64,000 nucleotides of DNA, taken from contig JAUICN010000004.1 in NCBI GenBank assembly GCA_030427835.1, positions 62,001 through 126,000 on the forward strand. Direction: 5' to 3'. The notes below the pieces were generated by a model, which was not told where the DNA came from, made no database searches, and was given only the letters and a program-made list of their open reading frames with translations. Both the position numbers and the translations under genes were made by a program. Of the stretch, positions 1-64,000 are shown in pieces. Each line of letters opens with the position of its first letter. The stretch's first letter is position 1. The stretch comes from Polyangia bacterium (GTDB taxonomy: Bacteria > Myxococcota_A > Polyangia > Polyangiales > JAUICN01).

Positions 1-453
1 ACCGCCACCTTCGAATCCTGGGATTTCCGTTGGGCTTATATCGTTCGATACGCGTCCGATCATCACCTAACGGTGGAACAACGCGATGACATGCTTTCCG
101 CCAGCTTGGAGGACGCGCGCCACTACCACCGGTTTTTTGTCACTCTTTCCGGTGACGAAGAGAGGGAAAACAACCTCACAGGGTCTTCCCCAGCCTGGCG
201 CGTATTGCTAGTAGATGAAAAAGGCAATCAACATCCTCCCATTGAAATCCAGAGGATCCGTCGGCCCAACGCGGTGCAACGCACCTACTTTTCCTCAGTA
301 TCTCCGTTCCGGCAGACCTTTCGCGTCACCTTTCCTGTGCAAAAGCAGGACGGTACCCCGCTGTTAGGGGAGATCCCCAGCTCGGCGCTTCTACGTTTCG
401 CAGGCGCACTGGGCACCGTGGATCTCTCCTGGAAGTTCACCACCTCGCCATAG
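1..453 (+). CDS. Hypothetical protein, C-terminal part (5' end outside window)
   Basis: The reading frame is open from the first base of the window (TATFESWDFRW...) to a TAG at 451-453, so the gene begins upstream and only its last 150 residues are visible. A GTG at 73 could act as a start, but the open in-frame sequence before it favours a truncated view of a longer gene. The visible part is soluble, rich in alternating polar and hydrophobic stretches as in beta-sheet proteins, and ends LGTVDLSWKFTTSP. It has no cysteines, no membrane segment and no motif I recognise. A short hairpin overlaps the stop codon. The function is unknown. Confidence 0.6.
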   Translation, partial: TATFESWDFRWAYIVRYASDHHLTVEQRDDMLSASLEDARHYHRFFVTLSGDEERENNLTGSSPAWRVLLVDEKGNQHPPIEIQRIRRPNAVQRTYFSSVSPFRQTFRVTFPVQKQDGTPLLGEIPSSALLRFAGALGTVDLSWKFTTSP

Positions 454-470
454 ACCGCCTTGGGCGTCTA
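451..470 (+). terminator. Hairpin overlapping the stop codon of the first gene
   Basis: TAGAC (451-455) and GCC (457-459) pair with GGC (463-465) and GTCTA (466-470), with a bulged C and a TTG loop. The stop codon is inside the stem. No T-tract follows, so it may be an RNA 3' end stabiliser rather than a classical intrinsic terminator. Confidence 0.3.
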
Positions 471-923
471 CGGGGCTCCTAACCCATCGGTCACATGCGG
501 TGGGCGATAGCCCGTGTATCCGCCAAAAAAAGGCGGCCGCCGAAGACCAAAGGGGGGCAGCCCCCGACGACCGCCCTCCCATCATGGCAAGCACCATGCC
601 AGGCGCGCAAGGAATGCATGAAGAAAAATGTTAATAAAACAAAATGCCGAAATCATGAGTTTTTTTGGAATGAACTCTGTGCGAGACAATGCGCTATGAC
701 ATTGGTGTCATGGCGAATGGGATTGCCGTTTGCTTGGGATTGTCGCGCTTGGCCGTCAAATGTGAGTGAGGTGTTTTCCGCACAAAGGATCCGACCCCTG
801 TTGTCCCACAACGCCCACGCGACCCACGATTGTCGGTATTGAACAGGACCCGGGAACCGCATTGCGTTGCTCATTTTTTTCGCCTCCCGTAGCATCTTGA
901 TGGCAGTCTGGTGGTCAACAACC
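454..923. other. Intergenic region of about 470 bp upstream of the kinase gene
   Basis: I see no convincing gene here; the possible frames lack coding character. The region contains an A7-looped small hairpin (CCGCC...GGCGG near 521-537), a GGGGG/CCCCC hairpin near 554-567, an AT-rich island at about 615-670 (unusual in this GC-rich DNA) and a perfect 6+6 dyad at 696-711. It probably holds the promoter and operator of the downstream kinase gene. Confidence 0.5.
696..711. promoter_or_regulatory. Perfect dyad ATGACA-N4-TGTCAT (operator candidate)
   Basis: ATGACA (696-701), TTGG spacer, TGTCAT (706-711). It is a 16-bp perfect inverted repeat just downstream of an AT-rich island and about 210 bp upstream of the kinase start. 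The half-site size and 4-bp spacing suit a dimeric helix-turn-helix regulator. No second copy was noticed in the window. Confidence 0.35.
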
Positions 924-2126
924 ATGAGCGTCGAAGGATCCAATGTGACCGAGCAACCGAGCGAGCTGGAGCGTGCCTCCCACGGCTCCGACCCCCGAAT
1001 CGGCAAGTCCATCGAGGGATACGTCATCCAACGGGTGGTGGCCGACGGAGCCATGGGCCGTGTGTACGAAGCGACCCACCCGGATTCCCAGGAGCGGGTG
1101 GCCATCAAGGTACTCCATGACGAGGTGGCCAAGGACGAAGTGGCGGTGGAACGGTTCTCACGGGAGTTTGAAACCGCCCAGGAACTGGATCACCCCAACG
1201 TGGTTCATGTTCAGGACTACGGGGCCACCGATGACGGATCCTGGTACATGGTAATGGAATACCTGGAAGGTGAAGAACTTGGGGAGGTGATCCGTCGTGA
1301 CGGTGCCCTGCCGTTGGAACGCGTGGTGCGCATCGTGTCCCAGGCCGCGCGCGCCCTGGATCACGCGCACTCCTTTGGTGTGGTGCATCGGGATCTCAAG
1401 CCGGACAACATCTTTCTTTGCGCGACCGACGAAGGAGACCTCGTACGCCTGTTGGATTTTGGTTCCGTGAAGCTCCAGGTGGAAACCGGCCCGAAGCTCA
1501 CCGCATTCGGCACCACACTGGGTTCGCCCTATTACATGTCCCCAGAACAGGCCATGGGGAAACAGGACGTCGATCATCGCACGGACGTGTTCGCACTCAC
1601 GGCCATCCTCTTTGAGATGCTCACGGGTAAAATTGCATTCGAAGCTGGAAACGTGGCCCAAATCCTCATGAAAATCGTGAGTGAAGCGCGCCCATCGCCG
1701 AGCACCTTCAATGGGAGCGTTCCTCCTGCACTTGATGATGTGGTGGAAAAGGGACTGCGAAAAGAAAAGGAACGCCGCTACGAGAACGCCTCCGCCATGG
1801 CCCGTGCCCTCTGCGCCGGACTTGGCCTGGGTGAAACCGCAGAAGAGTGGGGCAACCGATCTCCGGATTTGATCCGAACCGCCTTACAAAACGCCACACC
1901 TGCAGAGCCGCGACCCTTTGGTGTACCGAGTCAAGCTCCGCCAGGAGAGCGCGCAACGCCCAAGGCGGCTTCAGTTCCCTCACCCTTTGGTCAGGGAACA
2001 CCGGCGAGCTCAGGCGAGTCCATTCCCCCCACGTTGCCTTCGGGGCAATCCCGAACCCTTTGGATTGTACTTGCGATCGGTGCGATCGTTGTGGCCGCGG
2101 CGATTGGTCTCATGTCATTGGAGTAA
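924..2126 (+). CDS. Membrane-anchored Ser/Thr protein kinase
   Basis: This is a eukaryotic-like (Hanks-type) protein kinase of 400 residues from ATG 924. The ATP lysine is in VAIK (K62), the catalytic loop is HRDLKPDN (D157), the metal-binding DFG is at 178-180 and the activation segment ends in SPEQ (206-209). The glycine-rich loop reads DGAMGRV, so its first glycine is replaced. After the kinase domain (about 30-300) comes a Pro/Ser/Thr-rich linker and one C-terminal membrane helix (about 379-397) with almost nothing after it, so the kinase faces the cytoplasm as a tail-anchored protein. In-frame starts also exist at 867 (TTG) and 900 (ATG); 924 was chosen because the sequence before it is not kinase-like. 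No sensor domain is present. The substrate is unknown. Confidence 0.9.
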   Translation: MSVEGSNVTEQPSELERASHGSDPRIGKSIEGYVIQRVVADGAMGRVYEATHPDSQERVAIKVLHDEVAKDEVAVERFSREFETAQELDHPNVVHVQDYGATDDGSWYMVMEYLEGEELGEVIRRDGALPLERVVRIVSQAARALDHAHSFGVVHRDLKPDNIFLCATDEGDLVRLLDFGSVKLQVETGPKLTAFGTTLGSPYYMSPEQAMGKQDVDHRTDVFALTAILFEMLTGKIAFEAGNVAQILMKIVSEARPSPSTFNGSVPPALDDVVEKGLRKEKERRYENASAMARALCAGLGLGETAEEWGNRSPDLIRTALQNATPAEPRPFGVPSQAPPGERATPKAASVPSPFGQGTPASSGESIPPTLPSGQSRTLWIVLAIGAIVVAAAIGLMSLE

Positions 2127-2158
2127 TACTCGCCCGGGGAACGAACGTTCGAACAGGT

Positions 2159-4159
2159 TCACCGGTTTGGGCCGTTTGGTACGCTGCTGGGAATAAACTC
2201 GGTACCCTGCAGCCTGTACACCCGGGTGGCCGCCCAGGGGGTGCCGCTGGGGCGAAAGCCTCCGGTGGCCCCCACCGTTTGCACCCGAATTCCCCGCAGC
2301 CGTGCCGCCAGTTCATCCCGGCTGCGTATTCCGCCCCGTTCAAGGGCGCGACGTAACACGGTGAGCGCATCGTGGGCGTAGGCGGCAAAAATATCAGGGG
2401 GTGTGCCGTGACGTTGCTCGTAGACCTGGACAAACATGGACGCAGCCTCATCCGCAGGCAGCTCCCCGTGGAACGGAACCGAAAATATCGCCCCGTTGAA
2501 ATACCGTGCGTTGGACCCGAGGATACGGCCTGGAAACGCCACACTCGGAAGAACAAACTGCATGGAACGGACCGGTTCCAGGTCCGCCCCCGCCCCCGAG
2601 CGTGGGGTGGCCAACGGGGAAGGGGGTGCGGTCGGTGCACGGCCCAGGCGAGATCGATCGACGCTAGCAATCCCGGCCGCGCGCAACGCCGGTGCAATGA
2701 GCACAGCCTTTTGCCAACGATCGGCAAAAAACAGAACATCTGTGTTCAGGGCCGCCACCTGTTGGGCGACCGATTCAAACGCTGTGGTCTCGCTTCCGTA
2801 GGACACCCGCTGAACGGGCTTTCCCAGCTCCACCTCCAGGGCACTCGCCCAACGGGCACCGTATTCGTTGTCGGGGTGTACGACCGCAAACGTTCCCGCC
2901 TCTTTCAATCCCTCCGTGCGAAGAAGGTCTCGAATTTCAGTGCTCGCGTTGTGGAAGAATGGAAACACCCGGCTCTCGTCCGCCGGAAAACCCTGGAGCC
3001 CGTTCTCCGGCGATGGAAGGGCGGCAGAGAGGGGGAGAATGGGAATACCCAGACCCTCGGCCCTTTTCCCAGCGGCAGTGGCCGCGTCCCCCACCACAGG
3101 GCCGATAATGGCAATGGCGCGATGGACATGGGTCAACTCCTCCACCGCATGGGCCGCCCGTTGGGGGTCGCCGCCGTCATCCCGCACCACCAACTGCAGG
3201 CCCTCCAGCTGATGCAGGGTCGGCATATCGGATCCCGGGTCCAGGTGATCGACCCCAAGCATGAGCGCCTGCAGGGCTCCATTGCCCACCGCACGGGCAC
3301 GGCCTGTCAGCGGAAGAATGACACCGATGACACGCGGATCCGGGGCACCAATCGCCGACGCCCGGGCCACCATGTCCCGCAGGCCCTGGGGAATACGTCC
3401 AGTCACCCCCTGGAGCTCCGAGGCCAGCGCCCGAACGCGCACCATCTCTCCCCGCTCAAATGCCATTCGGATCAGTTGCTCCATCACCAGAGGCCACATC
3501 GCACCCTGGTTGGGCAGCCTATTCAAGGCAGCGTTGAGAGGTTCCTCTGGGGCGCTACCGATCCACGTGGCGGCCCGTTCCCCGTGCGCCTTCCGTTGCT
3601 TGGGCTGCTCTTCCACAAGCGCATCCAGGGCACGTAGCCCAGGTACGTAGTTCAGGGGGATTTCAGCCGAGGTGGCCTGGGCCGAGGTGGCGAGGGCATT
3701 TAAGCCATCGCTGGTGGAGGTGCGCCCAACCGATCGGCCCAAAAAGGGTTCCAACAGTTCGACTGCTTCCCTGTGGCGTCCCTGCCTACTTCGAAGAATC
3801 CCCCGATAAAAACCCAGGCCTTCCAACATGGAAGTATCCTCGGTGGCCACACGATCCAAGTGCTGCTCCGCAAGGGGCCAATCGCCCTGTTGGGTGTACA
3901 GGTATCCGAGCTCCAGGTGGGCGACGGGAACCAGGGGATCCCCCGCGTGCTCCACAAGAAACCCTTCCAGGCGGGCGATGGCTTCGCTGCGCCGCCCCTC
4001 CGCGGCTGCCTGCCTGGCAAGCTGCATATCCCGGTCGGCCACCGCGTCCCGTGTCACAAGAACGGGGCTCTGAAAGGCTTCTTCTCCCCGGGATCGCCCC
4101 GGGCAACCCAAGCATACGGAGCACAACGCCAGTGCCAGATTTCGTGCCAATCGGTCCAT
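2159..4159 (-). CDS. TPR plus periplasmic-binding-fold lipoprotein (LpoA-like, penicillin-binding protein activator family)
   Basis: This is a 666-residue predicted lipoprotein. The signal peptide ends at a lipobox with Cys near residue 19 (CLGCPG). Residues about 45-250 hold TPR-like helical pairs (AAAEGRRSEAIARLEGFL, HLELGYLYTQQGDWPLAEQHL). Residues about 275-650 form a type 1 periplasmic-binding domain (VIGVILPLTGRARAVGNGALQALMLG; AIAIIGPVVGDAA). The same order of lipid anchor, helical repeats and binding fold is found in LpoA, the outer-membrane activator of PBP1a, and in some amino-acid ABC binding proteins. No permease or ATPase genes are adjacent, which favours the LpoA-like reading. 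A Pro/Ala-rich insert (about 515-540) interrupts the C-terminal domain. It is divergent from the downstream reductase gene and convergent with the kinase gene. The peptidoglycan role is inferred. Confidence 0.75.
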   Translation of the reverse strand: MDRLARNLALALCSVCLGCPGRSRGEEAFQSPVLVTRDAVADRDMQLARQAAAEGRRSEAIARLEGFLVEHAGDPLVPVAHLELGYLYTQQGDWPLAEQHLDRVATEDTSMLEGLGFYRGILRSRQGRHREAVELLEPFLGRSVGRTSTSDGLNALATSAQATSAEIPLNYVPGLRALDALVEEQPKQRKAHGERAATWIGSAPEEPLNAALNRLPNQGAMWPLVMEQLIRMAFERGEMVRVRALASELQGVTGRIPQGLRDMVARASAIGAPDPRVIGVILPLTGRARAVGNGALQALMLGVDHLDPGSDMPTLHQLEGLQLVVRDDGGDPQRAAHAVEELTHVHRAIAIIGPVVGDAATAAGKRAEGLGIPILPLSAALPSPENGLQGFPADESRVFPFFHNASTEIRDLLRTEGLKEAGTFAVVHPDNEYGARWASALEVELGKPVQRVSYGSETTAFESVAQQVAALNTDVLFFADRWQKAVLIAPALRAAGIASVDRSRLGRAPTAPPSPLATPRSGAGADLEPVRSMQFVLPSVAFPGRILGSNARYFNGAIFSVPFHGELPADEAASMFVQVYEQRHGTPPDIFAAYAHDALTVLRRALERGGIRSRDELAARLRGIRVQTVGATGGFRPSGTPWAATRVYRLQGTEFIPSSVPNGPNR

Positions 4160-4209
4160 GGATGTTCGTTTTCCCTCGATCTGTCGCGCGGTTCAAACAG
4201 AGTTGCACC

Positions 4210-4956
4210 ATGGACCCAAAGTCCCCCCGAAACCACCCCACGCAGCACCCTGTCACGGTCTCTGGCCACAGAACCCTCTCTCCCGGGGTGGTGGAGCTCA
4301 CGGTGGCTCTCCCCACAAATGAAACGTTTTCGTTCCAGCCCGGGCAGTGGGTCAACCTGGGGGTGGACCTGACTTCCCAGGGTCTCGGTCTGCTGACGCG
4401 ATCCTATTCCATCGCCAGTGCGCCGGGGCCTGACGATCGCGCCCAGGAACTGTCCTTTGCCATCACCCGTGTCCCGGGGGGCCCGGTTTCCAACTACCTG
4501 TGTGACTGTCGTCCGGGGGATTCGGTCCAACTTGAGGGGCCCTTCGGGTTTTTCACCTTGGAACGGGTGCACGCGGAAACCCCCATGTTGTGGGTGGCTA
4601 CGGGCACGGGCATCACACCATTTCGCTCCATGGCCCACTCCCTAGGGGATTCCCGGGGCAAGGCCTCCCCCAGGGTCCAAGTCCTGTTTGGAACCCGGAC
4701 CCAGGAGGATATCCTCTACGCCGAGGACTTCGGGGCCATGCCTGGAATCGACCATCAGGTCACCCTTTCACGCCCGGACGAAAATTGGCCCGGCCTACGT
4801 GGTTACGTGCAGGATCATTTGGACGCCCTGATTGCGGCCCGCCCCCCAGAGCACGTCTTTGTGTGTGGGTTGAGCGATATGGTGAAAGCCGTTCGGGCGC
4901 ACCTCAAGGAAAAGGGATTTGTGCGTCAGCAGATCCACACCGAACGTTACGATTGA
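4210..4956 (+). CDS. Ferredoxin-NADP reductase-family FAD oxidoreductase
   Basis: This is a 248-residue flavoprotein of the FNR superfamily. The FAD motif is RSYSIAS (64-70), the flavin/phosphate region is LSFAITRVPGGPVSNYL, the NAD(P)-binding loop is ATGTGITPFRSM (130-141), and the nicotinamide-side CG motif is VCGLSDMV near 219. There is no fused iron-sulfur domain, so it likely moves electrons between NAD(P)H and a separate ferredoxin, flavodoxin or oxygenase partner in the cytoplasm. Start ATG 4210 was chosen because residues before it are not FNR-like and it leaves a 50-bp divergent promoter region with the lipoprotein gene. The 3' end overlaps the convergent rsmA by 10 bp. The partner and physiological direction are not shown by the sequence. 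Confidence 0.85.
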   Translation: MDPKSPRNHPTQHPVTVSGHRTLSPGVVELTVALPTNETFSFQPGQWVNLGVDLTSQGLGLLTRSYSIASAPGPDDRAQELSFAITRVPGGPVSNYLCDCRPGDSVQLEGPFGFFTLERVHAETPMLWVATGTGITPFRSMAHSLGDSRGKASPRVQVLFGTRTQEDILYAEDFGAMPGIDHQVTLSRPDENWPGLRGYVQDHLDALIAARPPEHVFVCGLSDMVKAVRAHLKEKGFVRQQIHTERYD

Positions 4957-5849
4957 TCCGCATCTACCCGTTCGGCAATGCGGTGCAGCTGCTCCACGGT
5001 GAGGGTTTCACCTCGCACCCGTTCGTCCAGGTTTCCGTCACTTGGCCCCAGCCCAGAAAACAGCGTCGGTATGTGCCCTGGTGGTATGCCCATGGTTCGC
5101 AGCGTGTTTCGGAGGGTCTTTCGTCGCCCCTGAAACACAGCTCGTATCAGCGCTTCTAGGGTGGGTGGCATTGGGCTCAGGGGAACTTCCCGGGGGTGCA
5201 ACTGCACAACGCAACTGGTCACCTTGGGCCGGGGCACAAAATTTCCCGGGCCCACGTCAAACAGGGGCCGCACCAAAAAGAGGCGGCGTACAAATACCGT
5301 GAGTGCGCCGTAGCTTCGCGTTCCTGCGGCAGCACACAGTCGATCGGCCACCTCCCGTTGAATCATGAACGTGCAGGACCGGACCCACGTACGGCAATCG
5401 TCTCCGAGATCGCACAGTTGGCGAAAGATACCCCCCGTGATGCCGTAGGGTAGGTTGCCCATCACGTGCATGGGTCCACCCAGCCGTTCGGACCATCGGC
5501 CGTAGTCGAGCGCAGTGGCATCCCCGTCCTCCACCTGCAGTTGCCCCTGATCCATGGGTGCGCTGTACTCGGCCGCAAGAACCCGGCGCATGTCCGGATC
5601 GGGTTCAACGGCGTACACCGGGTACCCACGTGCAAGCAATCGGCCGGTCAGAGAGCCCAGCCCCGGCCCCAACTCCAGGACGGGGTGGCGCTCAGGCTCG
5701 GCGCCCTGAATTGCTAGGGCGCCCGCGATGCGGTCCGTAACCTGGGGGTTGCAAAGGAAATTCTGGGAGAACCTGCGTTTGGCGTGCAGGCCATGGGCTT
5801 GCAACAGCCGTCGAGGATCCTTCCAGGGAACTGCGGTCACATCCGTCAC
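4947..5849 (-). CDS. rsmA: 16S rRNA (adenine1518-N6/adenine1519-N6)-dimethyltransferase RsmA (KsgA)
   Basis: RsmA uses S-adenosylmethionine to dimethylate two adjacent adenines in the 3' terminal helix of 16S rRNA, a late 30S maturation step. The N-terminus has the signature KRRFSQNFLCN, then the SAM loop VLELGPGLGSLTGRL, acidic YAVEPD, and the catalytic NLPYGIT. FVPRPKVTSCVV is the usual C-terminal landmark. The length of 300 residues is normal. The GTG start at 5849 overlaps the upstream DUF58 stop as GTGA, so translation is probably coupled. It is the last gene of the DUF4350-MoxR-DUF58-rsmA run and converges on the reductase gene with a 10-bp overlap. Confidence 0.95.
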   Translation of the reverse strand: MTDVTAVPWKDPRRLLQAHGLHAKRRFSQNFLCNPQVTDRIAGALAIQGAEPERHPVLELGPGLGSLTGRLLARGYPVYAVEPDPDMRRVLAAEYSAPMDQGQLQVEDGDATALDYGRWSERLGGPMHVMGNLPYGITGGIFRQLCDLGDDCRTWVRSCTFMIQREVADRLCAAAGTRSYGALTVFVRRLFLVRPLFDVGPGNFVPRPKVTSCVVQLHPREVPLSPMPPTLEALIRAVFQGRRKTLRNTLRTMGIPPGHIPTLFSGLGPSDGNLDERVRGETLTVEQLHRIAERVDADQS

Positions 5850-7564
5850 GTGGGCCCTGTGACCCGGCGGTCGCCGATCCGCAATCCGTATTCGCCCAGG
5901 GCACCCCTGGACACCCCGTAACCCTGGCCTGCCCGGGACACGAGGTGGACCTCGGCACCCGCACCCGTAAGAACTCGCGTAGCCTCTCCCACCCGCCGCT
6001 CCGAAAGACGTACCAACGCCTGTGCCGCCGCCCGGGTGACTGCCTGTCCAGGGGGTGTTGCACGGGAGCCCCCGGAAGGGCGATCCCCGCGGCCTGGCGA
6101 AGGGGAGGGCAGTAGAAAATCCACCGGACGCGGCAAGATCACACGCACCCGATGCTTGCGCGCCACCACCGACCGCACCTCATCCACCAGGGGTTGCCAC
6201 AGGTCAATGCCCTCCAGATCGGAGTAGAGCGTAATGACGCGGGGTGGGCCGAGGCTTGCCCGCTGCAGGCAGGCGCAAAGCCCCTTGAGTTTGGTTCCAT
6301 CGGGTGGATCCCTACGGTGCCGCAGGTGCAACCCCATGGTCTGGCAATAGGTGCGAAGCCCCTCCGAGGAGTCGTCGTTCGACGGCCACAGCGGGTTGTG
6401 GGAGTCCGCACCCGAAGCGAACCCACCCTGAATAGCGAACCCACCCTGAATCCTGAGAAACATCGCCACATGCTGTCGAACTTCTTCGTCATCCATTTCG
6501 GTTCGATCCCGATCCACCACGTGCAGCGTTGAAAACAGGGCGTCCACAAGCCGCCGGTGTTGAACCTGGCCAAAACGAGGAGGAAGATCCCGAACCACCG
6601 TGCCATCCCAATCCATCCAGCCCACCGCATTTCCCGCCATGAGCGCCCGTTGTGCCAGGGCCGAAAGGTACGTCACCCCAAAGTCCAACTTGCTCCACCC
6701 CTGGGGGCCATCGCGCATGGTTCCGCTAGTGTCCGCCACCAGCACCTGAACCGATTGGGTCTGGGGTTCGTTGTCGCGCACCATGAGCGTGGCCCTTCGG
6801 GCGGTGGCTTTCCAGGAGATCGAACGAAACGAATCCCCTGGAACAAACTCCCGAATCTCCCGTAGTTCGGTCCCCCGGGAAATGGGTGCATGCAGCATGC
6901 GCCCTTGGGTCGTCATGGATCCGTGGGCGCTTTGCACCCGATCCAGGAGCTGCAGCGGCACGTGGGTGACCACGGGCCAAATCACGAATACGAGCGGTGC
7001 CGGGAAGTACATTTCGAACTCGAAAAGGCCCAGGCCATCCTGGACTCTGACCCGCGCACCATGAAGCACATGGCGCCCAGCGGATTGAAAGTGAAAGGTG
7101 CACGTGAGCTCGGTATTCCCCCACGGGTGGACGCCCGTGGGCATGGACCAGCTCCCCATCAACGATGGATTTTCGAAACAGTAGGCACGCACTTGCACGC
7201 GGGGCCCGTGGTACGTGGCTTCCGTCGACGAAAGCGGACTGGACTTCGCAGGGAAAAGCCATGGGAACCCTTGCCGGCGACGTGGGATCCACTGAAGGGT
7301 GCCCACCGCTTCGATGGTGGAACCCGGGTACAGGGTGTGGCGGGGGCCCTGCCGATCGGTGAGCTTCCACTGGAATACCGCCGATCCCATGCACGCCTGG
7401 GCTCGGATTTTCTGAAGACCCGACACGGACACCAGCGGAATCAACACGAACACGCCCCAGTACAGCGCCAGCACATCGCCTGTGACCACAGACCACATCC
7501 CGAGCACCCCAGCAAGTACGATAAGCCAACGGGACCGTGCCGTGGCCTGAACCACTACTCCCAC
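5846..7564 (-). CDS. DUF58 domain protein (MoxR-associated, vWA-like)
   Basis: Two membrane segments open the protein (WLIVLAGVLGMWSVVTGDVL, then a second ending LIPLVSVSGL). A central extracytoplasmic beta region follows, then the DUF58 signature around GTELREIREFVPGDSFRSISWKATAR. After it comes a vWA-like part with a metal-site-like DTSGTM. DUF58 proteins pair with MoxR ATPases and are thought to assemble or activate partner complexes. GTG 7564 lies 17 bp after the moxR stop; an overlapping ATG at 7624 is possible. A tandem 18-bp repeat (6417-6452) duplicates IQGGFA in the C-terminal half. It forms an operon with moxR and rsmA. Confidence 0.85.
   Translation of the reverse strand: MGVVVQATARSRWLIVLAGVLGMWSVVTGDVLALYWGVFVLIPLVSVSGLQKIRAQACMGSAVFQWKLTDRQGPRHTLYPGSTIEAVGTLQWIPRRRQGFPWLFPAKSSPLSSTEATYHGPRVQVRAYCFENPSLMGSWSMPTGVHPWGNTELTCTFHFQSAGRHVLHGARVRVQDGLGLFEFEMYFPAPLVFVIWPVVTHVPLQLLDRVQSAHGSMTTQGRMLHAPISRGTELREIREFVPGDSFRSISWKATARRATLMVRDNEPQTQSVQVLVADTSGTMRDGPQGWSKLDFGVTYLSALAQRALMAGNAVGWMDWDGTVVRDLPPRFGQVQHRRLVDALFSTLHVVDRDRTEMDDEEVRQHVAMFLRIQGGFAIQGGFASGADSHNPLWPSNDDSSEGLRTYCQTMGLHLRHRRDPPDGTKLKGLCACLQRASLGPPRVITLYSDLEGIDLWQPLVDEVRSVVARKHRVRVILPRPVDFLLPSPSPGRGDRPSGGSRATPPGQAVTRAAAQALVRLSERRVGEATRVLTGAGAEVHLVSRAGQGYGVSRGALGEYGLRIGDRRVTGPT
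6417..6452 (-). repeat. In-frame tandem repeat, 18 bp x 2, in the DUF58 gene
   Basis: The plus-strand unit AGCGAACCCACCCTGAAT occurs exactly twice (6417-6434 and 6435-6452). The period is a multiple of three, and the repeat adds a second IQGGFA hexapeptide. Confidence 0.9.
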
Positions 7565-7580
7565 GATGGCACGCTCGCGT

Positions 7581-8696
7581 TCACGGTTGCCGAACCGCCA
7601 CGTCCTCCAGGGCCTGGGACACAAGTTGGTGGGCTTCCACGCCCTCCAAGTCTGCCTGGGGGGTGACCACCAGGCGATGGGCCATGGCCGCCACCGCCAC
7701 CGCTTTCACGTCATCGGGCACCGTGTATGCACGCCCCTCGAAAAGTGCCCGCGCCCTGGCCGCCCGAAGTAGGGAGAGGGAACCGCGAGGAGACACGCCC
7801 AGGTACACGCCAGGTTGGGAGCGGGTGTGGCGCGCCAAACGAACCACGTAGGCGCGCACGGCATCCCCCACATGCACCCGCGCCGCCAGGTGCTGCAGCT
7901 CCAGGGCCCGTTCCGGAGACAGGACCTGGTGAAGCGGCAGGGCCGTGCGTGCAGGTCCGGCGGTGGCGGGTCTTTCGGGGGTTGAAACAGGCGGCGTCGC
8001 GGAGGAGAACCTGTGCAACATCGTCACTTCTTCCTCCTCCGTGGGGTAACCCAGGACCACCCGAAAAAGGAAACGGTCCACCTGGGCTTCGGGCAGGGGG
8101 AAGGTCCCCGTCTGTTCCACCGGGTTTTGGGTGGCAAGCACCAAAAAAGGTTGAGGCAGCGGTTCCGTGGCGCCTTCGATGGTGACCTGGCCTTCCTCCA
8201 TGGCCTCCAGCAGAGCGCTCTGGGTCCTGGCGGGGGCGCGATTGATTTCGTCGGCCAACAGCACCTGGGTAAACACGGGGCCCAGGCGCAACGAAAACTG
8301 ACCATCCTTCGGTGAATAGACTGTGGTTCCGGTCACATCGGAGGGCAGCAGATCGGGCGTAAACTGGATGCGTCGAAAACCACAGCCCGCCGCAACGGAA
8401 AAGGCCTTCACCAAGGTGGTCTTTGCAACTCCTGGCACCCCCTCAAGCAATACATGGCCCCCGGCCACAAGCGCCATGGCCATCCATTCGGGAGCAGGGG
8501 TCGCTCCCACGTAGACCCGGCGTACCTCTGCCACGAGCGCTTGCAAATCCCGGCGCGCGTCGGTGGCCCACGCCTCATCTCCTTGGTTTTCCTGTGGGGG
8601 GTTCACATCCACTTTCGTCGGCTCCTTGGTCCCCGCGATATTGGGTACGCTCAAGTGCGGAGATACCTGTCTGGCAACCCCAGGGGCGGGGACCAC
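7581..8696 (-). CDS. MoxR-family AAA+ ATPase
   Basis: This is a 371-residue AAA+ ATPase of the MoxR family. Walker A is GVPGVAKTTL, Walker B is VLLADEINRAP, and the sensor 1 region is VLATQNPVEQTGTFPLPEAQVDRFLF, all classical MoxR landmarks. MoxR proteins act with vWA-domain partners in a chaperone-like way; the DUF58 gene directly downstream is the likely partner. The start chosen is GTG 8696, 9 bp after the DUF4350 stop. The first 45 residues are Pro-rich and poorly conserved, so a later start is possible. It is transcribed with DUF4350, DUF58 and rsmA. Confidence 0.92.
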   Translation of the reverse strand: MVPAPGVARQVSPHLSVPNIAGTKEPTKVDVNPPQENQGDEAWATDARRDLQALVAEVRRVYVGATPAPEWMAMALVAGGHVLLEGVPGVAKTTLVKAFSVAAGCGFRRIQFTPDLLPSDVTGTTVYSPKDGQFSLRLGPVFTQVLLADEINRAPARTQSALLEAMEEGQVTIEGATEPLPQPFLVLATQNPVEQTGTFPLPEAQVDRFLFRVVLGYPTEEEEVTMLHRFSSATPPVSTPERPATAGPARTALPLHQVLSPERALELQHLAARVHVGDAVRAYVVRLARHTRSQPGVYLGVSPRGSLSLLRAARARALFEGRAYTVPDDVKAVAVAAMAHRLVVTPQADLEGVEAHQLVSQALEDVAVRQP

Positions 8697-8705
8697 TGTA
8701 TCAGT

Positions 8706-10085
8706 TTATGGTGATCTGCGGACAGTAGACTGCTCCCACGACGGGCCCTGGAGCGTTGCTGTGAGATCCTCTAGCCGTTGTTCCATGGCATGCACACCCC
8801 GTTGGAATCGGCGGGTAGACAATACCCGGTTTCCAAACGTGCCACCCCTGGACAGCCGTTTCAGGCGCCCCAGGAGCCGCAACAGGGATCGGACCTGACC
8901 ACGGTCCACGCCCTGCTGCCGCAACACCTCTGCCAACCGATCGGTGGTGGAAGGAAGCGGGCATTCGGTAATCCTCAACAGATACAGCTCCACCTCCCGA
9001 ACATAGGTACAAAGCGCGCGGGTCATGGAGTTGGAAGCCCTGGGATCGGCCCCCAATCGGGCCAACAGTTCATCCGCCCGGGGTGCATGGACTCCCTCGG
9101 CCGTCATGTGTGGCCCCGGGATTTCCTTCGTAGGATCTCCACTGGGCCCAATGGGTGACGCCCCAGATGCTTGCTCCCCCGGGTCCCCCAGGGGCCGCCT
9201 TAGCAGTCCGAAGCTCCACGCCAACAGGCCCAGCAGTATCGCCCACAGCGCCAGGGCTCCGATTCGCATGAACCCGGGTTGGGCCAGGATCTGGCTCCAA
9301 TCCTGGCCGCGGGACCCCACACCAGCCCAACGTTCGCGCAGGGATCTCCACCGATCCGCAAGCGTCCAATCCTTGGCTCCGCGCACCCATTGTGTACCTG
9401 GGCCTGCCATCACCAACGGGTCACCCGGGTTGGGCGCAAGATACCGCAAAAGGGCCTCGGCAAGGCGTTCGTTGCCCCCAAAACCCATCATGGCGTTGAT
9501 GAAGAGGCTTGGGTCGCCACTGGCGACCAGGCGCCCCTTGCCCACCGCACCGGCCAATACCAGCGCCTCTCCCGACTCAAACGCGTACAACGCATTGAGG
9601 TGAGGGTGGATCAGTGTGGAAGGCTTGTTGGTGACGACCGCGGGCACTCCGTGGGTGAGCCCGTGGGGCATTTTTGCAAGTGCGATCCGAAGAAACGGCT
9701 GGCCTGCCACAAAGGAGGAGCGTTGGGGTGGCCCCTGTTGTTCAATCCGAAACCCCTTGAACGTTTGCGCGGCTCGCCCCTGATCGTCGGCGAGAAAGAC
9801 ACGACCCCCCCGCTCCAGAAAGCTCCGGAGCCCATGGGCCGGCAGGGGTGCACCTGGGGCCATCACGACCAGGCCGGCGCCATCGGCCATCTCTTCGAGG
9901 TTCACGGTGTGCCGGATCTCGATTCGAATCCCCCGGGCCTGGGCGGCATCTGCCCATTGGCTCAACCCCTGCCAACTCCTGTCGGTCACCCGGTACCGGA
10001 GTTCCGAGCCCCCGAGATCCTGCGCACCCACAGGGCTACTCTGTAGGTACAAACATACACCCACCCACAGCACAATTCGCCCCAT
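8706..10085 (-). CDS. DUF4350 domain-containing membrane protein
   Basis: The start ATG 10085 gives a signal peptide (MGRIVLWVGVCLYLQSSPVGAQ). Residues about 25-215 resemble the DUF4350/GATase-like periplasmic domain (LVVMAPGAPLPAHGLRSFLERGGRVFLADD; GKGRLVASGDPSLF). A membrane helix at about 280-298 (IGALALWAILLGLLAWSFGLL) precedes a cytoplasmic tail. Longer in-frame starts up to 10157 would hide the signal peptide. DUF4350 proteins are regularly encoded beside MoxR and DUF58 genes, and the order DUF4350-moxR-DUF58 is kept here. The molecular function is unknown. An envelope-assembly role for the trio is inferred from co-occurrence. Confidence 0.75.
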   Translation of the reverse strand: MGRIVLWVGVCLYLQSSPVGAQDLGGSELRYRVTDRSWQGLSQWADAAQARGIRIEIRHTVNLEEMADGAGLVVMAPGAPLPAHGLRSFLERGGRVFLADDQGRAAQTFKGFRIEQQGPPQRSSFVAGQPFLRIALAKMPHGLTHGVPAVVTNKPSTLIHPHLNALYAFESGEALVLAGAVGKGRLVASGDPSLFINAMMGFGGNERLAEALLRYLAPNPGDPLVMAGPGTQWVRGAKDWTLADRWRSLRERWAGVGSRGQDWSQILAQPGFMRIGALALWAILLGLLAWSFGLLRRPLGDPGEQASGASPIGPSGDPTKEIPGPHMTAEGVHAPRADELLARLGADPRASNSMTRALCTYVREVELYLLRITECPLPSTTDRLAEVLRQQGVDRGQVRSLLRLLGRLKRLSRGGTFGNRVLSTRRFQRGVHAMEQRLEDLTATLQGPSWEQSTVRRSP

Positions 10086-10200
10086 CACACCCCAACATAC
10101 ACCGGCACTGCGGCCTGGGAGCGAGGCTTCGTCGATAACGTAAGAATTTGATATCACAGAAGGTTTTCTCTACCCTGGGTAGATGAGTGGCGCGAGTCCA

Positions 10201-10228
10201 TTGCCATCCTAGACCAGGTTGTTATGAT
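10201..10228 (+). promoter_or_regulatory. Sigma-70-type promoter for the small acidic protein gene
   Basis: TTGCCA (10201-10206), 16-bp spacer, TATGAT (10223-10228): five of six matches to each consensus hexamer. It lies 24 bp upstream of the ATG at 10253, giving a short leader. The DUF4350 operon diverges from the same 167-bp gap. Confidence 0.6.
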
Positions 10229-10252
10229 GGTAGGTGAAAGGCGGAAAAGGCA

Positions 10253-10429
10253 ATGCTTCCCCCCTTCATTATTGATCAGATACGTAAACGCGAAGACAGT
10301 GTACGACCAGAGCGACCCCGTTTGGAGGTCCCGTTGAGTATTCCTGCACCCGAAGACATGGATGTTCCCAACGAGCATGCAGCCGACCCCGAAGAGAGGG
10401 ACCGCGGCATCATGATTATCGAGCTTTAG
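10253..10429 (+). CDS. Small conserved acidic protein (58 aa), MLPPFIIDQIRKRE type
   Basis: ATG 10253 to TAG 10427-10429 encodes 58 residues. The N-terminus is MLPPFIIDQIRKRED, the middle is Pro-rich (RPRLEVPLSIPAPEDMDVP), and the acidic tail ends DRGIMIIEL. I recognise this layout (MLPPFII + IRRRE, Pro-rich core, RG-hydrophobic-IEL terminus) from small uncharacterised proteins of myxobacterial genomes; that match is from memory and was not searched. A GGAAAAGG purine run lies just before the ATG and a good promoter at 10201-10228. There are no membrane segments. The short motifs at both ends look like docking peptides. It is divergent from the DUF4350-MoxR operon. The function is unknown. 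Confidence 0.75.
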   Translation: MLPPFIIDQIRKREDSVRPERPRLEVPLSIPAPEDMDVPNEHAADPEERDRGIMIIEL

Positions 10430-10467
10430 GCCCGGCGAAGTGCTCCGGGGGCAGAGTTCCTGTTGGG

Positions 10468-11415
10468 TTAGAAGACCTCACTCCAATGGCCCTGAAGCTC
10501 CTCTGCCGTAAACTGATCGGACTGGGCAAAGGCCCCCGTGGATTCCATGGATCGAAGGCCGTAGATTCGGGAGCCGGACACGCCAATAATTTCGCCATTA
10601 ACCAAAGCACCGGCCTCGGACATCAAAAACGAAACCAGGGGTGCCACGCTGCTCGGTGAAAGGGACCTGGGGGAGGTGCTTTGAAATACGGGAAGCTGTT
10701 CCGTCAGTCGGGTTCGAACCATGGGCGCGACCATATTGATGCGTAGGCCACGCCTCCGGAACTCCAGGGCGGCGCTCCGCACAAACCCCGCTAGCGCACC
10801 TGCCGCGGCGGCCTCCAGGGATCGCTGCATGGCCCCAAAAAAGCCCAGCGTGGAGCCCATAATGACGATGGAGCCACCGCCTTGAATCGGGCCCTTTTCC
10901 CCTCCCTGGGGGCCCGACATCATGCGGTTGGAGAGGGCAGTGCAAAGGTGGATGACGCCGGTCACATGGTCGTGCAAGAATTGCCCCACGGCGCTCGGAT
11001 CCAACCGGGAAACGGAGGATCGGTGACCGTAACCCGCACTTAGAACCGCCCCATGAAAGGCCCCCGTGGCCTGTTCGGCCTGTTCGGCCTGTTCGGCCTG
11101 TTCGGCCTGTTCGGCCTGTACCCGTACCTGTGCCTGTTCCTGTTGGGCTTGCGATGGTGCTGAGTGATCCAGCACAGGGCCCATGTCCGAAAGCGACCCC
11201 GCATCCACGGGCCAGGCCGTACAATCCACCCCCTGGGATCGCAGTCGGGTGCCTAGGGCGCGCACCATTTCCGCGTTCGTCCCTCGCCCATCCACGTCCG
11301 TTCCCCGATCCACCAGCAACAGTCGAAACCCCTGGCGGCCCAAACAGTCAGCCACCGCGGTGCCTATTCCGCCTGCGGCGCCCGTGATGAGAATGGGTGG
11401 TGCCGAGGGGCTCAT
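10468..11415 (-). CDS. SDR-fold protein with degenerate active site and a repeat insertion
   Basis: This is a 315-residue Rossmann-fold protein of the short-chain dehydrogenase family. The cofactor loop TGAAGGIG is intact (about 12-19) and the core strands follow (VLSAGYG; GSIVIMGST). Where catalytic enzymes have YxxxK this protein has SLEAAAAGALAGF, lacking both Tyr and Lys, and the NAG motif is SAG. It may bind NAD(P) without reducing a substrate. A low-complexity insertion (QAQQEQAQVRVQ plus five AEQ repeats) sits at about residues 90-115 and arises from a 9-bp tandem repeat at 11068-11119. It diverges from the giant regulator gene. The role is unknown; a regulatory pseudoenzyme is the simplest reading. 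Confidence 0.8.
   Translation of the reverse strand: MSPSAPPILITGAAGGIGTAVADCLGRQGFRLLLVDRGTDVDGRGTNAEMVRALGTRLRSQGVDCTAWPVDAGSLSDMGPVLDHSAPSQAQQEQAQVRVQAEQAEQAEQAEQAEQATGAFHGAVLSAGYGHRSSVSRLDPSAVGQFLHDHVTGVIHLCTALSNRMMSGPQGGEKGPIQGGGSIVIMGSTLGFFGAMQRSLEAAAAGALAGFVRSAALEFRRRGLRINMVAPMVRTRLTEQLPVFQSTSPRSLSPSSVAPLVSFLMSEAGALVNGEIIGVSGSRIYGLRSMESTGAFAQSDQFTAEELQGHWSEVF
11068..11119 (-). repeat. In-frame tandem repeat, 9 bp x 5.7, in the SDR gene
   Basis: Five exact copies of GGCCTGTTC (plus strand, 11068-11112) and a partial sixth encode a run of AEQ triplets. The uniformity of the copies implies recent expansion. Confidence 0.95.
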
Positions 11416-11595
11416 GGGCCAAAACCTTCCGTTGAGCTGGGAAAATAAACGCGATTACCTGAATCCACTGTCCACGGATAGCACAAATACCCCGTTGAAA
11501 CTGTCCCATGGCTACGGCGGAGGAGGTGGCACACAATGACCCATATGCAATATGTGCCGAAATGTGCTACAGTGAGCGTTTCCAAGGGATCTCCT

Positions 11596-14500
11596 ATGGC
11601 GCAGTTTGGTCACAGATATGAAGTGGTTCGGCCCCTCGGAAAGGGGGGGGCAGGCGGAGTGTTCCTGGTTCGAGACCGGCTGCGGGGAGGAGAGCAGGTC
11701 GCCCTCAAAGCCATCGATCGGTCCGGAGAAGCGGGGCCCGGCGAAACCATTCGGGCGAGTATTGAACGGGAATTCTCGGTTCTTTCTGCCCTGTCTCTGC
11801 CGGGAGTCGCGCCCGTGTTTGATTTCGGCACCCGAGTCGAAAACGGTGTAGAGCAGGTCTACTTTACCCGGGCCCATGTGATGGGCACTCCGCTGGACCG
11901 GTCGGTGGATGGAATGCCCATGGCCCAGAAATGGGGCCTCACGGCCAGTGTCTGTGCCACGGTAGCGGCTCTCCATCGGGCCAAGGTCGTGCACGGGGAT
12001 CTGAAACCCGCAAATATCATCATCGATGGCACAGGGGCACAGCTCATTGATTTTGGTTTGGCCCACAGCCATAGGGACCCTGCGGTCTGGGGCGGCACGC
12101 CCGCCTACATGGCGCCAGAACAATGGCGAGGGGCCTCCCCCAATCAGTTAACTGACGTGTATGCCCTGGCCGCCACACTTTGGCACCTTTGGGCCGGAAG
12201 CCCTCCCCCCGGACCTTCATCGACCGAATCGTCATCGACCGAACCACGATTGAACAGGGCCCCAACGGGTACTCCCGCGGACGTGGACCCACAAACGGCG
12301 GAGGTGTTGCGCGCCCTGCGAGCGGGGCTTGAGGAAGATCCCCTCAAGCGCTCACCCACGGTTGGGGAGTTGTGGGCGGGGATCCAACAGGCCGTCGTGG
12401 GCTGGACGGAAACACAAAAGAAATCGATTCTTGAAGATACCGCAACTCCGACAACGCCATCCTTTGTGCCCCCGTCACCCAGGCAGCTGGAAGATCATCT
12501 AGCGTGGTTGTTACCCCAACTCAGTGCACGACCCGCCAAGTCGGGCCAACCCGTCGTGGTTCGCCTGGCGGGGGCCGAGGGCAGCGGAAAAAGCACATTG
12601 CTGAGGCGCATCAAGTGGCATCTACAACTGAAGGGCGCACCGGTGATGGAGCTCCCCTCCTCGCAGGTTGTGGCGGAAGATGCCCGAGCATGGATCCAGG
12701 AGCAATGGAAGGTCCACCAGGGCGAACAGGCCGGTGCCTCGCCTTGGTTGTTGGTGGACGACGCCGACGCCCGGGACGGTGCGCTCGGTGCCTGGATCGA
12801 CAGTTTCCGCCAGGAACACGGTTTGGATTGTGTGGTGGCGTGTACCAACCCACGCACGGGCGCCGCGCCCTGGTTTGAGGACCGACGGGCCAATTCCCAC
12901 GGTGCACGTTCTACCGGTGAACATTCTATTGGGGAGAGTGCCCCCAGGGAGGGTGAGAGCTGGATGACGCTGCCTCCCTTGGGACTGGAAGCGGTCACCG
13001 AGCTTTGCGAGGAAGTGTTGGGACACCGGGATCATGAACTGGCCCGCGCCCTGCACCGTCGATGCGAAGGCAACCCCGGGCAGCTTGTGGGCGCGCTTGG
13101 GCAACTGGCGAGTCGACACGTGGTGACCGTGGAGGACGTGGAACATCTCGCCATGGAGTCTCTCGCAGACTCCCGTGCACGCACCCAAATACAAGCGCTG
13201 CCGCCCGAGCAACAGTTCCTCTTGCAGTACCTCCATCAGGTGTCGCTTCCTTTGCCATGGAACACCGCTTCGATTCTTTTGCAACGCCAGTGTGAAATAT
13301 CCGAGCCCCGCGCAGAACACCACCTGCAGCAGCTCCGTGATCGGGGGTGGATGGAAGTTCGAGCCCGTGACCGTGGGCAAGAGTGCATGGCAGCCCATCG
13401 CAGTTTTCCTGAAGCGGTCACGACTGAGATCCTCCAGGGCAGGGCCGTACAGGTACTGGCGGTGCTCAAGGAGCAAAAGCAGCTGCAGACGTTTCCCCTG
13501 CTGGCGGCCACCTGGTCCCTGCTTACAGGTGACATGTCCGTGGCCCTTGAATATTGCGCGCCCCTATTGGAGCAACTTGTGGCGCAACCGGGGCAAGTCC
13601 CTTCCCGCCAGTTGCAGGAGTTTCTCAACGTGTGGAATGGGCACGGGCCCTCCCTTTCATCCTCTCACCTTCCAACCCATGGCCGTGTGCTCCCATGGGT
13701 CCGGGTGGCTGCCCTGCAACATAGTCTTGGCCAATACGAAGGGGCCTCGCGGCTTCTGAAAGAAATCCTGGCCCAGGATCATGTGCCCCCAGGGGATCTG
13801 CGCCTCGCGCGATTGGAACGGGCCAAGGGTTTGTTGTCCCAGGGCCACTACGACGCGGCGGAGTCCTGCCTTGAGCAAGCCGTGGCGGACGCGGGTCCCG
13901 TCGACTCCGATTTTCTACCCCAATGCGCCCACGAGCTGGCGAAGGTGCACCTGCGCCGCGGTGACTACGCCCAGGCCGAAACCACAGCCTCCGAGGGATT
14001 GGCCAAGCTAGAACAGGGTGTGGCCAGCCAGGAACCGTCGAAGCTCACCGCGTTACAAGTCGGCCTGCAGATGGGCTTGCACACCACGCTGGGCACCGCC
14101 TCTAGCTATCGCCTCGATCACGATAGGGCGCTGGAGTATTTTGAGCGTGCCGCAGCCCTGGCCAGTACCCAGGGGACGTTGAGGCAACGCATGCAAGCCA
14201 TGGGGTTTCTGGCCTTTGGCCACCAGCGAGCGGGCAACCTTGAACAGGCCGGAAGTGCCCACGCGGCATGTTTGGATCTGGCCCAGCAAGTGGGCGACCT
14301 TGGAGCCGTGGCCACCTATGCCCTTAACCTGGGCACGGTCGAACACCTTCAACGTCATTTTGTTCAGGCGGAGCAGAGCTACCGCAAGGCCCTGCGATAT
14401 GCCCGCAAGCTTGAAAAAACATCCACCTGGATCGTGGCCCAAAACAACCTCGCAAAACTTCTTTGCGTCTGCGGTGCCCATCAACAGGCAACCCAGCTGG

Positions 14501-16953
14501 CCCAGCAGTCACTCGAACAGGCCCGGCAAGCGGGCCTGAAACCCGCCGCCGCCCAGGCCCTATCCCTACTCGGAGATGCAAGCCTTGTGGGCGAGCGCTA
14601 CCAGGATGCCGTTGTAAAACACGGGGAGGCCAGGGTTGCGTTTGAGCACTTGGAGCAGTGGGGAGAGGCTCTTGAATCCCGCTTGGACCGGATGGACGTA
14701 CAACTGCTGTTGTTGGAACAGGCGCCTGAGGAACAGTCCTCCAGCATCAAAGCGGCCCTGCGCGTGGATATTCGAAGTGCCCTGGAACGGGTCAAAGCCC
14801 ACCCAGTGGCGCCCGAAGTTCTCACCCATCTCCAGTTGACCCAATGGGAAATCCATCTGGCATGCGGGGATAGGGATCCGCTGCAGGCCGTGGAGCAACT
14901 CAAGGAGGTTCAGGGTGCAGAAGATCCGCTGAAACGTGCGCGCGCTCACTTCCTTGTTTCCCGGGCCCATCTGGAAGTCGACAATCAGGTTGCAGCGGCC
15001 AAGTACACTCGAATGGCGGTGGAGCAGTTGGAGGAGTTTGCACTCGCGCTACCTCCTTCTTACCGGGGCAGTTTTTGGCACCACCCGGTGCGGCGTCGAA
15101 TCCGCAAGAAGCTGCAAACGATGGCCCCCTCCCAATCCACCACAGCGGCCAGTCCCGCCATGGCTCGGCCTGGGAGTTCAGGCATGGAAACCACCATGCA
15201 CCATTGGACCCAGGAGGCAAAGAACCAACGCCTGCTGGAGATCCTAAAACAACTCGCCAGTGAGGACGACGTACAACAGTTGCTCCAACGTATCGTGGAA
15301 AGTGCTGTGGAACTGGCCGGTGCCGAACGGGGCTTTTTACTCCTGGTGGATGAGCAGGGAAAACTCTCGCCCCAGGTGGTGCACCAACGTACGGTCAAAC
15401 CCACCCAGGCCCACCTGGATTTCAGTCGCTCCGTTGCCGAATCGGTGCTCATTGACGGCGAACCGTTGTTGACGATGGATGCCCAGGGCGACCAACGGTT
15501 GAGTGATTATGTGTCCGTTCACGAGTTGATGCTGAAGTCCATCGCCTGCATTCCCGTGCGGGGGCGAACGGGAAACCGGGGTGTGCTCTACCTGGAGCAT
15601 CGGGTGCGGTCGGGCCGTTTCCAGGAAAACGAACTGGGCATGTTGTTGGCGTTCTCCGATCAGGCCGCCATCGCCATGGAGAACGCCACGGCCATGGCCG
15701 AAGCCGAGCGACGCAACGCAGAGCTGGCGCGCCTCAATCAGGAATTGCAACAGGCCCAACGGGACCTGAAGCAGCTACTCGTGGATCGCACCGACAAGTT
15801 GTCGCAGAGTCGCGAGGAACTGGACCGCCTGCGTGCGCGCACCACCCAAACCACAGGGCGCCATCATATGGTCGGACGAAGCGAGGCCATGAATCGGGTC
15901 TTCGCCATGATCGATCGGGTGGGCCCCCGGGATGTCCCCGTGGTGATTCACGGTGAAAGCGGCACAGGAAAGGAGCTGCTCGCCCAGGCGTTGCACGACA
16001 CGAGCGCCCGGGTCGATCAACCCTTTGTGGTGGTCAACTGTGCGGCCATCCCGGAAGCGTTGCTCGAAAGCGAACTCTTTGGCCACGTTCGGGGGGCCTT
16101 CACGGGAGCAAGCCGGGATCGGGCGGGCCTCATTGCCCAGGCCTCGGGAGGAACCCTGTTTTTGGATGAGGTGGGCGATATGCCTTCCAAGATGCAGGTG
16201 GATCTGCTGCGCGTATTGCAGAACGGCGAAATCACACCCGTGGGGAGCGACCGCGTCACTCAAGTGGACGTGCGCGTCATCGCGGCGTCCCACAAGCGAC
16301 TCGAGGACCTTGTAAAGCAGGGTGAGTTCCGTGAGGATCTATTCTACCGGCTCAATGTGGTGGAGATTGCACTTCCACCCCTGAGGGATAGGGAGGGGGA
16401 TCTTCCTCTACTGTGCGACCATCTGTTGGAGCGCATGGCCCACAAGCAGGGCACCGATCCCAAGGTGCTTTCTCCCGGAGCGTTGCAGTTGCTGGCACGG
16501 CACCCACTTCCTGGAAATGTGCGGCAACTGGAGCACCTCCTGATGAACGCGGCCATCATGGGAACAGGCGCCAAGATCCTTCCCACGGACCTGGCCCTCG
16601 GGTTGGGCGACGACACCGTGCGCGGACCTACCCTGGCCCCTGACGGTCGCGGCCCGAATGCGGATTCACTGGAGACCCTGGACATGGAGGTACCCCAGGG
16701 CCCTGACGGGGAGCCCATCCCGAGGGCGAGCACCGCGGCAGATTTCCAGAGCAACGAACGGGAACTCATGATCGCCGCCCTCAACCGCTGTGGCTGGAAC
16801 CGCGCCAAGGCCGCCCGACACATGGGAATGCCCCGCCGCACCTTCTACCGCCGCCTCAAGACCTACCAATTGCTCGATCAACCGGACACGGCTTCCCAGG
16901 ACAAAGCTTCCCAGGACACGGCTACCGAAGTGAGCGACGGCTCCCTGGAATAG
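11596..16953 (+). CDS. Giant regulator: Ser/Thr kinase - ATPase - TPR - GAF - sigma-54 activator
   Basis: A single chain of 1785 residues joins a whole signalling pathway. The order is: kinase domain (1-265; K38, HGDLKPAN with D135, DFG 152-154, APEQ 173-176); a P-loop ATPase with GAEGSGKST near 325; many TPR-like repeats (about 640-1190); GAF domain (about 1215-1365); a coiled coil; a sigma-54 AAA+ domain (about 1425-1655; GESGTGKE Walker A near 1453, intact GAFTGA near 1501, LFLDEVGDM); and a C-terminal Fis-type helix-turn-helix (NRAKAARHMGMPRRTFYRRL). The intact GAFTGA loop means it can drive sigma-54 promoters. The catalytic loop has HGD instead of HRD. ATG 11596 has AAGGG at a good distance; in-frame ATGs at 11536 and 11545 lack one. 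Serine-rich and ASQD repeats (15-bp periods) occur near 12209-12240 and 16891-16920. Confidence 0.93.
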   Translation: MAQFGHRYEVVRPLGKGGAGGVFLVRDRLRGGEQVALKAIDRSGEAGPGETIRASIEREFSVLSALSLPGVAPVFDFGTRVENGVEQVYFTRAHVMGTPLDRSVDGMPMAQKWGLTASVCATVAALHRAKVVHGDLKPANIIIDGTGAQLIDFGLAHSHRDPAVWGGTPAYMAPEQWRGASPNQLTDVYALAATLWHLWAGSPPPGPSSTESSSTEPRLNRAPTGTPADVDPQTAEVLRALRAGLEEDPLKRSPTVGELWAGIQQAVVGWTETQKKSILEDTATPTTPSFVPPSPRQLEDHLAWLLPQLSARPAKSGQPVVVRLAGAEGSGKSTLLRRIKWHLQLKGAPVMELPSSQVVAEDARAWIQEQWKVHQGEQAGASPWLLVDDADARDGALGAWIDSFRQEHGLDCVVACTNPRTGAAPWFEDRRANSHGARSTGEHSIGESAPREGESWMTLPPLGLEAVTELCEEVLGHRDHELARALHRRCEGNPGQLVGALGQLASRHVVTVEDVEHLAMESLADSRARTQIQALPPEQQFLLQYLHQVSLPLPWNTASILLQRQCEISEPRAEHHLQQLRDRGWMEVRARDRGQECMAAHRSFPEAVTTEILQGRAVQVLAVLKEQKQLQTFPLLAATWSLLTGDMSVALEYCAPLLEQLVAQPGQVPSRQLQEFLNVWNGHGPSLSSSHLPTHGRVLPWVRVAALQHSLGQYEGASRLLKEILAQDHVPPGDLRLARLERAKGLLSQGHYDAAESCLEQAVADAGPVDSDFLPQCAHELAKVHLRRGDYAQAETTASEGLAKLEQGVASQEPSKLTALQVGLQMGLHTTLGTASSYRLDHDRALEYFERAAALASTQGTLRQRMQAMGFLAFGHQRAGNLEQAGSAHAACLDLAQQVGDLGAVATYALNLGTVEHLQRHFVQAEQSYRKALRYARKLEKTSTWIVAQNNLAKLLCVCGAHQQATQLAQQSLEQARQAGLKPAAAQALSLLGDASLVGERYQDAVVKHGEARVAFEHLEQWGEALESRLDRMDVQLLLLEQAPEEQSSSIKAALRVDIRSALERVKAHPVAPEVLTHLQLTQWEIHLACGDRDPLQAVEQLKEVQGAEDPLKRARAHFLVSRAHLEVDNQVAAAKYTRMAVEQLEEFALALPPSYRGSFWHHPVRRRIRKKLQTMAPSQSTTAASPAMARPGSSGMETTMHHWTQEAKNQRLLEILKQLASEDDVQQLLQRIVESAVELAGAERGFLLLVDEQGKLSPQVVHQRTVKPTQAHLDFSRSVAESVLIDGEPLLTMDAQGDQRLSDYVSVHELMLKSIACIPVRGRTGNRGVLYLEHRVRSGRFQENELGMLLAFSDQAAIAMENATAMAEAERRNAELARLNQELQQAQRDLKQLLVDRTDKLSQSREELDRLRARTTQTTGRHHMVGRSEAMNRVFAMIDRVGPRDVPVVIHGESGTGKELLAQALHDTSARVDQPFVVVNCAAIPEALLESELFGHVRGAFTGASRDRAGLIAQASGGTLFLDEVGDMPSKMQVDLLRVLQNGEITPVGSDRVTQVDVRVIAASHKRLEDLVKQGEFREDLFYRLNVVEIALPPLRDREGDLPLLCDHLLERMAHKQGTDPKVLSPGALQLLARHPLPGNVRQLEHLLMNAAIMGTGAKILPTDLALGLGDDTVRGPTLAPDGRGPNADSLETLDMEVPQGPDGEPIPRASTAADFQSNERELMIAALNRCGWNRAKAARHMGMPRRTFYRRLKTYQLLDQPDTASQDKASQDTATEVSDGSLE
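12207..12240 (+). repeat. In-frame 15-bp period repeat (SSTE) in the regulator gene
   Basis: The 12-mer TCATCGACCGAA recurs with a 15-bp period, giving SSTESSSTE in the linker after the kinase domain. Confidence 0.7.
16891..16920 (+). repeat. In-frame tandem repeat, 15 bp x 2, at the regulator C-terminus
   Basis: GCTTCCCAGGACAAA (16891-16905) and GCTTCCCAGGACACG (16906-16920) encode ASQDK and ASQDT just after the DNA-binding helix-turn-helix. Confidence 0.85.
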
Positions 16954-17015
16954 GGATCGATGTTCCACCGGCACGGGGCCCAGGCCATGGCAGCACCCTA
17001 GAAAACCCGCTGTCT

Positions 17016-17056
17016 TGTGCAGAAATTTATTTTCTGCCGCGCAGATAATTTTGTGG
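17016..17056 (+). repeat. AT-rich palindromic element, single copy (family B)
   Basis: This is an intergenic element with core TCTGC-CGC-GCAGA (17033-17045) inside AT-rich flanks, in otherwise GC-rich DNA. It matches the minus strand of 60327-60362 at about 35 of 40 positions (shared core TTTTCTGCCGSGCAGATAATTTT) and more loosely the plus strand of 60280-60314. It lies 63 bp after the regulator stop and 167 bp before the lipoprotein start. It could be an operator dyad or a REP/MITE-like repeat. The rest of the 269-bp gap holds nothing I can name. Confidence 0.7.
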
Positions 17057-17222
17057 TCTAGATGTGGATCCCCCTGAGGGCGTTCACGACACCCCACGTC
17101 GAGCCGTGTGGCCAAGATCATGCCAAACTGTGCCAGTGTCGGAGCTTTGGCTAGAAAATGCCGAGAAAGCGCCCTGGAACGTAGATTGCTTATTAGGACG
17201 GTGTAGAATAGAGACCCGCCCC

Positions 17223-17501
17223 ATGACACCCCAACTCCAAAAGCGCCCCTGCCGCGCATCCCTTGTGACCATGCTTCGATCGGGGCTGCTCGCGTTGCTG
17301 TGTTTGGCAGGGGCGTGCGTCATTGGGCCCCAACCGGAACCGCCCACCATTGACGACGGATCCAACGCCGCCGTGAGCTTTTGCGGAGACGGTGGGCTGG
17401 GTGATGGCGGTACAGCGGACAGCGGGCCCCACCGCAGCCCCCTTGCCGATGGTGGGTTTGGGGACGGCGGTTGTGGCACCTACGATGGTGGGGTTCCCTA
17501 A
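17223..17501 (+). CDS. Small predicted lipoprotein, Gly/Asp-rich
   Basis: ATG 17223 (or 17271) encodes a 92-residue (or 76-residue) protein with a basic n-region, a hydrophobic segment LLALLCLAGAC and a lipobox-like cysteine. The mature part is only about 55 residues, rich in Gly and Asp (DGGLGDGG, DGGFGDGGCGTYDGG), disordered-looking, with further cysteines. Nothing identifies a function. It lies between the giant regulator and the HMG-CoA lyase-like gene on the same strand, 45 bp before the latter. Possible TAGAAT at 17204-17209 could be its -10 box, without a good -35. Confidence 0.6.
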   Translation: MTPQLQKRPCRASLVTMLRSGLLALLCLAGACVIGPQPEPPTIDDGSNAAVSFCGDGGLGDGGTADSGPHRSPLADGGFGDGGCGTYDGGVP

Positions 17502-17545
17502 ACAGCGGCCTTGACCGTTCACCCCCGCCGTGAGATCCGTGAACC

Positions 17546-18478
17546 ATGGCACTGTTTGAAAGGCTCCCCGATCGGGTTCACGTCTACGAAGTTTCGCCGA
17601 GGGATGGATTGCAAAATGAATCCGCCACCGTACCGACCCACGGCAAGGCCCGCATGATCGATGCGCTTGTGGGTGCCGGTATTCAACAACTGGAGGTGAC
17701 AAGCTTTGTCTCCCCCAAATGGATCCCCCAACTGGCCGACGCCGAAGAGGTGATCCAGCTGACCCAGCCCCTGGAAAGGCGGGATCAGGGCATTCACTTC
17801 AGCGCCCTGTGCCCCAACATGCGCGGTTTGGACAGGGCCATTTCCACGGGCATTGGCACCATCGCAGTGTTTGTGAGCGCCAGTGAAAGTCACAATAAGA
17901 AAAACGTAAACAAGACCGTGGACGAAACGCTTGCAGTGTTCGAGCAAGTGGTTCCTGCGGCGCGCAAACAGGGGTTGCGGGTCCGGGGGTACGTGTCCAC
18001 CGTGTGGGGCTGCCCCTACGAAGGGGAAATCCCGGTGCGGCAGGCCATCGCAGTGGCGAGCCGTTTGATGGAACTGGGGTGTTATCAGGTCTCCCTCGGC
18101 GACACCATTGGCGTCGGTACACCGGTGCAAACCTTGCAGATCATCAACGCGTTCCTCCAGGAGTTTGAGGCCGACACCATCGCCATGCACATGCACGACA
18201 CCCGGGGCACGGCACTGAGCAATGTGTTGGTGGGGCTGGATCGGGGCATTCGTACCTTTGACGCGTCCATCGGTGGCGTCGGCGGGTGCCCCTACGCACC
18301 GGGTGCCGCGGGTAACCTTGCCACCGAAGATTTGGTGTACACGCTTGAGGGCATGGGCGTAGAAACCGGCATCGATCTGGGCAAGCTTTGGGAGGCCGGC
18401 CGCGTGGCAGAGGCGTTGGTGGGCCACCGCCTTCCCGGCAAGGTCCATCAGGCGGGGATCCTTTCCCTCGCCCAGTGA
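17546..18478 (+). CDS. mvaB: Hydroxymethylglutaryl-CoA lyase family protein
   Basis: This 310-residue DRE-TIM metallolyase cleaves HMG-CoA to acetyl-CoA and acetoacetate, usually in leucine degradation. The N-terminal VYEVSPRDGLQNE carries the catalytic Arg-Asp pair and metal ligand. VTSFVSPKWIPQLADAEEV, LGDTIGVG, MHMHDTRGTALSN (metal-binding HxH) and GGVGGCPYAPGAAGNLATEDLVYTLEGMG (the lyase signature with its active-site cysteine, here cited as GGCPYAPGA) are all present. The length and motifs fit a bacterial HMG-CoA lyase; a related acyl-CoA lyase is possible. No other leucine-degradation genes flank it. A short imperfect hairpin follows the stop (18478-18502). Confidence 0.88.
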   Translation: MALFERLPDRVHVYEVSPRDGLQNESATVPTHGKARMIDALVGAGIQQLEVTSFVSPKWIPQLADAEEVIQLTQPLERRDQGIHFSALCPNMRGLDRAISTGIGTIAVFVSASESHNKKNVNKTVDETLAVFEQVVPAARKQGLRVRGYVSTVWGCPYEGEIPVRQAIAVASRLMELGCYQVSLGDTIGVGTPVQTLQIINAFLQEFEADTIAMHMHDTRGTALSNVLVGLDRGIRTFDASIGGVGGCPYAPGAAGNLATEDLVYTLEGMGVETGIDLGKLWEAGRVAEALVGHRLPGKVHQAGILSLAQ

Positions 18479-18605
18479 TCCCCCAATGATCCGCTTGGGG
18501 ATACTCCTAGCAATCAACGGCAGCCTTCTCCCCAACACCACAAAGACTTTGGAACCGCGGTGATCAACAGTTGACGGCCACCCCCAAACCGTCAACCCTT
18601 GCCCC

Positions 18606-19406
18606 ATGGTAGGCGCCCTAGCTTCACCCCTCCTTTCCCTCGCTACACCCGTGTTCGGGTTGGCATTGCAGGTCGTTGCACCCGCACCCGTCTCCACGCC
18701 GTCCCAGGTGCCGGTCACACTTTGGACCGTGCCTGCCCTTTCCCTTCAGGCTCCCATGTTGACGGTAACCGGGTGGACGGTGACCGGGTTGACCTCAACT
18801 GGGTTGGCCTCGGTTGGGCGGGCCACAACAGCGTCCGCCGCGGGCACCGCCTCCACCAACAGCGCAAGCGAAATGCAAGCCTATGCCAACGCGCTTCAGC
18901 GACGCGCCAAGGTGGCCAAGGTGCACCGCCCCCTGGGCATCGCCACCTGGGCGGCCATGGGGCTCACGTCCGTTTTCGGGGTGATCCAGTTTTACAACCT
19001 CTACGGGGCCCGCAAACTGGAGGACACCCCCTGCGTGGTGGGCAATGCCATCCTGGGGCAGGGCCAGTGTTCGGGTACACCTGCCTGGCACAGTGGTTTG
19101 GCCCGGGCCACGGGCGTGCTCTACGCCGCGACCTTTACCCTCTCGTTGCTCATGCCCGATCCTGGTATCTCCAAGGGTGACAGCGAGTACGCCCGGAACC
19201 TGCGCAAACACAAGACACTCCGTTGGGTTCACTTTGCGGGCATGATCACCCAAGTGGCCCTGGGCGTGTTCATCGCCAACGCCGATCGTTACGGTCTCGA
19301 TCGCGCCAACGACTACGGTGCCATGCGCCGGCTTTCCATCGTGCATGCCGCCACAGGCACGATCACTTTTGGCGCCATGACCTGGGCCGCGCTCACGATG
19401 ATGTGA
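18606..19406 (+). CDS. Multi-pass membrane protein, cytochrome b561-like layout
   Basis: This is a 266-residue protein. A hydrophobic N-terminus is followed by a Thr/Gly-rich tract made by a 15-bp repeat (18762-18821: TVTGW, TVTGL, TSTGL, ASVGR). Residues about 100-266 contain four predicted membrane helices, several beginning with histidines (KVHRPLGIATWAAM, AWHSGLARATGVLY, RWVHFAGMITQVALGVF, LSIVHAATGTITFGAMTW). Four helices with paired histidines recall b-type cytochromes, but I cannot confirm heme binding. The cysteines at DTPCVV and GQCSGT may form a disulfide. The start is GTG/ATG ambiguous near 18606. It lies between the lyase and pabC-like genes. The function is unknown. Confidence 0.65.
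   Translation: MVGALASPLLSLATPVFGLALQVVAPAPVSTPSQVPVTLWTVPALSLQAPMLTVTGWTVTGLTSTGLASVGRATTASAAGTASTNSASEMQAYANALQRRAKVAKVHRPLGIATWAAMGLTSVFGVIQFYNLYGARKLEDTPCVVGNAILGQGQCSGTPAWHSGLARATGVLYAATFTLSLLMPDPGISKGDSEYARNLRKHKTLRWVHFAGMITQVALGVFIANADRYGLDRANDYGAMRRLSIVHAATGTITFGAMTWAALTMM
18762..18821 (+). repeat. In-frame tandem repeat, 15 bp x 4, in the membrane protein gene
   Basis: Four diverged copies start at 18762, 18777, 18792 and 18807 (first unit ACGGTAACCGGGTGG). They encode TVTGW/TVTGL/TSTGL/ASVGR between the N-terminal segment and the helical domain. Confidence 0.75.
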
Positions 19407-19437
19407 CACCCTCTCCCCGTACTTTGAACACAACATC

Positions 19438-20313
19438 ATGGCAGCGACCACCACAGTAGGTTCCACGCGAACATGGATCCACAACCAGGAAATAGGTCTG
19501 CAGGAGCCGGCGGTTTCCCTGGGTAGCGCCTCCCTTCAGTTTGCGGACGGTTTGTTTGAGACCCTCCGGGTGCAACAGGGAAGGGCGGCGCATGTTTCAG
19601 AGCACCTGGCGCGCATCACCGCATCTGCCGCATCCCTTGGTTGGCCTGAGGTATCCGGGTTGCCGCTCGCGTCCGAGTTGCAGCTTCGGCTCGAACAACT
19701 CGGCCCAGTAGACGGCGCCCTTAAGCTTCTCCTCGTGCGTGCGCCCGGCGCAGGGCAGGTGCACATCGCCTGGGTGTGGACGCCGCGGCCCGTGGGCCCT
19801 GTCGAAGCCCCCTTACGTGTTCGAACCGATTCCATTGGCGCGGTGCACCAGCGCCCCACGGCGGGCCACAAGACCACCCAATACAACGACCCCATGATCC
19901 TACGCGAGCGTGCCCGTGCCCAGGGGTTCGACGATACGATCTTGCTCGACCCGGAAGGCAGTGTGCTTGAATCCACCGTCGCCAACCTATTTCTGTGGGA
20001 CGGCACCCACTGGAAGACACCGCCCCTTTCCCTGGGAGTTTTGCCAGGCATCGTTCGTGCGAAGGTGTTGGAGCATCTACGATCCACCCCAATACCTGTC
20101 ATCGTGACGGCTCTGTCCGTTCACGACGTGTACCGGGCCGAGCAGCTTGTACTCACCAACAGCCTGATGGGGGTTGCCCCGGTGGCCTCGGTGGACGGCC
20201 AACCCATTGGGAAAATCCAAAGCGGCCTCTTTGCCCAAGGGAAACAACCGGGTGCGGAAACCCGTGAGCTGATCCAGGCTTACGAGCAGCAATGCCAGCA
20301 CGAACTCTCCTAG
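19438..20313 (+). CDS. pabC: PLP-dependent aminotransferase class IV (aminodeoxychorismate lyase-like)
   Basis: This is a 291-residue fold-type IV PLP enzyme. The N-terminal SLQFADGLFETLRV, the Schiff-base lysine K145 in HKTTQYND, the cofactor-contact glutamate in GSVLESTVANLF, and LTNSLMGVAPV near the C-terminus are typical of the PabC/D-amino acid/branched-chain aminotransferase family. The ADGLFETLR and NSLxGVxPV patterns favour 4-amino-4-deoxychorismate lyase, which releases pyruvate and p-aminobenzoate for folate. No pabA or pabB is adjacent; trpE lies 12 kb away. The symbol is tentative, because D-amino acid aminotransferase cannot be excluded. Confidence 0.8.
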   Translation: MAATTTVGSTRTWIHNQEIGLQEPAVSLGSASLQFADGLFETLRVQQGRAAHVSEHLARITASAASLGWPEVSGLPLASELQLRLEQLGPVDGALKLLLVRAPGAGQVHIAWVWTPRPVGPVEAPLRVRTDSIGAVHQRPTAGHKTTQYNDPMILRERARAQGFDDTILLDPEGSVLESTVANLFLWDGTHWKTPPLSLGVLPGIVRAKVLEHLRSTPIPVIVTALSVHDVYRAEQLVLTNSLMGVAPVASVDGQPIGKIQSGLFAQGKQPGAETRELIQAYEQQCQHELS

Positions 20314-20347
20314 GGCCCGGCCAAACGTCAACATGCGCCCACTAACC

Positions 20348-21196
20348 ATGAAAACAAGCGTGTGGTGGATCACAGGTGGCGGCACTGGAATCGGCCGCGC
20401 CCTCGCGTTGGAGGCCCTGCGCCAGGGGGCCCGGGTAGCCATTTCCGGCCGCCGTCTGGATCGGCTTGAGGCGGTCGTTCAAGAGGTCTCCTCCCAGGCC
20501 GACGGGCAAGATCCGAAGTCGATCATGGCGATTCCATGTGACGTGGCCGACCCGGCCCAGTGCAAGGCGGCCGCAGACGCCGTGATCGAACGGTGGGGAG
20601 AACTGACCGTGGTCGTGGCCAACGCGGGTTATGCAGCCACCGGATCCATGGTCCAGACCCCCATCGAGGTCTGGAAGCATCAGTTCGATATCAATCTCTT
20701 TGGCCTGCTCAACACCTTCCACGCAGCGCACCCCCACCTGGTGAAATCCGGCGGACAGATAGCCCTCATGGGAAGTATTGCCTCCAGTTTTCCGGGCCCT
20801 GGCATGGGCCCCTATTGCAGTTCCAAAATAGCGGTGCAGACCGTTGCCCAAACCCTATCCATGGAGCTCGCTGCCGAGGGTGTGGGCTGCACCCTTGTGC
20901 AACCCGGGTTTGTGGAAAGCGAAATCGGCCTCGTGGACAGCGAAGGGAAGTTTCGTGAACAGTGGAAAGACAAGAGGCCCCATGCTCTTATGTGGTCGGC
21001 TTCACGGGCCGCACGCCCCATGGTCCGGGCGGTTCGCCGACGGCGCAAACGGGTGATCATCACAGGGCACGCTCGCCTCATGGCTGCATTGGCCTGGGCC
21101 CTGCCTCCCCTGCCGCGCTGGCTAGGAACCCTGGCATGGAGAAAAAAGTGGCCAAGAACCAAGGATCCAGTGGATCCGCCCACTTCGCCTGTTTGA
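20348..21196 (+). CDS. Short-chain dehydrogenase/reductase (active-site complete)
   Basis: This is an NAD(P)-dependent SDR enzyme with TGGGTGIG (9-16), NAGYA, GSIASS (catalytic Ser) and YCSSK (Tyr near 156, Lys near 160), so the full triad is present. The RR near residue 37 after the second strand suggests NADPH preference. The C-terminal part after residue 240 is basic and hydrophobic (LMAALAWALPPLPRWLGTLAWRKKW), possibly a membrane-associating tail as in SDRs acting on lipids or ketosphinganine-like substrates. ATG 20348 is preferred to 20333 because the fold begins immediately. The substrate is not deducible. Confidence 0.85.
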   Translation: MKTSVWWITGGGTGIGRALALEALRQGARVAISGRRLDRLEAVVQEVSSQADGQDPKSIMAIPCDVADPAQCKAAADAVIERWGELTVVVANAGYAATGSMVQTPIEVWKHQFDINLFGLLNTFHAAHPHLVKSGGQIALMGSIASSFPGPGMGPYCSSKIAVQTVAQTLSMELAAEGVGCTLVQPGFVESEIGLVDSEGKFREQWKDKRPHALMWSASRAARPMVRAVRRRRKRVIITGHARLMAALAWALPPLPRWLGTLAWRKKWPRTKDPVDPPTSPV

Positions 21197-21269
21197 CGGC
21201 GAAGTGATTCAACAGTAACCCTCCCGACCGTACCTAAGCCGTTTTGGCCCCTGCCCCTTTGGAGTGACC

Positions 21270-21404
21270 ATGAGTTCCCTGACCCAAACCACACGCAACC
21301 GTCGCAAGGCCAAAAAGAAGAAGGCCGGTAAAGAAAACAAAAAAGCCCTGCTGAAGGCGGCCACCCCCAAGTTCCCGATCCACCTGGATTCGGAAACCAA
21401 GTAG
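21270..21404 (+). CDS. Small, very basic protein (44 aa)
   Basis: ATG 21270 to TAG 21402-21404 encodes 44 residues. The first 30 are dominated by Lys/Arg (RNRRKAKKKKAGKENKKAL), followed by ATPKFPIHLDSETK. A GGAG purine box sits 6 bp upstream of the ATG. The composition suggests RNA, ribosome or DNA contact, as in small ribosome-associated proteins, but no family is recognised. It is convergent with truA, whose stop is 21 bp beyond. Confidence 0.6.
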   Translation: MSSLTQTTRNRRKAKKKKAGKENKKALLKAATPKFPIHLDSETK

Positions 21405-21424
21405 CGCTTCTTTCGGTTCCCTCC

Positions 21425-22255
21425 CTAGGACCTATCGAACCGTTTCGCCGATGGACCCAATGGATCCATCTCCACGTGAACCAGCGTCAGCCCCTTTGCG
21501 GGGGCGGTGACACCGGCCCTGTGGCGATCCAGCACCCGGTCCCTAAGCTGTGTGACGGTGGCCAAATCCATGCGCCCACCACCCACAGCGATAAGCGTGC
21601 CGGCGATCACCCGTACCATTTGCTTGAGAAACGCGGTACCCGTGACCTCGATGGCGAGCATCGATTCCATGCCCCGGTAGTGGGGGGTCACCACCACCGC
21701 GTGCAACGTTCGAACCGTGTTGTCGCGCCCGTCATCGGAAGCGCAAAACGAGCGAAAGTCATGGGTGCCACAGAGCCGTCGGCCGGCCTCTTCCATGGCC
21801 CCGATGCGCATGGAGGGCGCCCGCACTCCGTCAGACCAGGGCCACATCGATTGCCCCACGTGCCACGTCACATGGCGTAACAACGGGTTCGGGTCCTGGT
21901 GCAACCAACATAGGTAACGGTATCGTTTCCATTGGGCGTGATGGCGCGGTGTGAAGCCCGCTTCCACGGGCTCCGCTTTGCGCACCACGATGTCATTGGG
22001 TAGCAACGGATTGAGCGCGGGTACCCACGCGTTCACGGGCATGGTGTCCGGCCCGTCCAACGCCACACGTTGGCACTCCGCATGTACCCCGGAATCCGTC
22101 CGGCTGACCCCGCGAACCTGCACCTGGGGTACCTTGAGTACGGCAGCCGCCGCCCGGGAAAGCTCCCCCTGCACCGTGCGAAGCCCGGGTTGGGACTGCC
22201 ACCCACAGAAATCGGTGCCGTCGTAGGCCACCGTAAGCAACACACCCTGTTTCAT
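21425..22255 (-). CDS. truA: tRNA pseudouridine(38-40) synthase TruA
   Basis: TruA isomerises uridines 38-40 in the anticodon arm of many tRNAs. The N-terminal VAYDGTDFCGWQSQPG, the catalytic aspartate in GVSRTDSGVHA (the usual GRTDAGVHA with G and A changed to S), LPNDIVV, FLKQMVRVIAGTLIAVG and PAKGLTLVHV are diagnostic. The ATG at 22255 has AGGA 10 bp upstream; GTG 22264 is an alternative adding three residues. The length of 276 is usual. The promoter would lie in the short gap to the MXAN_2562-type gene. Confidence 0.95.
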   Translation of the reverse strand: MKQGVLLTVAYDGTDFCGWQSQPGLRTVQGELSRAAAAVLKVPQVQVRGVSRTDSGVHAECQRVALDGPDTMPVNAWVPALNPLLPNDIVVRKAEPVEAGFTPRHHAQWKRYRYLCWLHQDPNPLLRHVTWHVGQSMWPWSDGVRAPSMRIGAMEEAGRRLCGTHDFRSFCASDDGRDNTVRTLHAVVVTPHYRGMESMLAIEVTGTAFLKQMVRVIAGTLIAVGGGRMDLATVTQLRDRVLDRHRAGVTAPAKGLTLVHVEMDPLGPSAKRFDRS

Positions 22256-22312
22256 TGGCTTCACGTCCTAGGCCCCACTATTGGCTGTAGTTCATGCAAA
22301 TACTGAACTGGG

Positions 22313-23116
22313 CTAGAAAGTGAATGCGATCCCAGCCTGCCAGGTGGTGTCGCTAAGATCGGGAGAGCTGTTTCCCTGCAAGCCCATAATTTCACCAAAC
22401 AGATAGGTGCGCTGGATCTTCCAATCTTCCCTCAGTCGCCGAGCGGCCGCCGGGTCAAGGGAGTTCAGGTCCAGCCCGACGCGGCCCGCCCACGCGATGC
22501 CCCCCTGCAGCCCCGTAGCGGAGGTGTCTTCCCCAGTTTTGAGTCGCCAACGGTTGCCAAGCACACCTCCCCGAACACTCACCACCAGTGGAATACGTAG
22601 ATAAGTAGGAAGCGCCGTGATCAAAAGAGTCACGTGGCCCGTCAATGGAAAGGACTGCATCACGGAGTTCTCGTCGGTCTTTTGCCCCGACCCGTCAAAC
22701 GTATCGCCCTTAAACTTGGACCACCCGGCGCCCATACCAAGCCCCAACCGAGCGTACCCCTTCCAACGGAGCAAAAACAGGTCGAAGTCCACTCCCCAAA
22801 GCAGTTCACTGCGGGAAAAGAAATCGTCAAAACCACGGGCGGCAGGGCGGTACGGGCCGCCACGAACGCTCACCGAAAACCGCTCAAACGGAACGTCGTA
22901 CACCCTTCCACTCCTGGCGGTGTGGGCCGTGTGATCCGTGGGAATCCCAGAGGAACTGCCGGTGGAGCTTCCGTAGTGGGTCGGCTGGGGTTGGGCCCGG
23001 GCATTTCCGTGAACCCCGGCCACGCCAGATACAACACAGGAGAGGGCAAGAAAGGAAACCACGGATCCAAGGGGGCGCATGGTTGCGGGCATGGGCAGCA
23101 GACGTTCTCGCTTCAT
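22313..23116 (-). CDS. Outer-membrane beta-barrel protein, MXAN_2562 type
   Basis: This is a 267-residue secreted protein with an N-terminal signal segment (SVVSFLALSCVVSGVAGVHGNARA). After a Ser/Thr/Gly-rich stretch comes a beta-rich domain (FERFSVSVRGGPYRP; WGVDFDLFLLRWKGYARLGLGMGAGW) ending in TWQAGIAFTF, a terminal Phe as in outer-membrane barrels. The arrangement downstream of a cohesin-like surface protein and asd matches the MXAN_2561/MXAN_2562 pair that I recall from myxobacterial genomes. ATG 23116 overlaps the upstream stop as ATGA, so the two are translationally coupled. The function is unknown; it may serve as an anchor or exporter for the upstream product. Confidence 0.75.
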   Translation of the reverse strand: MKRERLLPMPATMRPLGSVVSFLALSCVVSGVAGVHGNARAQPQPTHYGSSTGSSSGIPTDHTAHTARSGRVYDVPFERFSVSVRGGPYRPAARGFDDFFSRSELLWGVDFDLFLLRWKGYARLGLGMGAGWSKFKGDTFDGSGQKTDENSVMQSFPLTGHVTLLITALPTYLRIPLVVSVRGGVLGNRWRLKTGEDTSATGLQGGIAWAGRVGLDLNSLDPAAARRLREDWKIQRTYLFGEIMGLQGNSSPDLSDTTWQAGIAFTF

Positions 23117-24138
23117 CGGGATCTCCTACGCCGAATCGACCGCAAGGGACCGATCCACAATAGGCCGGCGCCAATGGGCCACAGGTCCTTCCACGGCGAA
23201 CCCTTCCACGGTAGGTCACCACCCCGGTTCGGAGTCATCGGGATCACGCTGCATTGAAACCCCTCCTCACAGGGGTTGGAATCACAGTAGTCAAAGGTTT
23301 CAATTCGCGTCACGCAAACCACCGACGAAAGCACGCTCCTGTTACCCGCCAAATCCAGGGTCGCCAATGCCACCGCCGCCGCCTGGCCCACCTCAAGCCC
23401 CAGCGATTCAGGGTTCAGCTCACCGGATGTGCTGCTGCCGGACCACGTGGATTCTGATGAAAGGCCTTCGGGCACGGCCGCTCCCGCCACCAGTGTGGAG
23501 GAGGGGCAGTCCGCGGGTTCGGTGGCGCTGCTGTCACCTGTGGTATCCACGTACACCTTAATTTGAAAACTCTCGTTTCCCCCAGACTCGTTGTCCCAGT
23601 TCAAGGAAACCTGGGTGTTGCCCCGGCCGCCCTCCAGGTTCGAGGGAGCTTTCGGCGACGTGGTGTCCAAATCCAAATCCACAAAGGCCACTTCACTGCC
23701 ATCCAACGCTTCCGTGGATGCAGGGCCGTTGGCTGCGAGCACATACACCCGGTACCCCCCGTCGCCCAAATCGCATCCCATGAGTTCCTGAATGGGAATC
23801 GTCAGGGTGATCTCCGCCTGGCCGGAAATGGAGTTGTCGTCCGTAAGGTTGAGATTGGTGCAGGTCGCCGTATCGGGATTTCGCGCGGCCTCGGTACTGC
23901 AATCCGTGGTGCCGGTGCCACGCCAGAAATCCAGCACGCTGCGGCTCGTGGGAATCCCCGAGATCCGCAGTTCCATCTCCACATTGTCCGCACACTCGTT
24001 GGCGTTGAGGGCGAGCCCCAACTCCTGGCTATCTCGCGTTCCAATCGAGAGCACCGTGGCGGACATCTGGGCCCCCGCCCCATTGGCCGCCATGAGAACA
24101 GGCCCCATGACAAGCACTGCGGCAAGACTACGAAGCAA
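23113..24138 (-). CDS. Exported, C-terminally anchored surface protein, MXAN_2561 type
   Basis: The proposed TTG start at 24138 follows GAGGGG by 7 nt and gives a good signal peptide (MLRSLAAVLVMGPVLMAANGAGA). It overlaps asd by 11 bp. The mature protein has cysteine-rich and Ig/fibronectin-like beta segments (PSNLEGGRGNTQVSLNWDN), a short cysteine motif CDSNPCEEGFQC, then a C-terminal hydrophobic helix followed by RSIRRRRSR. That end resembles MYXO-CTERM sorting tails but lacks the usual Gly-Cys. Long upstream frames reaching 24456 would run through asd and were rejected. It is coupled to the barrel gene by ATGA. Confidence 0.75.
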   Translation of the reverse strand: MLRSLAAVLVMGPVLMAANGAGAQMSATVLSIGTRDSQELGLALNANECADNVEMELRISGIPTSRSVLDFWRGTGTTDCSTEAARNPDTATCTNLNLTDDNSISGQAEITLTIPIQELMGCDLGDGGYRVYVLAANGPASTEALDGSEVAFVDLDLDTTSPKAPSNLEGGRGNTQVSLNWDNESGGNESFQIKVYVDTTGDSSATEPADCPSSTLVAGAAVPEGLSSESTWSGSSTSGELNPESLGLEVGQAAAVALATLDLAGNRSVLSSVVCVTRIETFDYCDSNPCEEGFQCSVIPMTPNRGGDLPWKGSPWKDLWPIGAGLLWIGPLRSIRRRRSR

Positions 24139-25144
24139 GGAGCAACCCCTCGGCGATCTGGATCGCGTTGAGGGCGGCACCCTTGCGCAGGTTATCGCCC
24201 ACGACCCAAAGCTGTACTCCCCCATCCAAACCCACATCGTTGCGAATCCTTCCCACCAGAACCTCGTCCCGTCCCTGCGCGTCCCGAAGGGAGGGATAGA
24301 CGCCCTCGGCAAAATTGTCGACCACCTCCACCCCAGGTGCTGCCGTGAGCCACCGCCGAACCTGATCCGCATCGATGGGCCGCCGGGCCTCCAGTGCGAT
24401 GGCCTCCCCGTGGCCCACCTCAGAAGGCACCCGCACGGCCGTCGGTGACACCGCAATACTGGGGTCCCCGAGGATCTTTCGCGTCTCGTGGACCAGTTTT
24501 AGCTCCTCCTCCTGGTACCCGGAGTCCAGATCCCGGGCCCAATGCATGCGTATGTCCCCCGCAAGGATTCCCCCAAGCACGTCCTCCGGGGCAAGGTCGT
24601 CGTCGGCAGACATGGCCCGGGTTTGCCGCTGCAGCGCATGCACGGCGTCAATCCCAGCACCGCTCACGGATTGGTACGTAGACACCACAATCCTCCGAAT
24701 CCCCACCTCACGGTGGATGGGCGCCAGTGCCATCACCATCTGAATCGTGGAGCAGTTGGGGTTGGCAACGATCCCCTTGGCGGGGTTGCGTGCGGCTTGC
24801 AGGTTCACCTCGGGCACGCAAAGCGGCACATCCGGGTCCATCCTCCAGGCGGAAGAATTGTCGATCACCAACGCTCCTTTTTGGGCTGCCACGGGTCCCC
24901 AGGTTCGCGACGGCGTCGATCCGGCGGAAAACAGTGCCAAATCCACCCCCTCGAAAGCCTCCTCGCAGGTCTCCTGAACCCGATGGGTTCGGCCAAAGGC
25001 TTCCAGTTCCGTACCCGCGCTTCGCTTGGAGGCAAGGCAGCGTAGCTCCCGAACCGGAAAATCCCGCTCTTGCAGAATATCCAACATGGTCCGCCCCACC
25101 ACTCCACTGGCCCCCATGACCGCCACACAAAAATCACCCGACAT
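24128..25144 (-). CDS. asd: Aspartate-semialdehyde dehydrogenase
   Basis: This enzyme makes aspartate 4-semialdehyde from aspartyl phosphate with NADPH, feeding lysine, diaminopimelate, threonine and methionine. The N-terminal AVMGASGVVGRTML is the cofactor loop. VANPNCSTIQM carries the catalytic cysteine, STYQSVSGAG is the usual following motif, and VPSEVGHGEAI holds the substrate-binding and His region. The 338 residues are normal for the family. The promoter must lie in the 78 bp shared with the divergent TolC gene. The MXAN_2561-type gene starts inside its 3' end. Confidence 0.95.
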   Translation of the reverse strand: MSGDFCVAVMGASGVVGRTMLDILQERDFPVRELRCLASKRSAGTELEAFGRTHRVQETCEEAFEGVDLALFSAGSTPSRTWGPVAAQKGALVIDNSSAWRMDPDVPLCVPEVNLQAARNPAKGIVANPNCSTIQMVMALAPIHREVGIRRIVVSTYQSVSGAGIDAVHALQRQTRAMSADDDLAPEDVLGGILAGDIRMHWARDLDSGYQEEELKLVHETRKILGDPSIAVSPTAVRVPSEVGHGEAIALEARRPIDADQVRRWLTAAPGVEVVDNFAEGVYPSLRDAQGRDEVLVGRIRNDVGLDGGVQLWVVGDNLRKGAALNAIQIAEGLLLAS

Positions 25145-25222
25145 CGTTATTCCTTAATCTTTCACACGCCACGTCTCGAAAGCGAGCGTTTCCCTGAAAT
25201 CCACGCTATACGCCCGCCCGCC

Positions 25223-26752
25223 GTGCCATTCAAACACATCCTCCGGCCGATGATTCCATGGCTTGTGTCCTGGGCCCTTTCCCTGGGCGTTCCCACCGCC
25301 CGTGCGCAGCCCGAAGAATCCTCGGGCCCCGCGAATCAGGTCCTGAAGCTGCAGGAGGTATTTCCTCCTGGGGGCCTTCGGCTGGCAGAAGCGGTTACCG
25401 CAGCCGTGGCCAGCTCCCCCACCGTGGATCGCGCCGCCGCCTCCGTGATCGTGGCCCGCGCCAACGCACGAATGGCCCGGATTGCCCTGTTTCCACGCAT
25501 CGACCTCTACGGCGAGTACCGCCGCCTTAGCCCAGTCACGCTCCCCACCTTCGGCATTCCCCTTTCCCAGGCTGAAATCGATGGCGCCCGTGCCCTCGTG
25601 CAAAACGTCACCGATCCCTCCGCGCAGGTTCTGTTGGATCAACTGGTGGAACAGTCCATCGCCTCCTCCCAGGCCTCGTTCCCCCAGTTCTTTGACACGT
25701 TCGTGTTCAGCGCCGACGTCAGCTTCCCGGTAAGCGACTTCTTCTTGCGGTCACGTCCCGCTCTCCGGGCAGTCCGCGCATTTGCCGAGGCGGAAACCAT
25801 TCAATCCCGTGTGGAGGCCCAAAACGTGGCCCTTCAGGCCGTGGAGACCTACTACGAATGTAGCCGCGCCCAGACTTCGGTGTGGATGGCGAAACTGGCC
25901 CAACAACAGGTCCACTCCCACCTTGAACAGATCCGTGCGCTCGCTGCCGCAGGTGCGGTACCCGTTCTCGAGCAACAACGTGTGGAGTCCCAGTATCAAA
26001 ACGCCACCCTGGTTGTGGATCAAACCATGGCCGGTGAGCAGACCGCACGCCTTGCCCTAAGCGTGTTGCTGGATCGACCCACCGATGCATTGGCTCAGCT
26101 TACCCCCCACCTGCACGGTGTGACCGAACTGCGTCCCAAGAAGGCCCAGGGGCTCTCTGATGTGCAGCTACAGAAGCTGGCCATGCAACAACGGGACGAA
26201 ATCGCCTCCCTGAACAAACTCGTGGAGGGCAGGCGTGACTTCATTCGTGTCCGAAGCGCCCAACGGTACCCGGTGCTGGAGGCCTCCGGTGGAGTGGATA
26301 TCGCCAACCCCAACCAAAGGTTTTTCCCCCAGACCAACGAGTTCCGTACCACCTGGGACGTGGGCGCCGGACTGCGGTGGTCCCCCAACGATGCCATGAA
26401 TGCCGGAGTGGAGTTGGATACCGCACGGGCAGAGTTGATCCAGGCCGAGGCGGACCTAAGGGCCATGGAACAGGCCGTGCGTCTCGAACTCAACCAGGCG
26501 AGCCTCCAGTATTCACAGGGCCAACTTGCCGAGCGTTCCGCCCAGGAGCGGGTGGAAATGGCGGCGCGCAATCTCGCAGACGTGCAGCATCGGGCCGAGG
26601 CAGGAACCGTCACAGCTCCCGATCTAATGGACGCCAAGGTGGACCTGGCCCGGGCCGAGTTTGATCGCCACAACGCCCACATCGACATGGCCATCGCGCG
26701 CACCCGGTTTCTCCGGGCCCTGGGTGAGCCCCTGGTCCAACAAACGGAGTAA
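25223..26752 (+). CDS. TolC-family outer-membrane efflux/secretion protein
   Basis: This TolC-type protein of about 509 residues has long alpha-helical repeats typical of the periplasmic tunnel (ALQAVETYYECSRAQ; ARAELIQAEADLRAMEQAVRLELNQA) and a repeat of the two OEP halves. The GTG at 25223 is preferred to ATG 25250 because it supplies a basic n-region (FKHILRP) before the hydrophobic segment, ending at TARAQ. No membrane-fusion or pump gene follows; the Nudix gene starts 6 bp later. A partner must be encoded elsewhere. It is divergent from asd. Confidence 0.88.
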   Translation: MPFKHILRPMIPWLVSWALSLGVPTARAQPEESSGPANQVLKLQEVFPPGGLRLAEAVTAAVASSPTVDRAAASVIVARANARMARIALFPRIDLYGEYRRLSPVTLPTFGIPLSQAEIDGARALVQNVTDPSAQVLLDQLVEQSIASSQASFPQFFDTFVFSADVSFPVSDFFLRSRPALRAVRAFAEAETIQSRVEAQNVALQAVETYYECSRAQTSVWMAKLAQQQVHSHLEQIRALAAAGAVPVLEQQRVESQYQNATLVVDQTMAGEQTARLALSVLLDRPTDALAQLTPHLHGVTELRPKKAQGLSDVQLQKLAMQQRDEIASLNKLVEGRRDFIRVRSAQRYPVLEASGGVDIANPNQRFFPQTNEFRTTWDVGAGLRWSPNDAMNAGVELDTARAELIQAEADLRAMEQAVRLELNQASLQYSQGQLAERSAQERVEMAARNLADVQHRAEAGTVTAPDLMDAKVDLARAEFDRHNAHIDMAIARTRFLRALGEPLVQQTE

Positions 26753-26757
26753 CCGAG

Positions 26758-27180
26758 TTGACGGACCAAGTGACCCTCGACCCAACGCCCATCCCTGTCG
26801 CGGTGGCCATTGTGAGGCACGGGGGCCGTATTCTGGTCACCCAGCGTCCTGGCGGGACGCACCTTGAGGGAACCTGGGAGTTCCCGGGCGGCAAGATGGA
26901 AGTTGGAGAAGAGCCGGCGCAGGCAGCCGTTCGGGAGTGTAAAGAAGAATGCGGCCTTGAGGTGCAGGTGGAGGAAGCTCCGTGGCGTGTGGTCTCCCAC
27001 CGGTATCCGGAAAAGTTGGTGCAACTCCATTTTCTGTTTGCCACGTGCGCAGATCCCACAGTGACCCATCTCCAGGTAGTCGATCACCGTTGGCTCAACC
27101 TCGACGAACTCCGGGAAGAAGATTTTCCCCCGGCCAATCGGGCGATCATTCAGGCGCTCCGCCATTCAGCCACACCGTGA
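26758..27180 (+). CDS. Nudix hydrolase, MutT-like
   Basis: The 140 residues contain a perfect Nudix box, G45-x5-E51-x7-R59-E60-x-x-E63-E64-x-G66 (GKMEVGEE...RECKEECGL). ILVTQRP at the start of the domain and the WEFPGGK lead-in are typical of MutT, which removes 8-oxo-dGTP from the nucleotide pool. The substrate is inferred; CTP or other nucleoside triphosphates remain possible. The start is TTG 26758, 6 bp after the TolC stop, so it is likely cotranscribed. Confidence 0.88.
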   Translation: MTDQVTLDPTPIPVAVAIVRHGGRILVTQRPGGTHLEGTWEFPGGKMEVGEEPAQAAVRECKEECGLEVQVEEAPWRVVSHRYPEKLVQLHFLFATCADPTVTHLQVVDHRWLNLDELREEDFPPANRAIIQALRHSATP

Positions 27181-27249
27181 CCCGTGGGCTTCCAAGCTCT
27201 CCTGAACCCGCCCCGAAACCCAACCTTCGGCGCTCCTCAAACGAGTCAA

Positions 27250-27278
27250 TTGACACAGGTCCAGGTGGAGGTTAGAAA
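27250..27278 (+). promoter_or_regulatory. Promoter of the tRNA-Gln/tRNA-Glu unit
   Basis: Consensus TTGACA (27250-27255), 17-bp spacer and TAGAAA (27273-27278), followed by a GC-rich discriminator and the tRNA-Gln 5' end 13 bp later. Confidence 0.75.
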
Positions 27279-27290
27279 AGCGCCCCTTTT

Positions 27291-27361
27291 TCGGGGATCG
27301 TCTAATGGCAGGACACCAGTCTCTGATTCTGGTTATCTAGGTTCGAATCCTAGTCCCCGAG
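27291..27361 (+). tRNA. tRNA-Gln (anticodon CTG)
   Basis: The acceptor stem TCGGGGA pairs with TCCCCGA. The anticodon loop is CTCTGAT, the T arm CTAGG-TTCGAAT-CCTAG, and the discriminator G. CCA is not encoded. The innermost anticodon-stem pair (31-39) is T-T, a mismatch tolerated in some glutamine tRNAs. It is cotranscribed with tRNA-Glu 33 bp downstream. Confidence 0.93.
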
Positions 27362-27394
27362 CAAAGAATCGCGTAGAACTCGTTTCTCGCGAAC

Positions 27395-27466
27395 GGCCCC
27401 ATCGTCTAGCGGTCAGGACACCGGCCTCTCACGCCGGTAACACGGGTTCAAGTCCCGTTGGGGTCA
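27395..27466 (+). tRNA. tRNA-Glu (anticodon CTC)
   Basis: The acceptor stem GGCCCCA pairs with TGGGGTC (one G-T pair). The anticodon arm is CCGGC-CTCTCAC-GCCGG, the T arm ACGGG-TTCAAGT-CCCGT, and the discriminator A. CCA is not encoded. A strong terminator follows 6 bp later. Confidence 0.95.
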
Positions 27467-27472
27467 CAAAGT

Positions 27473-27503
27473 CCTCTCCCCGCCCGGGGAGAGGTTTTTT
27501 TTT
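27473..27503 (+). terminator. Intrinsic terminator of the tRNA operon
   Basis: CCTCTCCCC (27473-27481), GCCC loop, GGGGAGAGG (27486-27494), then nine T residues (27495-27503). It is the clearest classical terminator in the window. Confidence 0.95.
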
Positions 27504-27541
27504 GCTCGAAATCCACGGGCCCGCGATCCACGCTAGGCGCC

Positions 27542-28054
27542 ATGGATTCCTCCCGCAGAATTCGGTTCGACCGCCTCTTCACCACGACACCCGCCTTCCC
27601 CGATGATCCAACGGCTGGCAGCTCAGGTTCCGGCCACGCAGGTTCTGGCTACACAGGTTCCGGCAGCTCGGCGACTCACCCCCCAGATCACGGTGTGGTG
27701 GTACGGGTACGATCCCAGTACCTCGCCCGGTTCTCCAATCCATCTGCCGGACGCTTCCGCTTTGCCTACCATATCGAGATCGAAAACCGATCCGCCTGGA
27801 CCGTGCAACTCCTGGCACGCAGTTGGACCATTTGTCACAACGACGGTACCCAGGAGAAGGTACAAGGGGAGGGCGTCGTAGGTGAGCAACCCATTTTGGC
27901 CCCAGGAGAGTCCTTTGAATACTCCAGCGGCTGCGAGCTACGTACCCCAAGTGGATCCATGGAGGGCGAATACACCATGCTAGACGGCCGTGGCCGTGTC
28001 TTCGAGGCTCCGATTCGACGGTTCGAGCTTCAAATGCCCTACTCCCAGAACTGA
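27542..28054 (+). CDS. apaG: ApaG domain protein
   Basis: This is a 170-residue protein whose last 125 residues are the ApaG fold (VRVRSQYLARFSNPSAGRFRFAYHIEIENRS; SWTICHNDGTQEKVQGEGVVGEQPILAPGESFEYSSGCELRTPSGSMEGEY, cited here in parts). ApaG is an immunoglobulin-like single-domain protein whose role is unsettled. The N-terminal 45 residues are an extra Gly/Ser/His-rich tail built from a 15-bp repeat (27621-27665), not usual in ApaG. Start ATG 27542 is chosen because earlier frames overlap the tRNA terminator. It is convergent with the next gene. Confidence 0.9.
   Translation: MDSSRRIRFDRLFTTTPAFPDDPTAGSSGSGHAGSGYTGSGSSATHPPDHGVVVRVRSQYLARFSNPSAGRFRFAYHIEIENRSAWTVQLLARSWTICHNDGTQEKVQGEGVVGEQPILAPGESFEYSSGCELRTPSGSMEGEYTMLDGRGRVFEAPIRRFELQMPYSQN
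27621..27665 (+). repeat. In-frame tandem repeat, 15 bp x 3, in apaG
   Basis: Units start at 27621, 27636 and 27651 (GCTCAGGTTCCGGCC, then ACGCAGGTTCTGGCT and ACACAGGTTCCGGCA). They encode a Gly-Ser-Gly-rich tail before the ApaG fold. Confidence 0.85.
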
Positions 28055-28091
28055 GCTCCCGACACTGACCCGCCAATACCCAACGTTCAGA

Positions 28092-28571
28092 CTACCTGTG
28101 GCTGTCCCAACGATCCTTGATCGTTCGGAACACGGCGCTCTCCCCAGGCGTGAGGTCGAGCACCCCCGATTCCTTCACCCTTTGTTCCAGGCTGGACCGC
28201 TTCCATCCCCCGGGTAAGGTCATCTGCAGTTGCGCCGGGGAGCTTCCCAACATGCCCTGGGCTTGCAACGTTTGCACCGAAGTTTGCGCCAGGTAAAAGG
28301 CGGCCGCCTTGCGTTGGTCCACAGTGGCTGTGCCCGACACCGCGAATAAATCGTGCACGCCCACCGTGGTTGGCGGCAGCAGAATCGCCCGCCGAAGGGA
28401 CGAAAAGGCCGGCTTGTCCAGGGTGAGCTCCACCATCTCCAGGCCCGCCACCGGTTCAGCGCCCAAGGCTGCCACACCCCGTTCCATGGCATCCCCGTGG
28501 GACAACGTAATCGCCGACACCTTTGCACCCGACTCCAACAAGGCCGAAACCACAATCCACGGACCAGACAT
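28092..28571 (-). CDS. Hypothetical protein (159 aa)
   Basis: The coding frame is open with codon use like its neighbours and an ATG at 28571, 33 bp from the divergent YciO-type gene. The sequence MSGPWIVVSALLESGAKVSAITLSHGDAMERGV begins like an alpha/beta fold with a glycine-rich turn. A hydrophobic core strand AILLPPTTVGVHDLFAVSG and an amphipathic C-terminus follow. There is no signal peptide and no membrane helix. I recognise no family. The lack of any long frame on the other strand supports it being real. Confidence 0.6.
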   Translation of the reverse strand: MSGPWIVVSALLESGAKVSAITLSHGDAMERGVAALGAEPVAGLEMVELTLDKPAFSSLRRAILLPPTTVGVHDLFAVSGTATVDQRKAAAFYLAQTSVQTLQAQGMLGSSPAQLQMTLPGGWKRSSLEQRVKESGVLDLTPGESAVFRTIKDRWDSHR

Positions 28572-28604
28572 CCGGCAATGCTATCCTATATTCGCGGACA
28601 CACC

Positions 28605-29381
28605 ATGCGACTACCCATTCATCCCACCCATCCAGAGCCCCGCAAAATCAAGCAGGCGCTCCACACGCTCACCTCAGGTGGCGTCGTCGCACTACCCACC
28701 GATTCCCTGTATGCGCTCACGTGCCTAGGCAACAACAAAAAGGCCGTACGCCAACTCTACGCGATCAAGAAGATGCGGGAGGCCCATCCGGTTTCCCTAC
28801 TCTGCCGCGACCTCAGCGAAATGGCCCACTACGCCTCCATTGAAAACCAGGCCCACCGACTCATTCGTGAGGTGGTTCCCGGCCCCTACACATTCATTCT
28901 TCCAGCAACGAAGCACGTGCCCCGGAACTTTGTGCGTCGCCGCAGAAACGTGGGCCTCCGTGTCAGCTCCCACCCGGTCGTGGCGGCCCTGCTTGACTTG
29001 ATGGAGCAGGAGAGGGTGCAAGGCCCCCTTGTGGTCACCTCCGCCCACCTCGCCGGGGCCTCCACCGAAAGCGACATGGACGAGGACGCCGAAAACCGAG
29101 CCAGCAAAGATCACCGCAGCAAAGAACGCGGTGGCGAAGAACCCAGTGGCGAAGAACACCGTGGCGAAGAACCCAGAGGCGAAGTGCAGGAGGCTCCCGT
29201 GCCCTCCCAGATCGAACAGGACTTCCCTGCCCTGGATCTGCTGCTCGATGTGGACGAAACCGCGGCCCACTCCAGTGCAGGAAACCTAGTGGCTGGGCTC
29301 CCTTCCACCGTGCTGGATCTCACCCGCGACGAACCCGAAATCCTACGCATCGGCGCCGGCGACGTCTCCCGCTGGACCTAA
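28605..29381 (+). CDS. YrdC/YciO-family protein (Sua5-like) with charged insertion
   Basis: This is a Sua5/YciO/YrdC-fold protein of the threonylcarbamoyl-AMP synthase superfamily. RLPIHPTHPEPRKI, GGVVALPTDSLYALTC, KKMREAHPVSLLCRDLSEM, PGPYTFILPATKHVP and VGLRVSSHPVV follow the YciO pattern. YciO members bind nucleotides and RNA; catalysis of the t6A step is less certain than for TsaC. A highly charged segment (about residues 150-200, with GEEPSGEEHRGEEPRGE) interrupts the domain after LVVTSAHLAG and before the C-terminal strand. It arises from 15-bp repeats (29131-29190). ATG 28578 is an alternative start. Confidence 0.85.
   Translation: MRLPIHPTHPEPRKIKQALHTLTSGGVVALPTDSLYALTCLGNNKKAVRQLYAIKKMREAHPVSLLCRDLSEMAHYASIENQAHRLIREVVPGPYTFILPATKHVPRNFVRRRRNVGLRVSSHPVVAALLDLMEQERVQGPLVVTSAHLAGASTESDMDEDAENRASKDHRSKERGGEEPSGEEHRGEEPRGEVQEAPVPSQIEQDFPALDLLLDVDETAAHSSAGNLVAGLPSTVLDLTRDEPEILRIGAGDVSRWT
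29131..29190 (+). repeat. In-frame tandem repeat, 15 bp x 4, in the YciO-type gene
   Basis: Units begin at 29131, 29146, 29161 and 29176 (GTGGCGAAGAACCCA and near-copies), with a further diverged copy at 29116. They encode GGEEP/SGEEH/RGEEP/RGEVQ inside the YrdC-like domain. Confidence 0.9.
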
Positions 29382-29397
29382 AACGGCCGGACTCAAC

Positions 29398-30660
29398 TCA
29401 TTTGGGGGACTCAGCTGCATCCAGGAGTTCCACCACCCGTTTCAGGATGTGCGTGGCCAGGGCGGGCTTGTCCAGGGGGGGCAAGGGTGTGGAGCTGTCT
29501 TTGCTCACCAGGGTGGCCGTCACCTCGGTGGCTCCAAAGGATCCTCCCCCAAAGCCGGCAGTCGAGTCCGCTTGAACGGTGGGTGCAGCGTTGCACACCA
29601 CCAGGTCGCATCCCTTTTGCTCCAGTTTCGCACGGCCCCGCGCTTCCAACTGATCGGATTCCAGAGCAAAGCCCACGAGCACGGGTCGTGTGCCGCAGCG
29701 TTTTTGTCCCAACGTGGCCAAGATATCGGGATTGCGCACCATGCGGATCTCAAACCCATCCTGGCCCTTCTTGACCTTGGAAGCGCTCACGGTCTCTGGC
29801 CGATAGTCCGCCACCGCCGCCGCCATGATCACAACGTCCACTCCGTCGTAGTGCTCCTGGACCGCGGCCAACATCTCATCGGCAGATCGAACCGGCACGG
29901 CCACCACGCCAGGGGGGCAGGGCACCTGAACCGGGCCGTGTACGACGGTAACCTCCGCACCAAACCGACGCGCCTGGGTTGCCAATGCCATACCCATGAT
30001 GCCCGTGGAACGATTGCCCCAGAAGCGAACCGGATCAAAATCCTCGAACGTGGGGCCCGTGGTGATGAGCACGCGCGTGCCCTGAAGCGGCTGGCCCAAA
30101 CCCATGGCAGGCAATACATTGGCCCAGACGCGATCCACGATGGTCGCCGGTTCCGACAACCGGCCAATCCCCACATCGCCACTTGCAAGGGGGCCGGTTT
30201 CAGGGCCTGCAAACTCCACTCCCCGGGCCCGCAACGTGTCCACGTTGGACCGGGTGGCTGGGTGATCCCACATGCGATGGTGCATGGCCGGTGCCACCAC
30301 CACAGGGCCCTCAAAACATAGAAGAGTTGCACTTAGGGCATCATCCGCGATCCCATGGGCCATACGCGCAAGCGTATGGGCGGTGGCGGGCGCAACGACC
30401 GTAACGTCGGCCCAGGCGGCAAGTTCCACATGGGGTTCGCCTTCCACGTCTCCCCATAGATCCAGGTACGGTGTGTCACCTGCGATCCCCGAAAAGCTCG
30501 AAGGCCCCACGAAATGAATGGCGCTCGACGACATGGCCACCCGCACTTCGGCACCCCGGCGTTGCAATTCCCGAAGCACCATGGGGGCCTTGTAGGCAGA
30601 AATACTGCCCGACACCCCGAGCAGCACCTTCACCCCATCCAGTTCTCCATTGGAAGCCAT
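29398..30660 (-). CDS. coaBC: Bifunctional phosphopantothenoylcysteine decarboxylase / phosphopantothenate-cysteine ligase
   Basis: This enzyme carries out two steps of coenzyme A synthesis: CoaB joins cysteine to 4'-phosphopantothenate, and CoaC decarboxylates the product with FMN. The N-terminal flavoprotein half has VLLGVSGSISAYKAP and a conserved His in GEPHVELAAWADVTVVAPAT. The C-terminal CoaB half has ITTGPTFEDFDPVRFWGNRSTG and AAAVADYRP. Two decarboxylase landmarks differ from the E. coli enzyme: PAMHHRMW in place of PxMNxxMW, and LASGDVG in place of ACGD. The His-type variant resembles what I recall from actinobacterial CoaBC, so activity is still likely. ATG 30660 was used; 30687 is also open. 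Confidence 0.92.
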   Translation of the reverse strand: MASNGELDGVKVLLGVSGSISAYKAPMVLRELQRRGAEVRVAMSSSAIHFVGPSSFSGIAGDTPYLDLWGDVEGEPHVELAAWADVTVVAPATAHTLARMAHGIADDALSATLLCFEGPVVVAPAMHHRMWDHPATRSNVDTLRARGVEFAGPETGPLASGDVGIGRLSEPATIVDRVWANVLPAMGLGQPLQGTRVLITTGPTFEDFDPVRFWGNRSTGIMGMALATQARRFGAEVTVVHGPVQVPCPPGVVAVPVRSADEMLAAVQEHYDGVDVVIMAAAVADYRPETVSASKVKKGQDGFEIRMVRNPDILATLGQKRCGTRPVLVGFALESDQLEARGRAKLEQKGCDLVVCNAAPTVQADSTAGFGGGSFGATEVTATLVSKDSSTPLPPLDKPALATHILKRVVELLDAAESPK

Positions 30661-30754
30661 GGAACCAAGTGTAGTCGACAGGCCCATCTGCCGTCGATGG
30701 GTTCTGGCAAGCCAGGTTCCCGTTGGGCCCTATTCTGGTAAATCTAACGGTAGT

Positions 30755-32017
30755 CTAGCGGCCAGGCGCAGGGAACTGGTTGCACAGGGCGAGAACTTCA
30801 TTGCGAACCCGTTCCACCACACCGTCGTCGTCCACAGATTCAATCACGTCGGCAATCCAGTTCGCCACTTGCTTGGCTTCGTCCACACCCATGCCTCGGC
30901 TCGTGATGGCCGGGCTCCCAAGCCGAAGTCCACTGGGGTCAAAGGGCTTGCGGGTGTCAAAGGGAACCGAGTTGTAGTTGGACACAATGCCCGCCCGATC
31001 CAGCGCCTGGGCGGCCACCTTTCCAGGCACGCCCTTGGGGGTCAGGTCACACAGCACCAAATGGGTGTCGGTTCCCCCGGTGACCACCCCAATGCCCCGC
31101 GCCATCAATTGCTCGGCCATGGCCCGGGCGTTGTCCACCACCTGGGCGGCGTAGGCCCTGAAGTCCGGGGTGCCCGCCAACTTTGCGGCCACAGCGATAC
31201 CAGCGGTAGTGGCGTTGTGGGGCCCCCCTTGCAGCCCAGGAAACACGGCCCGGTCAATCGCCTTGGCGTGCACGGCATCACAGAGAATCATCCCCCCCCG
31301 GGGCCCCCGAAAGGTCTTGTGCGTGGTGCTCGTAATCACCGGGGCTTTCCCTGCCGGTGAGGGGTGGGCGCCGCCAGCAACAAGGCCCGAGATGTGGGAA
31401 ATATCGGCCACCAGTACTGCGCTCACCTCGTTTGCGATTTCCGCAAACCGGTCGTAGTCGATCACGCGCGAGTAGGCCGTAGTGCCGCACCAGAGCAACT
31501 TGGGTTTGTGCTCCCGGGCAAGGGTCGCCACCTCGTCCATGTCGATGCGGTGGTCATCCTTTCGCACGCCGTACTGGACGGCATTGAAGTAGGCCCCCGT
31601 GATCGACACCTTCCAGCCGTGGGTTAAGTGGCCTCCCGCGGGAAGCCCCAGCCCCATGACGGTGTCGCCGGGCTTACAGAACGCAAAATAGACGGCCAGG
31701 TTCGCAGGGGATCCGGAGTAGGGCTGCACGTTGGCATGTTCCACACCAAACAGGGATTTCAACCGCTCCATGGCGAGTCGCTCCACCTGGTCCACCTGTT
31801 GCTGGCCCTCGTAGTAGCGCTTGCCCGCGTACCCCTCAGAATACTTGTTGTTCAATACGGAACCCGCGGTCTCCAGCACCGCGGGCCAGGCGTAGTTCTC
31901 ACTGGCAATGAGTCGAATCTTGTCCTGCTGGCGTTGGGCCTCCTGCCCTAGAAGGGCATGGATTTCCGGGTCCGCATTTTCCAACAGGGGCATGGGGGCA
32001 GGGCGAGCGTCAGTCAT
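30755..32017 (-). CDS. glyA: Serine hydroxymethyltransferase
   Basis: GlyA is a PLP enzyme interconverting serine and glycine while loading one-carbon units on tetrahydrofolate. LIASENYAWPAVLETAGSVLNNKYSEGYAGKRYYEGQ is typical at the N-terminus, and the PLP lysine is in TTHKTFRGPRGG. The C-terminal ITSRGMG is also standard. The 420 residues match the family. ATG 32017 was chosen; an upstream in-frame extension to 32140 would enter trpE. The gene diverges from trpE with about 45 bp between starts. Confidence 0.97.
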   Translation of the reverse strand: MTDARPAPMPLLENADPEIHALLGQEAQRQQDKIRLIASENYAWPAVLETAGSVLNNKYSEGYAGKRYYEGQQQVDQVERLAMERLKSLFGVEHANVQPYSGSPANLAVYFAFCKPGDTVMGLGLPAGGHLTHGWKVSITGAYFNAVQYGVRKDDHRIDMDEVATLAREHKPKLLWCGTTAYSRVIDYDRFAEIANEVSAVLVADISHISGLVAGGAHPSPAGKAPVITSTTHKTFRGPRGGMILCDAVHAKAIDRAVFPGLQGGPHNATTAGIAVAAKLAGTPDFRAYAAQVVDNARAMAEQLMARGIGVVTGGTDTHLVLCDLTPKGVPGKVAAQALDRAGIVSNYNSVPFDTRKPFDPSGLRLGSPAITSRGMGVDEAKQVANWIADVIESVDDDGVVERVRNEVLALCNQFPAPGR

Positions 32018-32062
32018 GGGCGGGGCCTTAGCATATTCTCCATTCCGAGGTACCGTCAGGAG

Positions 32063-33682
32063 GTGACCGATACCGTTTCTTCTTCTCCCCAGCCGAGCTA
32101 CCCCGCCAGGGGCGATTTCGAGCAACTCGCCCAGAACCATGCCGTGGTGCCCCTGTGGTGCGAACTCTGGGCCGATACCCTCACGCCCGTGGGCGTCTAC
32201 GCAAACCTTGCCGGGCGCTACAAGGGCCAGGGCAGCTACCTACTGGAGAGTGTTACCGGAGGGGATCGTTGGTCCAGGTACAGTTTTGTGGGGCTTTCTA
32301 GCCAAGTACTTCTGCGCGCTGCGGGGTCTCGGATCGAACGCCTCGAGCGTGGCGAACAAGGCTCACTGGTGCCTTCCCATTCCCAAAGCGACGACAGCTG
32401 GCAGTCCCTGCGCGAGGAGCTGGCGCAATGGTCTGCCCCAAGCCTGGATGAGCTGACCCAGGTGGGTGCGGATCCGGCCACCTGGCCCCGGTTCTGGGGA
32501 GGTGCCGTGGGCTACATCGCCTACGACATGGTGAAGCACTTCGAACCGACCATCGTACGGGACACGGCCAACGTCCATGCCCGCGCCGAAACCAACGCCC
32601 AGGAGTACGACTACTGCCTCGCCTTTGGTGGCACCCTGTTGGTATTCGACAGCACCCGTCAAACCGTCCGGGTCGTGGTCACTCGCCGCCGTTCAAGTCA
32701 GCAGCCCTGGCAGGAGTACTATGAGGAGGTCCGTACGGAGTTGGCCCGGGTGGTGGGCGAACTTCAGGGGGTTCAAAATCCTTCGGATCCGTCCAGTAGC
32801 GAAGCCAGGGTCCGCCCGACCATGGTGGGGCCCAGAGATGACACCTCCCCAGGGGTTCCCCCATCGTCCTTTTCACGTCAGGAGTTCTGCCATGCGGTGC
32901 AACGGGCCAAGGAATACATCCGTGCGGGAGATATCTTCCAGGTGGTGTTGTCCCAGCGGTTTGAAGTGCCCCACAGGGTCGACGCGTTTCAGGCCTACCG
33001 GGCCATGCGTACCGTGAACCCGTCGCCCTACATGTTCTTTTTGGATTTCCCGGACACGCGCATCGCTGGCGCGAGCCCTGAAACCCTGGTGCACCTGGAA
33101 CAGGGGGTGGCTCGGGTAAGGCCCATTGCGGGCACGCGCCCCAGGGGCGCCACCCCCGAAGAAGACGTGGCCCTCGAAAAGGAGCTGATGGAGGACCCCA
33201 AGGAGGTTGCCGAGCATGTGATGCTTGTGGACCTGGGGCGAAACGATATCGGTCGCATCAGTGAAAGTGGCACCGTGGAGATTGAGGAACGCATGGTGGT
33301 GGAACGCTATTCCCACGTGATGCACATCGTCTCCCAGGTGAAGGGCAAACTGCGGCAGGGTATGGACGCCCTGGACGTGCTGCAGGCCACCTTTCCCACC
33401 GGTACGCTTAGCGGTGCGCCCAAGGTGCGGGCCATGCAGATCATCGACGAGCTAGAGCCCACCCGCCGGGGCGTCTACGGGGGTGCCGTGGGGTACATCG
33501 GCCTGGATGGCAACATGGACGTGGCCATTGCCATTCGCACCCTGGTGGAACGCAACGGGGCCGTAACGCTTCAAGCGGGTGCCGGGATTGTGGAAGCCAG
33601 CGTCCCAGAAAAAGAGTACGAAGAAACCCTCAATAAGGCCCGTGCAGCCCTGATTGCCATCGAACGGGCCGCGCAGCTTTAG
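32063..33682 (+). CDS. trpE: Anthranilate synthase component I
   Basis: TrpE converts chorismate to anthranilate using ammonia from its glutaminase partner TrpG. The N-terminal YLLESVTGGDRWSRYSFVG contains the LLES motif that binds tryptophan for feedback inhibition, which separates TrpE from PabB. The catalytic C-terminal half has AGDIFQVVLSQRF, GTRPRG, LVDLGRNDIGR and FPTGTLSGAPK. trpG and the other trp genes are not adjacent. The GTG at 32063 lies inside an AGGAGGTGA Shine-Dalgarno-like run, and no ATG/GTG/TTG sits at the normal distance after it, so the start is uncertain. Confidence 0.93.
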   Translation: MTDTVSSSPQPSYPARGDFEQLAQNHAVVPLWCELWADTLTPVGVYANLAGRYKGQGSYLLESVTGGDRWSRYSFVGLSSQVLLRAAGSRIERLERGEQGSLVPSHSQSDDSWQSLREELAQWSAPSLDELTQVGADPATWPRFWGGAVGYIAYDMVKHFEPTIVRDTANVHARAETNAQEYDYCLAFGGTLLVFDSTRQTVRVVVTRRRSSQQPWQEYYEEVRTELARVVGELQGVQNPSDPSSSEARVRPTMVGPRDDTSPGVPPSSFSRQEFCHAVQRAKEYIRAGDIFQVVLSQRFEVPHRVDAFQAYRAMRTVNPSPYMFFLDFPDTRIAGASPETLVHLEQGVARVRPIAGTRPRGATPEEDVALEKELMEDPKEVAEHVMLVDLGRNDIGRISESGTVEIEERMVVERYSHVMHIVSQVKGKLRQGMDALDVLQATFPTGTLSGAPKVRAMQIIDELEPTRRGVYGGAVGYIGLDGNMDVAIAIRTLVERNGAVTLQAGAGIVEASVPEKEYEETLNKARAALIAIERAAQL

Positions 33683-33691
33683 GCTCCACTT

Positions 33692-33720
33692 TTGACAGCC
33701 CGTACAACCTCAGCTAAAGC
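33692..33720 (+). promoter_or_regulatory. Promoter of tRNA-Asp
   Basis: Perfect TTGACA (33692-33697), 17-bp spacer, and a weaker TAAAGC (33715-33720); the tRNA starts at 33749. Confidence 0.6.
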
Positions 33721-33748
33721 TTGCGCCTCCTGTGAAGGGAGCCGCTTA

Positions 33749-33824
<76 letters not shown>

Positions 33825-33827
33825 GCT

Positions 33828-33857
33828 CTCAACAACCCACCACGGTGGGTTGTTGAG
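33828..33857. terminator. Long hairpin between tRNA-Asp and the DUF502 gene
   Basis: CTCAACAACCCACC (33828-33841) is the reverse complement of GGTGGGTTGTTGAG (33844-33857), with two bases between, so up to 12-14 bp can pair. No T-tract follows on either strand. It lies between converging transcripts and may act as a bidirectional terminator or 3' end stabiliser. Confidence 0.5.
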
Positions 33858-33889
33858 CATGTGCCCTCGGTATTGCATCGCGAGAATGC

Positions 33890-34462
33890 CTACTCCGCCA
33901 CGGTCTGGGCCCCGTGGAGTTCAGCGACTCCGCCGGAGACCACGAATGCCATGAACTGGGCACTGTCGGCATCGACTGTTTCGATCCGATCCCTGGGTAC
34001 CAGCATGACGTTTCCCGCAAACGCGTAGGAGTGGGGCAAGTACACCGCCACATGACCATCCATCTTGGGATCGTCAAAAGTTTCCCGGGTCACAAAACCG
34101 AACAGCCGAAGGGCGCCGTCTTCCGAAATACGAACCATCACCGGCTTGTTGAACGTGCGTCGGTCCCCCACGAACGCACCCATCAAATCCTTCACCGAAG
34201 AGTAGAGCAGCTTCACCACGGGCACCCGGCCGATCAATCCCTCCACCCAGCCCAGAATACGCCGCCCCACCATGTTGGAGGCCAGGAATCCCACGAGTGC
34301 AATCGCAAAAAAGGTGATGACGAGCCCCAGCCCTGGAACCGGCACCCGCAGCAACCTGTCCACGGAGCTGACGGTCAGATACACCACGTAGCCCGTGGCC
34401 GTAATGGGAACGAGAAGCAACAGCCCCTTGAGGAAATTTTCAACGAGTTTCTTCGGTCTCAC
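33890..34462 (-). CDS. DUF502 membrane protein
   Basis: This is a 190-residue protein with two membrane helices at about 10-35 (LKGLLLLVPITATGYVVYLT) and 45-65 (LGLVITFFAIALVGFLASNM). A soluble domain follows with the DUF502 pattern RVPVVKLLYSSVKDLMGAF and a beta-rich tail (VAVYLPHSYAFAGNVMLVPRD). The function of the family is unknown. It starts inside the end of the RND pump gene (ATGA, 33 nt scale coupling at 34459-34462), an unusual partner that suggests a shared mRNA. DUF502 is otherwise found in many bacteria and plants. Confidence 0.88.
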   Translation of the reverse strand: MRPKKLVENFLKGLLLLVPITATGYVVYLTVSSVDRLLRVPVPGLGLVITFFAIALVGFLASNMVGRRILGWVEGLIGRVPVVKLLYSSVKDLMGAFVGDRRTFNKPVMVRISEDGALRLFGFVTRETFDDPKMDGHVAVYLPHSYAFAGNVMLVPRDRIETVDADSAQFMAFVVSGGVAELHGAQTVAE

Positions 34463-37400
34463 GGAACACCTTCCTGTTTTTGTTCATGGCCCTGGGCCCA
34501 CTGCCGCCAAATGCCAGTCCATCGGCGTAGATCGTCCACAATCACATACAGAGCGGGCACCAACAACAGGATGATGAACGTCGCGAAGAGCACGCCAAAT
34601 CCCAGGCTGAGAGCCATGGGGATCAAAAACCGTGCCTGCATGGAGGTTTCCGCAATCATGGGAGCCAGACCAAAGAACGTGGTCAACGACGTGAGCAGGA
34701 TGGGGCGAAATCTCCGAACACCCGCCGCCTGTACGGCATCCAGTAGCGGCATTTCATTCCGGTACCGGTTGGCCGCCACCACCAAAATCAACGAGTCATT
34801 AACGACCACACCAGAGAGGGCCACCAGCCCCATGGCGCTCATGAGGCTCATGTTGTAGCCCAGTAAGAGGTGCCCCAGCAGTGCGCCAATGAACCCAAAA
34901 GGAATGGCCACCATCACAATAAGGGGCTGCACGTAGCTTCCAAACGCCACCGCCAGCAGTCCAAACATCACCAGCAAGGCAAGTGAACCCGTGGATCCCA
35001 GGCTTGAAAGGGTCTCCCGTTGTCGGGCCTGCTCGCCTCCCAGAATAACCTGCAGGCCCCCGTGCCGATCCTTCAACCCGGGAATGCCGTTCTTCAAAAG
35101 ATCGCGCGTCACCTCGGTGGCGTTGGCGCCCCGTGCCACGTCTGCCGTGACATGCACCGAACGGCGGCCGTCCACATGGGAGATTTGCGTGTAACCCCGG
35201 CCCTCCCGCATGTGGGCCACCTCAGATAGGGGCATCTGCCCCCCATTGGGCGTGCGCACCAGGAAGTTTTCCACGCCCTCAATGGAATGGCGGTCGTCCT
35301 CCACGGTGCGGACGTACACCTTGAGTTCATCCCGACCACGTTGCTGTCGCACAGCCTCGGCGCCCCAGAAGGCACTGCGCAACTGCCTTCCAAGTTCAGA
35401 AGCGGTCAGACCCTGGGCACGTCCCGCCGCAGTGAGTTGGAACTCCATTTGACGCTTGCCCGGGGAGAACCCGTCATTGATATCGATCACCCCACCGTAG
35501 TTGCCAAGGTCCTGCGCCAATTCCCGGGCCGCCGCTTCCAGGGTCGGCATGTTGCTGTGACTCAACTCGAAATCGATGGAGTTGCCCGCACCAGGACCTG
35601 TGGAGTAATGAAAAGAAAGGTTTTCGATCCCAGGGATATCGCCAATATTCTCCCTCCAAAGCCGGGCGAGTTCGGTCGTGGAGATTTTCCGCACCCCCGG
35701 TGGGGCCATGTACACCATGGTCTCCGCCACGTGGGATCCTGAGGACACCGCACCATCCGAGGGTGTACCGATGCGTACGCCCTCCGCCGCGCCCACCTGT
35801 GCAAAAAGCCCTTCCACTGTCTCGAGCCCGCCGTGGTCTTTGATCAGCTCAAGAAACGAGCGCTCCACCCGTTGCTGTGCCGCCCGGGTTACCGCCACCG
35901 GGGTCCCGTAGGGCATCACCAACGTGGCATTGATGATGTTGGATTCAATGCGTGGAAAAAAGACAAACTTCAACCGCCCGCCCGCCATGATCCCAGTGCA
36001 CGCGATCAACATGGAGAGCCCAATCGCCAGGGTCAGGTAGCGGTGCTCCACCGCCCACCGCACCAACGGGGAGTAGATCCGCTCAACCGCCACCTCAAAG
36101 GCACGGCTGAATCTCTGTTGGCCGCGATGCACCCATCCAAGGGGCCCCCAGGTCATGGGCTTGCCCGTATGTGCCAGGTGCGCCGGCAACACCAAGAGCG
36201 ACTCCACAAGAGAAATCAGCAGCACGGTGATCACGATGATGGGAATCACCATAAAGAACTTTCCGGTGGATCCCGGAATGAACAAGAGGGGGGTAAACGC
36301 GATGCATGTGGTGAGAATCGAAAAGATCACCGGCCCCGCCACCTCCTTCACTCCATCGATGGCCGCTGCAAGGGGCGCGGCTCCCTCGGATCGCCGTTTG
36401 TACACCGCCTCTCCCACAACGATGGCATCGTCCACCACCATTCCCAGGGTCACGATAAAGGCAAACAGGGAAACCATATTGATGGAGACATCCAACCCGG
36501 GAATGAACAGAAACGACCCCAAAAACGAAATCGGAATGCCCAGCGTCACCCAGAACGCCAACTTGATTTCCAGAAAAAGGCCCAACACCAGCAGGACCAA
36601 GGTGAGCCCGATCCAGGCATTCTTCATCAACAGGTCAATCCGTTGCCGGTACATCCTGGACATGTCGCGCCACATGGCCATGTGGGTGCCCTGGGGAAGG
36701 GTCGCTTCGTTGTCTTCCAGGTAGTCGTGCACCGCATCGGATACGGTAATGGGGGTCTGATCCCCCATGCGGTAGACGTCTATCATCACCGCCGGCTGCC
36801 CCCAGAAGCTGGACTCGTGATCGTTTTCCTGGAAATCGTCCCGGACGGAGGCCACGTCCGAAAGTCGCACCGAGGATCCGTCCGGGCGGGTGGCGAGCAC
36901 AATGGAGGCGAACTCCGAGCCCCGGTACTTGCGCTCGGTCATGCGGATAAGAATGTCTCCTCCGCGGGTCTTCACCGTGCCGCCCGGAATCTCCACAGAC
37001 TCCTGGCGAATCCGTGCCGCAATCCCGCTCCGGGTGAGCCCGTACTGTTGAAGCTTCTGTTCTGAGACATCCACCAGGATCTCCACCGGGCGAACGGAAG
37101 ATAGCTCCGCGTAGGTGACTCTCTCATCGGTCAACAGTTCGCCGCGAATCTGTTCGGCCCAGTCCCGGAGTTCCCGGTGGCTTTTGTCACCGTAGACCAC
37201 AAGGCTCACCACCCGTCGACGGTTCGTGGCCAATGCCACCACGGGGCGTTCCACATCAACCGGAAACGAGGTAATGCGGTCCACCGCGGCCTTGACATCG
37301 GAAAGGGCACGGTCCCGGTTGGTTCCACGCACCAACTCCACTGCCACCACACCCACGCCCTCGCTGGCCGTGGAACGGACTTCCTTCACTCCGTCCAGGC

Positions 37401-37710
37401 CCTGGACCGCCTCCTCCACCGCCAGCACCACACCTTGCTCCACCTCCATGGGGCTCGCCCCGGGGTAGATCACGTTCACAAGCACCAGATCCAAATCAAA
37501 CTCTGGCAGCACCTCCTGCTTCACGCGCCCCATAAGAAGCGCGCCCCCAGCGAGCAACAGCGCCATCAGCAAGTTGGCCGCCACGGAGTTCTTCGCCATC
37601 CAGGCCAAGACGCCCGTGCGCCGGTCCGCCTGCGCCAAGGGATCCACCTGTGTCGAAGGATCCACCTGTGCCAAGGGATCCAACCGCGCCGAAGGGTCCG
37701 TTTCCGTCAT
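34459..37710 (-). CDS. RND-family efflux transporter permease (AcrB/MexB-type)
   Basis: This is a 1083-residue proton-driven resistance-nodulation-division pump. The N-terminal cytoplasmic part is followed by a membrane helix (NSVAANLLMALLLAGGALLMG), the porter loop (PGASPMEVEQGVVLAVEEAVQGLDGV), and helix groups with the proton relay-like region VTLGMVVDDAIVVGE. A second porter half and a final helix group (AVAFGSYVQPLIVMVAIPFGFIGALLG) follow. The substrate is not clear; the layout with a NodT-type protein and MFP fits drug or small-molecule export. ATG 37710 overlaps the MFP stop (ATGA). The first 26 residues contain a four-fold 18-bp repeat (37631-37702). Confidence 0.93.
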   Translation of the reverse strand: MTETDPSARLDPLAQVDPSTQVDPLAQADRRTGVLAWMAKNSVAANLLMALLLAGGALLMGRVKQEVLPEFDLDLVLVNVIYPGASPMEVEQGVVLAVEEAVQGLDGVKEVRSTASEGVGVVAVELVRGTNRDRALSDVKAAVDRITSFPVDVERPVVALATNRRRVVSLVVYGDKSHRELRDWAEQIRGELLTDERVTYAELSSVRPVEILVDVSEQKLQQYGLTRSGIAARIRQESVEIPGGTVKTRGGDILIRMTERKYRGSEFASIVLATRPDGSSVRLSDVASVRDDFQENDHESSFWGQPAVMIDVYRMGDQTPITVSDAVHDYLEDNEATLPQGTHMAMWRDMSRMYRQRIDLLMKNAWIGLTLVLLVLGLFLEIKLAFWVTLGIPISFLGSFLFIPGLDVSINMVSLFAFIVTLGMVVDDAIVVGEAVYKRRSEGAAPLAAAIDGVKEVAGPVIFSILTTCIAFTPLLFIPGSTGKFFMVIPIIVITVLLISLVESLLVLPAHLAHTGKPMTWGPLGWVHRGQQRFSRAFEVAVERIYSPLVRWAVEHRYLTLAIGLSMLIACTGIMAGGRLKFVFFPRIESNIINATLVMPYGTPVAVTRAAQQRVERSFLELIKDHGGLETVEGLFAQVGAAEGVRIGTPSDGAVSSGSHVAETMVYMAPPGVRKISTTELARLWRENIGDIPGIENLSFHYSTGPGAGNSIDFELSHSNMPTLEAAARELAQDLGNYGGVIDINDGFSPGKRQMEFQLTAAGRAQGLTASELGRQLRSAFWGAEAVRQQRGRDELKVYVRTVEDDRHSIEGVENFLVRTPNGGQMPLSEVAHMREGRGYTQISHVDGRRSVHVTADVARGANATEVTRDLLKNGIPGLKDRHGGLQVILGGEQARQRETLSSLGSTGSLALLVMFGLLAVAFGSYVQPLIVMVAIPFGFIGALLGHLLLGYNMSLMSAMGLVALSGVVVNDSLILVVAANRYRNEMPLLDAVQAAGVRRFRPILLTSLTTFFGLAPMIAETSMQARFLIPMALSLGFGVLFATFIILLLVPALYVIVDDLRRWTGIWRQWAQGHEQKQEGVP
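37631..37702 (-). repeat. In-frame tandem repeat, 18 bp x 4, at the RND N-terminus
   Basis: Plus-strand units begin at 37631, 37649, 37667 and 37685 (TGCGCCAAGGGATCCACC and near-copies). They add a VDPLAQ-type hexapeptide repeat to the cytoplasmic N-terminus of the pump. Confidence 0.9.
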
Positions 37711-39029
37711 GGGGAATCCGCGCTCCCAGGAACGTTCCCTTCGTTCGAAGCGTTGCGCCCGTCTCCCAAAGATTGATTGTCGCCCGTTTCGGTCCGCAAC
37801 AGCATGCCAGAAGTGGGCGCTGTGAGGTAACTCGTAATCACTTGCTCGCCACCCTGAAGCCCCCGGATGACCCATGGTTGATCTCCCTCTGCCCACAGTA
37901 CGTCCACCTTCTGAAAGGCCAGGCGAGGTTCAGGGCCCGGCTGTACCACGTAGACCACGTTGCCCTCACGTATGGCCGCACCGGACAGGGGCACCGCCCC
38001 CTCCACAGGAGTTCCCTGAATGCGCACCTCCACAAACGACCCCAACAGAAGCGGGGGTGCATTTGGATCCGGAAGTCGCAAGGGGTCGTCCACCTCCACA
38101 AGCAACCGGGCCATGCCACCGGCGGCGTCCAAATCTCCCAACAGACGCACAAGGGTGGCGCCCCTTACGAACGGCGATCCTCCGGCGGTCTGCACCACCT
38201 GGACCGTGGAGTCCCCCGAACGGGAGTCCGACGGGCGTGAAGGCGCACCCGCGGGCCCCGCTGCAACCGTGAGCGATGGAAGCTTGGAGAGATCCGCCGT
38301 GGATACGGCGGCCTCAATACGGTAACTGTCGGTTCCGATCAGGTGAATCACCGGCGCCTGCGGCCCCACCACCATTCCCACTTCCACCATGGAACTGCGG
38401 ACCCAGCACCCAAAGGGAGCACGGACTGCGGTTCGCCCCAGGTTTTGCTTGGCCTGTGCAAGCGCCGCCTGCGCGGCCTTCACGTTGGCCTCCGCCGCCT
38501 GTTGCTGGGGTTCCCGCAGGACCAGTGCCCTGGAACCCTGTCGTTCGGTGATCTGTCGTTCGGTGACCTGTTTTTGGACACCGGTTTGTGCAGGCGCCTG
38601 GAGGCCAGACTCCCACTCCTGTTGCGCGACCTTGCCACGGCCCTGTTCCAACCGAAGCTCTGCCTGGGCACGGATCAGATCCGCCTCACGAAGTGCAACC
38701 GCCGTTTGGTAGTCCCTGTCATCGAGCCGAAGAATCACGTCTCCCTTACGAAAACGGGTTCCGGGCCCAAGCGAAGGGTGTACCCAGCGCACCCTTCCGG
38801 AGACCTCCGGTGCAAGTTGCACCTCCTTTGTGGGCGTCACACGGCCCTGGCCCCGAACCATGGGTGTAAACCTTTGCGGAACCGCTTCCATGGTGGTCAC
38901 CACAGTTCCGGTGACCCTGGGTTCCCGCCGTTCCGGAGCCGGCCGCGTTTGTACCAGGTACACTCGCACGCCCACCCCAACCAACAGGACCAGGATGGGA
39001 ACACCCACCGCTACCATACGTCGCATCAT
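37707..39029 (-). CDS. RND efflux membrane-fusion (adaptor) protein
   Basis: This is a 440-residue adaptor linking the RND pump to the outer-membrane channel. Its N-terminal membrane anchor is RRMVAVGVPILVLLVGVGV, the first lipoyl half LAPEVSGRVRWVHPSLGPGTRFRKGDVILRLD (in parts), a long helical hairpin (AEANVKAAQAALAQAKQN), then the second lipoyl half TAVRAPFGCWVRSSMVEVGM. ATG 39029 is preceded by GGGAGG with 6-bp spacing and overlaps the NodT stop as ATGA. A Gly/Pro/Ser-rich insertion (about 268-290) breaks the beta-barrel domain. It is between the NodT-type and RND genes in one operon. Confidence 0.92.
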   Translation of the reverse strand: MMRRMVAVGVPILVLLVGVGVRVYLVQTRPAPERREPRVTGTVVTTMEAVPQRFTPMVRGQGRVTPTKEVQLAPEVSGRVRWVHPSLGPGTRFRKGDVILRLDDRDYQTAVALREADLIRAQAELRLEQGRGKVAQQEWESGLQAPAQTGVQKQVTERQITERQGSRALVLREPQQQAAEANVKAAQAALAQAKQNLGRTAVRAPFGCWVRSSMVEVGMVVGPQAPVIHLIGTDSYRIEAAVSTADLSKLPSLTVAAGPAGAPSRPSDSRSGDSTVQVVQTAGGSPFVRGATLVRLLGDLDAAGGMARLLVEVDDPLRLPDPNAPPLLLGSFVEVRIQGTPVEGAVPLSGAAIREGNVVYVVQPGPEPRLAFQKVDVLWAEGDQPWVIRGLQGGEQVITSYLTAPTSGMLLRTETGDNQSLGDGRNASNEGNVPGSADSP

Positions 39030-40615
39030 GGCGTGCCTCCCTGGCATGTTTCCGAAGCGGTGATCCAGGAGCCCCCCATGGCTCGATGCAGCTGCACGCG
39101 ATAGGAGAGGTGCTGCCGTTGTGCCGCCCGCAGGTTGAGTTCCGCGCTACATGCTCCCAGCTGGGCCGACCACACCGCCATGCCGTCCGAGGCGCCACCG
39201 TAGAACCCCCGGGACTCATCCTCCACCACCCGTTTTGCGCGCTGCCATTGTTGGCGCAGCTCGTCTACCAGGTGTGCCTGCTGCCTATCCCGGGCCAGGG
39301 AGGATTCCACCTCAGCAAGGCCGTTGAGCAGGGCCTGTGTGTACTCGTGCATCAGTTCCTCCACCTTGGCTTTCCTCCGTCGAATCTCCGCCCGTCGTCG
39401 CCCGCCGGCCACAACCAATTGGCTGACGGTACCCATGAGGTTGAAAATCGCCTCTTCCAACAACTTGGCGACCGATTCTGTGGACGTGAAACCGTAGGCG
39501 CCAGCGATGGAGAAGGTGGGAAACCAGGCGGCCACAGCCGCACCCACCTGTTGGTCCGCCGCAAGAATCCTGGATTGCAGCGCAAGAATATCGGGCCGTT
39601 GCAACAGCACCCGCGTGGAGAGCCCATCCTCTGGAAGCGAATACAGGGTGGGCCAATCCATCCTGTTCGGTGACGGCTTGCCCGCATGATCCAACCCAGC
39701 GCCACCAAGTTCCACATCCTTGGCGTTTGAAATGGGGTCCCCGCCCGGTACCGTTCCGGAGAGTGCCGCAAGTTGGTAGGTGGCCACCGTGTGCGCGGCC
39801 TCCACGGGAAAGGTGTTGGCACGGAACGAAGATACCTGATTTTCCGCACGCCCCACCGCTGCCAGATTGGCGAGGCCCTGCAAACGACGGGATTGGGTCA
39901 ACTGCTGCAAAGCCGTGGACGCATCGATTTGGCACCGCAGTAGATCCCGTTGCACCTCCACGAATCTCAGGGAGAACCAGGCCTCTGCCACCTCGGCGGA
40001 AAGGGAGAGCGCCATGGCCACCACATCAAACTCCCGGGCCCTGGATTCCATACGAGCGGATCGTGTCTCCGCCGCAGCCCGTCCAAACACGTCGATCTCG
40101 TAGCTCACCGGAATAGAAAGGGAGAGGCGGTCGAACTGCTGGGGAGTGAAGCTACCAAACTGCACCCTCTGTCTGCTGCCGGTGAGGTCCACCCCAACCG
40201 TGGGGTAGCGAGAGCCCTTGGAACCCTTGAGGGCAGATTGGGACTGGGAGAGTCGTGCGTAACTGGCCTTCAGGCTGTAGTTGCCCTCGAGCGTGGCCGT
40301 TTGCCAGCGATCCAGATCCGGCTCCCCGAACGCCGTCCACCACCGACGATCGACCTGGGTGGGTTCGTCCTGCACCTGGGGTTGACAGGTCTCACCCGGG
40401 GTGCCTGCCAAGCGGTTGCCAGGGCCGCCGAACGTAGCGGGAAGTGCCACACCGGGTTCCACGGTCTTGTGTGCGCGGTAGGGCGTGCAGCCCGCGGACG
40501 CCAGAATCAACAGGAGGACCACGCCAACCGGTTGCCAGGGTTTCCCGGGCACCCGGCACGAGCACCGGGGAACTGCACACGATTTTCGGAGCACGGACCG
40601 GAAATCTGCAGCCAT
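39026..40615 (-). CDS. NodT-family outer-membrane efflux lipoprotein
   Basis: This 529-residue outer-membrane factor carries an N-terminal signal and lipobox LASAGC (Cys about 43) followed by CTPYRAHKTVEPGVALP, a pattern of NodT/OprM-type lipoproteins. Two TolC-like halves contain long helices (LSQSQSALKGSKGSRYPTVG; QQVGAAVAAWFPTFSIAGAYGF). It forms the outer channel of the tripartite pump with the downstream MFP and RND genes; the three overlap as ATGA or similar. A longer N-terminus before the signal (about 27 residues) suggests a later true start is possible. Confidence 0.9.
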   Translation of the reverse strand: MAADFRSVLRKSCAVPRCSCRVPGKPWQPVGVVLLLILASAGCTPYRAHKTVEPGVALPATFGGPGNRLAGTPGETCQPQVQDEPTQVDRRWWTAFGEPDLDRWQTATLEGNYSLKASYARLSQSQSALKGSKGSRYPTVGVDLTGSRQRVQFGSFTPQQFDRLSLSIPVSYEIDVFGRAAAETRSARMESRAREFDVVAMALSLSAEVAEAWFSLRFVEVQRDLLRCQIDASTALQQLTQSRRLQGLANLAAVGRAENQVSSFRANTFPVEAAHTVATYQLAALSGTVPGGDPISNAKDVELGGAGLDHAGKPSPNRMDWPTLYSLPEDGLSTRVLLQRPDILALQSRILAADQQVGAAVAAWFPTFSIAGAYGFTSTESVAKLLEEAIFNLMGTVSQLVVAGGRRRAEIRRRKAKVEELMHEYTQALLNGLAEVESSLARDRQQAHLVDELRQQWQRAKRVVEDESRGFYGGASDGMAVWSAQLGACSAELNLRAAQRQHLSYRVQLHRAMGGSWITASETCQGGTP

Positions 40616-40716
40616 ACGCCGGGCAGGTCAATCCAGACCGGTGCGGGAGCCCGTGCAGTGGAGCTCCGAACTGACTGAATGCAAGCCCGGGGTTCGGGCA
40701 AACGGGACGAAAGGGG

Positions 40717-40788
40717 TGGGCGGGACAGGGGTCGAACCTGCGACGTCCGGCTTGTAAGGCCAGCGCTCTACCACTGAGCTACCCGCCC
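40717..40788 (-). tRNA. tRNA-Val (anticodon TAC)
   Basis: The acceptor stem GGGCGGG (5' end at 40788) pairs with CCCGCCC. The D arm carries AGCTCAGTGGTAGAGC, the anticodon arm CTGGC-CTTACAA-GCCGG, and the T arm GCAGG-TTCGACC-CCTGT. CCA is not encoded. A weak hairpin GCCCG/CGGGC at 40685-40699 downstream may terminate it. Confidence 0.96.
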
Positions 40789-40801
40789 GGGCGGCTAAGG
40801 T

Positions 40802-40833
40802 GCGGACCCTAGCAGAAGCGGACCCTAGCAGAA
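40802..40833 (-). repeat. 16-bp tandem duplication in the tRNA-Val promoter region
   Basis: Two exact copies of GCGGACCCTAGCAGAA (plus strand) occupy 40802-40817 and 40818-40833. On the minus strand each copy contains TGCTAGGGT, which resembles an extended -10 box (TGnTAGGGT), placed just upstream of tRNA-Val. TTGGCG lies 16 bp upstream of the distal TAGGGT. Confidence 0.7.
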
Positions 40834-40883
40834 CTTGAACGAGCGCCAACACCCAAGCCAAGCGCCTCCTGACGGCATACCCG

Positions 40884-43406
40884 TTACTGGGGCGATGGGG
40901 GGCCTGGCGGGCCGTCCACGGGGTTTTCGGGATAGGCTACCGCGTCCTCGCCCGGATATTCCACCGCGTCCTCCCCATGGCCAAGCAAGGCTTCCGGATC
41001 GTTAAGGCGCAGGGCCTCGCGCAACACCGCATCCATATGTCGCACCAACACCACACGCAGGCTCCCGAACACTTCCTGGGGCACCTCTTTTAGATCCTTT
41101 TCGTTGTCCTGGGGAACCAGCACCGTCTCCACTCCGGCGCGAACCGCGGCAAGAAGCTTTTCCTTGAGTCCCCCCACCGGCAGTACGCGACCTCCCAGGG
41201 TAATCTCTCCGGTCATGGCCACGTTCTTGCGCACCGGGATCCGCATAAGGGCGCTTGCCAGGCTCGTGGCCATGGTGATCCCGGCACTTGGCCCATCCTT
41301 TGGAACAAACTCCGGGAAATGAATGTGGAAGTCGTTGTCCTGGTAAAAACCATCGTCCAGGCCCAGGGATCGCTGTCGGGATCGTACGTAGCTCATGGCC
41401 GCCTGGGCAGACTCCTGCATGCCCTTTTCAAGCAAACCCGTAATCACAAGTTTGCCCTTGCCCGGCACCACAGAAACTTCGCACTCAAGCGTGGTCCCAC
41501 CGGTCTGGGTGTAGGCGAGGCCGGTGGTCAGCCCCACTTCGTCCCGGTCTCCCGTTTGCTCCAGGCGAAACTTCGCGGGGCCGAGATACGTTTCCAGATC
41601 GCCCGGCGCCACCGTAAACGGATCGGAGTCTCCCCGTTCCAGTCGAAGGCGAGCGAACTTTCGAAACAGTTCGCCAATGCGCCGCTCCAGGCTACGCACG
41701 CCGGATTCACGGGTGTAGCTCCGAATCAGGCTGCGCACGGTGCCTTCCTGAATCTCCACATCCTGCCCTGTCAATCCAGACTTCTCCAATTGTCGCGGGA
41801 TCAGGTAGGTATGCCCGATGACTTCCTTTTCGATGTCCGTGTAGCCGGAGAGCTCCACGATTTCCATCCGGTCCCGAAGGGGAAGGGGAATACCTTTGAG
41901 GGAGTTGGCGGTGGTGATGAACATGACTTTGGAAAGGTCGTAGTCCATATCCAAAAAGTGATCGTGGAATGCATTGTTCTGTTCCGGGTCCAACACCTCG
42001 AGCAGGGCCGCCGCCGGGTCCCCACGAAAGTCGGAGGCCATCTTGTCAATTTCGTCCAAGAGAAAAACGGGGTTGTCGGAGCCTGCCCGTCGAAGGGACT
42101 GCACAAGCCTGCCCGGCATGGCACCGATGTACGTGCGGCGATGCCCACGAATCTCTGCCTCATCGCGTACCCCACCCAGGGACAAGCGCACAAAGGCGCG
42201 ACCGGTGGCCCGTGCGATGCTGCGGGCGAGGGAGGTTTTCCCCACCCCAGGTGGCCCCACCAGGCACAGCACAGGGCCCGGCCCATCGGTGCCCTGGGAT
42301 TTTCGAACCAACGTCTGGACCGCAAGATGTTCCAGTACACGATCCTTGACCCGTTCAAGGCCATGGTGATCGGTCTCAAGCACTTCCATGGCGTCCTTGA
42401 GATCGGTTTGCACCGCATTGTGATGCCCCCAGGGTAGGTGCAGTACCCAATCCAGGTAGTTCCGTACCACGGTTGCTTCGGCGCTGATGGGCTGCATCAT
42501 CTTGAGCTTTTTTAGTTCGCCCAGGGCCTTGGCCTTGGCCCCGTCGGGTAGGGCCTTCTGTTCCAGCAACTCCGCAAGGCTGTCCAGTTCGCTGCGGTTC
42601 TCGTCGCGCTCACCCAGCTCTTTCTGGATCGCCTGCATTTGTTCGTTCAGGTAGTACTCCTTCTGGGAGCGCTCCATTTGTTTTTTTACCCGGGAGCGAA
42701 TGCGACGCTCCACCTGAAGAATCTCAATCTCCGTGTTCATCAGAGCGAGTAGCCGCTCCAATCGACGCAGGGGGTGGAGGATTTCAAGCACCTCCTGCCG
42801 GTCCCGGAGCTTCAGGGAACTGAGGTGCACCACCACGGTGTCCGCAAGTCGCGAAGGATCCTCCACCGTGCGAACCGTAAGCACCATCTCCGGGGGAATG
42901 CGCTTGTTCAGCCGAGCGTAACCCTCAAATGAATCCTGCACGGAACGCATGAGGGCCTCGCACTCCAATGCCTCCACCACCGGCTCGTCCACGGTGGTTC
43001 CTTCGCAATAGAAGTACCCTTCCTTCGGAAGAAACGACTCCACCCGGATCCGTTTCTTGCCTTCCACAAGCACTTTCACCGTGCCGTCCGAAAGCCGAAG
43101 CAACTGAACGATGGTGCCGAGGGTGCCCGTCCGGAAAATATCTTCCGGTGCGGGGTCCTTGGTCTTGGCCTTTTTTTGGGCCGCTAGAAAAATATCCTTG
43201 CTGCCTTCCATGGCAGCTTCTAACGCCCGTACGCTCCGGGGGCGCCCCACGAAAAGCGGCACCACCATGTGTGGGAACAATACGATGTCCCGCAGGGGAA
43301 GAAGAGGAAGCGCCCTTCGAACGTTCCCTGGACCGGAGTTGTCTGCCCCGGAGCCATCGCCCCTAGGATCGTCGCGTTTGCCAGACCCGGAACGTTGAAA
43401 AATCAT
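40884..43406 (-). CDS. lon: ATP-dependent protease Lon
   Basis: Lon degrades damaged and short-lived regulatory proteins. ATG 43406 gives 840 residues: an N-terminal substrate domain ([23 protein letters not shown]), Walker [10 protein letters not shown] near 385, Walker B and sensor regions, and a C-terminal protease domain with the catalytic serine in [10 protein letters not shown] (near 706) and lysine in [10 protein letters not shown]. The frame is open up to 43484, but that extension is not Lon-like. The tail has an acidic, Pro-rich end ([17 protein letters not shown]). It sits downstream of clpX in the order tig-clpP-clpX-lon. Confidence 0.96.
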
Positions 43407-43490
43407 CGGTTCGTTCGATGTTGAATGGACGGAACGTCCACCAGTGGAGAATGGTCGGTTTGTGGCGTGCCCAGTGCAGACCAATTCGGC

Positions 43491-44765
<1,275 letters not shown>

Positions 44766-44988
44766 CCAAAACCCTCCCAGGCATGATCGTCAAACTAGGT
44801 CCGATCCTGTAGTCAGATAGAATCGTCCAACGCGCCTGCAACCCTTAGGGCAACCTGCGGTTCAACGATTGACTCCGTAGAGAGTAGCGCCCGTGTTCCG
44901 AGACGGCAAGGGAGGTGCAAAACCCACATCACGAACACCGTTTCCCGGCATATGTGCGCCCACGAACACCCGTTCAGTAACGGCACTC

Positions 44989-45030
44989 GGGCACCCGCTT
45001 GTGGGCACCCGCTTGCGGGCACCCGCTCAC
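44989..45030. repeat. Non-coding tandem repeat, 14 bp x 3, between clpP and clpX
   Basis: GGGCACCCGCTTGT, GGGCACCCGCTTGC and GGGCACCCGCTCAC lie head to tail just after the clpP stop. The period is not a multiple of three. The rest of the 274-bp clpP-clpX gap shows nothing else I can name. Confidence 0.85.
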
Positions 45031-45039
45031 CCGGTAGAG

Positions 45040-45654
45040 CTACTCACCGGTTCGGGGAGCGATCACCTCATCGATGATGCCGTATTCCTTGGCTTCCTCT
45101 GCAGAAAGGAACCGATCCCGTTCCGTGTCTTCCTTGATGCGCTCCTGATCCCGCCCGGTGTGATGGCTCATGATCTGGTTCATACGTTCGCGGATGCCAA
45201 GGATCTCCTTGGCGTGGATTTCGATGTCGGTGGCCTGGCCCCGGTAGCCTGCCAGGGGTTGGTGAATCATCACGCGGGCGTTGGGCAGGGCCCTCCGGGA
45301 TCCTGCAGCCCCAGCAGCGAGCAGCCATGCGCCCATGGAGGCAGCCTGACCCAAGCACACGGTGGCCACCGGGCAGCGTACGTATTGCATGGTGTCGTAG
45401 ATCGCCATGCCAGCAGTGATCACGCCGCCGGGGCTATTGATGTACAGGGTGATTTCCTTTTCCGGGTCCTCACTCTCAAGGTAAAGCATTTGCGCGATGA
45501 TGATGTTGGCCACGTCGTCGTTCACGTCCGTGCCCAGGAACACAATGCGGTCCTTCAGCAACCGGCTGTAGATGTCCCAGCTCCGCTCACCCCGATGGGT
45601 GGTCTCCACAACCTGGGGGTAGGGAATAAACGCCTTGGGTGTCGATGAATCCAT
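45040..45654 (-). CDS. clpP: ATP-dependent Clp protease proteolytic subunit ClpP
   Basis: This is a 204-residue serine protease forming the tetradecameric chamber served by ClpX. The catalytic triad is S106 (GQAASMGAW), H131 (ARVMIHQPL) and D180 (DTERDRF). [22 protein letters not shown] is typical. Two extra small residues in [14 protein letters not shown] are ordinary for the family. The start ATG 45654 follows trigger factor by 86 bp. Confidence 0.97.
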
Positions 45655-45688
45655 GTCTGCTCCTTCTCAAGTGACAGCAAAATCTACC

Positions 45689-45704
45689 CCAGGTTCTAAC
45701 CTGG
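45689..45704 (-). terminator. Small hairpin between tig and clpP
   Basis: CCAGGTT-CT-AACCTGG is a near-perfect dyad. On the minus strand a short TTTT occurs a few bases beyond, so it may attenuate transcription from tig into clpP. Confidence 0.35.
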
Positions 45705-45740
45705 ACGGCCCCGCTTGTCTGCTTCTTCCTCAGCCGTGGC

Positions 45741-47018
45741 CTACTCGGTGACTTCTTCTTCGGTAATGGTGGCCTGCTCCATGAGGTACTCCATCAGACG
45801 TTCTTCCATGATTTCAGAACGAAGGTGTTCCATGCGTTCGCCCTGGAACTCAACGCGCACCTTGGCCACGTGCTTTCCGGTCTCCTCGGCAATCTTCTGA
45901 AATTTGGCTTCGATGGCCGCCTCGTCCACACCCAGGTTTTGGTCTTCCGCAATCTTTCCAAGCAGGAGCGCCGCTTGCACCTTGCGCTTGGCGCGCTTGT
46001 CTAGATCTGCCTGGATCTCCTCGGTGAGTTCGCTTGCCCCGCCCTGCATGCGTTGGAACATCATCCATTGCTGAATGCTGCGGCCGATTTCCTCAGAGAT
46101 CATGCTGTCGGGTAGGGGGATCTCATTGGTCTCCACCAACCGGTCGATGACCGCTTCCTTCACCTCGGCCTCGGCCTGATCCTTGCGCAGTTTCTCAAGC
46201 TTGGTGCGAATATCCAGGCGCAGTTCCAGGAGCGTCTGAAATTCCCCCACGTCCCGGGCAAACTCGTCGTCCTCCTCGGCAAGCAACAGTTCCTGTAGCG
46301 CCTTGACCTCCAAATGGAACTCCGCGGTCTTGCCCTTCAGGTTCGGGGGGCCGTCCTCGTCAAAATCCACGGAAATGGTTTTCTTCTCACCCGGTGACAT
46401 GCCGGTGAGGGCCTGTTCCACATCTTCGATGAGGGTGCCTGCACCCAGCACCACCAAGCGATCCTCGGAGCCCAGTTCGGCCTGCTCCTCGCCGTCCACA
46501 TGGACCGTGTAGGCCAACGTGAGTTGGTCATTGTCCTTGGCGGGGCGTATGGGATCCGGGGTTTGCATGTCGGCGTTTTCGCGACGCAGGCGATCCACCT
46601 CCCGTTGCACATCCTTGTCGGTCACGGCCACAAGCTTGCGTGTGACCTTGAGTTGGGTGGTGTCCACCTTGTCGATGGCGGGGCGCACTTCCACCTTGGC
46701 CTTGAAGGCAAAGGCTTCGCCCTCCTTGACCGCTTGGACTTCCACCTGGGGTTGGGCCACAAGCTTCAGCTCGTGCTCCTTGCAGGCGCGGGCGAGGTTT
46801 GCGTCCACCAGTTTCATGGCCACGTCGTCTTTTACCTTGCGACCGTAGAGCTTGCGCACGACGCTCGCGGGAACCTTGCCCGGGCGAAAACCCTTGACCT
46901 TGGCGTGACGGGTAAGCTCCCGAAACGAAGTTTCCAAATGCTTGGTCACGTCCTCTACGGGGACGGTGACCGAAAGTTCCACCAGGGTGGGGCCCAACTC
47001 TTGTACCGATGATTCCAT
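45741..47018 (-). CDS. tig: Trigger factor
   Basis: Trigger factor is the ribosome-bound chaperone and peptidyl-prolyl isomerase that meets nascent chains. The ribosome-binding tip is GFRPGKVP (about 43-50). A central FKBP-like PPIase segment (LTLAYTVHVDGEEQAELGSEDRLVVLGAGTLIEDVEQALTGMSPGE, cited in parts) is followed by a long helical C-terminal domain with acidic end EEEVTE. The 425 residues are normal. It heads the tig-clpP-clpX-lon cluster; its leader contains a TGCTAGGCC sequence (minus strand near 47045-47053) similar to the TGCTAGGGT box at tRNA-Val. Confidence 0.96.
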   Translation of the reverse strand: MESSVQELGPTLVELSVTVPVEDVTKHLETSFRELTRHAKVKGFRPGKVPASVVRKLYGRKVKDDVAMKLVDANLARACKEHELKLVAQPQVEVQAVKEGEAFAFKAKVEVRPAIDKVDTTQLKVTRKLVAVTDKDVQREVDRLRRENADMQTPDPIRPAKDNDQLTLAYTVHVDGEEQAELGSEDRLVVLGAGTLIEDVEQALTGMSPGEKKTISVDFDEDGPPNLKGKTAEFHLEVKALQELLLAEEDDEFARDVGEFQTLLELRLDIRTKLEKLRKDQAEAEVKEAVIDRLVETNEIPLPDSMISEEIGRSIQQWMMFQRMQGGASELTEEIQADLDKRAKRKVQAALLLGKIAEDQNLGVDEAAIEAKFQKIAEETGKHVAKVRVEFQGERMEHLRSEIMEERLMEYLMEQATITEEEVTE

Positions 47019-47133
47019 GGACGATGCCTACTTTCAGTGGGCCGGGCCTAGCAGGTTGCCACCTGTATTGCCATGGGATTGGACATCCTGTCCCCCAAGT
47101 GGCCCCAAGCGGGGTGCAATGCCAGGGCGACGT

Positions 47134-48573
47134 TTACGGTTCCTGTTGTGGGTCAGGGTGTTGCCCATGTTCAATGCAGTGCAGGAGATTGGCGTCGTAG
47201 TTGGGTTTTCCGGAGAGTGACTTGCCATGGTGGGCCCACCATGCCGCCATGTCCTGGTTCAACTGGGTTTTCTGGGCCGATGTCCACGGCGGGCCCATGA
47301 TCAAGGCCAGCATGTGTTCCTTGCGCCAGATCCATCGGTTCGATCGACCCTGGGCGAGGATTTGAGCTTCAGCACGGGTCGCCGCCGGGGCATCCTCAAG
47401 CGCCACCACCCACACCACGACAGTTTCGCCACCCGGCAGCTGCCACATGCCAAGTTGGTCGCCAACCCAGGGGCGCGCCGCTTCCCAGTCCACACCCCCC
47501 TCGGAGGTCTGCCCCAGGAACACCGCCCACTCCAATTCGCCTAGGGTGTCCTCATGCACCGGTGTATGCTCGGCGAGCACGGAGAGATCGGGCAACGGAA
47601 CCTGGCGAGGCGCGAGGGCACCCAAGTACTTGTCCGGATGGAGCACCTGTGCCGTGGACTCCGGTGGGCACAGGAAGGCCCGATTCACCAGCGACTGCCC
47701 GCCCACCCCTTGCAGATGGGCCACGAACTTGAGCCCGTCGATGTAGGCCGAGACCAGGGGCACCCGTACAATGGCGGGGGTTCCGGTCAGCTCCACCGAG
47801 GAGGCCGCAAAGGTGGAGACCCCGTGGCTGTCCCAGCGCTCCAGTTGTTTCACCAAACGCTCCATGGACATGCCCGTTCCCCGGAGGGAAAGAGCGACGG
47901 TCGCCCAGGTGGCGTCGCCCTCCACCAACATGCGCACCCCGGTCTGGGCGTCACTGGTCAGGGGATCGGGTTCCATGAGGGTTCCCAGGCCGTAGTGTTG
48001 ATCCTGCAGTGCATGCACCAACTCGTGCACCAGCGTCATCTCTGCCATGCCATGGGCCGCGTCGGCCACATCGGTGTGGTGGGTCCGGTGAAGGGCATCC
48101 GCCAGATCCTGGCGCACCACCAGTCGTTTCGTGTCCGGCGCGTAGTAGCCCACCACCTGTTCAGAAAAAAGGGCCGAGAAGGTGGCCTCAAAATCAAAGT
48201 CCAGGGCAAGCAACCCCATGGTCTGGTAGAGCTGTTGGGAACGCCCCACCTCCTCCTTGGCCATCTCCTCCACCAAACGCGCCGCGATGGTCGCGGGGGA
48301 CAACAGTTCCACCGAGACCTTCTCGGTGAACTGCAGTTCTCGCACGTGGGCCGCCCGGTGGCGGTAGGTATCCACCCAGCCCCAGGCCCCCTCCGTGAAG
48401 TCCTGCTCGGGCTCCTGGGGATCAGCCGGGTTTCCAGCAGTTTTTGGGTCGCCGATCGCCTGCCCCCCGATCTCCCGGCCTCCGAACGATTGCCTGGACG
48501 CGCCACCACAACCCAACGTGGCCCCCGTTGCGAGCCACAGGGTCAGGGCGATTCTCCACGACGGTAGGGTCAC
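47134..48573 (-). CDS. Predicted zinc metallopeptidase lipoprotein
   Basis: This 479-residue exported protein has a signal ending TLGCGG (lipobox-like Cys). The metal-binding HELVHALQDQHY (HExxH) lies in the middle, with MVEGDATWATVALS some 35 residues later, a plausible third ligand (E) as in gluzincins. The upstream part is helical; the C-terminal half is mixed. The true start is probably GTG 48573, whose GTGA overlaps the RNase J-like stop, rather than a TTG at 48600. Substrates are unknown. Such proteins can tailor surface or secreted proteins. Confidence 0.75.
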   Translation of the reverse strand: MTLPSWRIALTLWLATGATLGCGGASRQSFGGREIGGQAIGDPKTAGNPADPQEPEQDFTEGAWGWVDTYRHRAAHVRELQFTEKVSVELLSPATIAARLVEEMAKEEVGRSQQLYQTMGLLALDFDFEATFSALFSEQVVGYYAPDTKRLVVRQDLADALHRTHHTDVADAAHGMAEMTLVHELVHALQDQHYGLGTLMEPDPLTSDAQTGVRMLVEGDATWATVALSLRGTGMSMERLVKQLERWDSHGVSTFAASSVELTGTPAIVRVPLVSAYIDGLKFVAHLQGVGGQSLVNRAFLCPPESTAQVLHPDKYLGALAPRQVPLPDLSVLAEHTPVHEDTLGELEWAVFLGQTSEGGVDWEAARPWVGDQLGMWQLPGGETVVVWVVALEDAPAATRAEAQILAQGRSNRWIWRKEHMLALIMGPPWTSAQKTQLNQDMAAWWAHHGKSLSGKPNYDANLLHCIEHGQHPDPQQEP

Positions 48574-49931
48574 GGGTGGGGCGTTCCTTGCGGGCAACAA
48601 ACGGGTGGAAATGGAGGTTGAACAGCAACGGGCACGGGGCCCCGTGGGGTGAAGGCCATGGGCGCGCCAGTGTACACCCGATGGACTGCAGGCACCCCAT
48701 CGGATTCGAGCCCCCTACCGGTTTCCGCAAGGGCAGCGTGGGCCTCCAGGTGGGCGCCTGTTCCGTGCACGGCGATGAAATGGGCGGGGGCCACATCGCG
48801 GATCATGGCGCGCTGGGCCCTGGGGTAGGCGTGGCCACTGGTGTGCACAGCGTGACCCGTGACCTCTGAAAACAGGGTGACGCCCCGTTCCTCAAAGCTT
48901 TGCCACATGGCCTGCACAGCGGGCTCGTAGCCAGGAATCACCCGGGCAGAATAGATGAATCCATCCCCCTCTTTCGGAACATAGTGGGGGTGGTCCCCAA
49001 GGCCCAGGCGCCTGCAGTTGCCCTCCACGTCTCCCTGACTGCCCGAGGCCACAATCCAGAGCCGGTGAGGTGGCATGTGCCGCGCCGAGGCCTGTTGAAG
49101 GCAGGTCCGAAAGCGGCCCGGAAGGTGCCCCTGTTCCAGGGCAAGTGTCACCTGCTCGCGCAGGGATCTTCCGAGCAGAAACACCCGTCGTCCCAGCCGT
49201 TCAGCGATCTCAAGCATCCCGCGAATGCGCTCCACATGGGATGCAAACGTGGTGGCCAGCACCGCACCCTGCACGGTTTCAGCAGCCCGGCCCATGTGTG
49301 CCAGGACCTGGGCCTCGGTCATGCGATCGTCTTGCCGGGTGGCGTTCGTGGAGTCGCTCAACAGGTAGTCGGTAGGTTTGCGAAGCACCGCCTGCCAGGT
49401 TTCCTGTTGGTGGTCGTGCCCGCTAAAATCACCCGTGTGCACGATGCGCATTGCCCCCGCTTCCATCAGCAGCGCATGGGCCCCGGGAATGGAGTGCTCC
49501 ACGGGCAGTGCGGTGAACGCAAGCCGATCCACCACCCAACGATCCCCGGGCGCCACGATCTTCCAGGAGCGGTGTTTCACCCCGCGCTGCTCACACAGAC
49601 GCCGTGTGAGGGTCAGCGTCCACCGGCTGCCGTAGACCGTGGGCCCAGGGGCGTCCACATCGCCCGAGGTCCGCTCCCCCTGGCCTGTGGGGGACAGTCG
49701 ATCCAGTAGGTCCGCCACTCCCCCAATATGATCCCGGTGGCCGTGGGTGAGCACAATCCCGCGGAGCTGGCCGCCCAGGGAGCACAGCCAGGATAGAATG
49801 GGTTCCGGTACCTGGGGCCTGGAATCCCCGCTCGAAAAACGGGCCCCCAGATCCACCAGTACCCAGCTCCCCCCCTGACCGATGGCAAAGCTGTGCATGC
49901 CCATTTCGCCTAGGCCCTGAAGCGGCACCAT
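48570..49931 (-). CDS. Ribonuclease J-like metallo-beta-lactamase nuclease
   Basis: This is a beta-CASP/metallo-beta-lactamase-fold protein of 453 residues. The metal site is THGHRDHIGG (HxHxDH), with further ligands in VEHSIPGAH and VHTGDFSGHDH. SDSTNATR and GHAYPRAQRAMIRDVAPAHFIAVHG are RNase J features. It lacks the full C-terminal domain of B. subtilis RNase J1/J2, so it is somewhat short. ATG 49931 gives MVPLQGLGEMGMH, close to the family start, with AGGA upstream; 49952 is an alternative. It likely acts in 5'-end RNA processing or decay; its coupling to a peptidase gene is unusual. Confidence 0.8.
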   Translation of the reverse strand: MVPLQGLGEMGMHSFAIGQGGSWVLVDLGARFSSGDSRPQVPEPILSWLCSLGGQLRGIVLTHGHRDHIGGVADLLDRLSPTGQGERTSGDVDAPGPTVYGSRWTLTLTRRLCEQRGVKHRSWKIVAPGDRWVVDRLAFTALPVEHSIPGAHALLMEAGAMRIVHTGDFSGHDHQQETWQAVLRKPTDYLLSDSTNATRQDDRMTEAQVLAHMGRAAETVQGAVLATTFASHVERIRGMLEIAERLGRRVFLLGRSLREQVTLALEQGHLPGRFRTCLQQASARHMPPHRLWIVASGSQGDVEGNCRRLGLGDHPHYVPKEGDGFIYSARVIPGYEPAVQAMWQSFEERGVTLFSEVTGHAVHTSGHAYPRAQRAMIRDVAPAHFIAVHGTGAHLEAHAALAETGRGLESDGVPAVHRVYTGAPMAFTPRGPVPVAVQPPFPPVCCPQGTPHP

Positions 49932-50083
49932 GATCGGATCCTGGGACGGCATGGAGGCCAATATGACACCGATCGCCCAGGGCACCCGGAGTAACCCCCC
50001 TCCGAAGCCCACGGGGGTCTTCCCCACGGCTGCCAGAGGGAACCATTGCCGTGGTTTGCGCCCCCTGCTACGTGGCTTGCAGC

Positions 50084-52300
50084 ATGGCGACTCCATTTCA
50101 ATACCTGCGGCTTTTGGCTCCCCTTTCCGTTCGCAACCTAGGGCAAGGGAATCTGCCGCGCAGGGTTCTACCGCGCAGGGTTCTACCGCGCAGGGTTCTA
50201 CCGCGCAGGGTTCTACCGCGCAGGGTTCTACCGCGCAGGGTAGGGTGGTGCTCCCTGCTCATGGCGGTGGCCTACCTGGGAACCCCACCCATGCCCGCCC
50301 AGGCACAAACCGGGGCCGCTCCCAATCCATCCTCCCCCGGCGAGTCCGACGCAAATGGCCGGTCCGTTACGACCGATCCCAATACAAACGACACAGAAAC
50401 GACAGACACAGATACGGCCGGTACCCATGAGACAGGCACAGGCCTGGAAAACGGGGAAGAGACGGAAGAGGGCGCGCAGCTTCGGGCCCCGTCCATGGAG
50501 GAACTCTGGATCGACAGCAATCTAGGTGAACAGGGTTCGGCGGATCAGGACCTGGCGGCCTCCATTGCACTGGAGCCCATGGAGGAAATCGAACCCATTG
50601 AACCAGGAGGTGCAGACGCGGCCCTGGACGCCATGACCGCGGGCGAAGCTCCCCAGGGATGGGTGGAACCCCGGGCTGTGGTGGACCTGGACGGATATTT
50701 CCGAGTCCGGGGCGAACTGTGGGATCGATTCTGGCTGGGCAGGGAACCCGTACCGCCGGCCACCACCGATGCGCCCTTCGATCGTTTTCGCCCCCTCGCC
50801 CGCGGAACCACCCCCCAGGGCGGCTGTGGTGAAGACGGCGATGTGAACTCCACCAATGCCTGTGGGGGCAACACCCAGCGCTTCGCCAACATGCGACTGC
50901 GCTTGGCGCCCACCCTCACCGTGAGTGACGACGTGCGGGTCCATATGATGGTGGATGTCTTTGACAACATGGTGCTCGGCTCCACACCGGACGGCCTGGC
51001 CTATGGGTTCGGCAGCGACGGCATCGAGCAGGTCACGGGTACGGGCCGTTCCCCCATTGACTCCCTGAGTTTTTCACAGGCACCCGCAGGAGCCTACCGC
51101 AACTCACTTCAGGACAGCGTGCGGGTGCGCCGTGCCTGGGCGGAGGTCACCAACCGGGGCCTGGGGCAATTGCAGTTTGGTCGCATGGGGTTCCACTGGG
51201 GCCTGGGCATGTTTGCCAACGGCGGCGAAGGGCTGGATGCGGACTACCAGACCGACGTGGATCGTATTTTGGGCGTGACCAAGCTTGCCAACCTTTACTG
51301 GTTTGCGGCCTATGACTTTGCTTCCGAGGGCTTCATTCAACAGAACCTCAACGACCCCCAGGCCTTTCCCGTGGATGCCGGCCAGCGGGATGACGTGAAC
51401 CAGTTCACCCTTGCGGTGGCCAAGCAAACGGACCCCGAAACCGAAGAGGCCACCCTGGAGGACGGGGGCTGGGTTCTGGATGGCGGGCTGCTGTTGCTAC
51501 TTCGCAATCAGTTGCTTACGGCCCAGGGTGTGACCGACCCCACCGGTAGCAATGCCGATGCCGCGGCCGAGTTGATTCGACGGGATGCCAAGCTTTACGT
51601 GCCGGACCTGTGGTTTCGTGCCTTGCACGGAAACCTTCGCATTGAGTTTGAGGCCGCACTGTTGATGGGAAGCATTGAGAACACCTCCAATGATGCCTTC
51701 GCCGAAGACGAGTGGACCGTGCGCCAGTTCGGTGCGGCCCTGGAGACAGAATACCGGCTTGCGGACAACAAACTGAGCCTGGGTTTTCACACCGGTTACG
51801 CCACCGGTGACCCGGATGTGGAAGGCCTCGTGAACCCATCCGGGCTCGCAAGCCAGGTCGATGACACCCGGCTCTCCACATTTCGATTCCACCCCAACTA
51901 CCGCATCGACCTCATCCTGTGGCGCAACATCATGCAGCAGATTTCAGGTGCCTATTATTTCAAGCCCAGCATCAGTTACGACTTCCTGAAGAGTGACTTC
52001 GGCCAATTGTTTGGAGTGCGCACCGACATCATCTACAGCCGTGCTTCCTCCCCGGTGCAAACCTGGGGCAACGACCCCAACCTTGGCCTTGAGCTCAACG
52101 CCACCCTCTACTACCGCAGCGAAGACGGCCCCGAACTGGAAGACGGCTTCCACGCCATGCTCCAGTACGGCGTACTCTTCCCCATGAAGGGCCTGGGCTA
52201 CCTAGAAGACGACAACGGCGTCGGAGAATTCCCCGACGGAAACAATCCCGATTTAAGCAACGCCCAAATCCTACGCCTAGTCATGGGCGTCCAGTTCTAG
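50084..52300 (+). CDS. Large outer-membrane beta-barrel protein with repetitive signal region
   Basis: This is a 738-residue protein from ATG 50084. The first 45 residues contain (LPRRV)x6, so the signal-peptide n-region is very long and strongly basic. A hydrophobic core WCSLLMAVAYLGTP and AQAQ cleavage site follow. An acidic Thr/Glu-rich linker precedes a large domain with alternating beta strands (LGQLQFGRMGFHWGLGMFANGGEG; AALETEYRLADNKLSLGFHTGYATGD), ending ILRLVMGVQF with terminal Phe. This fits an outer-membrane barrel, possibly an alginate-export- or porin-like channel. The stop is followed by hairpin elements. No family is firmly recognised. Confidence 0.75.
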   Translation: MATPFQYLRLLAPLSVRNLGQGNLPRRVLPRRVLPRRVLPRRVLPRRVLPRRVGWCSLLMAVAYLGTPPMPAQAQTGAAPNPSSPGESDANGRSVTTDPNTNDTETTDTDTAGTHETGTGLENGEETEEGAQLRAPSMEELWIDSNLGEQGSADQDLAASIALEPMEEIEPIEPGGADAALDAMTAGEAPQGWVEPRAVVDLDGYFRVRGELWDRFWLGREPVPPATTDAPFDRFRPLARGTTPQGGCGEDGDVNSTNACGGNTQRFANMRLRLAPTLTVSDDVRVHMMVDVFDNMVLGSTPDGLAYGFGSDGIEQVTGTGRSPIDSLSFSQAPAGAYRNSLQDSVRVRRAWAEVTNRGLGQLQFGRMGFHWGLGMFANGGEGLDADYQTDVDRILGVTKLANLYWFAAYDFASEGFIQQNLNDPQAFPVDAGQRDDVNQFTLAVAKQTDPETEEATLEDGGWVLDGGLLLLLRNQLLTAQGVTDPTGSNADAAAELIRRDAKLYVPDLWFRALHGNLRIEFEAALLMGSIENTSNDAFAEDEWTVRQFGAALETEYRLADNKLSLGFHTGYATGDPDVEGLVNPSGLASQVDDTRLSTFRFHPNYRIDLILWRNIMQQISGAYYFKPSISYDFLKSDFGQLFGVRTDIIYSRASSPVQTWGNDPNLGLELNATLYYRSEDGPELEDGFHAMLQYGVLFPMKGLGYLEDDNGVGEFPDGNNPDLSNAQILRLVMGVQF
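50153..50242 (+). repeat. In-frame tandem repeat, 15 bp x 6, in the signal-peptide region
   Basis: Units of CTRCCGCGCAGGGTT start at 50153, 50168, 50183, 50198, 50213 and 50228, the last slightly diverged. Each encodes LPRRV. Copies 2-5 are identical, indicating recent slippage. Confidence 0.97.
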
Positions 52301-52346
52301 AGCGGCAGCGCCCACGGTGACCGCAGGGAACCGCCCGGTGGGAGGT

Positions 52347-52401
52347 AGGAGTCGGTGGCTTTGCCGCCGCGACGTGGGGACCTCGGAAGGTCCCCGATAA
52401 A
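52347..52401. repeat. Two-hairpin intergenic element, copy 1 (family A)
   Basis: After AGGA, GTCG (52351-52354) pairs with CGAC (52370-52373) and GTGGC (52355-52359) with GCCGC (52363-52367), loop TTT, leaving a 2-nt bulge. A second stem GGGGACCT/AGGTCCCC (52376-52395) closes a CGGA loop; then GATAAA. Copy 2 at 60387-60443 keeps both stems through paired changes. It is between convergent genes. Confidence 0.85.
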
Positions 52402-52417
52402 CAACCTACGGGTCCAC

Positions 52418-52447
52418 CGGGCCTGGCCCGCCCTGGGGCCAGGCCCG
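52418..52447. terminator. 12-bp GC-rich hairpin between convergent genes
   Basis: CGGGCCTGGCCC (52418-52429) and GGGCCAGGCCCG (52436-52447) pair perfectly with a 6-nt loop. There is no T-tract. It lies between the convergent porin and metallopeptidase genes and may stop or stabilise both transcripts. Confidence 0.5.
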
Positions 52448-52495
52448 CGTTAGCAATCACCCTGGCCCCCAAGCAAAGCGCCTCCCAGCCGATCA

Positions 52496-52522
52496 GGGTG
52501 CCCGCTAAACGAAGCGGCACCC
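52496..52522 (-). terminator. Hairpin directly after the metallopeptidase stop
   Basis: GGGTGC pairs with GCACCC and CGCT with AGCG around an AAACGA loop, with one bulged C. It lies 2 bp beyond the stop of the minus-strand gene. Its loop edge CCCGCTAAACGAAG resembles the end of the family A element at bamA (CCCGCTAAAAGAAG). Confidence 0.45.
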
Positions 52523-52524
52523 CC

Positions 52525-54483
52525 TCAGGGTGAGGTCCGCAGCAGTCCACCCTTGAGATCCACCGGGTGGTAGCGTCGCACCCGCGCGCACTCCTCCGCA
52601 GTCAACCGCTTGGGCCCGTTCACAAGTCCGGCCGTGCTGTCCGCATCCATGAGCCGCCAGGGCTGATCGGGCCCCATGTTGTCCGGGTGGTAGGGGTGGC
52701 TGAGCAAAATGTGGCCCAGTTCGTGGGCCTGGGTCCAGGCCTGCCGCTGTTGGCGAATGCCCTCACGGCCCATGATCACACTGCGGCTCACCGCAGAGCC
52801 ATCGGTGGACATGAAGGCCTCACCCAAACGGGAGGGCGACGAAAAACGGGGCACCACAAAAATGTCCACGGTGCGGTCGTCCCTGTCCTTCAGCACCTTC
52901 AGAAGTGTTCGCTCCTCCAGCGTTCCCGTACGTGCGGTGGCGTTGTCAAAGTTGTGGAGCCCATCTCCCAGTTCCACTTGCCCGATGTGCACGTGCATGC
53001 GTCCGTCTGTGGAGAGCGGAAGGCTACCCTGGGGCCGCACCTTTGCCACAGGGCCATCCTGTTCGTAGGCCACCAGATCCGCCGACGGGCCGGCCCCGAA
53101 CGATGTGGTGGCGTTTTCGGTGACCCGGGTGCGAAAGCCCGCCGCCTGTAAGGACTGGGCCAAACGCAGGGCCACCGACACGGGCAACTCCCCGGCCCCA
53201 GTGGTGAGAGCGGGCACGGCGACGCCCCCCACCTCCACGCGGATCACGCCGCCCCCCTTGGCGGGCAACCCGTGGCCGTTGGAAAATGAAATCAGGGACG
53301 GCCCGGGAGGATCCTCCACCTTCACTTCCACGTCCTCCGGCGCCCCAAAATGGATGCCGCATTGCAGCCAAATGGTATTGGCGATGTGAACCTGTTCCCG
53401 GGCGATTTGTACCGCCGATCCCTCGTCTCGTCCCACTGCAGGGACCCCGCCCGGCCGATGGCGCAAAATCACAAAACGCAGCGCACCTTCCGCCACGGGA
53501 GTGTGCGCTTCGCCCGTTCCCAGCGCTAGGCCCTGGGAAAAGCTTTGCTCTCCCACCGTGGCGGTTCCTGCCCCGTAGTGAGCCTCAATCCGTTGCCCAA
53601 GGGCGACCCTCAATGTGTGGCCCGTGACCCCCGGGGCTTCCCTATCGATATGGTCGCCCACCAGCCGCACCCAGGACGAACGCAGGGCCTGGTATTTCGG
53701 GGAGTACTGGTGTTCAAGCGAAAGGGAATCACCCACACCGGTACTCTTCATGTGAAGCTTGGGGCGCGATGGCAGGGGCGAGGCACCGAAGCGACCGTCC
53801 TGCACCTGCACCCGCAGATTATGGATGTCCGGTGAAAGGGCGTCGTAGTCGATGCTACGGGGTAGGGTGGCGTTGTTGGTCACCTCCTGGGAGACCCCCG
53901 ATTCACGTAGGGGCCGATTCTGCCCGTTCAAGAATGTAATTCGCACCCCAAACAGGGGGATTTCACGGAGCGGGGAAGGGGGTTGGGTCTCGGCAGACCC
54001 CCCGTGGGGCGTCCCGGTTTCGGGGTTCGTGATTGCCCCAAGCGTCAGGGGCGCGATGGGGCCTAGACTCCCACGGGTCGGGTCATCCACCCCCTGGATC
54101 CACACCGACGTGGGCACGGCCGGTTTCACGGGAATGGAAGCCACCACGGTGCCGAACAGGTAGGGTGCGTTGGCGGTGACCAGCCGGGCGCCGGCACCCA
54201 CGGTGACGCCACAACCCACAGGGCATGTCACCTCGATCCGCGTTAGATCCTCCATGGGGATGGGGCCGGTCTGTTGGCCGTCGGGCACGCCGTCGCCGTC
54301 GTCATCGTCCAGGTCCATCACCACCCCCAGATCCGAATTCCAGGGCAACCGCTCCCCGGAGGGCGCAACGAGAGCCACGGTGGGGCCCATGACGGGATCC
54401 GCCTGAACCGGCGAAAGCACCCCAAACACAACCCACACCCAGAGGGAAAAACGCAGGGTGGGCCGAGTAAGGGAACAGTGCAT
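52525..54483 (-). CDS. Secreted predicted zinc metallopeptidase
   Basis: This is a 652-residue exported protein with signal TLRFSLWVWVVFGVLSPVQA. After beta-rich domains the C-terminus has AHELGHILLSHPYH, an HExxH zinc site, and WRLMD further on as a possible Met-turn. The third His spacing (HELGHILLSH) is one residue shorter than the classical metzincin pattern. The N-terminal part contains DDDDGDGVPDG, a calcium-binding-type acidic repeat. The substrate is unknown. It converges on the outer-membrane barrel gene across a hairpin-rich gap and follows gmk. Confidence 0.72.
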   Translation of the reverse strand: MHCSLTRPTLRFSLWVWVVFGVLSPVQADPVMGPTVALVAPSGERLPWNSDLGVVMDLDDDDGDGVPDGQQTGPIPMEDLTRIEVTCPVGCGVTVGAGARLVTANAPYLFGTVVASIPVKPAVPTSVWIQGVDDPTRGSLGPIAPLTLGAITNPETGTPHGGSAETQPPSPLREIPLFGVRITFLNGQNRPLRESGVSQEVTNNATLPRSIDYDALSPDIHNLRVQVQDGRFGASPLPSRPKLHMKSTGVGDSLSLEHQYSPKYQALRSSWVRLVGDHIDREAPGVTGHTLRVALGQRIEAHYGAGTATVGEQSFSQGLALGTGEAHTPVAEGALRFVILRHRPGGVPAVGRDEGSAVQIAREQVHIANTIWLQCGIHFGAPEDVEVKVEDPPGPSLISFSNGHGLPAKGGGVIRVEVGGVAVPALTTGAGELPVSVALRLAQSLQAAGFRTRVTENATTSFGAGPSADLVAYEQDGPVAKVRPQGSLPLSTDGRMHVHIGQVELGDGLHNFDNATARTGTLEERTLLKVLKDRDDRTVDIFVVPRFSSPSRLGEAFMSTDGSAVSRSVIMGREGIRQQRQAWTQAHELGHILLSHPYHPDNMGPDQPWRLMDADSTAGLVNGPKRLTAEECARVRRYHPVDLKGGLLRTSP

Positions 54484-54511
54484 GGGCCGATCCGATCAAT
54501 TCCGAGGCGGT

Positions 54512-55120
54512 CTAGGACCGAAGCAGGGTCTCCGCATGGTTGGCCAGCCGTGCCCTGCGGGAGCGTTCCGCATGCACAATGCCCCGCAAATGGGCTGCAG
54601 CTTCCTCCACCTGATCGTTGACGATCAGGTAGTCAAAGAACAGGTAGTGCTCGATCTCCAGTTGCGCCTTTTGGTACCGGCGTTCGATCACTTCTTCACT
54701 GTCCGTGGCCCTCTTTTGCAACCGCCTATGCAGCGCATCAAGCGATGGCGGAAGAATAAACACACCCACCGCCTGGGGCAACCGTGCCTTGATCTGCCGT
54801 GCGCCTTGGTAGTCCACATCGAACACGATGCCGCGCTTTCCCTCTTTCCTGGAGCGCTCCAGTTCCGCAAGGGAGGTGCCGTAGAGGTTGCCGTGGACCT
54901 CGGCCCATTCCGCAAACGAGTTCTCACGGATATGCGCTCGAAACTGCTCCACATCCACAAAATGGTAGTCCTGACCATCCACTTCTCCCGATCGGGGAAG
55001 CCGGGTGGTGTGGGACACCGAAAAGGTGAAATCCGGAAAGGCCTCCAGCAGCTTCCGTGTCAGCGTGGTTTTGCCGGCACCGGAGGGAGAACTGATAATG
55101 AGGAGCAATAGGTCGTCCAC
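54512..55120 (-). CDS. gmk: Guanylate kinase
   Basis: Gmk phosphorylates GMP to GDP with ATP. The P-loop is ISSPSGAGKTTL, and VSHTTRLPRSGEVDGQDYHFV contains the GMP-binding motifs; GIVFDVDYQGARQIK follows. The length of 202 residues is usual. It lies 5 bp after yicC, an arrangement seen in many proteobacteria. Confidence 0.97.
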   Translation of the reverse strand: MDDLLLLIISSPSGAGKTTLTRKLLEAFPDFTFSVSHTTRLPRSGEVDGQDYHFVDVEQFRAHIRENSFAEWAEVHGNLYGTSLAELERSRKEGKRGIVFDVDYQGARQIKARLPQAVGVFILPPSLDALHRRLQKRATDSEEVIERRYQKAQLEIEHYLFFDYLIVNDQVEEAAAHLRGIVHAERSRRARLANHAETLLRS

Positions 55121-55125
55121 GGTTC

Positions 55126-56103
55126 CTACAATACGTTCTGTGCCTGCTCACGCATACGTTCAAGTTCAGATTTTAGTTCCACCACGCCGTGGGTAATCTC
55201 CGCGCTGCTGATTTTGGATCCGATGGTGTTCACCTCCCGCACCATTTCCTGCAGTAGAAAATCGATGCGACGCCCCCTGGGGGCCTGCTGTTTTTCGTCA
55301 CGACAGGTTTCTTCCATTTGTTTGAAATGGCTCTGAAGGCGCACCACTTCCTCCCGAACATCATATTTGTCGGCCCAGGCCACGATCTCCCGAATCCGTT
55401 TCGATTCGTCCATGTCGGGAAGGGCAGTTTCCACAAAGGTGGACAGCCGTTGTTTTTCGCTCTCGAAATGGCGCTGTGCCTGGGCGGAAAGTTGTTCCGC
55501 GTGTCCCGCACAGGCGGCCAGGGATTCCAATAGGGCGCAGGCCAGGGAAGCTCCTTCCTTTCTGCGCATCGCGCTTGCCCGTTCGCAGGCCAGCCCCGCG
55601 GCTTGCATCACCGAAGCGTCCACAGGATCGTCGGTTCCCTCCCCGGTCTTGTCGCCCAAACCTGCGGGCGACGGATCCACGGAATCCTGGGTCGCCCCGT
55701 CCTGGGTTGCCCTTTCCCGGGCGGCCCTTTCCGGGGCGGCCTTGCGAAAGAGCCCCGTAGCCTGGGACAGGACGCCTGAAAAAACGCCCGCGGCCTCCTG
55801 TGGATCCAGCCCGGTGCAGCTTTCCCGCACCTGACGCACCAGCTGCTCAAGCCGTTCCTGCACGAGGGGGGCGTCGGTGGTGGGTCCCTGTTCCCATCGG
55901 AGGGAAACATCGGCCCGGCCCCGTTGCATCCGTTCCCGAAGCAGGCGGTGAAGCGCAGGTGTCAGGTGGGCCAACTCGTCTGGAATGCGCGCGCGAACGT
56001 CGAAAAACCGGCTGTTGACGCAACGGACGTCCACGCGAATGTGGCAGTCGCCTGCGGTGGCCCGGGCGGAGCCAAATCCGGTCATGCTCTGCAGCGGGTG
56101 CAC
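55126..56103 (-). CDS. yicC: YicC/YloC-family endoribonuclease
   Basis: This 325-residue YicC-family protein starts MHPLQSMTGFGSA and has the C-terminal DUF1732 pattern GRRIDFLLQEMVREVNTIGSKISSAEIT and VVELKSELERMREQAQNVL. E. coli YicC is an RNase acting with RNase E on small RNAs. A repeat-derived insertion (APERAARERATQDGATQDS, about 125-145) sits between the N- and C-terminal domains and comes from a 15-bp tandem repeat at 55685-55744. It precedes gmk. Confidence 0.93.
   Translation of the reverse strand: MHPLQSMTGFGSARATAGDCHIRVDVRCVNSRFFDVRARIPDELAHLTPALHRLLRERMQRGRADVSLRWEQGPTTDAPLVQERLEQLVRQVRESCTGLDPQEAAGVFSGVLSQATGLFRKAAPERAARERATQDGATQDSVDPSPAGLGDKTGEGTDDPVDASVMQAAGLACERASAMRRKEGASLACALLESLAACAGHAEQLSAQAQRHFESEKQRLSTFVETALPDMDESKRIREIVAWADKYDVREEVVRLQSHFKQMEETCRDEKQQAPRGRRIDFLLQEMVREVNTIGSKISSAEITHGVVELKSELERMREQAQNVL
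55685..55744 (-). repeat. In-frame tandem repeat, 15 bp x 4, in yicC
   Basis: Plus-strand units start at 55685, 55700, 55715 and 55730 (TCCTGGGTCGCCCCG and diverging copies). They encode an Ala/Glu/Arg-rich linker insertion. Confidence 0.85.
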
Positions 56104-56123
56104 GGCTTGCGTTCCGTCTCTCC

Positions 56124-56639
56124 TTACGAGTCCAGCTGGTGTTTGCGCTTGGTGTCGCCCATGAGGCGCTCGTATTCGATTTCAAAGGCGGCCGTGCCCT
56201 CTTCCAGGTTCTTAATGCGGGCGCGCACTTCCTCGTCCAACCCCTCGTCCACTTCCATGTGCTTGCGCAGCACAGGGGTGAGCTTCTTACGTAGCGCCAA
56301 ATCGTCGGCGTAGATTTCATCCACGTTGTTGCTGTGAAACAACATCTCCAACACCTGCTCTAGAATGTAGGGTAGGGACTCATCGGGCGGCGGGAAGCCG
56401 TAGTTCTTGGCAATTTTTGCCTTAATCTTACCAAGGTTGCCGTAACCCAGGCCCTGGCTTTCCATCTGTTGCTTGGCCACATCCGTGACCTCCCGGTCCC
56501 GGCGGATAAATTCCTTGAGCACCGCTTCCACGTCCAGGCAGACTTCGCCCTCCTGAACCACGTCGATGTCCCCATCGGCCACCAGCGCTCGGACCACTTC
56601 TTCGGACATGGGTCCGATTTTTCCAGGGTAAAGTCTCAC
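56124..56639 (-). CDS. DUF507 family protein
   Basis: The GTG start at 56639 gives VRLYPGKIGPMSEEVVRAL, the standard N-terminus of DUF507 proteins; the frame upstream is not conserved-looking. The 171-residue protein has two halves with repeated patterns of acidic helices (VLKEFIRRDREVTDVAKQQME; VLRKHMEVDEGLDEEVRARIKNLEEG). The function of the family is unknown, and it is typical of deltaproteobacteria and Aquificae. It lies between the mlaC-like gene and yicC on the same strand. Confidence 0.88.
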   Translation of the reverse strand: MRLYPGKIGPMSEEVVRALVADGDIDVVQEGEVCLDVEAVLKEFIRRDREVTDVAKQQMESQGLGYGNLGKIKAKIAKNYGFPPPDESLPYILEQVLEMLFHSNNVDEIYADDLALRKKLTPVLRKHMEVDEGLDEEVRARIKNLEEGTAAFEIEYERLMGDTKRKHQLDS

Positions 56640-56715
56640 AACCGGCACGCTAGCAGGGTGGTGAGGAATTCCAAGGGCTAACCCTTCCACGCAACAGCTA
56701 GCCCTCGGTAGGGGG

Positions 56716-57315
56716 CTAGCTGTTCAACCGGTCGCGCATGCGCTGGATCAGGTCGTCCCAACCGGATTTGCGAATGATCCTACGAAACTGGGTCCGGTAG
56801 GAGCGCACCATGCTGGCACCGTCCGTAATCACGTCCACCACACGCCATTGGTCGCCCACCTTCACCACACGGTAGTCGATGTCCACAGGGGGTTTGCGCG
56901 GGTTTTTCCGGGATCGGGACAGGGTATGGACCAGCCTACCGTCGGACATGGGCTCTTCCTGTTGGTACTGAACCTGGTAGTCCACCAGTGACCGAAGTTG
57001 CTCCCGGTAGCTTTTCGCAATGATGGCCGCTAGCAGCTCCGTAAACTCCTGGCGTTGGGCCGGGGTGCGGGTGGCCCACTCCCCGTCCAGGGACAGTTCA
57101 GCGATGCGGCCGAAGTCCAAAAGTTGCTTCACTTTGGCATCCAGCTCCGCAGTAGATGCCCCCGCGCGAACGGCGCGTACCAAATCCTGTTGCTGTTGGC
57201 GCACAAATGGAGTCGCCTGGGGCTGCGCCAGGGCCACGGCCCCGGGGGCCAAGCCCGTCCCCGCACACAGGCACGAGAGCAAAACGACGTGTATTGGGCG
57301 CAACTTTATGGGCAC
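56716..57315 (-). CDS. MlaC/Ttg2D-family phospholipid-binding protein
   Basis: This 199-residue periplasmic protein has signal IHVVLLSCLCAGTGLAPGAVALAQ. The MlaC pattern is visible in LLDFGRIAELSLDGEWATRTPAQRQEFTELLAAIIAKSYREQLRSL (in parts), VDIDYRVVKVGDQWRVVDVITDGASMVRSYRTQFRRII and a short helical end. MlaC carries phospholipids between membranes to keep outer-membrane asymmetry. The GTG start at 57315 is 31 bp from the TolC-type stop. MlaDEF genes are not in view. Confidence 0.88.
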   Translation of the reverse strand: MPIKLRPIHVVLLSCLCAGTGLAPGAVALAQPQATPFVRQQQQDLVRAVRAGASTAELDAKVKQLLDFGRIAELSLDGEWATRTPAQRQEFTELLAAIIAKSYREQLRSLVDYQVQYQQEEPMSDGRLVHTLSRSRKNPRKPPVDIDYRVVKVGDQWRVVDVITDGASMVRSYRTQFRRIIRKSGWDDLIQRMRDRLNS

Positions 57316-57346
57316 AGACCATGGACGAAGCAACGGCCGGTTTGAT

Positions 57347-58936
57347 TCACGGCGTGCTCCCCGTGACCTCTGCGTCCCCTTCGGCAAGCATCCAGGTGCA
57401 CCCGTCCCAACCCTCGGGTGCCGCCAGCGTTTGGCCCAGGGACCGCTCAAGCCCAGCCACCCCAAGGTTGTGGTCCAGGGTGGCCGAAAGGGCGTTGTAC
57501 CTCGCGCTAAACTGAGCTTTTGCCGCATCGATCAACTCCTTAGCCCGAACCGTCCCCAAAAAGTAGCCGGTGGATGCGTCCACAAACCAGGTTCGGGAGG
57601 CCCGGTAACCCTCACCCCAGGCGGCAACCCGTTCCGCCCCATCCTCCACGGCGTGCCCGAGGGTGTCAAACTCAAGCAAAAGGCCCTGCCGCGCCTGTGC
57701 AAGATCCGCCTCGGCCCGACCAAGATCCGCCCGTGCCCGGGACACCCGCGCGGCGTGCCCGGCCCCGTCCAGGGACCACTGTGCAAAAAGGCCGCCGGCC
57801 ACGCCACCGTAGTTTGCCCCGTCCTGGGCAAAGGGGTTCTGCTGGTCGGTCACCCCGGGGGCCACGCTGTAGGTGGCCCGAAGGCCCAATCCCACCTGGG
57901 GTAGGGCGCTGGCGTAGGCCATGCGCACCGCGGCTCGCATGGCGGTGACCTTGGCTCGCAGGGCCTTCAGTGCGGGGCGTTCATCCACCCCTTCCCGTAG
58001 GGTTTCCACGGGAGCTGCCGTCCAGGCAAGTGCCTCCATGGGGCACTCCGGGATTCGAAAGTTCGGGGTGCCCGAAAGGATCCCCAGCGCCGCCCGGGCC
58101 CCCCGTTCGAGTCGCCTGGCCTCGGACACCCGTGCGCGCATCTCGGCCATGGCGTTGCGCAGGCGGTAGAGATCGGCGGCCTCGAAGGATGTTCCAGCCG
58201 CGCCCTCTCCAACAGCATCGTCTGCAGAAGCGGGATCCCTGTTCTGTTCCTGGAGGTACAGTGCCTCTTCTTGGGCATCCCGTGCCTCTTCCAGGGTCCG
58301 GTGGGCCCGTTGCAGCAGTTGCGTGCCCTCATCCAGCATGGTGCGCAGGTCCAGGGCCAGTTGCAGCGACAGGTAGGCCCGGCGAATCTGGTAAATCAAC
58401 TCCGCCTCGGCCCGCGCTCTCAGTTGTTCGGAGGCCTCCACCCCGCTTTTCGCCGCCTCCACCAGGGAACGCACCTTACCGAATGCAAAGAGCGGAATCG
58501 CTCCGTCCACGCGGGTTTGAAACGCCGGGCGCCAGGGGTTGTCGATGGGGAACTGGGAATCCGGGCTGAACACGGGCGTACCCCGGGCCTCGGGCGCCAT
58601 GGTCACGCCGGCCTGCACACGAAACTGGGTGTAAGGGGAGAAACGCGCTTCCAACAGGGCGGCCTCCGCGGCCTCCAGCCGTTTGACGGCGGCCTCAATA
58701 CCCGGGTCGTGCGCGGTGGCGGCATCCACAAAATCCTGGAGCTTCATTTCGACCACAGGTGCGGTCGCGTTGGCTTCCGCCTTTGCGCTTTCCATGGGAC
58801 TCAGCAGCGTCGCCACGCAAAATGCGACGCCGTACACTCCAGAGCGTAGGGCCCCGGGGAAACGACTTCGATGGGATGCAACCGCCTCGGCCATGGCTCT
58901 CGCTTGTAGCACGGGGGCGCCCGGCGCGCGTGTCAT
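57347..58936 (-). CDS. TolC-family outer-membrane protein
   Basis: This is an outer-membrane factor of up to 529 residues. After a signal segment (LRSGVYGVAFCVATLLSPMESAKAEA) come two TolC halves with long coiled helices (DPGIEAAVKRLEAAEAALLEARFSPY; HAARVSRARADLGRAEADLAQARQG). ATG 58936 forms ATGA with the fabZ stop, implying coupling; ATG 58894 is an alternative that shortens the n-region. The neighbouring mlaC-like gene and the upstream lol/bam/skp/fabZ genes suggest an envelope-assembly or lipid-export role for this TolC. Confidence 0.85.
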   Translation of the reverse strand: MTRAPGAPVLQARAMAEAVASHRSRFPGALRSGVYGVAFCVATLLSPMESAKAEANATAPVVEMKLQDFVDAATAHDPGIEAAVKRLEAAEAALLEARFSPYTQFRVQAGVTMAPEARGTPVFSPDSQFPIDNPWRPAFQTRVDGAIPLFAFGKVRSLVEAAKSGVEASEQLRARAEAELIYQIRRAYLSLQLALDLRTMLDEGTQLLQRAHRTLEEARDAQEEALYLQEQNRDPASADDAVGEGAAGTSFEAADLYRLRNAMAEMRARVSEARRLERGARAALGILSGTPNFRIPECPMEALAWTAAPVETLREGVDERPALKALRAKVTAMRAAVRMAYASALPQVGLGLRATYSVAPGVTDQQNPFAQDGANYGGVAGGLFAQWSLDGAGHAARVSRARADLGRAEADLAQARQGLLLEFDTLGHAVEDGAERVAAWGEGYRASRTWFVDASTGYFLGTVRAKELIDAAKAQFSARYNALSATLDHNLGVAGLERSLGQTLAAPEGWDGCTWMLAEGDAEVTGSTP

Positions 58937-59442
58937 GAACGGGAAGAGGGAGCGGTAGAGTCCGGGCAGGGTGCCGAAGAGGAGCTCGCGGACGTCATCA
59001 CGCTGTGACGGTCGGCCACTGCAAACAACAACTCCGCCTGGGTCACCGACACCGTGTCCACCTTGGCCTCGCACTCGGTCTTCCAAATATTGGAGCGATG
59101 TTGGGTCACCGACACCTTCAGATCCAACCGATCCCCAGGCACCACAGGTTGTCGAAACTTCGCCTGGTTGACCCCCAGGAACGCAAGGGCGTATTGGTTC
59201 ACATCAAAGGGTTCAGACACGTAGGCCAAAAGCGAGGACAGCTGCCCTAGGGCCTCCACCACCATGAGCCCTGGCATCACGGGCCTGCCAGGGAAATGCC
59301 CCGCAAAGAAGGGCTCGTTGGCGCTCACGCACTTGAGGCCCCGTGCGGATTGCCCCGGATGAAGCTCCGTCACCCGATCCAAAAGCAGGTACGGGGGCCG
59401 ATGGGGAAGCACTTGCAGAATCTTGGTGACATCAAAGTTCAT
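58933..59442 (-). CDS. fabZ: 3-hydroxyacyl-[acyl-carrier-protein] dehydratase FabZ
   Basis: FabZ dehydrates 3-hydroxyacyl-ACP in fatty-acid synthesis. The 169 residues contain ILQVLPHRPPYLLLDRV and AGHFPGRPVMPG with catalytic H49, and E63 in VVEALGQ. A Ser-rich tail (SASSSSAPCPDSTAPSSRS) is added at the C-terminus. The usual neighbour lpxA is replaced by a TolC-type gene. Confidence 0.95.
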   Translation of the reverse strand: MNFDVTKILQVLPHRPPYLLLDRVTELHPGQSARGLKCVSANEPFFAGHFPGRPVMPGLMVVEALGQLSSLLAYVSEPFDVNQYALAFLGVNQAKFRQPVVPGDRLDLKVSVTQHRSNIWKTECEAKVDTVSVTQAELLFAVADRHSVMTSASSSSAPCPDSTAPSSRS

Positions 59443-59503
59443 GACTTGAATGCAAGACTACCCGAATTCCACATCGGAAACCCAGCCCCGCGCCCGGGCC
59501 ACC

Positions 59504-60175
59504 CTAGCGTGCTTGGCTGCCGGATCCGCCTGAACGGCCGGAACCACCAGAGCGCCCTGCGCCCGAACCTTGTCTAGATCCACCGGAGTTGGAGCCACCG
59601 GATCCCGCTGTGCGCCCTTCGCCGGCATTGTACCGTTGAATCAGGGAATCGGTCAGGTCCAGGTGGGAAGGGGCCCAAACCACGCCGCCCTCGCCGCGTT
59701 CCAGGATCATCGTGTAACCCTCCGTTTGGCCGATTCGTCGGAGGATGGCCTGCATGCGCTCCAAAATCCCCTGGGTCAGCTGGCCTTCCTTTTGGGCCAG
59801 TTCCCGCTGGTACTCCACGTAGGTGGTTTGCAGTTCCACAAAAGACGTCTGGTATTCCTCAAGCTTGGCCTGCAGGGCCTCGCGGCTCAGTACGCCGGTC
59901 TCCCGTTGGCGTTCGATCTCTTCCTTCATGGTCTTCAGCGCCTGCTGGCGAGCATCGAGTGTTTCCTGGCGTGTGCGAAACAATCGCTTGAGTTGAGCCT
60001 TGGCCTTTCGGCCGTCCTCGGTCTCGTGAAGCGCGCGCTGAATATCCACCACGGCCACCTTCACCTCAGCCTGTGCCACCCCATGGGAGAGCAACAGAGC
60101 CGATGAACCCACACACAGCGCCAAGGCGCCCACAACCCAACCATTCCAACGTGACATGTACCCTCGCAGTTTCAT
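59504..60175 (-). CDS. skp: Periplasmic chaperone Skp (OmpH-like)
   Basis: Skp protects unfolded outer-membrane proteins in transit to BamA. ATG 60175 gives a signal peptide (GALALCVGSSALLLSHGVAQA), then KVAVVDIQRALHETEDGRKAKAQL, a long coiled coil (about 60-140), and the usual conserved end YTMILERGEGGVVWAPSHLDLTDSLIQRYN (in parts). The C-terminus has an extra Gly/Ser-rich tail. It lies between bamA and fabZ, the standard proteobacterial order, but the gap to bamA is filled with repeat elements. Confidence 0.92.
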   Translation of the reverse strand: MKLRGYMSRWNGWVVGALALCVGSSALLLSHGVAQAEVKVAVVDIQRALHETEDGRKAKAQLKRLFRTRQETLDARQQALKTMKEEIERQRETGVLSREALQAKLEEYQTSFVELQTTYVEYQRELAQKEGQLTQGILERMQAILRRIGQTEGYTMILERGEGGVVWAPSHLDLTDSLIQRYNAGEGRTAGSGGSNSGGSRQGSGAGRSGGSGRSGGSGSQAR

Positions 60176-60279
60176 TTTCGAACCCCGCCTCGTACCGGCC
60201 CGCCCACAACCGGTCAAGCCCCACCCCAGACGTAACCCCCACCCATTCCATTCATTCCCCACCTCTCCAATCCGCGTCC

Positions 60280-60362
60280 GTGCGGAAAAATAAATTTCAC
60301 CGCGCAGATAAAATCATGCAGAAGAAAAAAATTATCTGCCCGGCAGAAAATTAAATTCCGCA
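60280..60362. repeat. Inverted pair of AT-rich palindromic elements (family B)
   Basis: GTGCGGAA (60280-60287) and TTCCGCAC (60355-60362) are perfect terminal inverted repeats. Each half carries a version of the core seen at 17016-17056: CACCGCGCAGATAAAAT on the left and, on the minus strand, TTTTCTGCCGGGCAGATAATTT on the right. Layout is like a BIME or a miniature element; it could equally be paired operators upstream of skp. Confidence 0.75.
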
Positions 60363-60386
60363 CGCCAGGGGAAAGTGGCGACCAAC

Positions 60387-60443
60387 AGGAGTCGGCAATC
60401 CCATTGCCGCGACGAGGGGCCCCTGGGAAGGGGCCCCGCTAAA
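60387..60443. repeat. Two-hairpin intergenic element, copy 2 (family A)
   Basis: AGGA, then GTCG/CGAC and GCAAT/ATTGC (loop CCC, same 2-nt bulge), then GGGGCCCCT/AGGGGCCCC (60416-60437, loop GGGA), then GCTAAA. Compared with copy 1, three pairs of the inner stem change on both sides (G-C to A-T twice, C-G to T-A). The bamA stop codon overlaps its end. Confidence 0.85.
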
Positions 60444-63045
60444 AGAAGTTCCCGATGTTGAATTCGAACACCGTGGGGCGTTCGTAATCCCGGCGGTTGA
60501 TGGGAATACCCCATTCGAAACGCAACGGCCCCATGGGCGAAATCCAGCGAACCCCGAAACCCACCGAGGTGCGGATCTGATTCAGGTGAATACCGCAGGG
60601 GTCTGTGGAGGCATCCCCATTGGCCGGAAGCGGTGATCCACAGAGGGCGTCTTCGGTGTTCCAGGTGTTGCCACCATCGGTAAACAGCACCCCGCGCAGG
60701 TTGATCTCCTTGATGATGGGGAACTCCAACTCCAGGTTGTAAAATGCCTGCATGTTCCCGCCAATGACCACGCCGTTGGTGCCGGGTACCGCGTTCGGGT
60801 CCGTGTCCGAAGGCAACCCTGCCCGGGGCCCAAGGGTGTTCAAGAAGTAACCGCGCACGTTGAAAATACCCCCCAGAAAGTACCGCTCGTAAATCGGCAC
60901 GCCCGCATCCTGACGGGAGGTAATCATTCCCCATTCCGTATTGAGCTTCAGCACAATACCCTTCCAGATTTCACGGTAGGCCCGGGCAAAGACACGCTGC
61001 CGTGTAAACACGTTGTCCGATCCCAGGGCGCTCTCGGCAACTTCGGTCGACGCCGACGTGTAGAACCCGCGCGTGGGGAACATGCGGTCGTTGCGGGTGT
61101 CGTAGCTGAGTGTGAACTGCACCGAGCTTGTCCAACCGTCCCGAAACAAGTTGCTTAGCGGCAACCGCTGGAAGATACCAAAACCACGCCCGCCGGAGTT
61201 GCCCCCAAAGAAGTTTCCGGTGCCCTGGGAGATGAGCACGTACTCCGCCCGGTAACGCAAAAAGAACCGCAGGCTGTCGCCAATGGTGGTCTGGCTCAGC
61301 ACCGGGTGCCCAAACGTGACACCGCCGCCTGTGGAATCCCGTGTGAAGTCCCGCAACTGCCGAATGGTTTTGTAGGCGTCAAAGGCCGCACTCCACTCCG
61401 TGCCCATCAGGTAGGGTTCCACAAATCGCAATTGGGCCAACTGTCGAATGGCCGAAAGCTGCAGTTGCAATGACAACGATTGCCCACGCCCCATGAAGTT
61501 CTGCTGCTGCACCTGGGCCGTGAAAATAAAGTTCTCCAGGGACGAAAAGCCCGCCCCCACCTGGAACGTACCCGTGGAGCGCTCGCTCACCTCCACCTGC
61601 AGCACCAGGGAATCGGGTCGGCTCCCCCGCTCCTCTGACATTTCCACCTGCTCGAAGTAACCAAGCGCCTGAATACGCCCCCGGGAACGCTCGATGGCGG
61701 TCATGTTGTAGAGGTCCCCCTCGGAGATGCGCATTTCCCGCCGCACCACGGCATCCCGGGTTTTGCTGTTGCCACGAATGAAAATCCGTTCGATCCGCAT
61801 CAGGGGCCCACGCCGGATTTGCAACGTCAGGTGAACAATGCGCCGGTTGTCGTCCAGCTGGGTCTCCGGAAGCACCTCCACCTGGGCAAACCCCTGGTCC
61901 CGGTAGAAGCGCGTGATGTCCTGCAGGCCTTCCGCAATCTTGGTGCGGCTAAACCATTCTCCTGAAAGTGCGGGCAACAGGGATTGCAGGTGGGGCCGCC
62001 CCCCAAGGGGTGTGATGTCCTCGCCCCGCTCGTCCAACTCCTGAATGCGCATGCGGCCCACCCGGTAACGGGGGCCCTCGTTCACCGTCAACGTCACGTC
62101 GATGTAACGGCGGTCCGCACTGACTTCCACGTAGGGCGTGCCCACGCTAACCTTGAGAAACCCTCGATCGTAGTAGATCGCCTGCAGCCGTTGCAGGTCC
62201 TCGTCCAAAATGGACGCGTCGTACCGGTTGCGCTTGCCCATGAACGAAAGAAACGAGGTCTCCCGCGTTTGCAGGAACTTGCGCAGGGTCGACTCGGGGA
62301 CCTCGCGGTTGCCAATGAACCTCAAGTTACGCACCACCACCTTGGCGCCCTCATCGATGATGAACTTTACCGTCACCGATTCGTTTTCCGCATCCTCCAA
62401 CTCGTAGCGCACACGGGCCAGGAAAAAGCCCTCACCGGTGTACACCTCACGAATGCGCTGCAAATGGGCCTTCACATCCCGCAGAAGGAGCACTTCCCCC
62501 TCCTCCAGTTGGATCACCTCATCGATCTTGTCCTGGTTGACCCGTTTCACACCCTCAAACACCACCGAGGCCAGGGCCGGGCGTTCCACCACCTCCACAA
62601 TCAGATCAATGGCGCCCTCGCCCACGGGTGTGGCCGCCACAGCAATATCGTCAAAAAATCCCAACTGCCACAGGGCCTTGGCGTCCCGTGTGACCCGGGC
62701 GTCCGTGCACAGGTCACCGGCTTTCAGCGTTAACGTGGCTCGCACATCCTGCTCGGACACCCGGTGCGTTCCGGTCACATGCAGGTTTCGAATATCCATT
62801 CCGTCGCAGAGCGTCTGGGGAAGGGCCGGGGGTTCCGGGTCCAACCCCGCTTCCGGATCCGCCCAGGGGTCCAGGGTTTCGCCGCTTTGTACACCGGCAC
62901 CCATGGGTGCTGGATCGTCGCCCCCAAACCCATCTTCCACGTCCTGGGCCCGGGCGTTCACGGCCAAACTTGCGTGTCCCAAGCAAACCCATCCCAAATA
63001 AAGGAGAAAGGATGCCCACCATCCGGCTGAACGAAACATCTGCAT
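60439..63045 (-). CDS. bamA: Outer membrane protein assembly factor BamA
   Basis: BamA inserts beta-barrel proteins into the outer membrane. ATG 63045 gives a signal segment (GWWASFLLYLGWVCLGHASLAVNARAQ) and 868 residues; in-frame starts at 63099 and 63117 (TTG, overlapping the lolD stop) are possible. Five POTRA repeats run to about residue 430 (e.g. LTLKAGDLCTDARVTRDAKALWQLGFFDDIAV; VLLLRDVKAHLQRIREVYTGEGFFLARV). The barrel ends EFNIGNFF with a terminal Phe and contains GGIFNVRGYF, close to the VRGF/Y motif of BamA loop 6. An acidic N-terminal extension precedes POTRA 1. It sits between lolD and skp. Confidence 0.96.
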   Translation of the reverse strand: MQMFRSAGWWASFLLYLGWVCLGHASLAVNARAQDVEDGFGGDDPAPMGAGVQSGETLDPWADPEAGLDPEPPALPQTLCDGMDIRNLHVTGTHRVSEQDVRATLTLKAGDLCTDARVTRDAKALWQLGFFDDIAVAATPVGEGAIDLIVEVVERPALASVVFEGVKRVNQDKIDEVIQLEEGEVLLLRDVKAHLQRIREVYTGEGFFLARVRYELEDAENESVTVKFIIDEGAKVVVRNLRFIGNREVPESTLRKFLQTRETSFLSFMGKRNRYDASILDEDLQRLQAIYYDRGFLKVSVGTPYVEVSADRRYIDVTLTVNEGPRYRVGRMRIQELDERGEDITPLGGRPHLQSLLPALSGEWFSRTKIAEGLQDITRFYRDQGFAQVEVLPETQLDDNRRIVHLTLQIRRGPLMRIERIFIRGNSKTRDAVVRREMRISEGDLYNMTAIERSRGRIQALGYFEQVEMSEERGSRPDSLVLQVEVSERSTGTFQVGAGFSSLENFIFTAQVQQQNFMGRGQSLSLQLQLSAIRQLAQLRFVEPYLMGTEWSAAFDAYKTIRQLRDFTRDSTGGGVTFGHPVLSQTTIGDSLRFFLRYRAEYVLISQGTGNFFGGNSGGRGFGIFQRLPLSNLFRDGWTSSVQFTLSYDTRNDRMFPTRGFYTSASTEVAESALGSDNVFTRQRVFARAYREIWKGIVLKLNTEWGMITSRQDAGVPIYERYFLGGIFNVRGYFLNTLGPRAGLPSDTDPNAVPGTNGVVIGGNMQAFYNLELEFPIIKEINLRGVLFTDGGNTWNTEDALCGSPLPANGDASTDPCGIHLNQIRTSVGFGVRWISPMGPLRFEWGIPINRRDYERPTVFEFNIGNFF

Positions 63046-63113
63046 GAAAAGCCAAGCACGGCCCCCGCGGGGACCAAGAGCGCCGGGGTCCTTAGCCATG
63101 GCCCCAAAGCGGG

Positions 63114-63893
63114 TCAAGCACGGTCCCCCATTTCGGGCCCCAAATCCCCCGTTTCAAGCGCCAATCCTCCGCCCAGCGCCGTCCCCCCGCCCAGCGCCAG
63201 TCCATCGTCCAGCACCCGACCATCCTGCATGGTGACCACCCGCGTCATTTGTTGGGCCAGGGCCGGATTGTGGGTCACCACCAAAAAGGTCGTTCCCCGG
63301 GTTTCATGAATGCGAAAAAACAAATCGTGCACAAGCGCACTGGATGCGCTGTCCAAATTTCCCGTGGGCTCGTCTGCCAGCACAAGTGGCGGTTCCATCA
63401 TCAGCGCCCGGGCCAGGGCCACCCGCTGCTGTTCCCCACCCGAAAGCTCCCCCGGTCGATGGGCACGCCGGGCGCTCAACCCCATCTCCTCCAGCAACGA
63501 TTCCGCCCGTTCCGTGGCCGCCCGGGTGCGGTCGCCGGAAATCCACGCCGGCATCAACACGTTCTCCACCGCCGTAAACTCCGGCAGCAGGTGATGAAAC
63601 TGGAACACAAAGCCCAGGTGCCGGTTGCGAAAATCCGCCAACTCCCGATCGTCCAATTCCGAAAGATCCTGCCCCCCAAAAAAGACCTTTCCATCGGAGG
63701 GTCGATCCAGTGTCCCAAGCAAATGCAACAGCGTGCTCTTGCCCGCGCCCGAGGCCCCCACCACGGCCAACATGTCGCCGGTGTTCACCGAAAGGCTCAC
63801 CCGGTCCAGTACCGTCAGGGTGTCCCCGTCCCGATCAAACCTCCGGGTAAGGCCCTGTGCTCGAATGAGAGGGGTTTCCGTAGGCTCATCCAT
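63114..63893 (-). CDS. lolD: Lipoprotein-releasing ABC transporter ATPase LolD
   Basis: LolD powers LolC/E, which hand lipoproteins to LolA for transport to the outer membrane. Walker A is GASGAGKST, the signature motif is [16 protein letters not shown], and [21 protein letters not shown] is the Lol-specific Q-loop region. ATG 63893 overlaps the upstream lolC/E stop by 8 bp. A C-terminal tail with repeated GGG ([18 protein letters not shown]) extends beyond the normal LolD end and comes from an 18-bp repeat (63157-63210). Confidence 0.95.
63157..63210 (-). repeat. In-frame tandem repeat, 18 bp x 3, in lolD
   Basis: Plus-strand units start at 63157, 63175 and 63193 (AGCGCCAATCCTCCGCCC and near-copies). 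They encode a Gly/Ala-rich hexapeptide tail after the ATPase domain. Confidence 0.85.
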
Positions 63894-64000
63894 ACCGCAC
63901 CGCGTCGACCGGGCTTCGTGTACTGGCGATGTGGGCGGGTACCATGGTGGCCACAAGCGTAGTCAGCACGGACACAAGCGCCACCATCGTGAGCTCCAGG
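63886..64000 (-). CDS. Lipoprotein-releasing permease LolC/LolE, C-terminal fragment
   Basis: The last 37 codons of a gene running off the right edge are visible on the minus strand, ending [17 protein letters not shown] with TGA at 63886-63888. The membrane helix [20 protein letters not shown] followed by [13 protein letters not shown] matches the C-terminus of the LolC/E permease family (last helix plus the P-V-D/E-A-L-R-Y motif). It overlaps lolD by 8 bp, the usual lolC/E-lolD order. Which of LolC or LolE cannot be told from the tail. Confidence 0.85.

Follow-up and report, generated by a model that had tools for sequence, protein, structure and literature searches.

A small protein conserved in Myxococcota and near-universal in one order: probably a docking microprotein, mostly disordered and transcribed from a predicted promoter of its own

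Why should a protein of only 58 residues be kept by nearly all genomes of a bacterial order, and what could so short a chain do in the cell? The question is raised by a small reading frame on the forward strand of the window, by which we mean the whole stretch of 64,000 nucleotides analysed here. The stretch comes probably from the phylum Myxococcota and the order Polyangiales (GTDB ranks), below simply the order. The frame (10253-10429, ATG start, TAG stop included) translates as MLPPFIIDQIRKREDSVRPERPRLEVPLSIPAPEDMDVPNEHAADPEERDRGIMIIEL and is a real, strongly conserved protein-coding gene. Its start codon is unambiguous, because an in-frame TGA lies shortly upstream and no ATG, GTG or TTG occurs in frame between this stop and the ATG; among 82 family members the start codon is ATG in 79 and GTG in three. 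The signals that precede the gene are as follows.

10201-10206, forward strand: -35 hexamer TTGCCA, with an equivalent element at 16-nt spacing in most loci of the order
10220-10228, forward strand: extended -10 element, TGT followed by TATGAT (10223-10228), located from the sequence and a promoter scan
10235-10237, forward strand: in-frame stop codon TGA, read from the sequence, which fixes the start codon of the gene
10237-10244, forward strand: Shine-Dalgarno-like AAAGGCGG, one mismatch to AAGGAGG, 8 nt before the ATG, read from the sequence

The first two elements compose a predicted sigma-70-type promoter (TTGCCA, 16 nt, TATGAT, with the TG extension; 10201-10228) that agrees with the consensus at 10 of 12 positions, and a promoter scan of 801 bases returned one site against 0.2 expected from shuffles. 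Transcription from this site would give a leader of about 17 nt. The ribosome-binding site is imperfect and only fair, and an exact-word scan of upstream regions did not count it as one. Judged by agreement with the consensus, a promoter sequence of this type is conserved in most loci of the order. The 110 nt upstream of the gene were scored against the 12-base sigma-70 consensus in 37 such loci, the window included, and at least 9 positions agreed in 25 of them, compared with 11 of 1850 random 110-nt windows taken from the same loci; the best match had a spacer of 16 nt in all 30 loci scoring at least 8, tied with 15 nt in two. Shuffles of each upstream stretch provide a stricter control, since random windows are mostly coding, and by hand count no more than 5 of 100 shuffles equalled the observed score in 30 of the 37 loci. 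The seven without a promoter beating its shuffles were L011, L012, L052, L054, L055, L062 and L063. Outside the order, at least 9 positions agreed in 8 of 36 loci and in 22 of 1800 random windows; a promoter-like site is absent directly upstream of the gene in L084, L088, L098, L099, L105 and L106, where the gene may be transcribed from the gene upstream.

The distribution of the protein was surveyed in stages. All species genomes were first scanned for exact matches to octapeptides from the 58-residue protein, and of 220 pattern matches 16 were confirmed as homologues; their contigs carry myxobacterial, Myxococcota or deltaproteobacterial names, Sandaracinus sp. (L006) among them, and their identity to the window protein is 44-61% over the best segment and 47-66% in the first alignment (A1). 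A profile of these first homologues matched 197 of the 377 phylum genomes scanned and missed three genomes of the order (G286, G335 and G373). A2, a profile widened to 82 members, matched 158 of the 189 phylum genomes that are at least 95% complete, including some weak matches, for example in G400 (E 0.0044) and G239 (E 0.0059). By hand count of these near-complete genomes, the gene is present in 88 of 89 genomes of the order, the sole miss being G286, in 29 of 36 of the remainder of the class, and in 41 of 64 of the phylum outside the class, the last figure resting on the assignment of 11 misses to the outside group because the genome list is sorted by kinship. A further sample of relatives from the order, which overlaps the first and includes the window's own genome, had the gene in all 38 genomes; among genomes from the class of G007 with a completeness of 90% or more, it was present in 28 of 31. 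The small protein is near-universal in the order. The 23 of 64 near-complete genomes outside the class that have no A2 match (hand count) indicate either that the protein is not indispensable throughout the phylum or that it has diverged there past the reach of the profile. The window's genome has one copy; second, divergent copies occur in 7 of the 88 matching genomes of the order (hand count) and in 9 of the 12 genomes of family f25.

The specificity of A2 was checked on 13926 open stretches (919 kb) of 77 loci, namely the window, L002-L017 and L047-L106, the 30 loci L001 and L018-L046 being left out. Exactly one stretch per locus reached 27 bits in all 77, which were chosen because they contain a match, so that the check measures false positives and not prevalence; none of the reversed stretches of these loci reached 27 bits, the best scoring 8.4.

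Selection on the gene was estimated by the method of Nei and Gojobori for 18 close pairs. The dN/dS ratio was 0.02-0.29, and at most 0.14 in 16 of the pairs, which are not 18 independent tests as some share members, and among which dS exceeds 1 and is unreliable in five and the pair L055/L062 rests on four changes. Nonsynonymous change is strongly suppressed, that is, the gene is under strong purifying selection. This bears on the possibility that the frame is a leader peptide or a piece of regulatory RNA and not a working protein, as its shortness, its position close to the promoter and the brief predicted leader might suggest. Conservation lies at the amino-acid level with dN/dS far below 1, the next gene downstream in the window is on the opposite strand, and no Rfam family reached its gathering score in 9900-10700; we regard such a role as extremely improbable. 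The proposal made by the sequence-only reading, a conserved small protein with relatives across the phylum and a promoter of its own, is thus upheld by the homologues in 16 named contigs, by the phylum-wide profile matches and by the promoter survey, and the two findings that it had named as speaking against itself, a lack of homologues and a lack of synonymous-site constraint, were not what the searches and the dN/dS ratios returned.

A function might be sought in the neighbours. The small gene is divergent from a DUF4350-MoxR-DUF58 operon and convergent with a short-chain dehydrogenase gene, and the two nearest members of the operon are the following.

7581-8696, reverse strand: MoxR-type AAA ATPase (PF07726, E 8.7e-63)
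8706-10157, reverse strand: DUF4350 protein, the divergent neighbour (PF14258, E 8.2e-19)

The genes of the window were compared by tblastn with 36 loci of the order and 36 loci from outside it, each with its flanks; those from L047-L106 were hand-picked for spread, some are of the same genus and not independent, some of L002-L017 were placed in the order by organism name and similarity only, and the second copies L053, L061 and L101 and the duplicate L102 were dropped from the count. MoxR lies divergently upstream of the small gene in 30 of the 36 loci of the order. In two more (L055 and L062) the small gene occupies the same spot, flanked by the dehydrogenase and DUF4350 genes and still beside MoxR, but points the other way, and no sigma-70-like promoter was seen for these flipped genes. 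MoxR is absent from the remaining four, L002, L013, L057 and L017, the last having only 510 upstream bases, and the genes on the side opposite MoxR vary among the loci of the order. Within the stretches fetched around the small gene, neither MoxR nor DUF4350 was found in any of the 36 loci outside the order. L002 and L013 are among the closest in sequence to the window protein (66% and 58% identity), yet they are without the DUF4350-MoxR neighbourhood; both keep the promoter although their neighbours differ from those of the window.

The neighbours of the small gene differ by clade, also among the loci outside the order. The MoxR arrangement, with 30 of 36 loci inside and none of 36 outside, is the neighbourhood of one order and not a property of the family, and clade-specific neighbours argue for a stand-alone function of the small protein. 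The persistence of the arrangement within the order is notable, and it is the reason for considering the protein as a partner or regulator of the operon, for instance an adaptor of the MoxR chaperone. The divergence from this operon that had first hinted at a shared regulator or function is confirmed as a feature of the order, but the hint itself is weak; besides the loci without MoxR listed above, the second copies L053, L061 and L101 also have none alongside, and we judge a role tied to the operon very unlikely.

No gene was found to keep one position beside the small gene in every clade, in a comparison whose gene calling was incomplete and missed several of the window's own genes. Two broad single-linkage clusters of neighbours do extend over several clades, at scattered places and on scattered strands: one in 26 loci (12 outside the order), which by eye are FHA/sigma-54-type regulators, and one in 15 loci (two outside the order), which by eye are protein kinases. 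Several genes within 6 kb of the small gene in loci outside the order appear, by eye, to be translation genes (TruB, RbfA, ribosomal proteins, TilS and ThrRS); they were seen in L085, L093, L096 and L097, in L084, L087, L088, L098, L099 and L106, and in L077 and L079. L079 also has a 436-residue neighbour (+341 to +1648 of the small gene), presumably resembling gliding proteins of the AgmX/PglI type, which has relatives in L071, L078 and L080-L082 and no Pfam match at E 0.0001.

Three other features of the window were recorded. The short-chain dehydrogenase gene (10468-11415) contains at 11068-11119 a perfect 9-bp tandem array of GGCCTGTTC, 5.8 copies, which encodes an EQA repeat and in which slippage by whole units would preserve the frame. 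A 15-bp tandem array (50152-50241, 6 copies, 98% matches) lies in the N-terminal parts of a 749-residue frame (50051-52300) and of an overlapping 166-residue frame; in the longer one its LPRRV repeat precedes what by eye is a probable signal peptide. A protein of 1805 residues (11536-16953) combines protein kinase, TPR repeat, GAF, sigma-54 activator and Fis-type HTH domains.

Column statistics over the 82 members of A2, from which L075 (no recognisable N-terminus), L061 (a second copy) and duplicates were left out, show three low-entropy segments in a fixed order and at near-fixed places relative to the termini, separated by high-entropy linkers of variable length.

10253-10294, forward strand: segment 1, residues 1-14, MLPPFIIDQIRKRE, a predicted amphipathic helix, from conservation and a helix predicted at residues 5-16
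10316-10333, forward strand: segment 2, residues 22-27, PRLEVP, from column conservation in the 82 members
10403-10426, forward strand: segment 3, residues 51-58, RGIMIIEL, the hydrophobic, strand-like C-terminus, from column conservation

In segment 1, L2 and an aromatic residue at position 5 are present in all 82 members, I6 in 79, I7 in 80 and I10 in 76, and a charged R.RE(E) stretch follows the hydrophobic part. Segment 2 (P.LE.P) has P22 in 73 members, L, I or V at position 24 in 79, E25 in 67 and P27 in 81. Segment 3 (consensus RGVVIIDL) begins with R51 (73 members) and G52 (76 members) and continues with hydrophobic residues and an acidic one. The sequence-only reading had described two docking peptides, conserved ends around a variable middle rich in proline and acidic residues. 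Both ends are indeed conserved and a tether joins them, but the middle contains segment 2, which had been overlooked, and the number of conserved segments is three. The linker between segments 2 and 3 is rich in proline, acidic residues and arginine and has 15-35 residues (median 21), as measured for all members but one, the 81 in which a permissive pattern located segment 2.

Segment 3 is followed by 0-6 residues in 80 of the 82 members (none in 34, one in 22), these distances being counted by reading to the first stop, because both A1 and A2 contain L002 and L005 without their C-terminal ends. L005 has 8 residues beyond the segment. In L002 (5001-5453) no stop follows GVVIIEL and the frame continues for 93 residues, which is either real or an assembly fault; the similar L013 stops right after a motif of the same type. 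With these tails in L002 and L005, the family does not have a free C-terminus in strictly every member.

Structure prediction by AlphaFold2 gave the same picture for the window protein and a distant member. For the window protein (82 aligned rows) the sole element was a helix at residues 5-16 (mean pLDDT 69.9, pTM 0.22), and for L079 (38 rows) a helix at residues 3-22 (mean pLDDT 69.9, pTM 0.24). The models fit a protein that is mostly disordered when alone; their low confidence is no proof of disorder, and a fold adopted only in an oligomer would give the same picture. The protein might accordingly be imagined to fold by self-association, the helix and the strands L.LELPL and GVVIIDL pairing between copies into a small homo-oligomer with an activity of its own, such as binding of nucleic acid or a ligand. 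By eye, two of the three segments resemble hydrophobic strands, and a model of the monomer cannot reveal an oligomer. Against this, strand pairing is absent from both models and the stretch between the putative strands varies from 15 to 35 residues, and we think the oligomer unlikely. Another possibility is that the helix binds the membrane, the first ten residues being hydrophobic on one face through the conserved L2, F5, I6, I7 and I10, while the remainder, a tail in the cytoplasm, brings one partner to the envelope. What adjoins the helix, however, is a stretch rich in both Glu and Arg (consensus RRREEE..R) and not an anchor rich in Lys and Arg; we consider membrane attachment decidedly unlikely. 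No signal peptide was seen by eye.

Of the readings considered, the likeliest is that the small protein is mostly disordered, has a promoter to itself and acts by docking, as we infer from its sequence features. A strap that docks at several points is the best reading of a protein that is tiny, apparently singly transcribed in the order, and built of three fixed segments joined by free linkers. The amphipathic N-terminal helix (L2, F5, I6, I7 and I10) would occupy a hydrophobic groove of a partner, the C-terminal RGVVIIDL would join the sheet of a partner as an added beta-strand, and the central P.LE.P might make a third contact, with the linker of variable length serving as the strap between contacts. 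So built, the protein could staple one complex, or bridge two proteins, of the core machinery of the cell. The full form of this proposal is put forward tentatively: a cytosolic docking protein with little or no fold, expressed constitutively under its own promoter, which staples a single complex or links two proteins.

A gene present in 88 of 89 near-complete genomes of the order, under strong selection and with a promoter conserved in most of the loci examined there, should have a basic role, yet nothing corresponding to it turned up in four family libraries or among the PDB sequences. A bolder version, which we hold to be doubtful, would make the protein a core microprotein characteristic of the phylum Myxococcota. 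It would be made constitutively, staple a universal machine at three points (the ribosome, RNA polymerase, or a complex of division or of the envelope) and serve a need that other phyla do not share, and its small size would explain why the family libraries lack it. The docking protein proposed here could reveal what a lineage-specific strap contributes to a core machine.

The window protein has no match in Pfam, NCBIfam, PHROGs or PADLOC, and the 82 members gave in the same libraries only stray matches of one or two members per family (best E 0.0074). Against the PDB the A2 profile matched three chains up to E 10, the best being 6y07_A ('sohair') with E 0.1 over 19 positions. Searches by tblastn against plasmids returned 2 records for the window protein, 12 for L094 and none for L088, and against phages none for L079; no homologue was accepted, the best plasmid match (E 0.1, 62% of the query) lying within an annotated transporter gene and the seven records that cover more than 80% of the query appearing only at E 4-5. 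A literature search of open-licence papers found none on the 58-residue protein. The protein is new in the sense that it is absent from Pfam, NCBIfam, PHROGs, PADLOC and the PDB sequences.

Pup and UBact are small disordered protein modifiers that end in GG followed by E or Q (in UBact, R-G/E-E/Q). The small protein recalls them in its length of about 60 residues, its predicted disorder, its conserved C-terminus and its helical part. It differs in that the 82 members are without a C-terminal GG[EQ] and end in the hydrophobic RGVVIIDL. The Pup ligase family PF03136 had no match up to E 0.001 in the window's own genome, the one genome searched, in a search whose control, run on 14 known genomes, matched one of them, Corynebacterium glutamicum. 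An identity with Pup or UBact was rejected on account of the wrong C-terminus and the missing ligase match.

Two other parallels are of a general kind. The catalogue sORFdb (PMC11796252) holds unnamed families of bacterial small proteins, which the present family resembles as a conserved small frame with no model in the curated family libraries. Intrinsically disordered microproteins that act through short linear motifs are the subject of a review (PMC13276856), and with these the likeness is one of kind, docking of the small protein being putative; what they share is tiny size and short conserved segments set between variable linkers, the very arrangement found in the 82 members.
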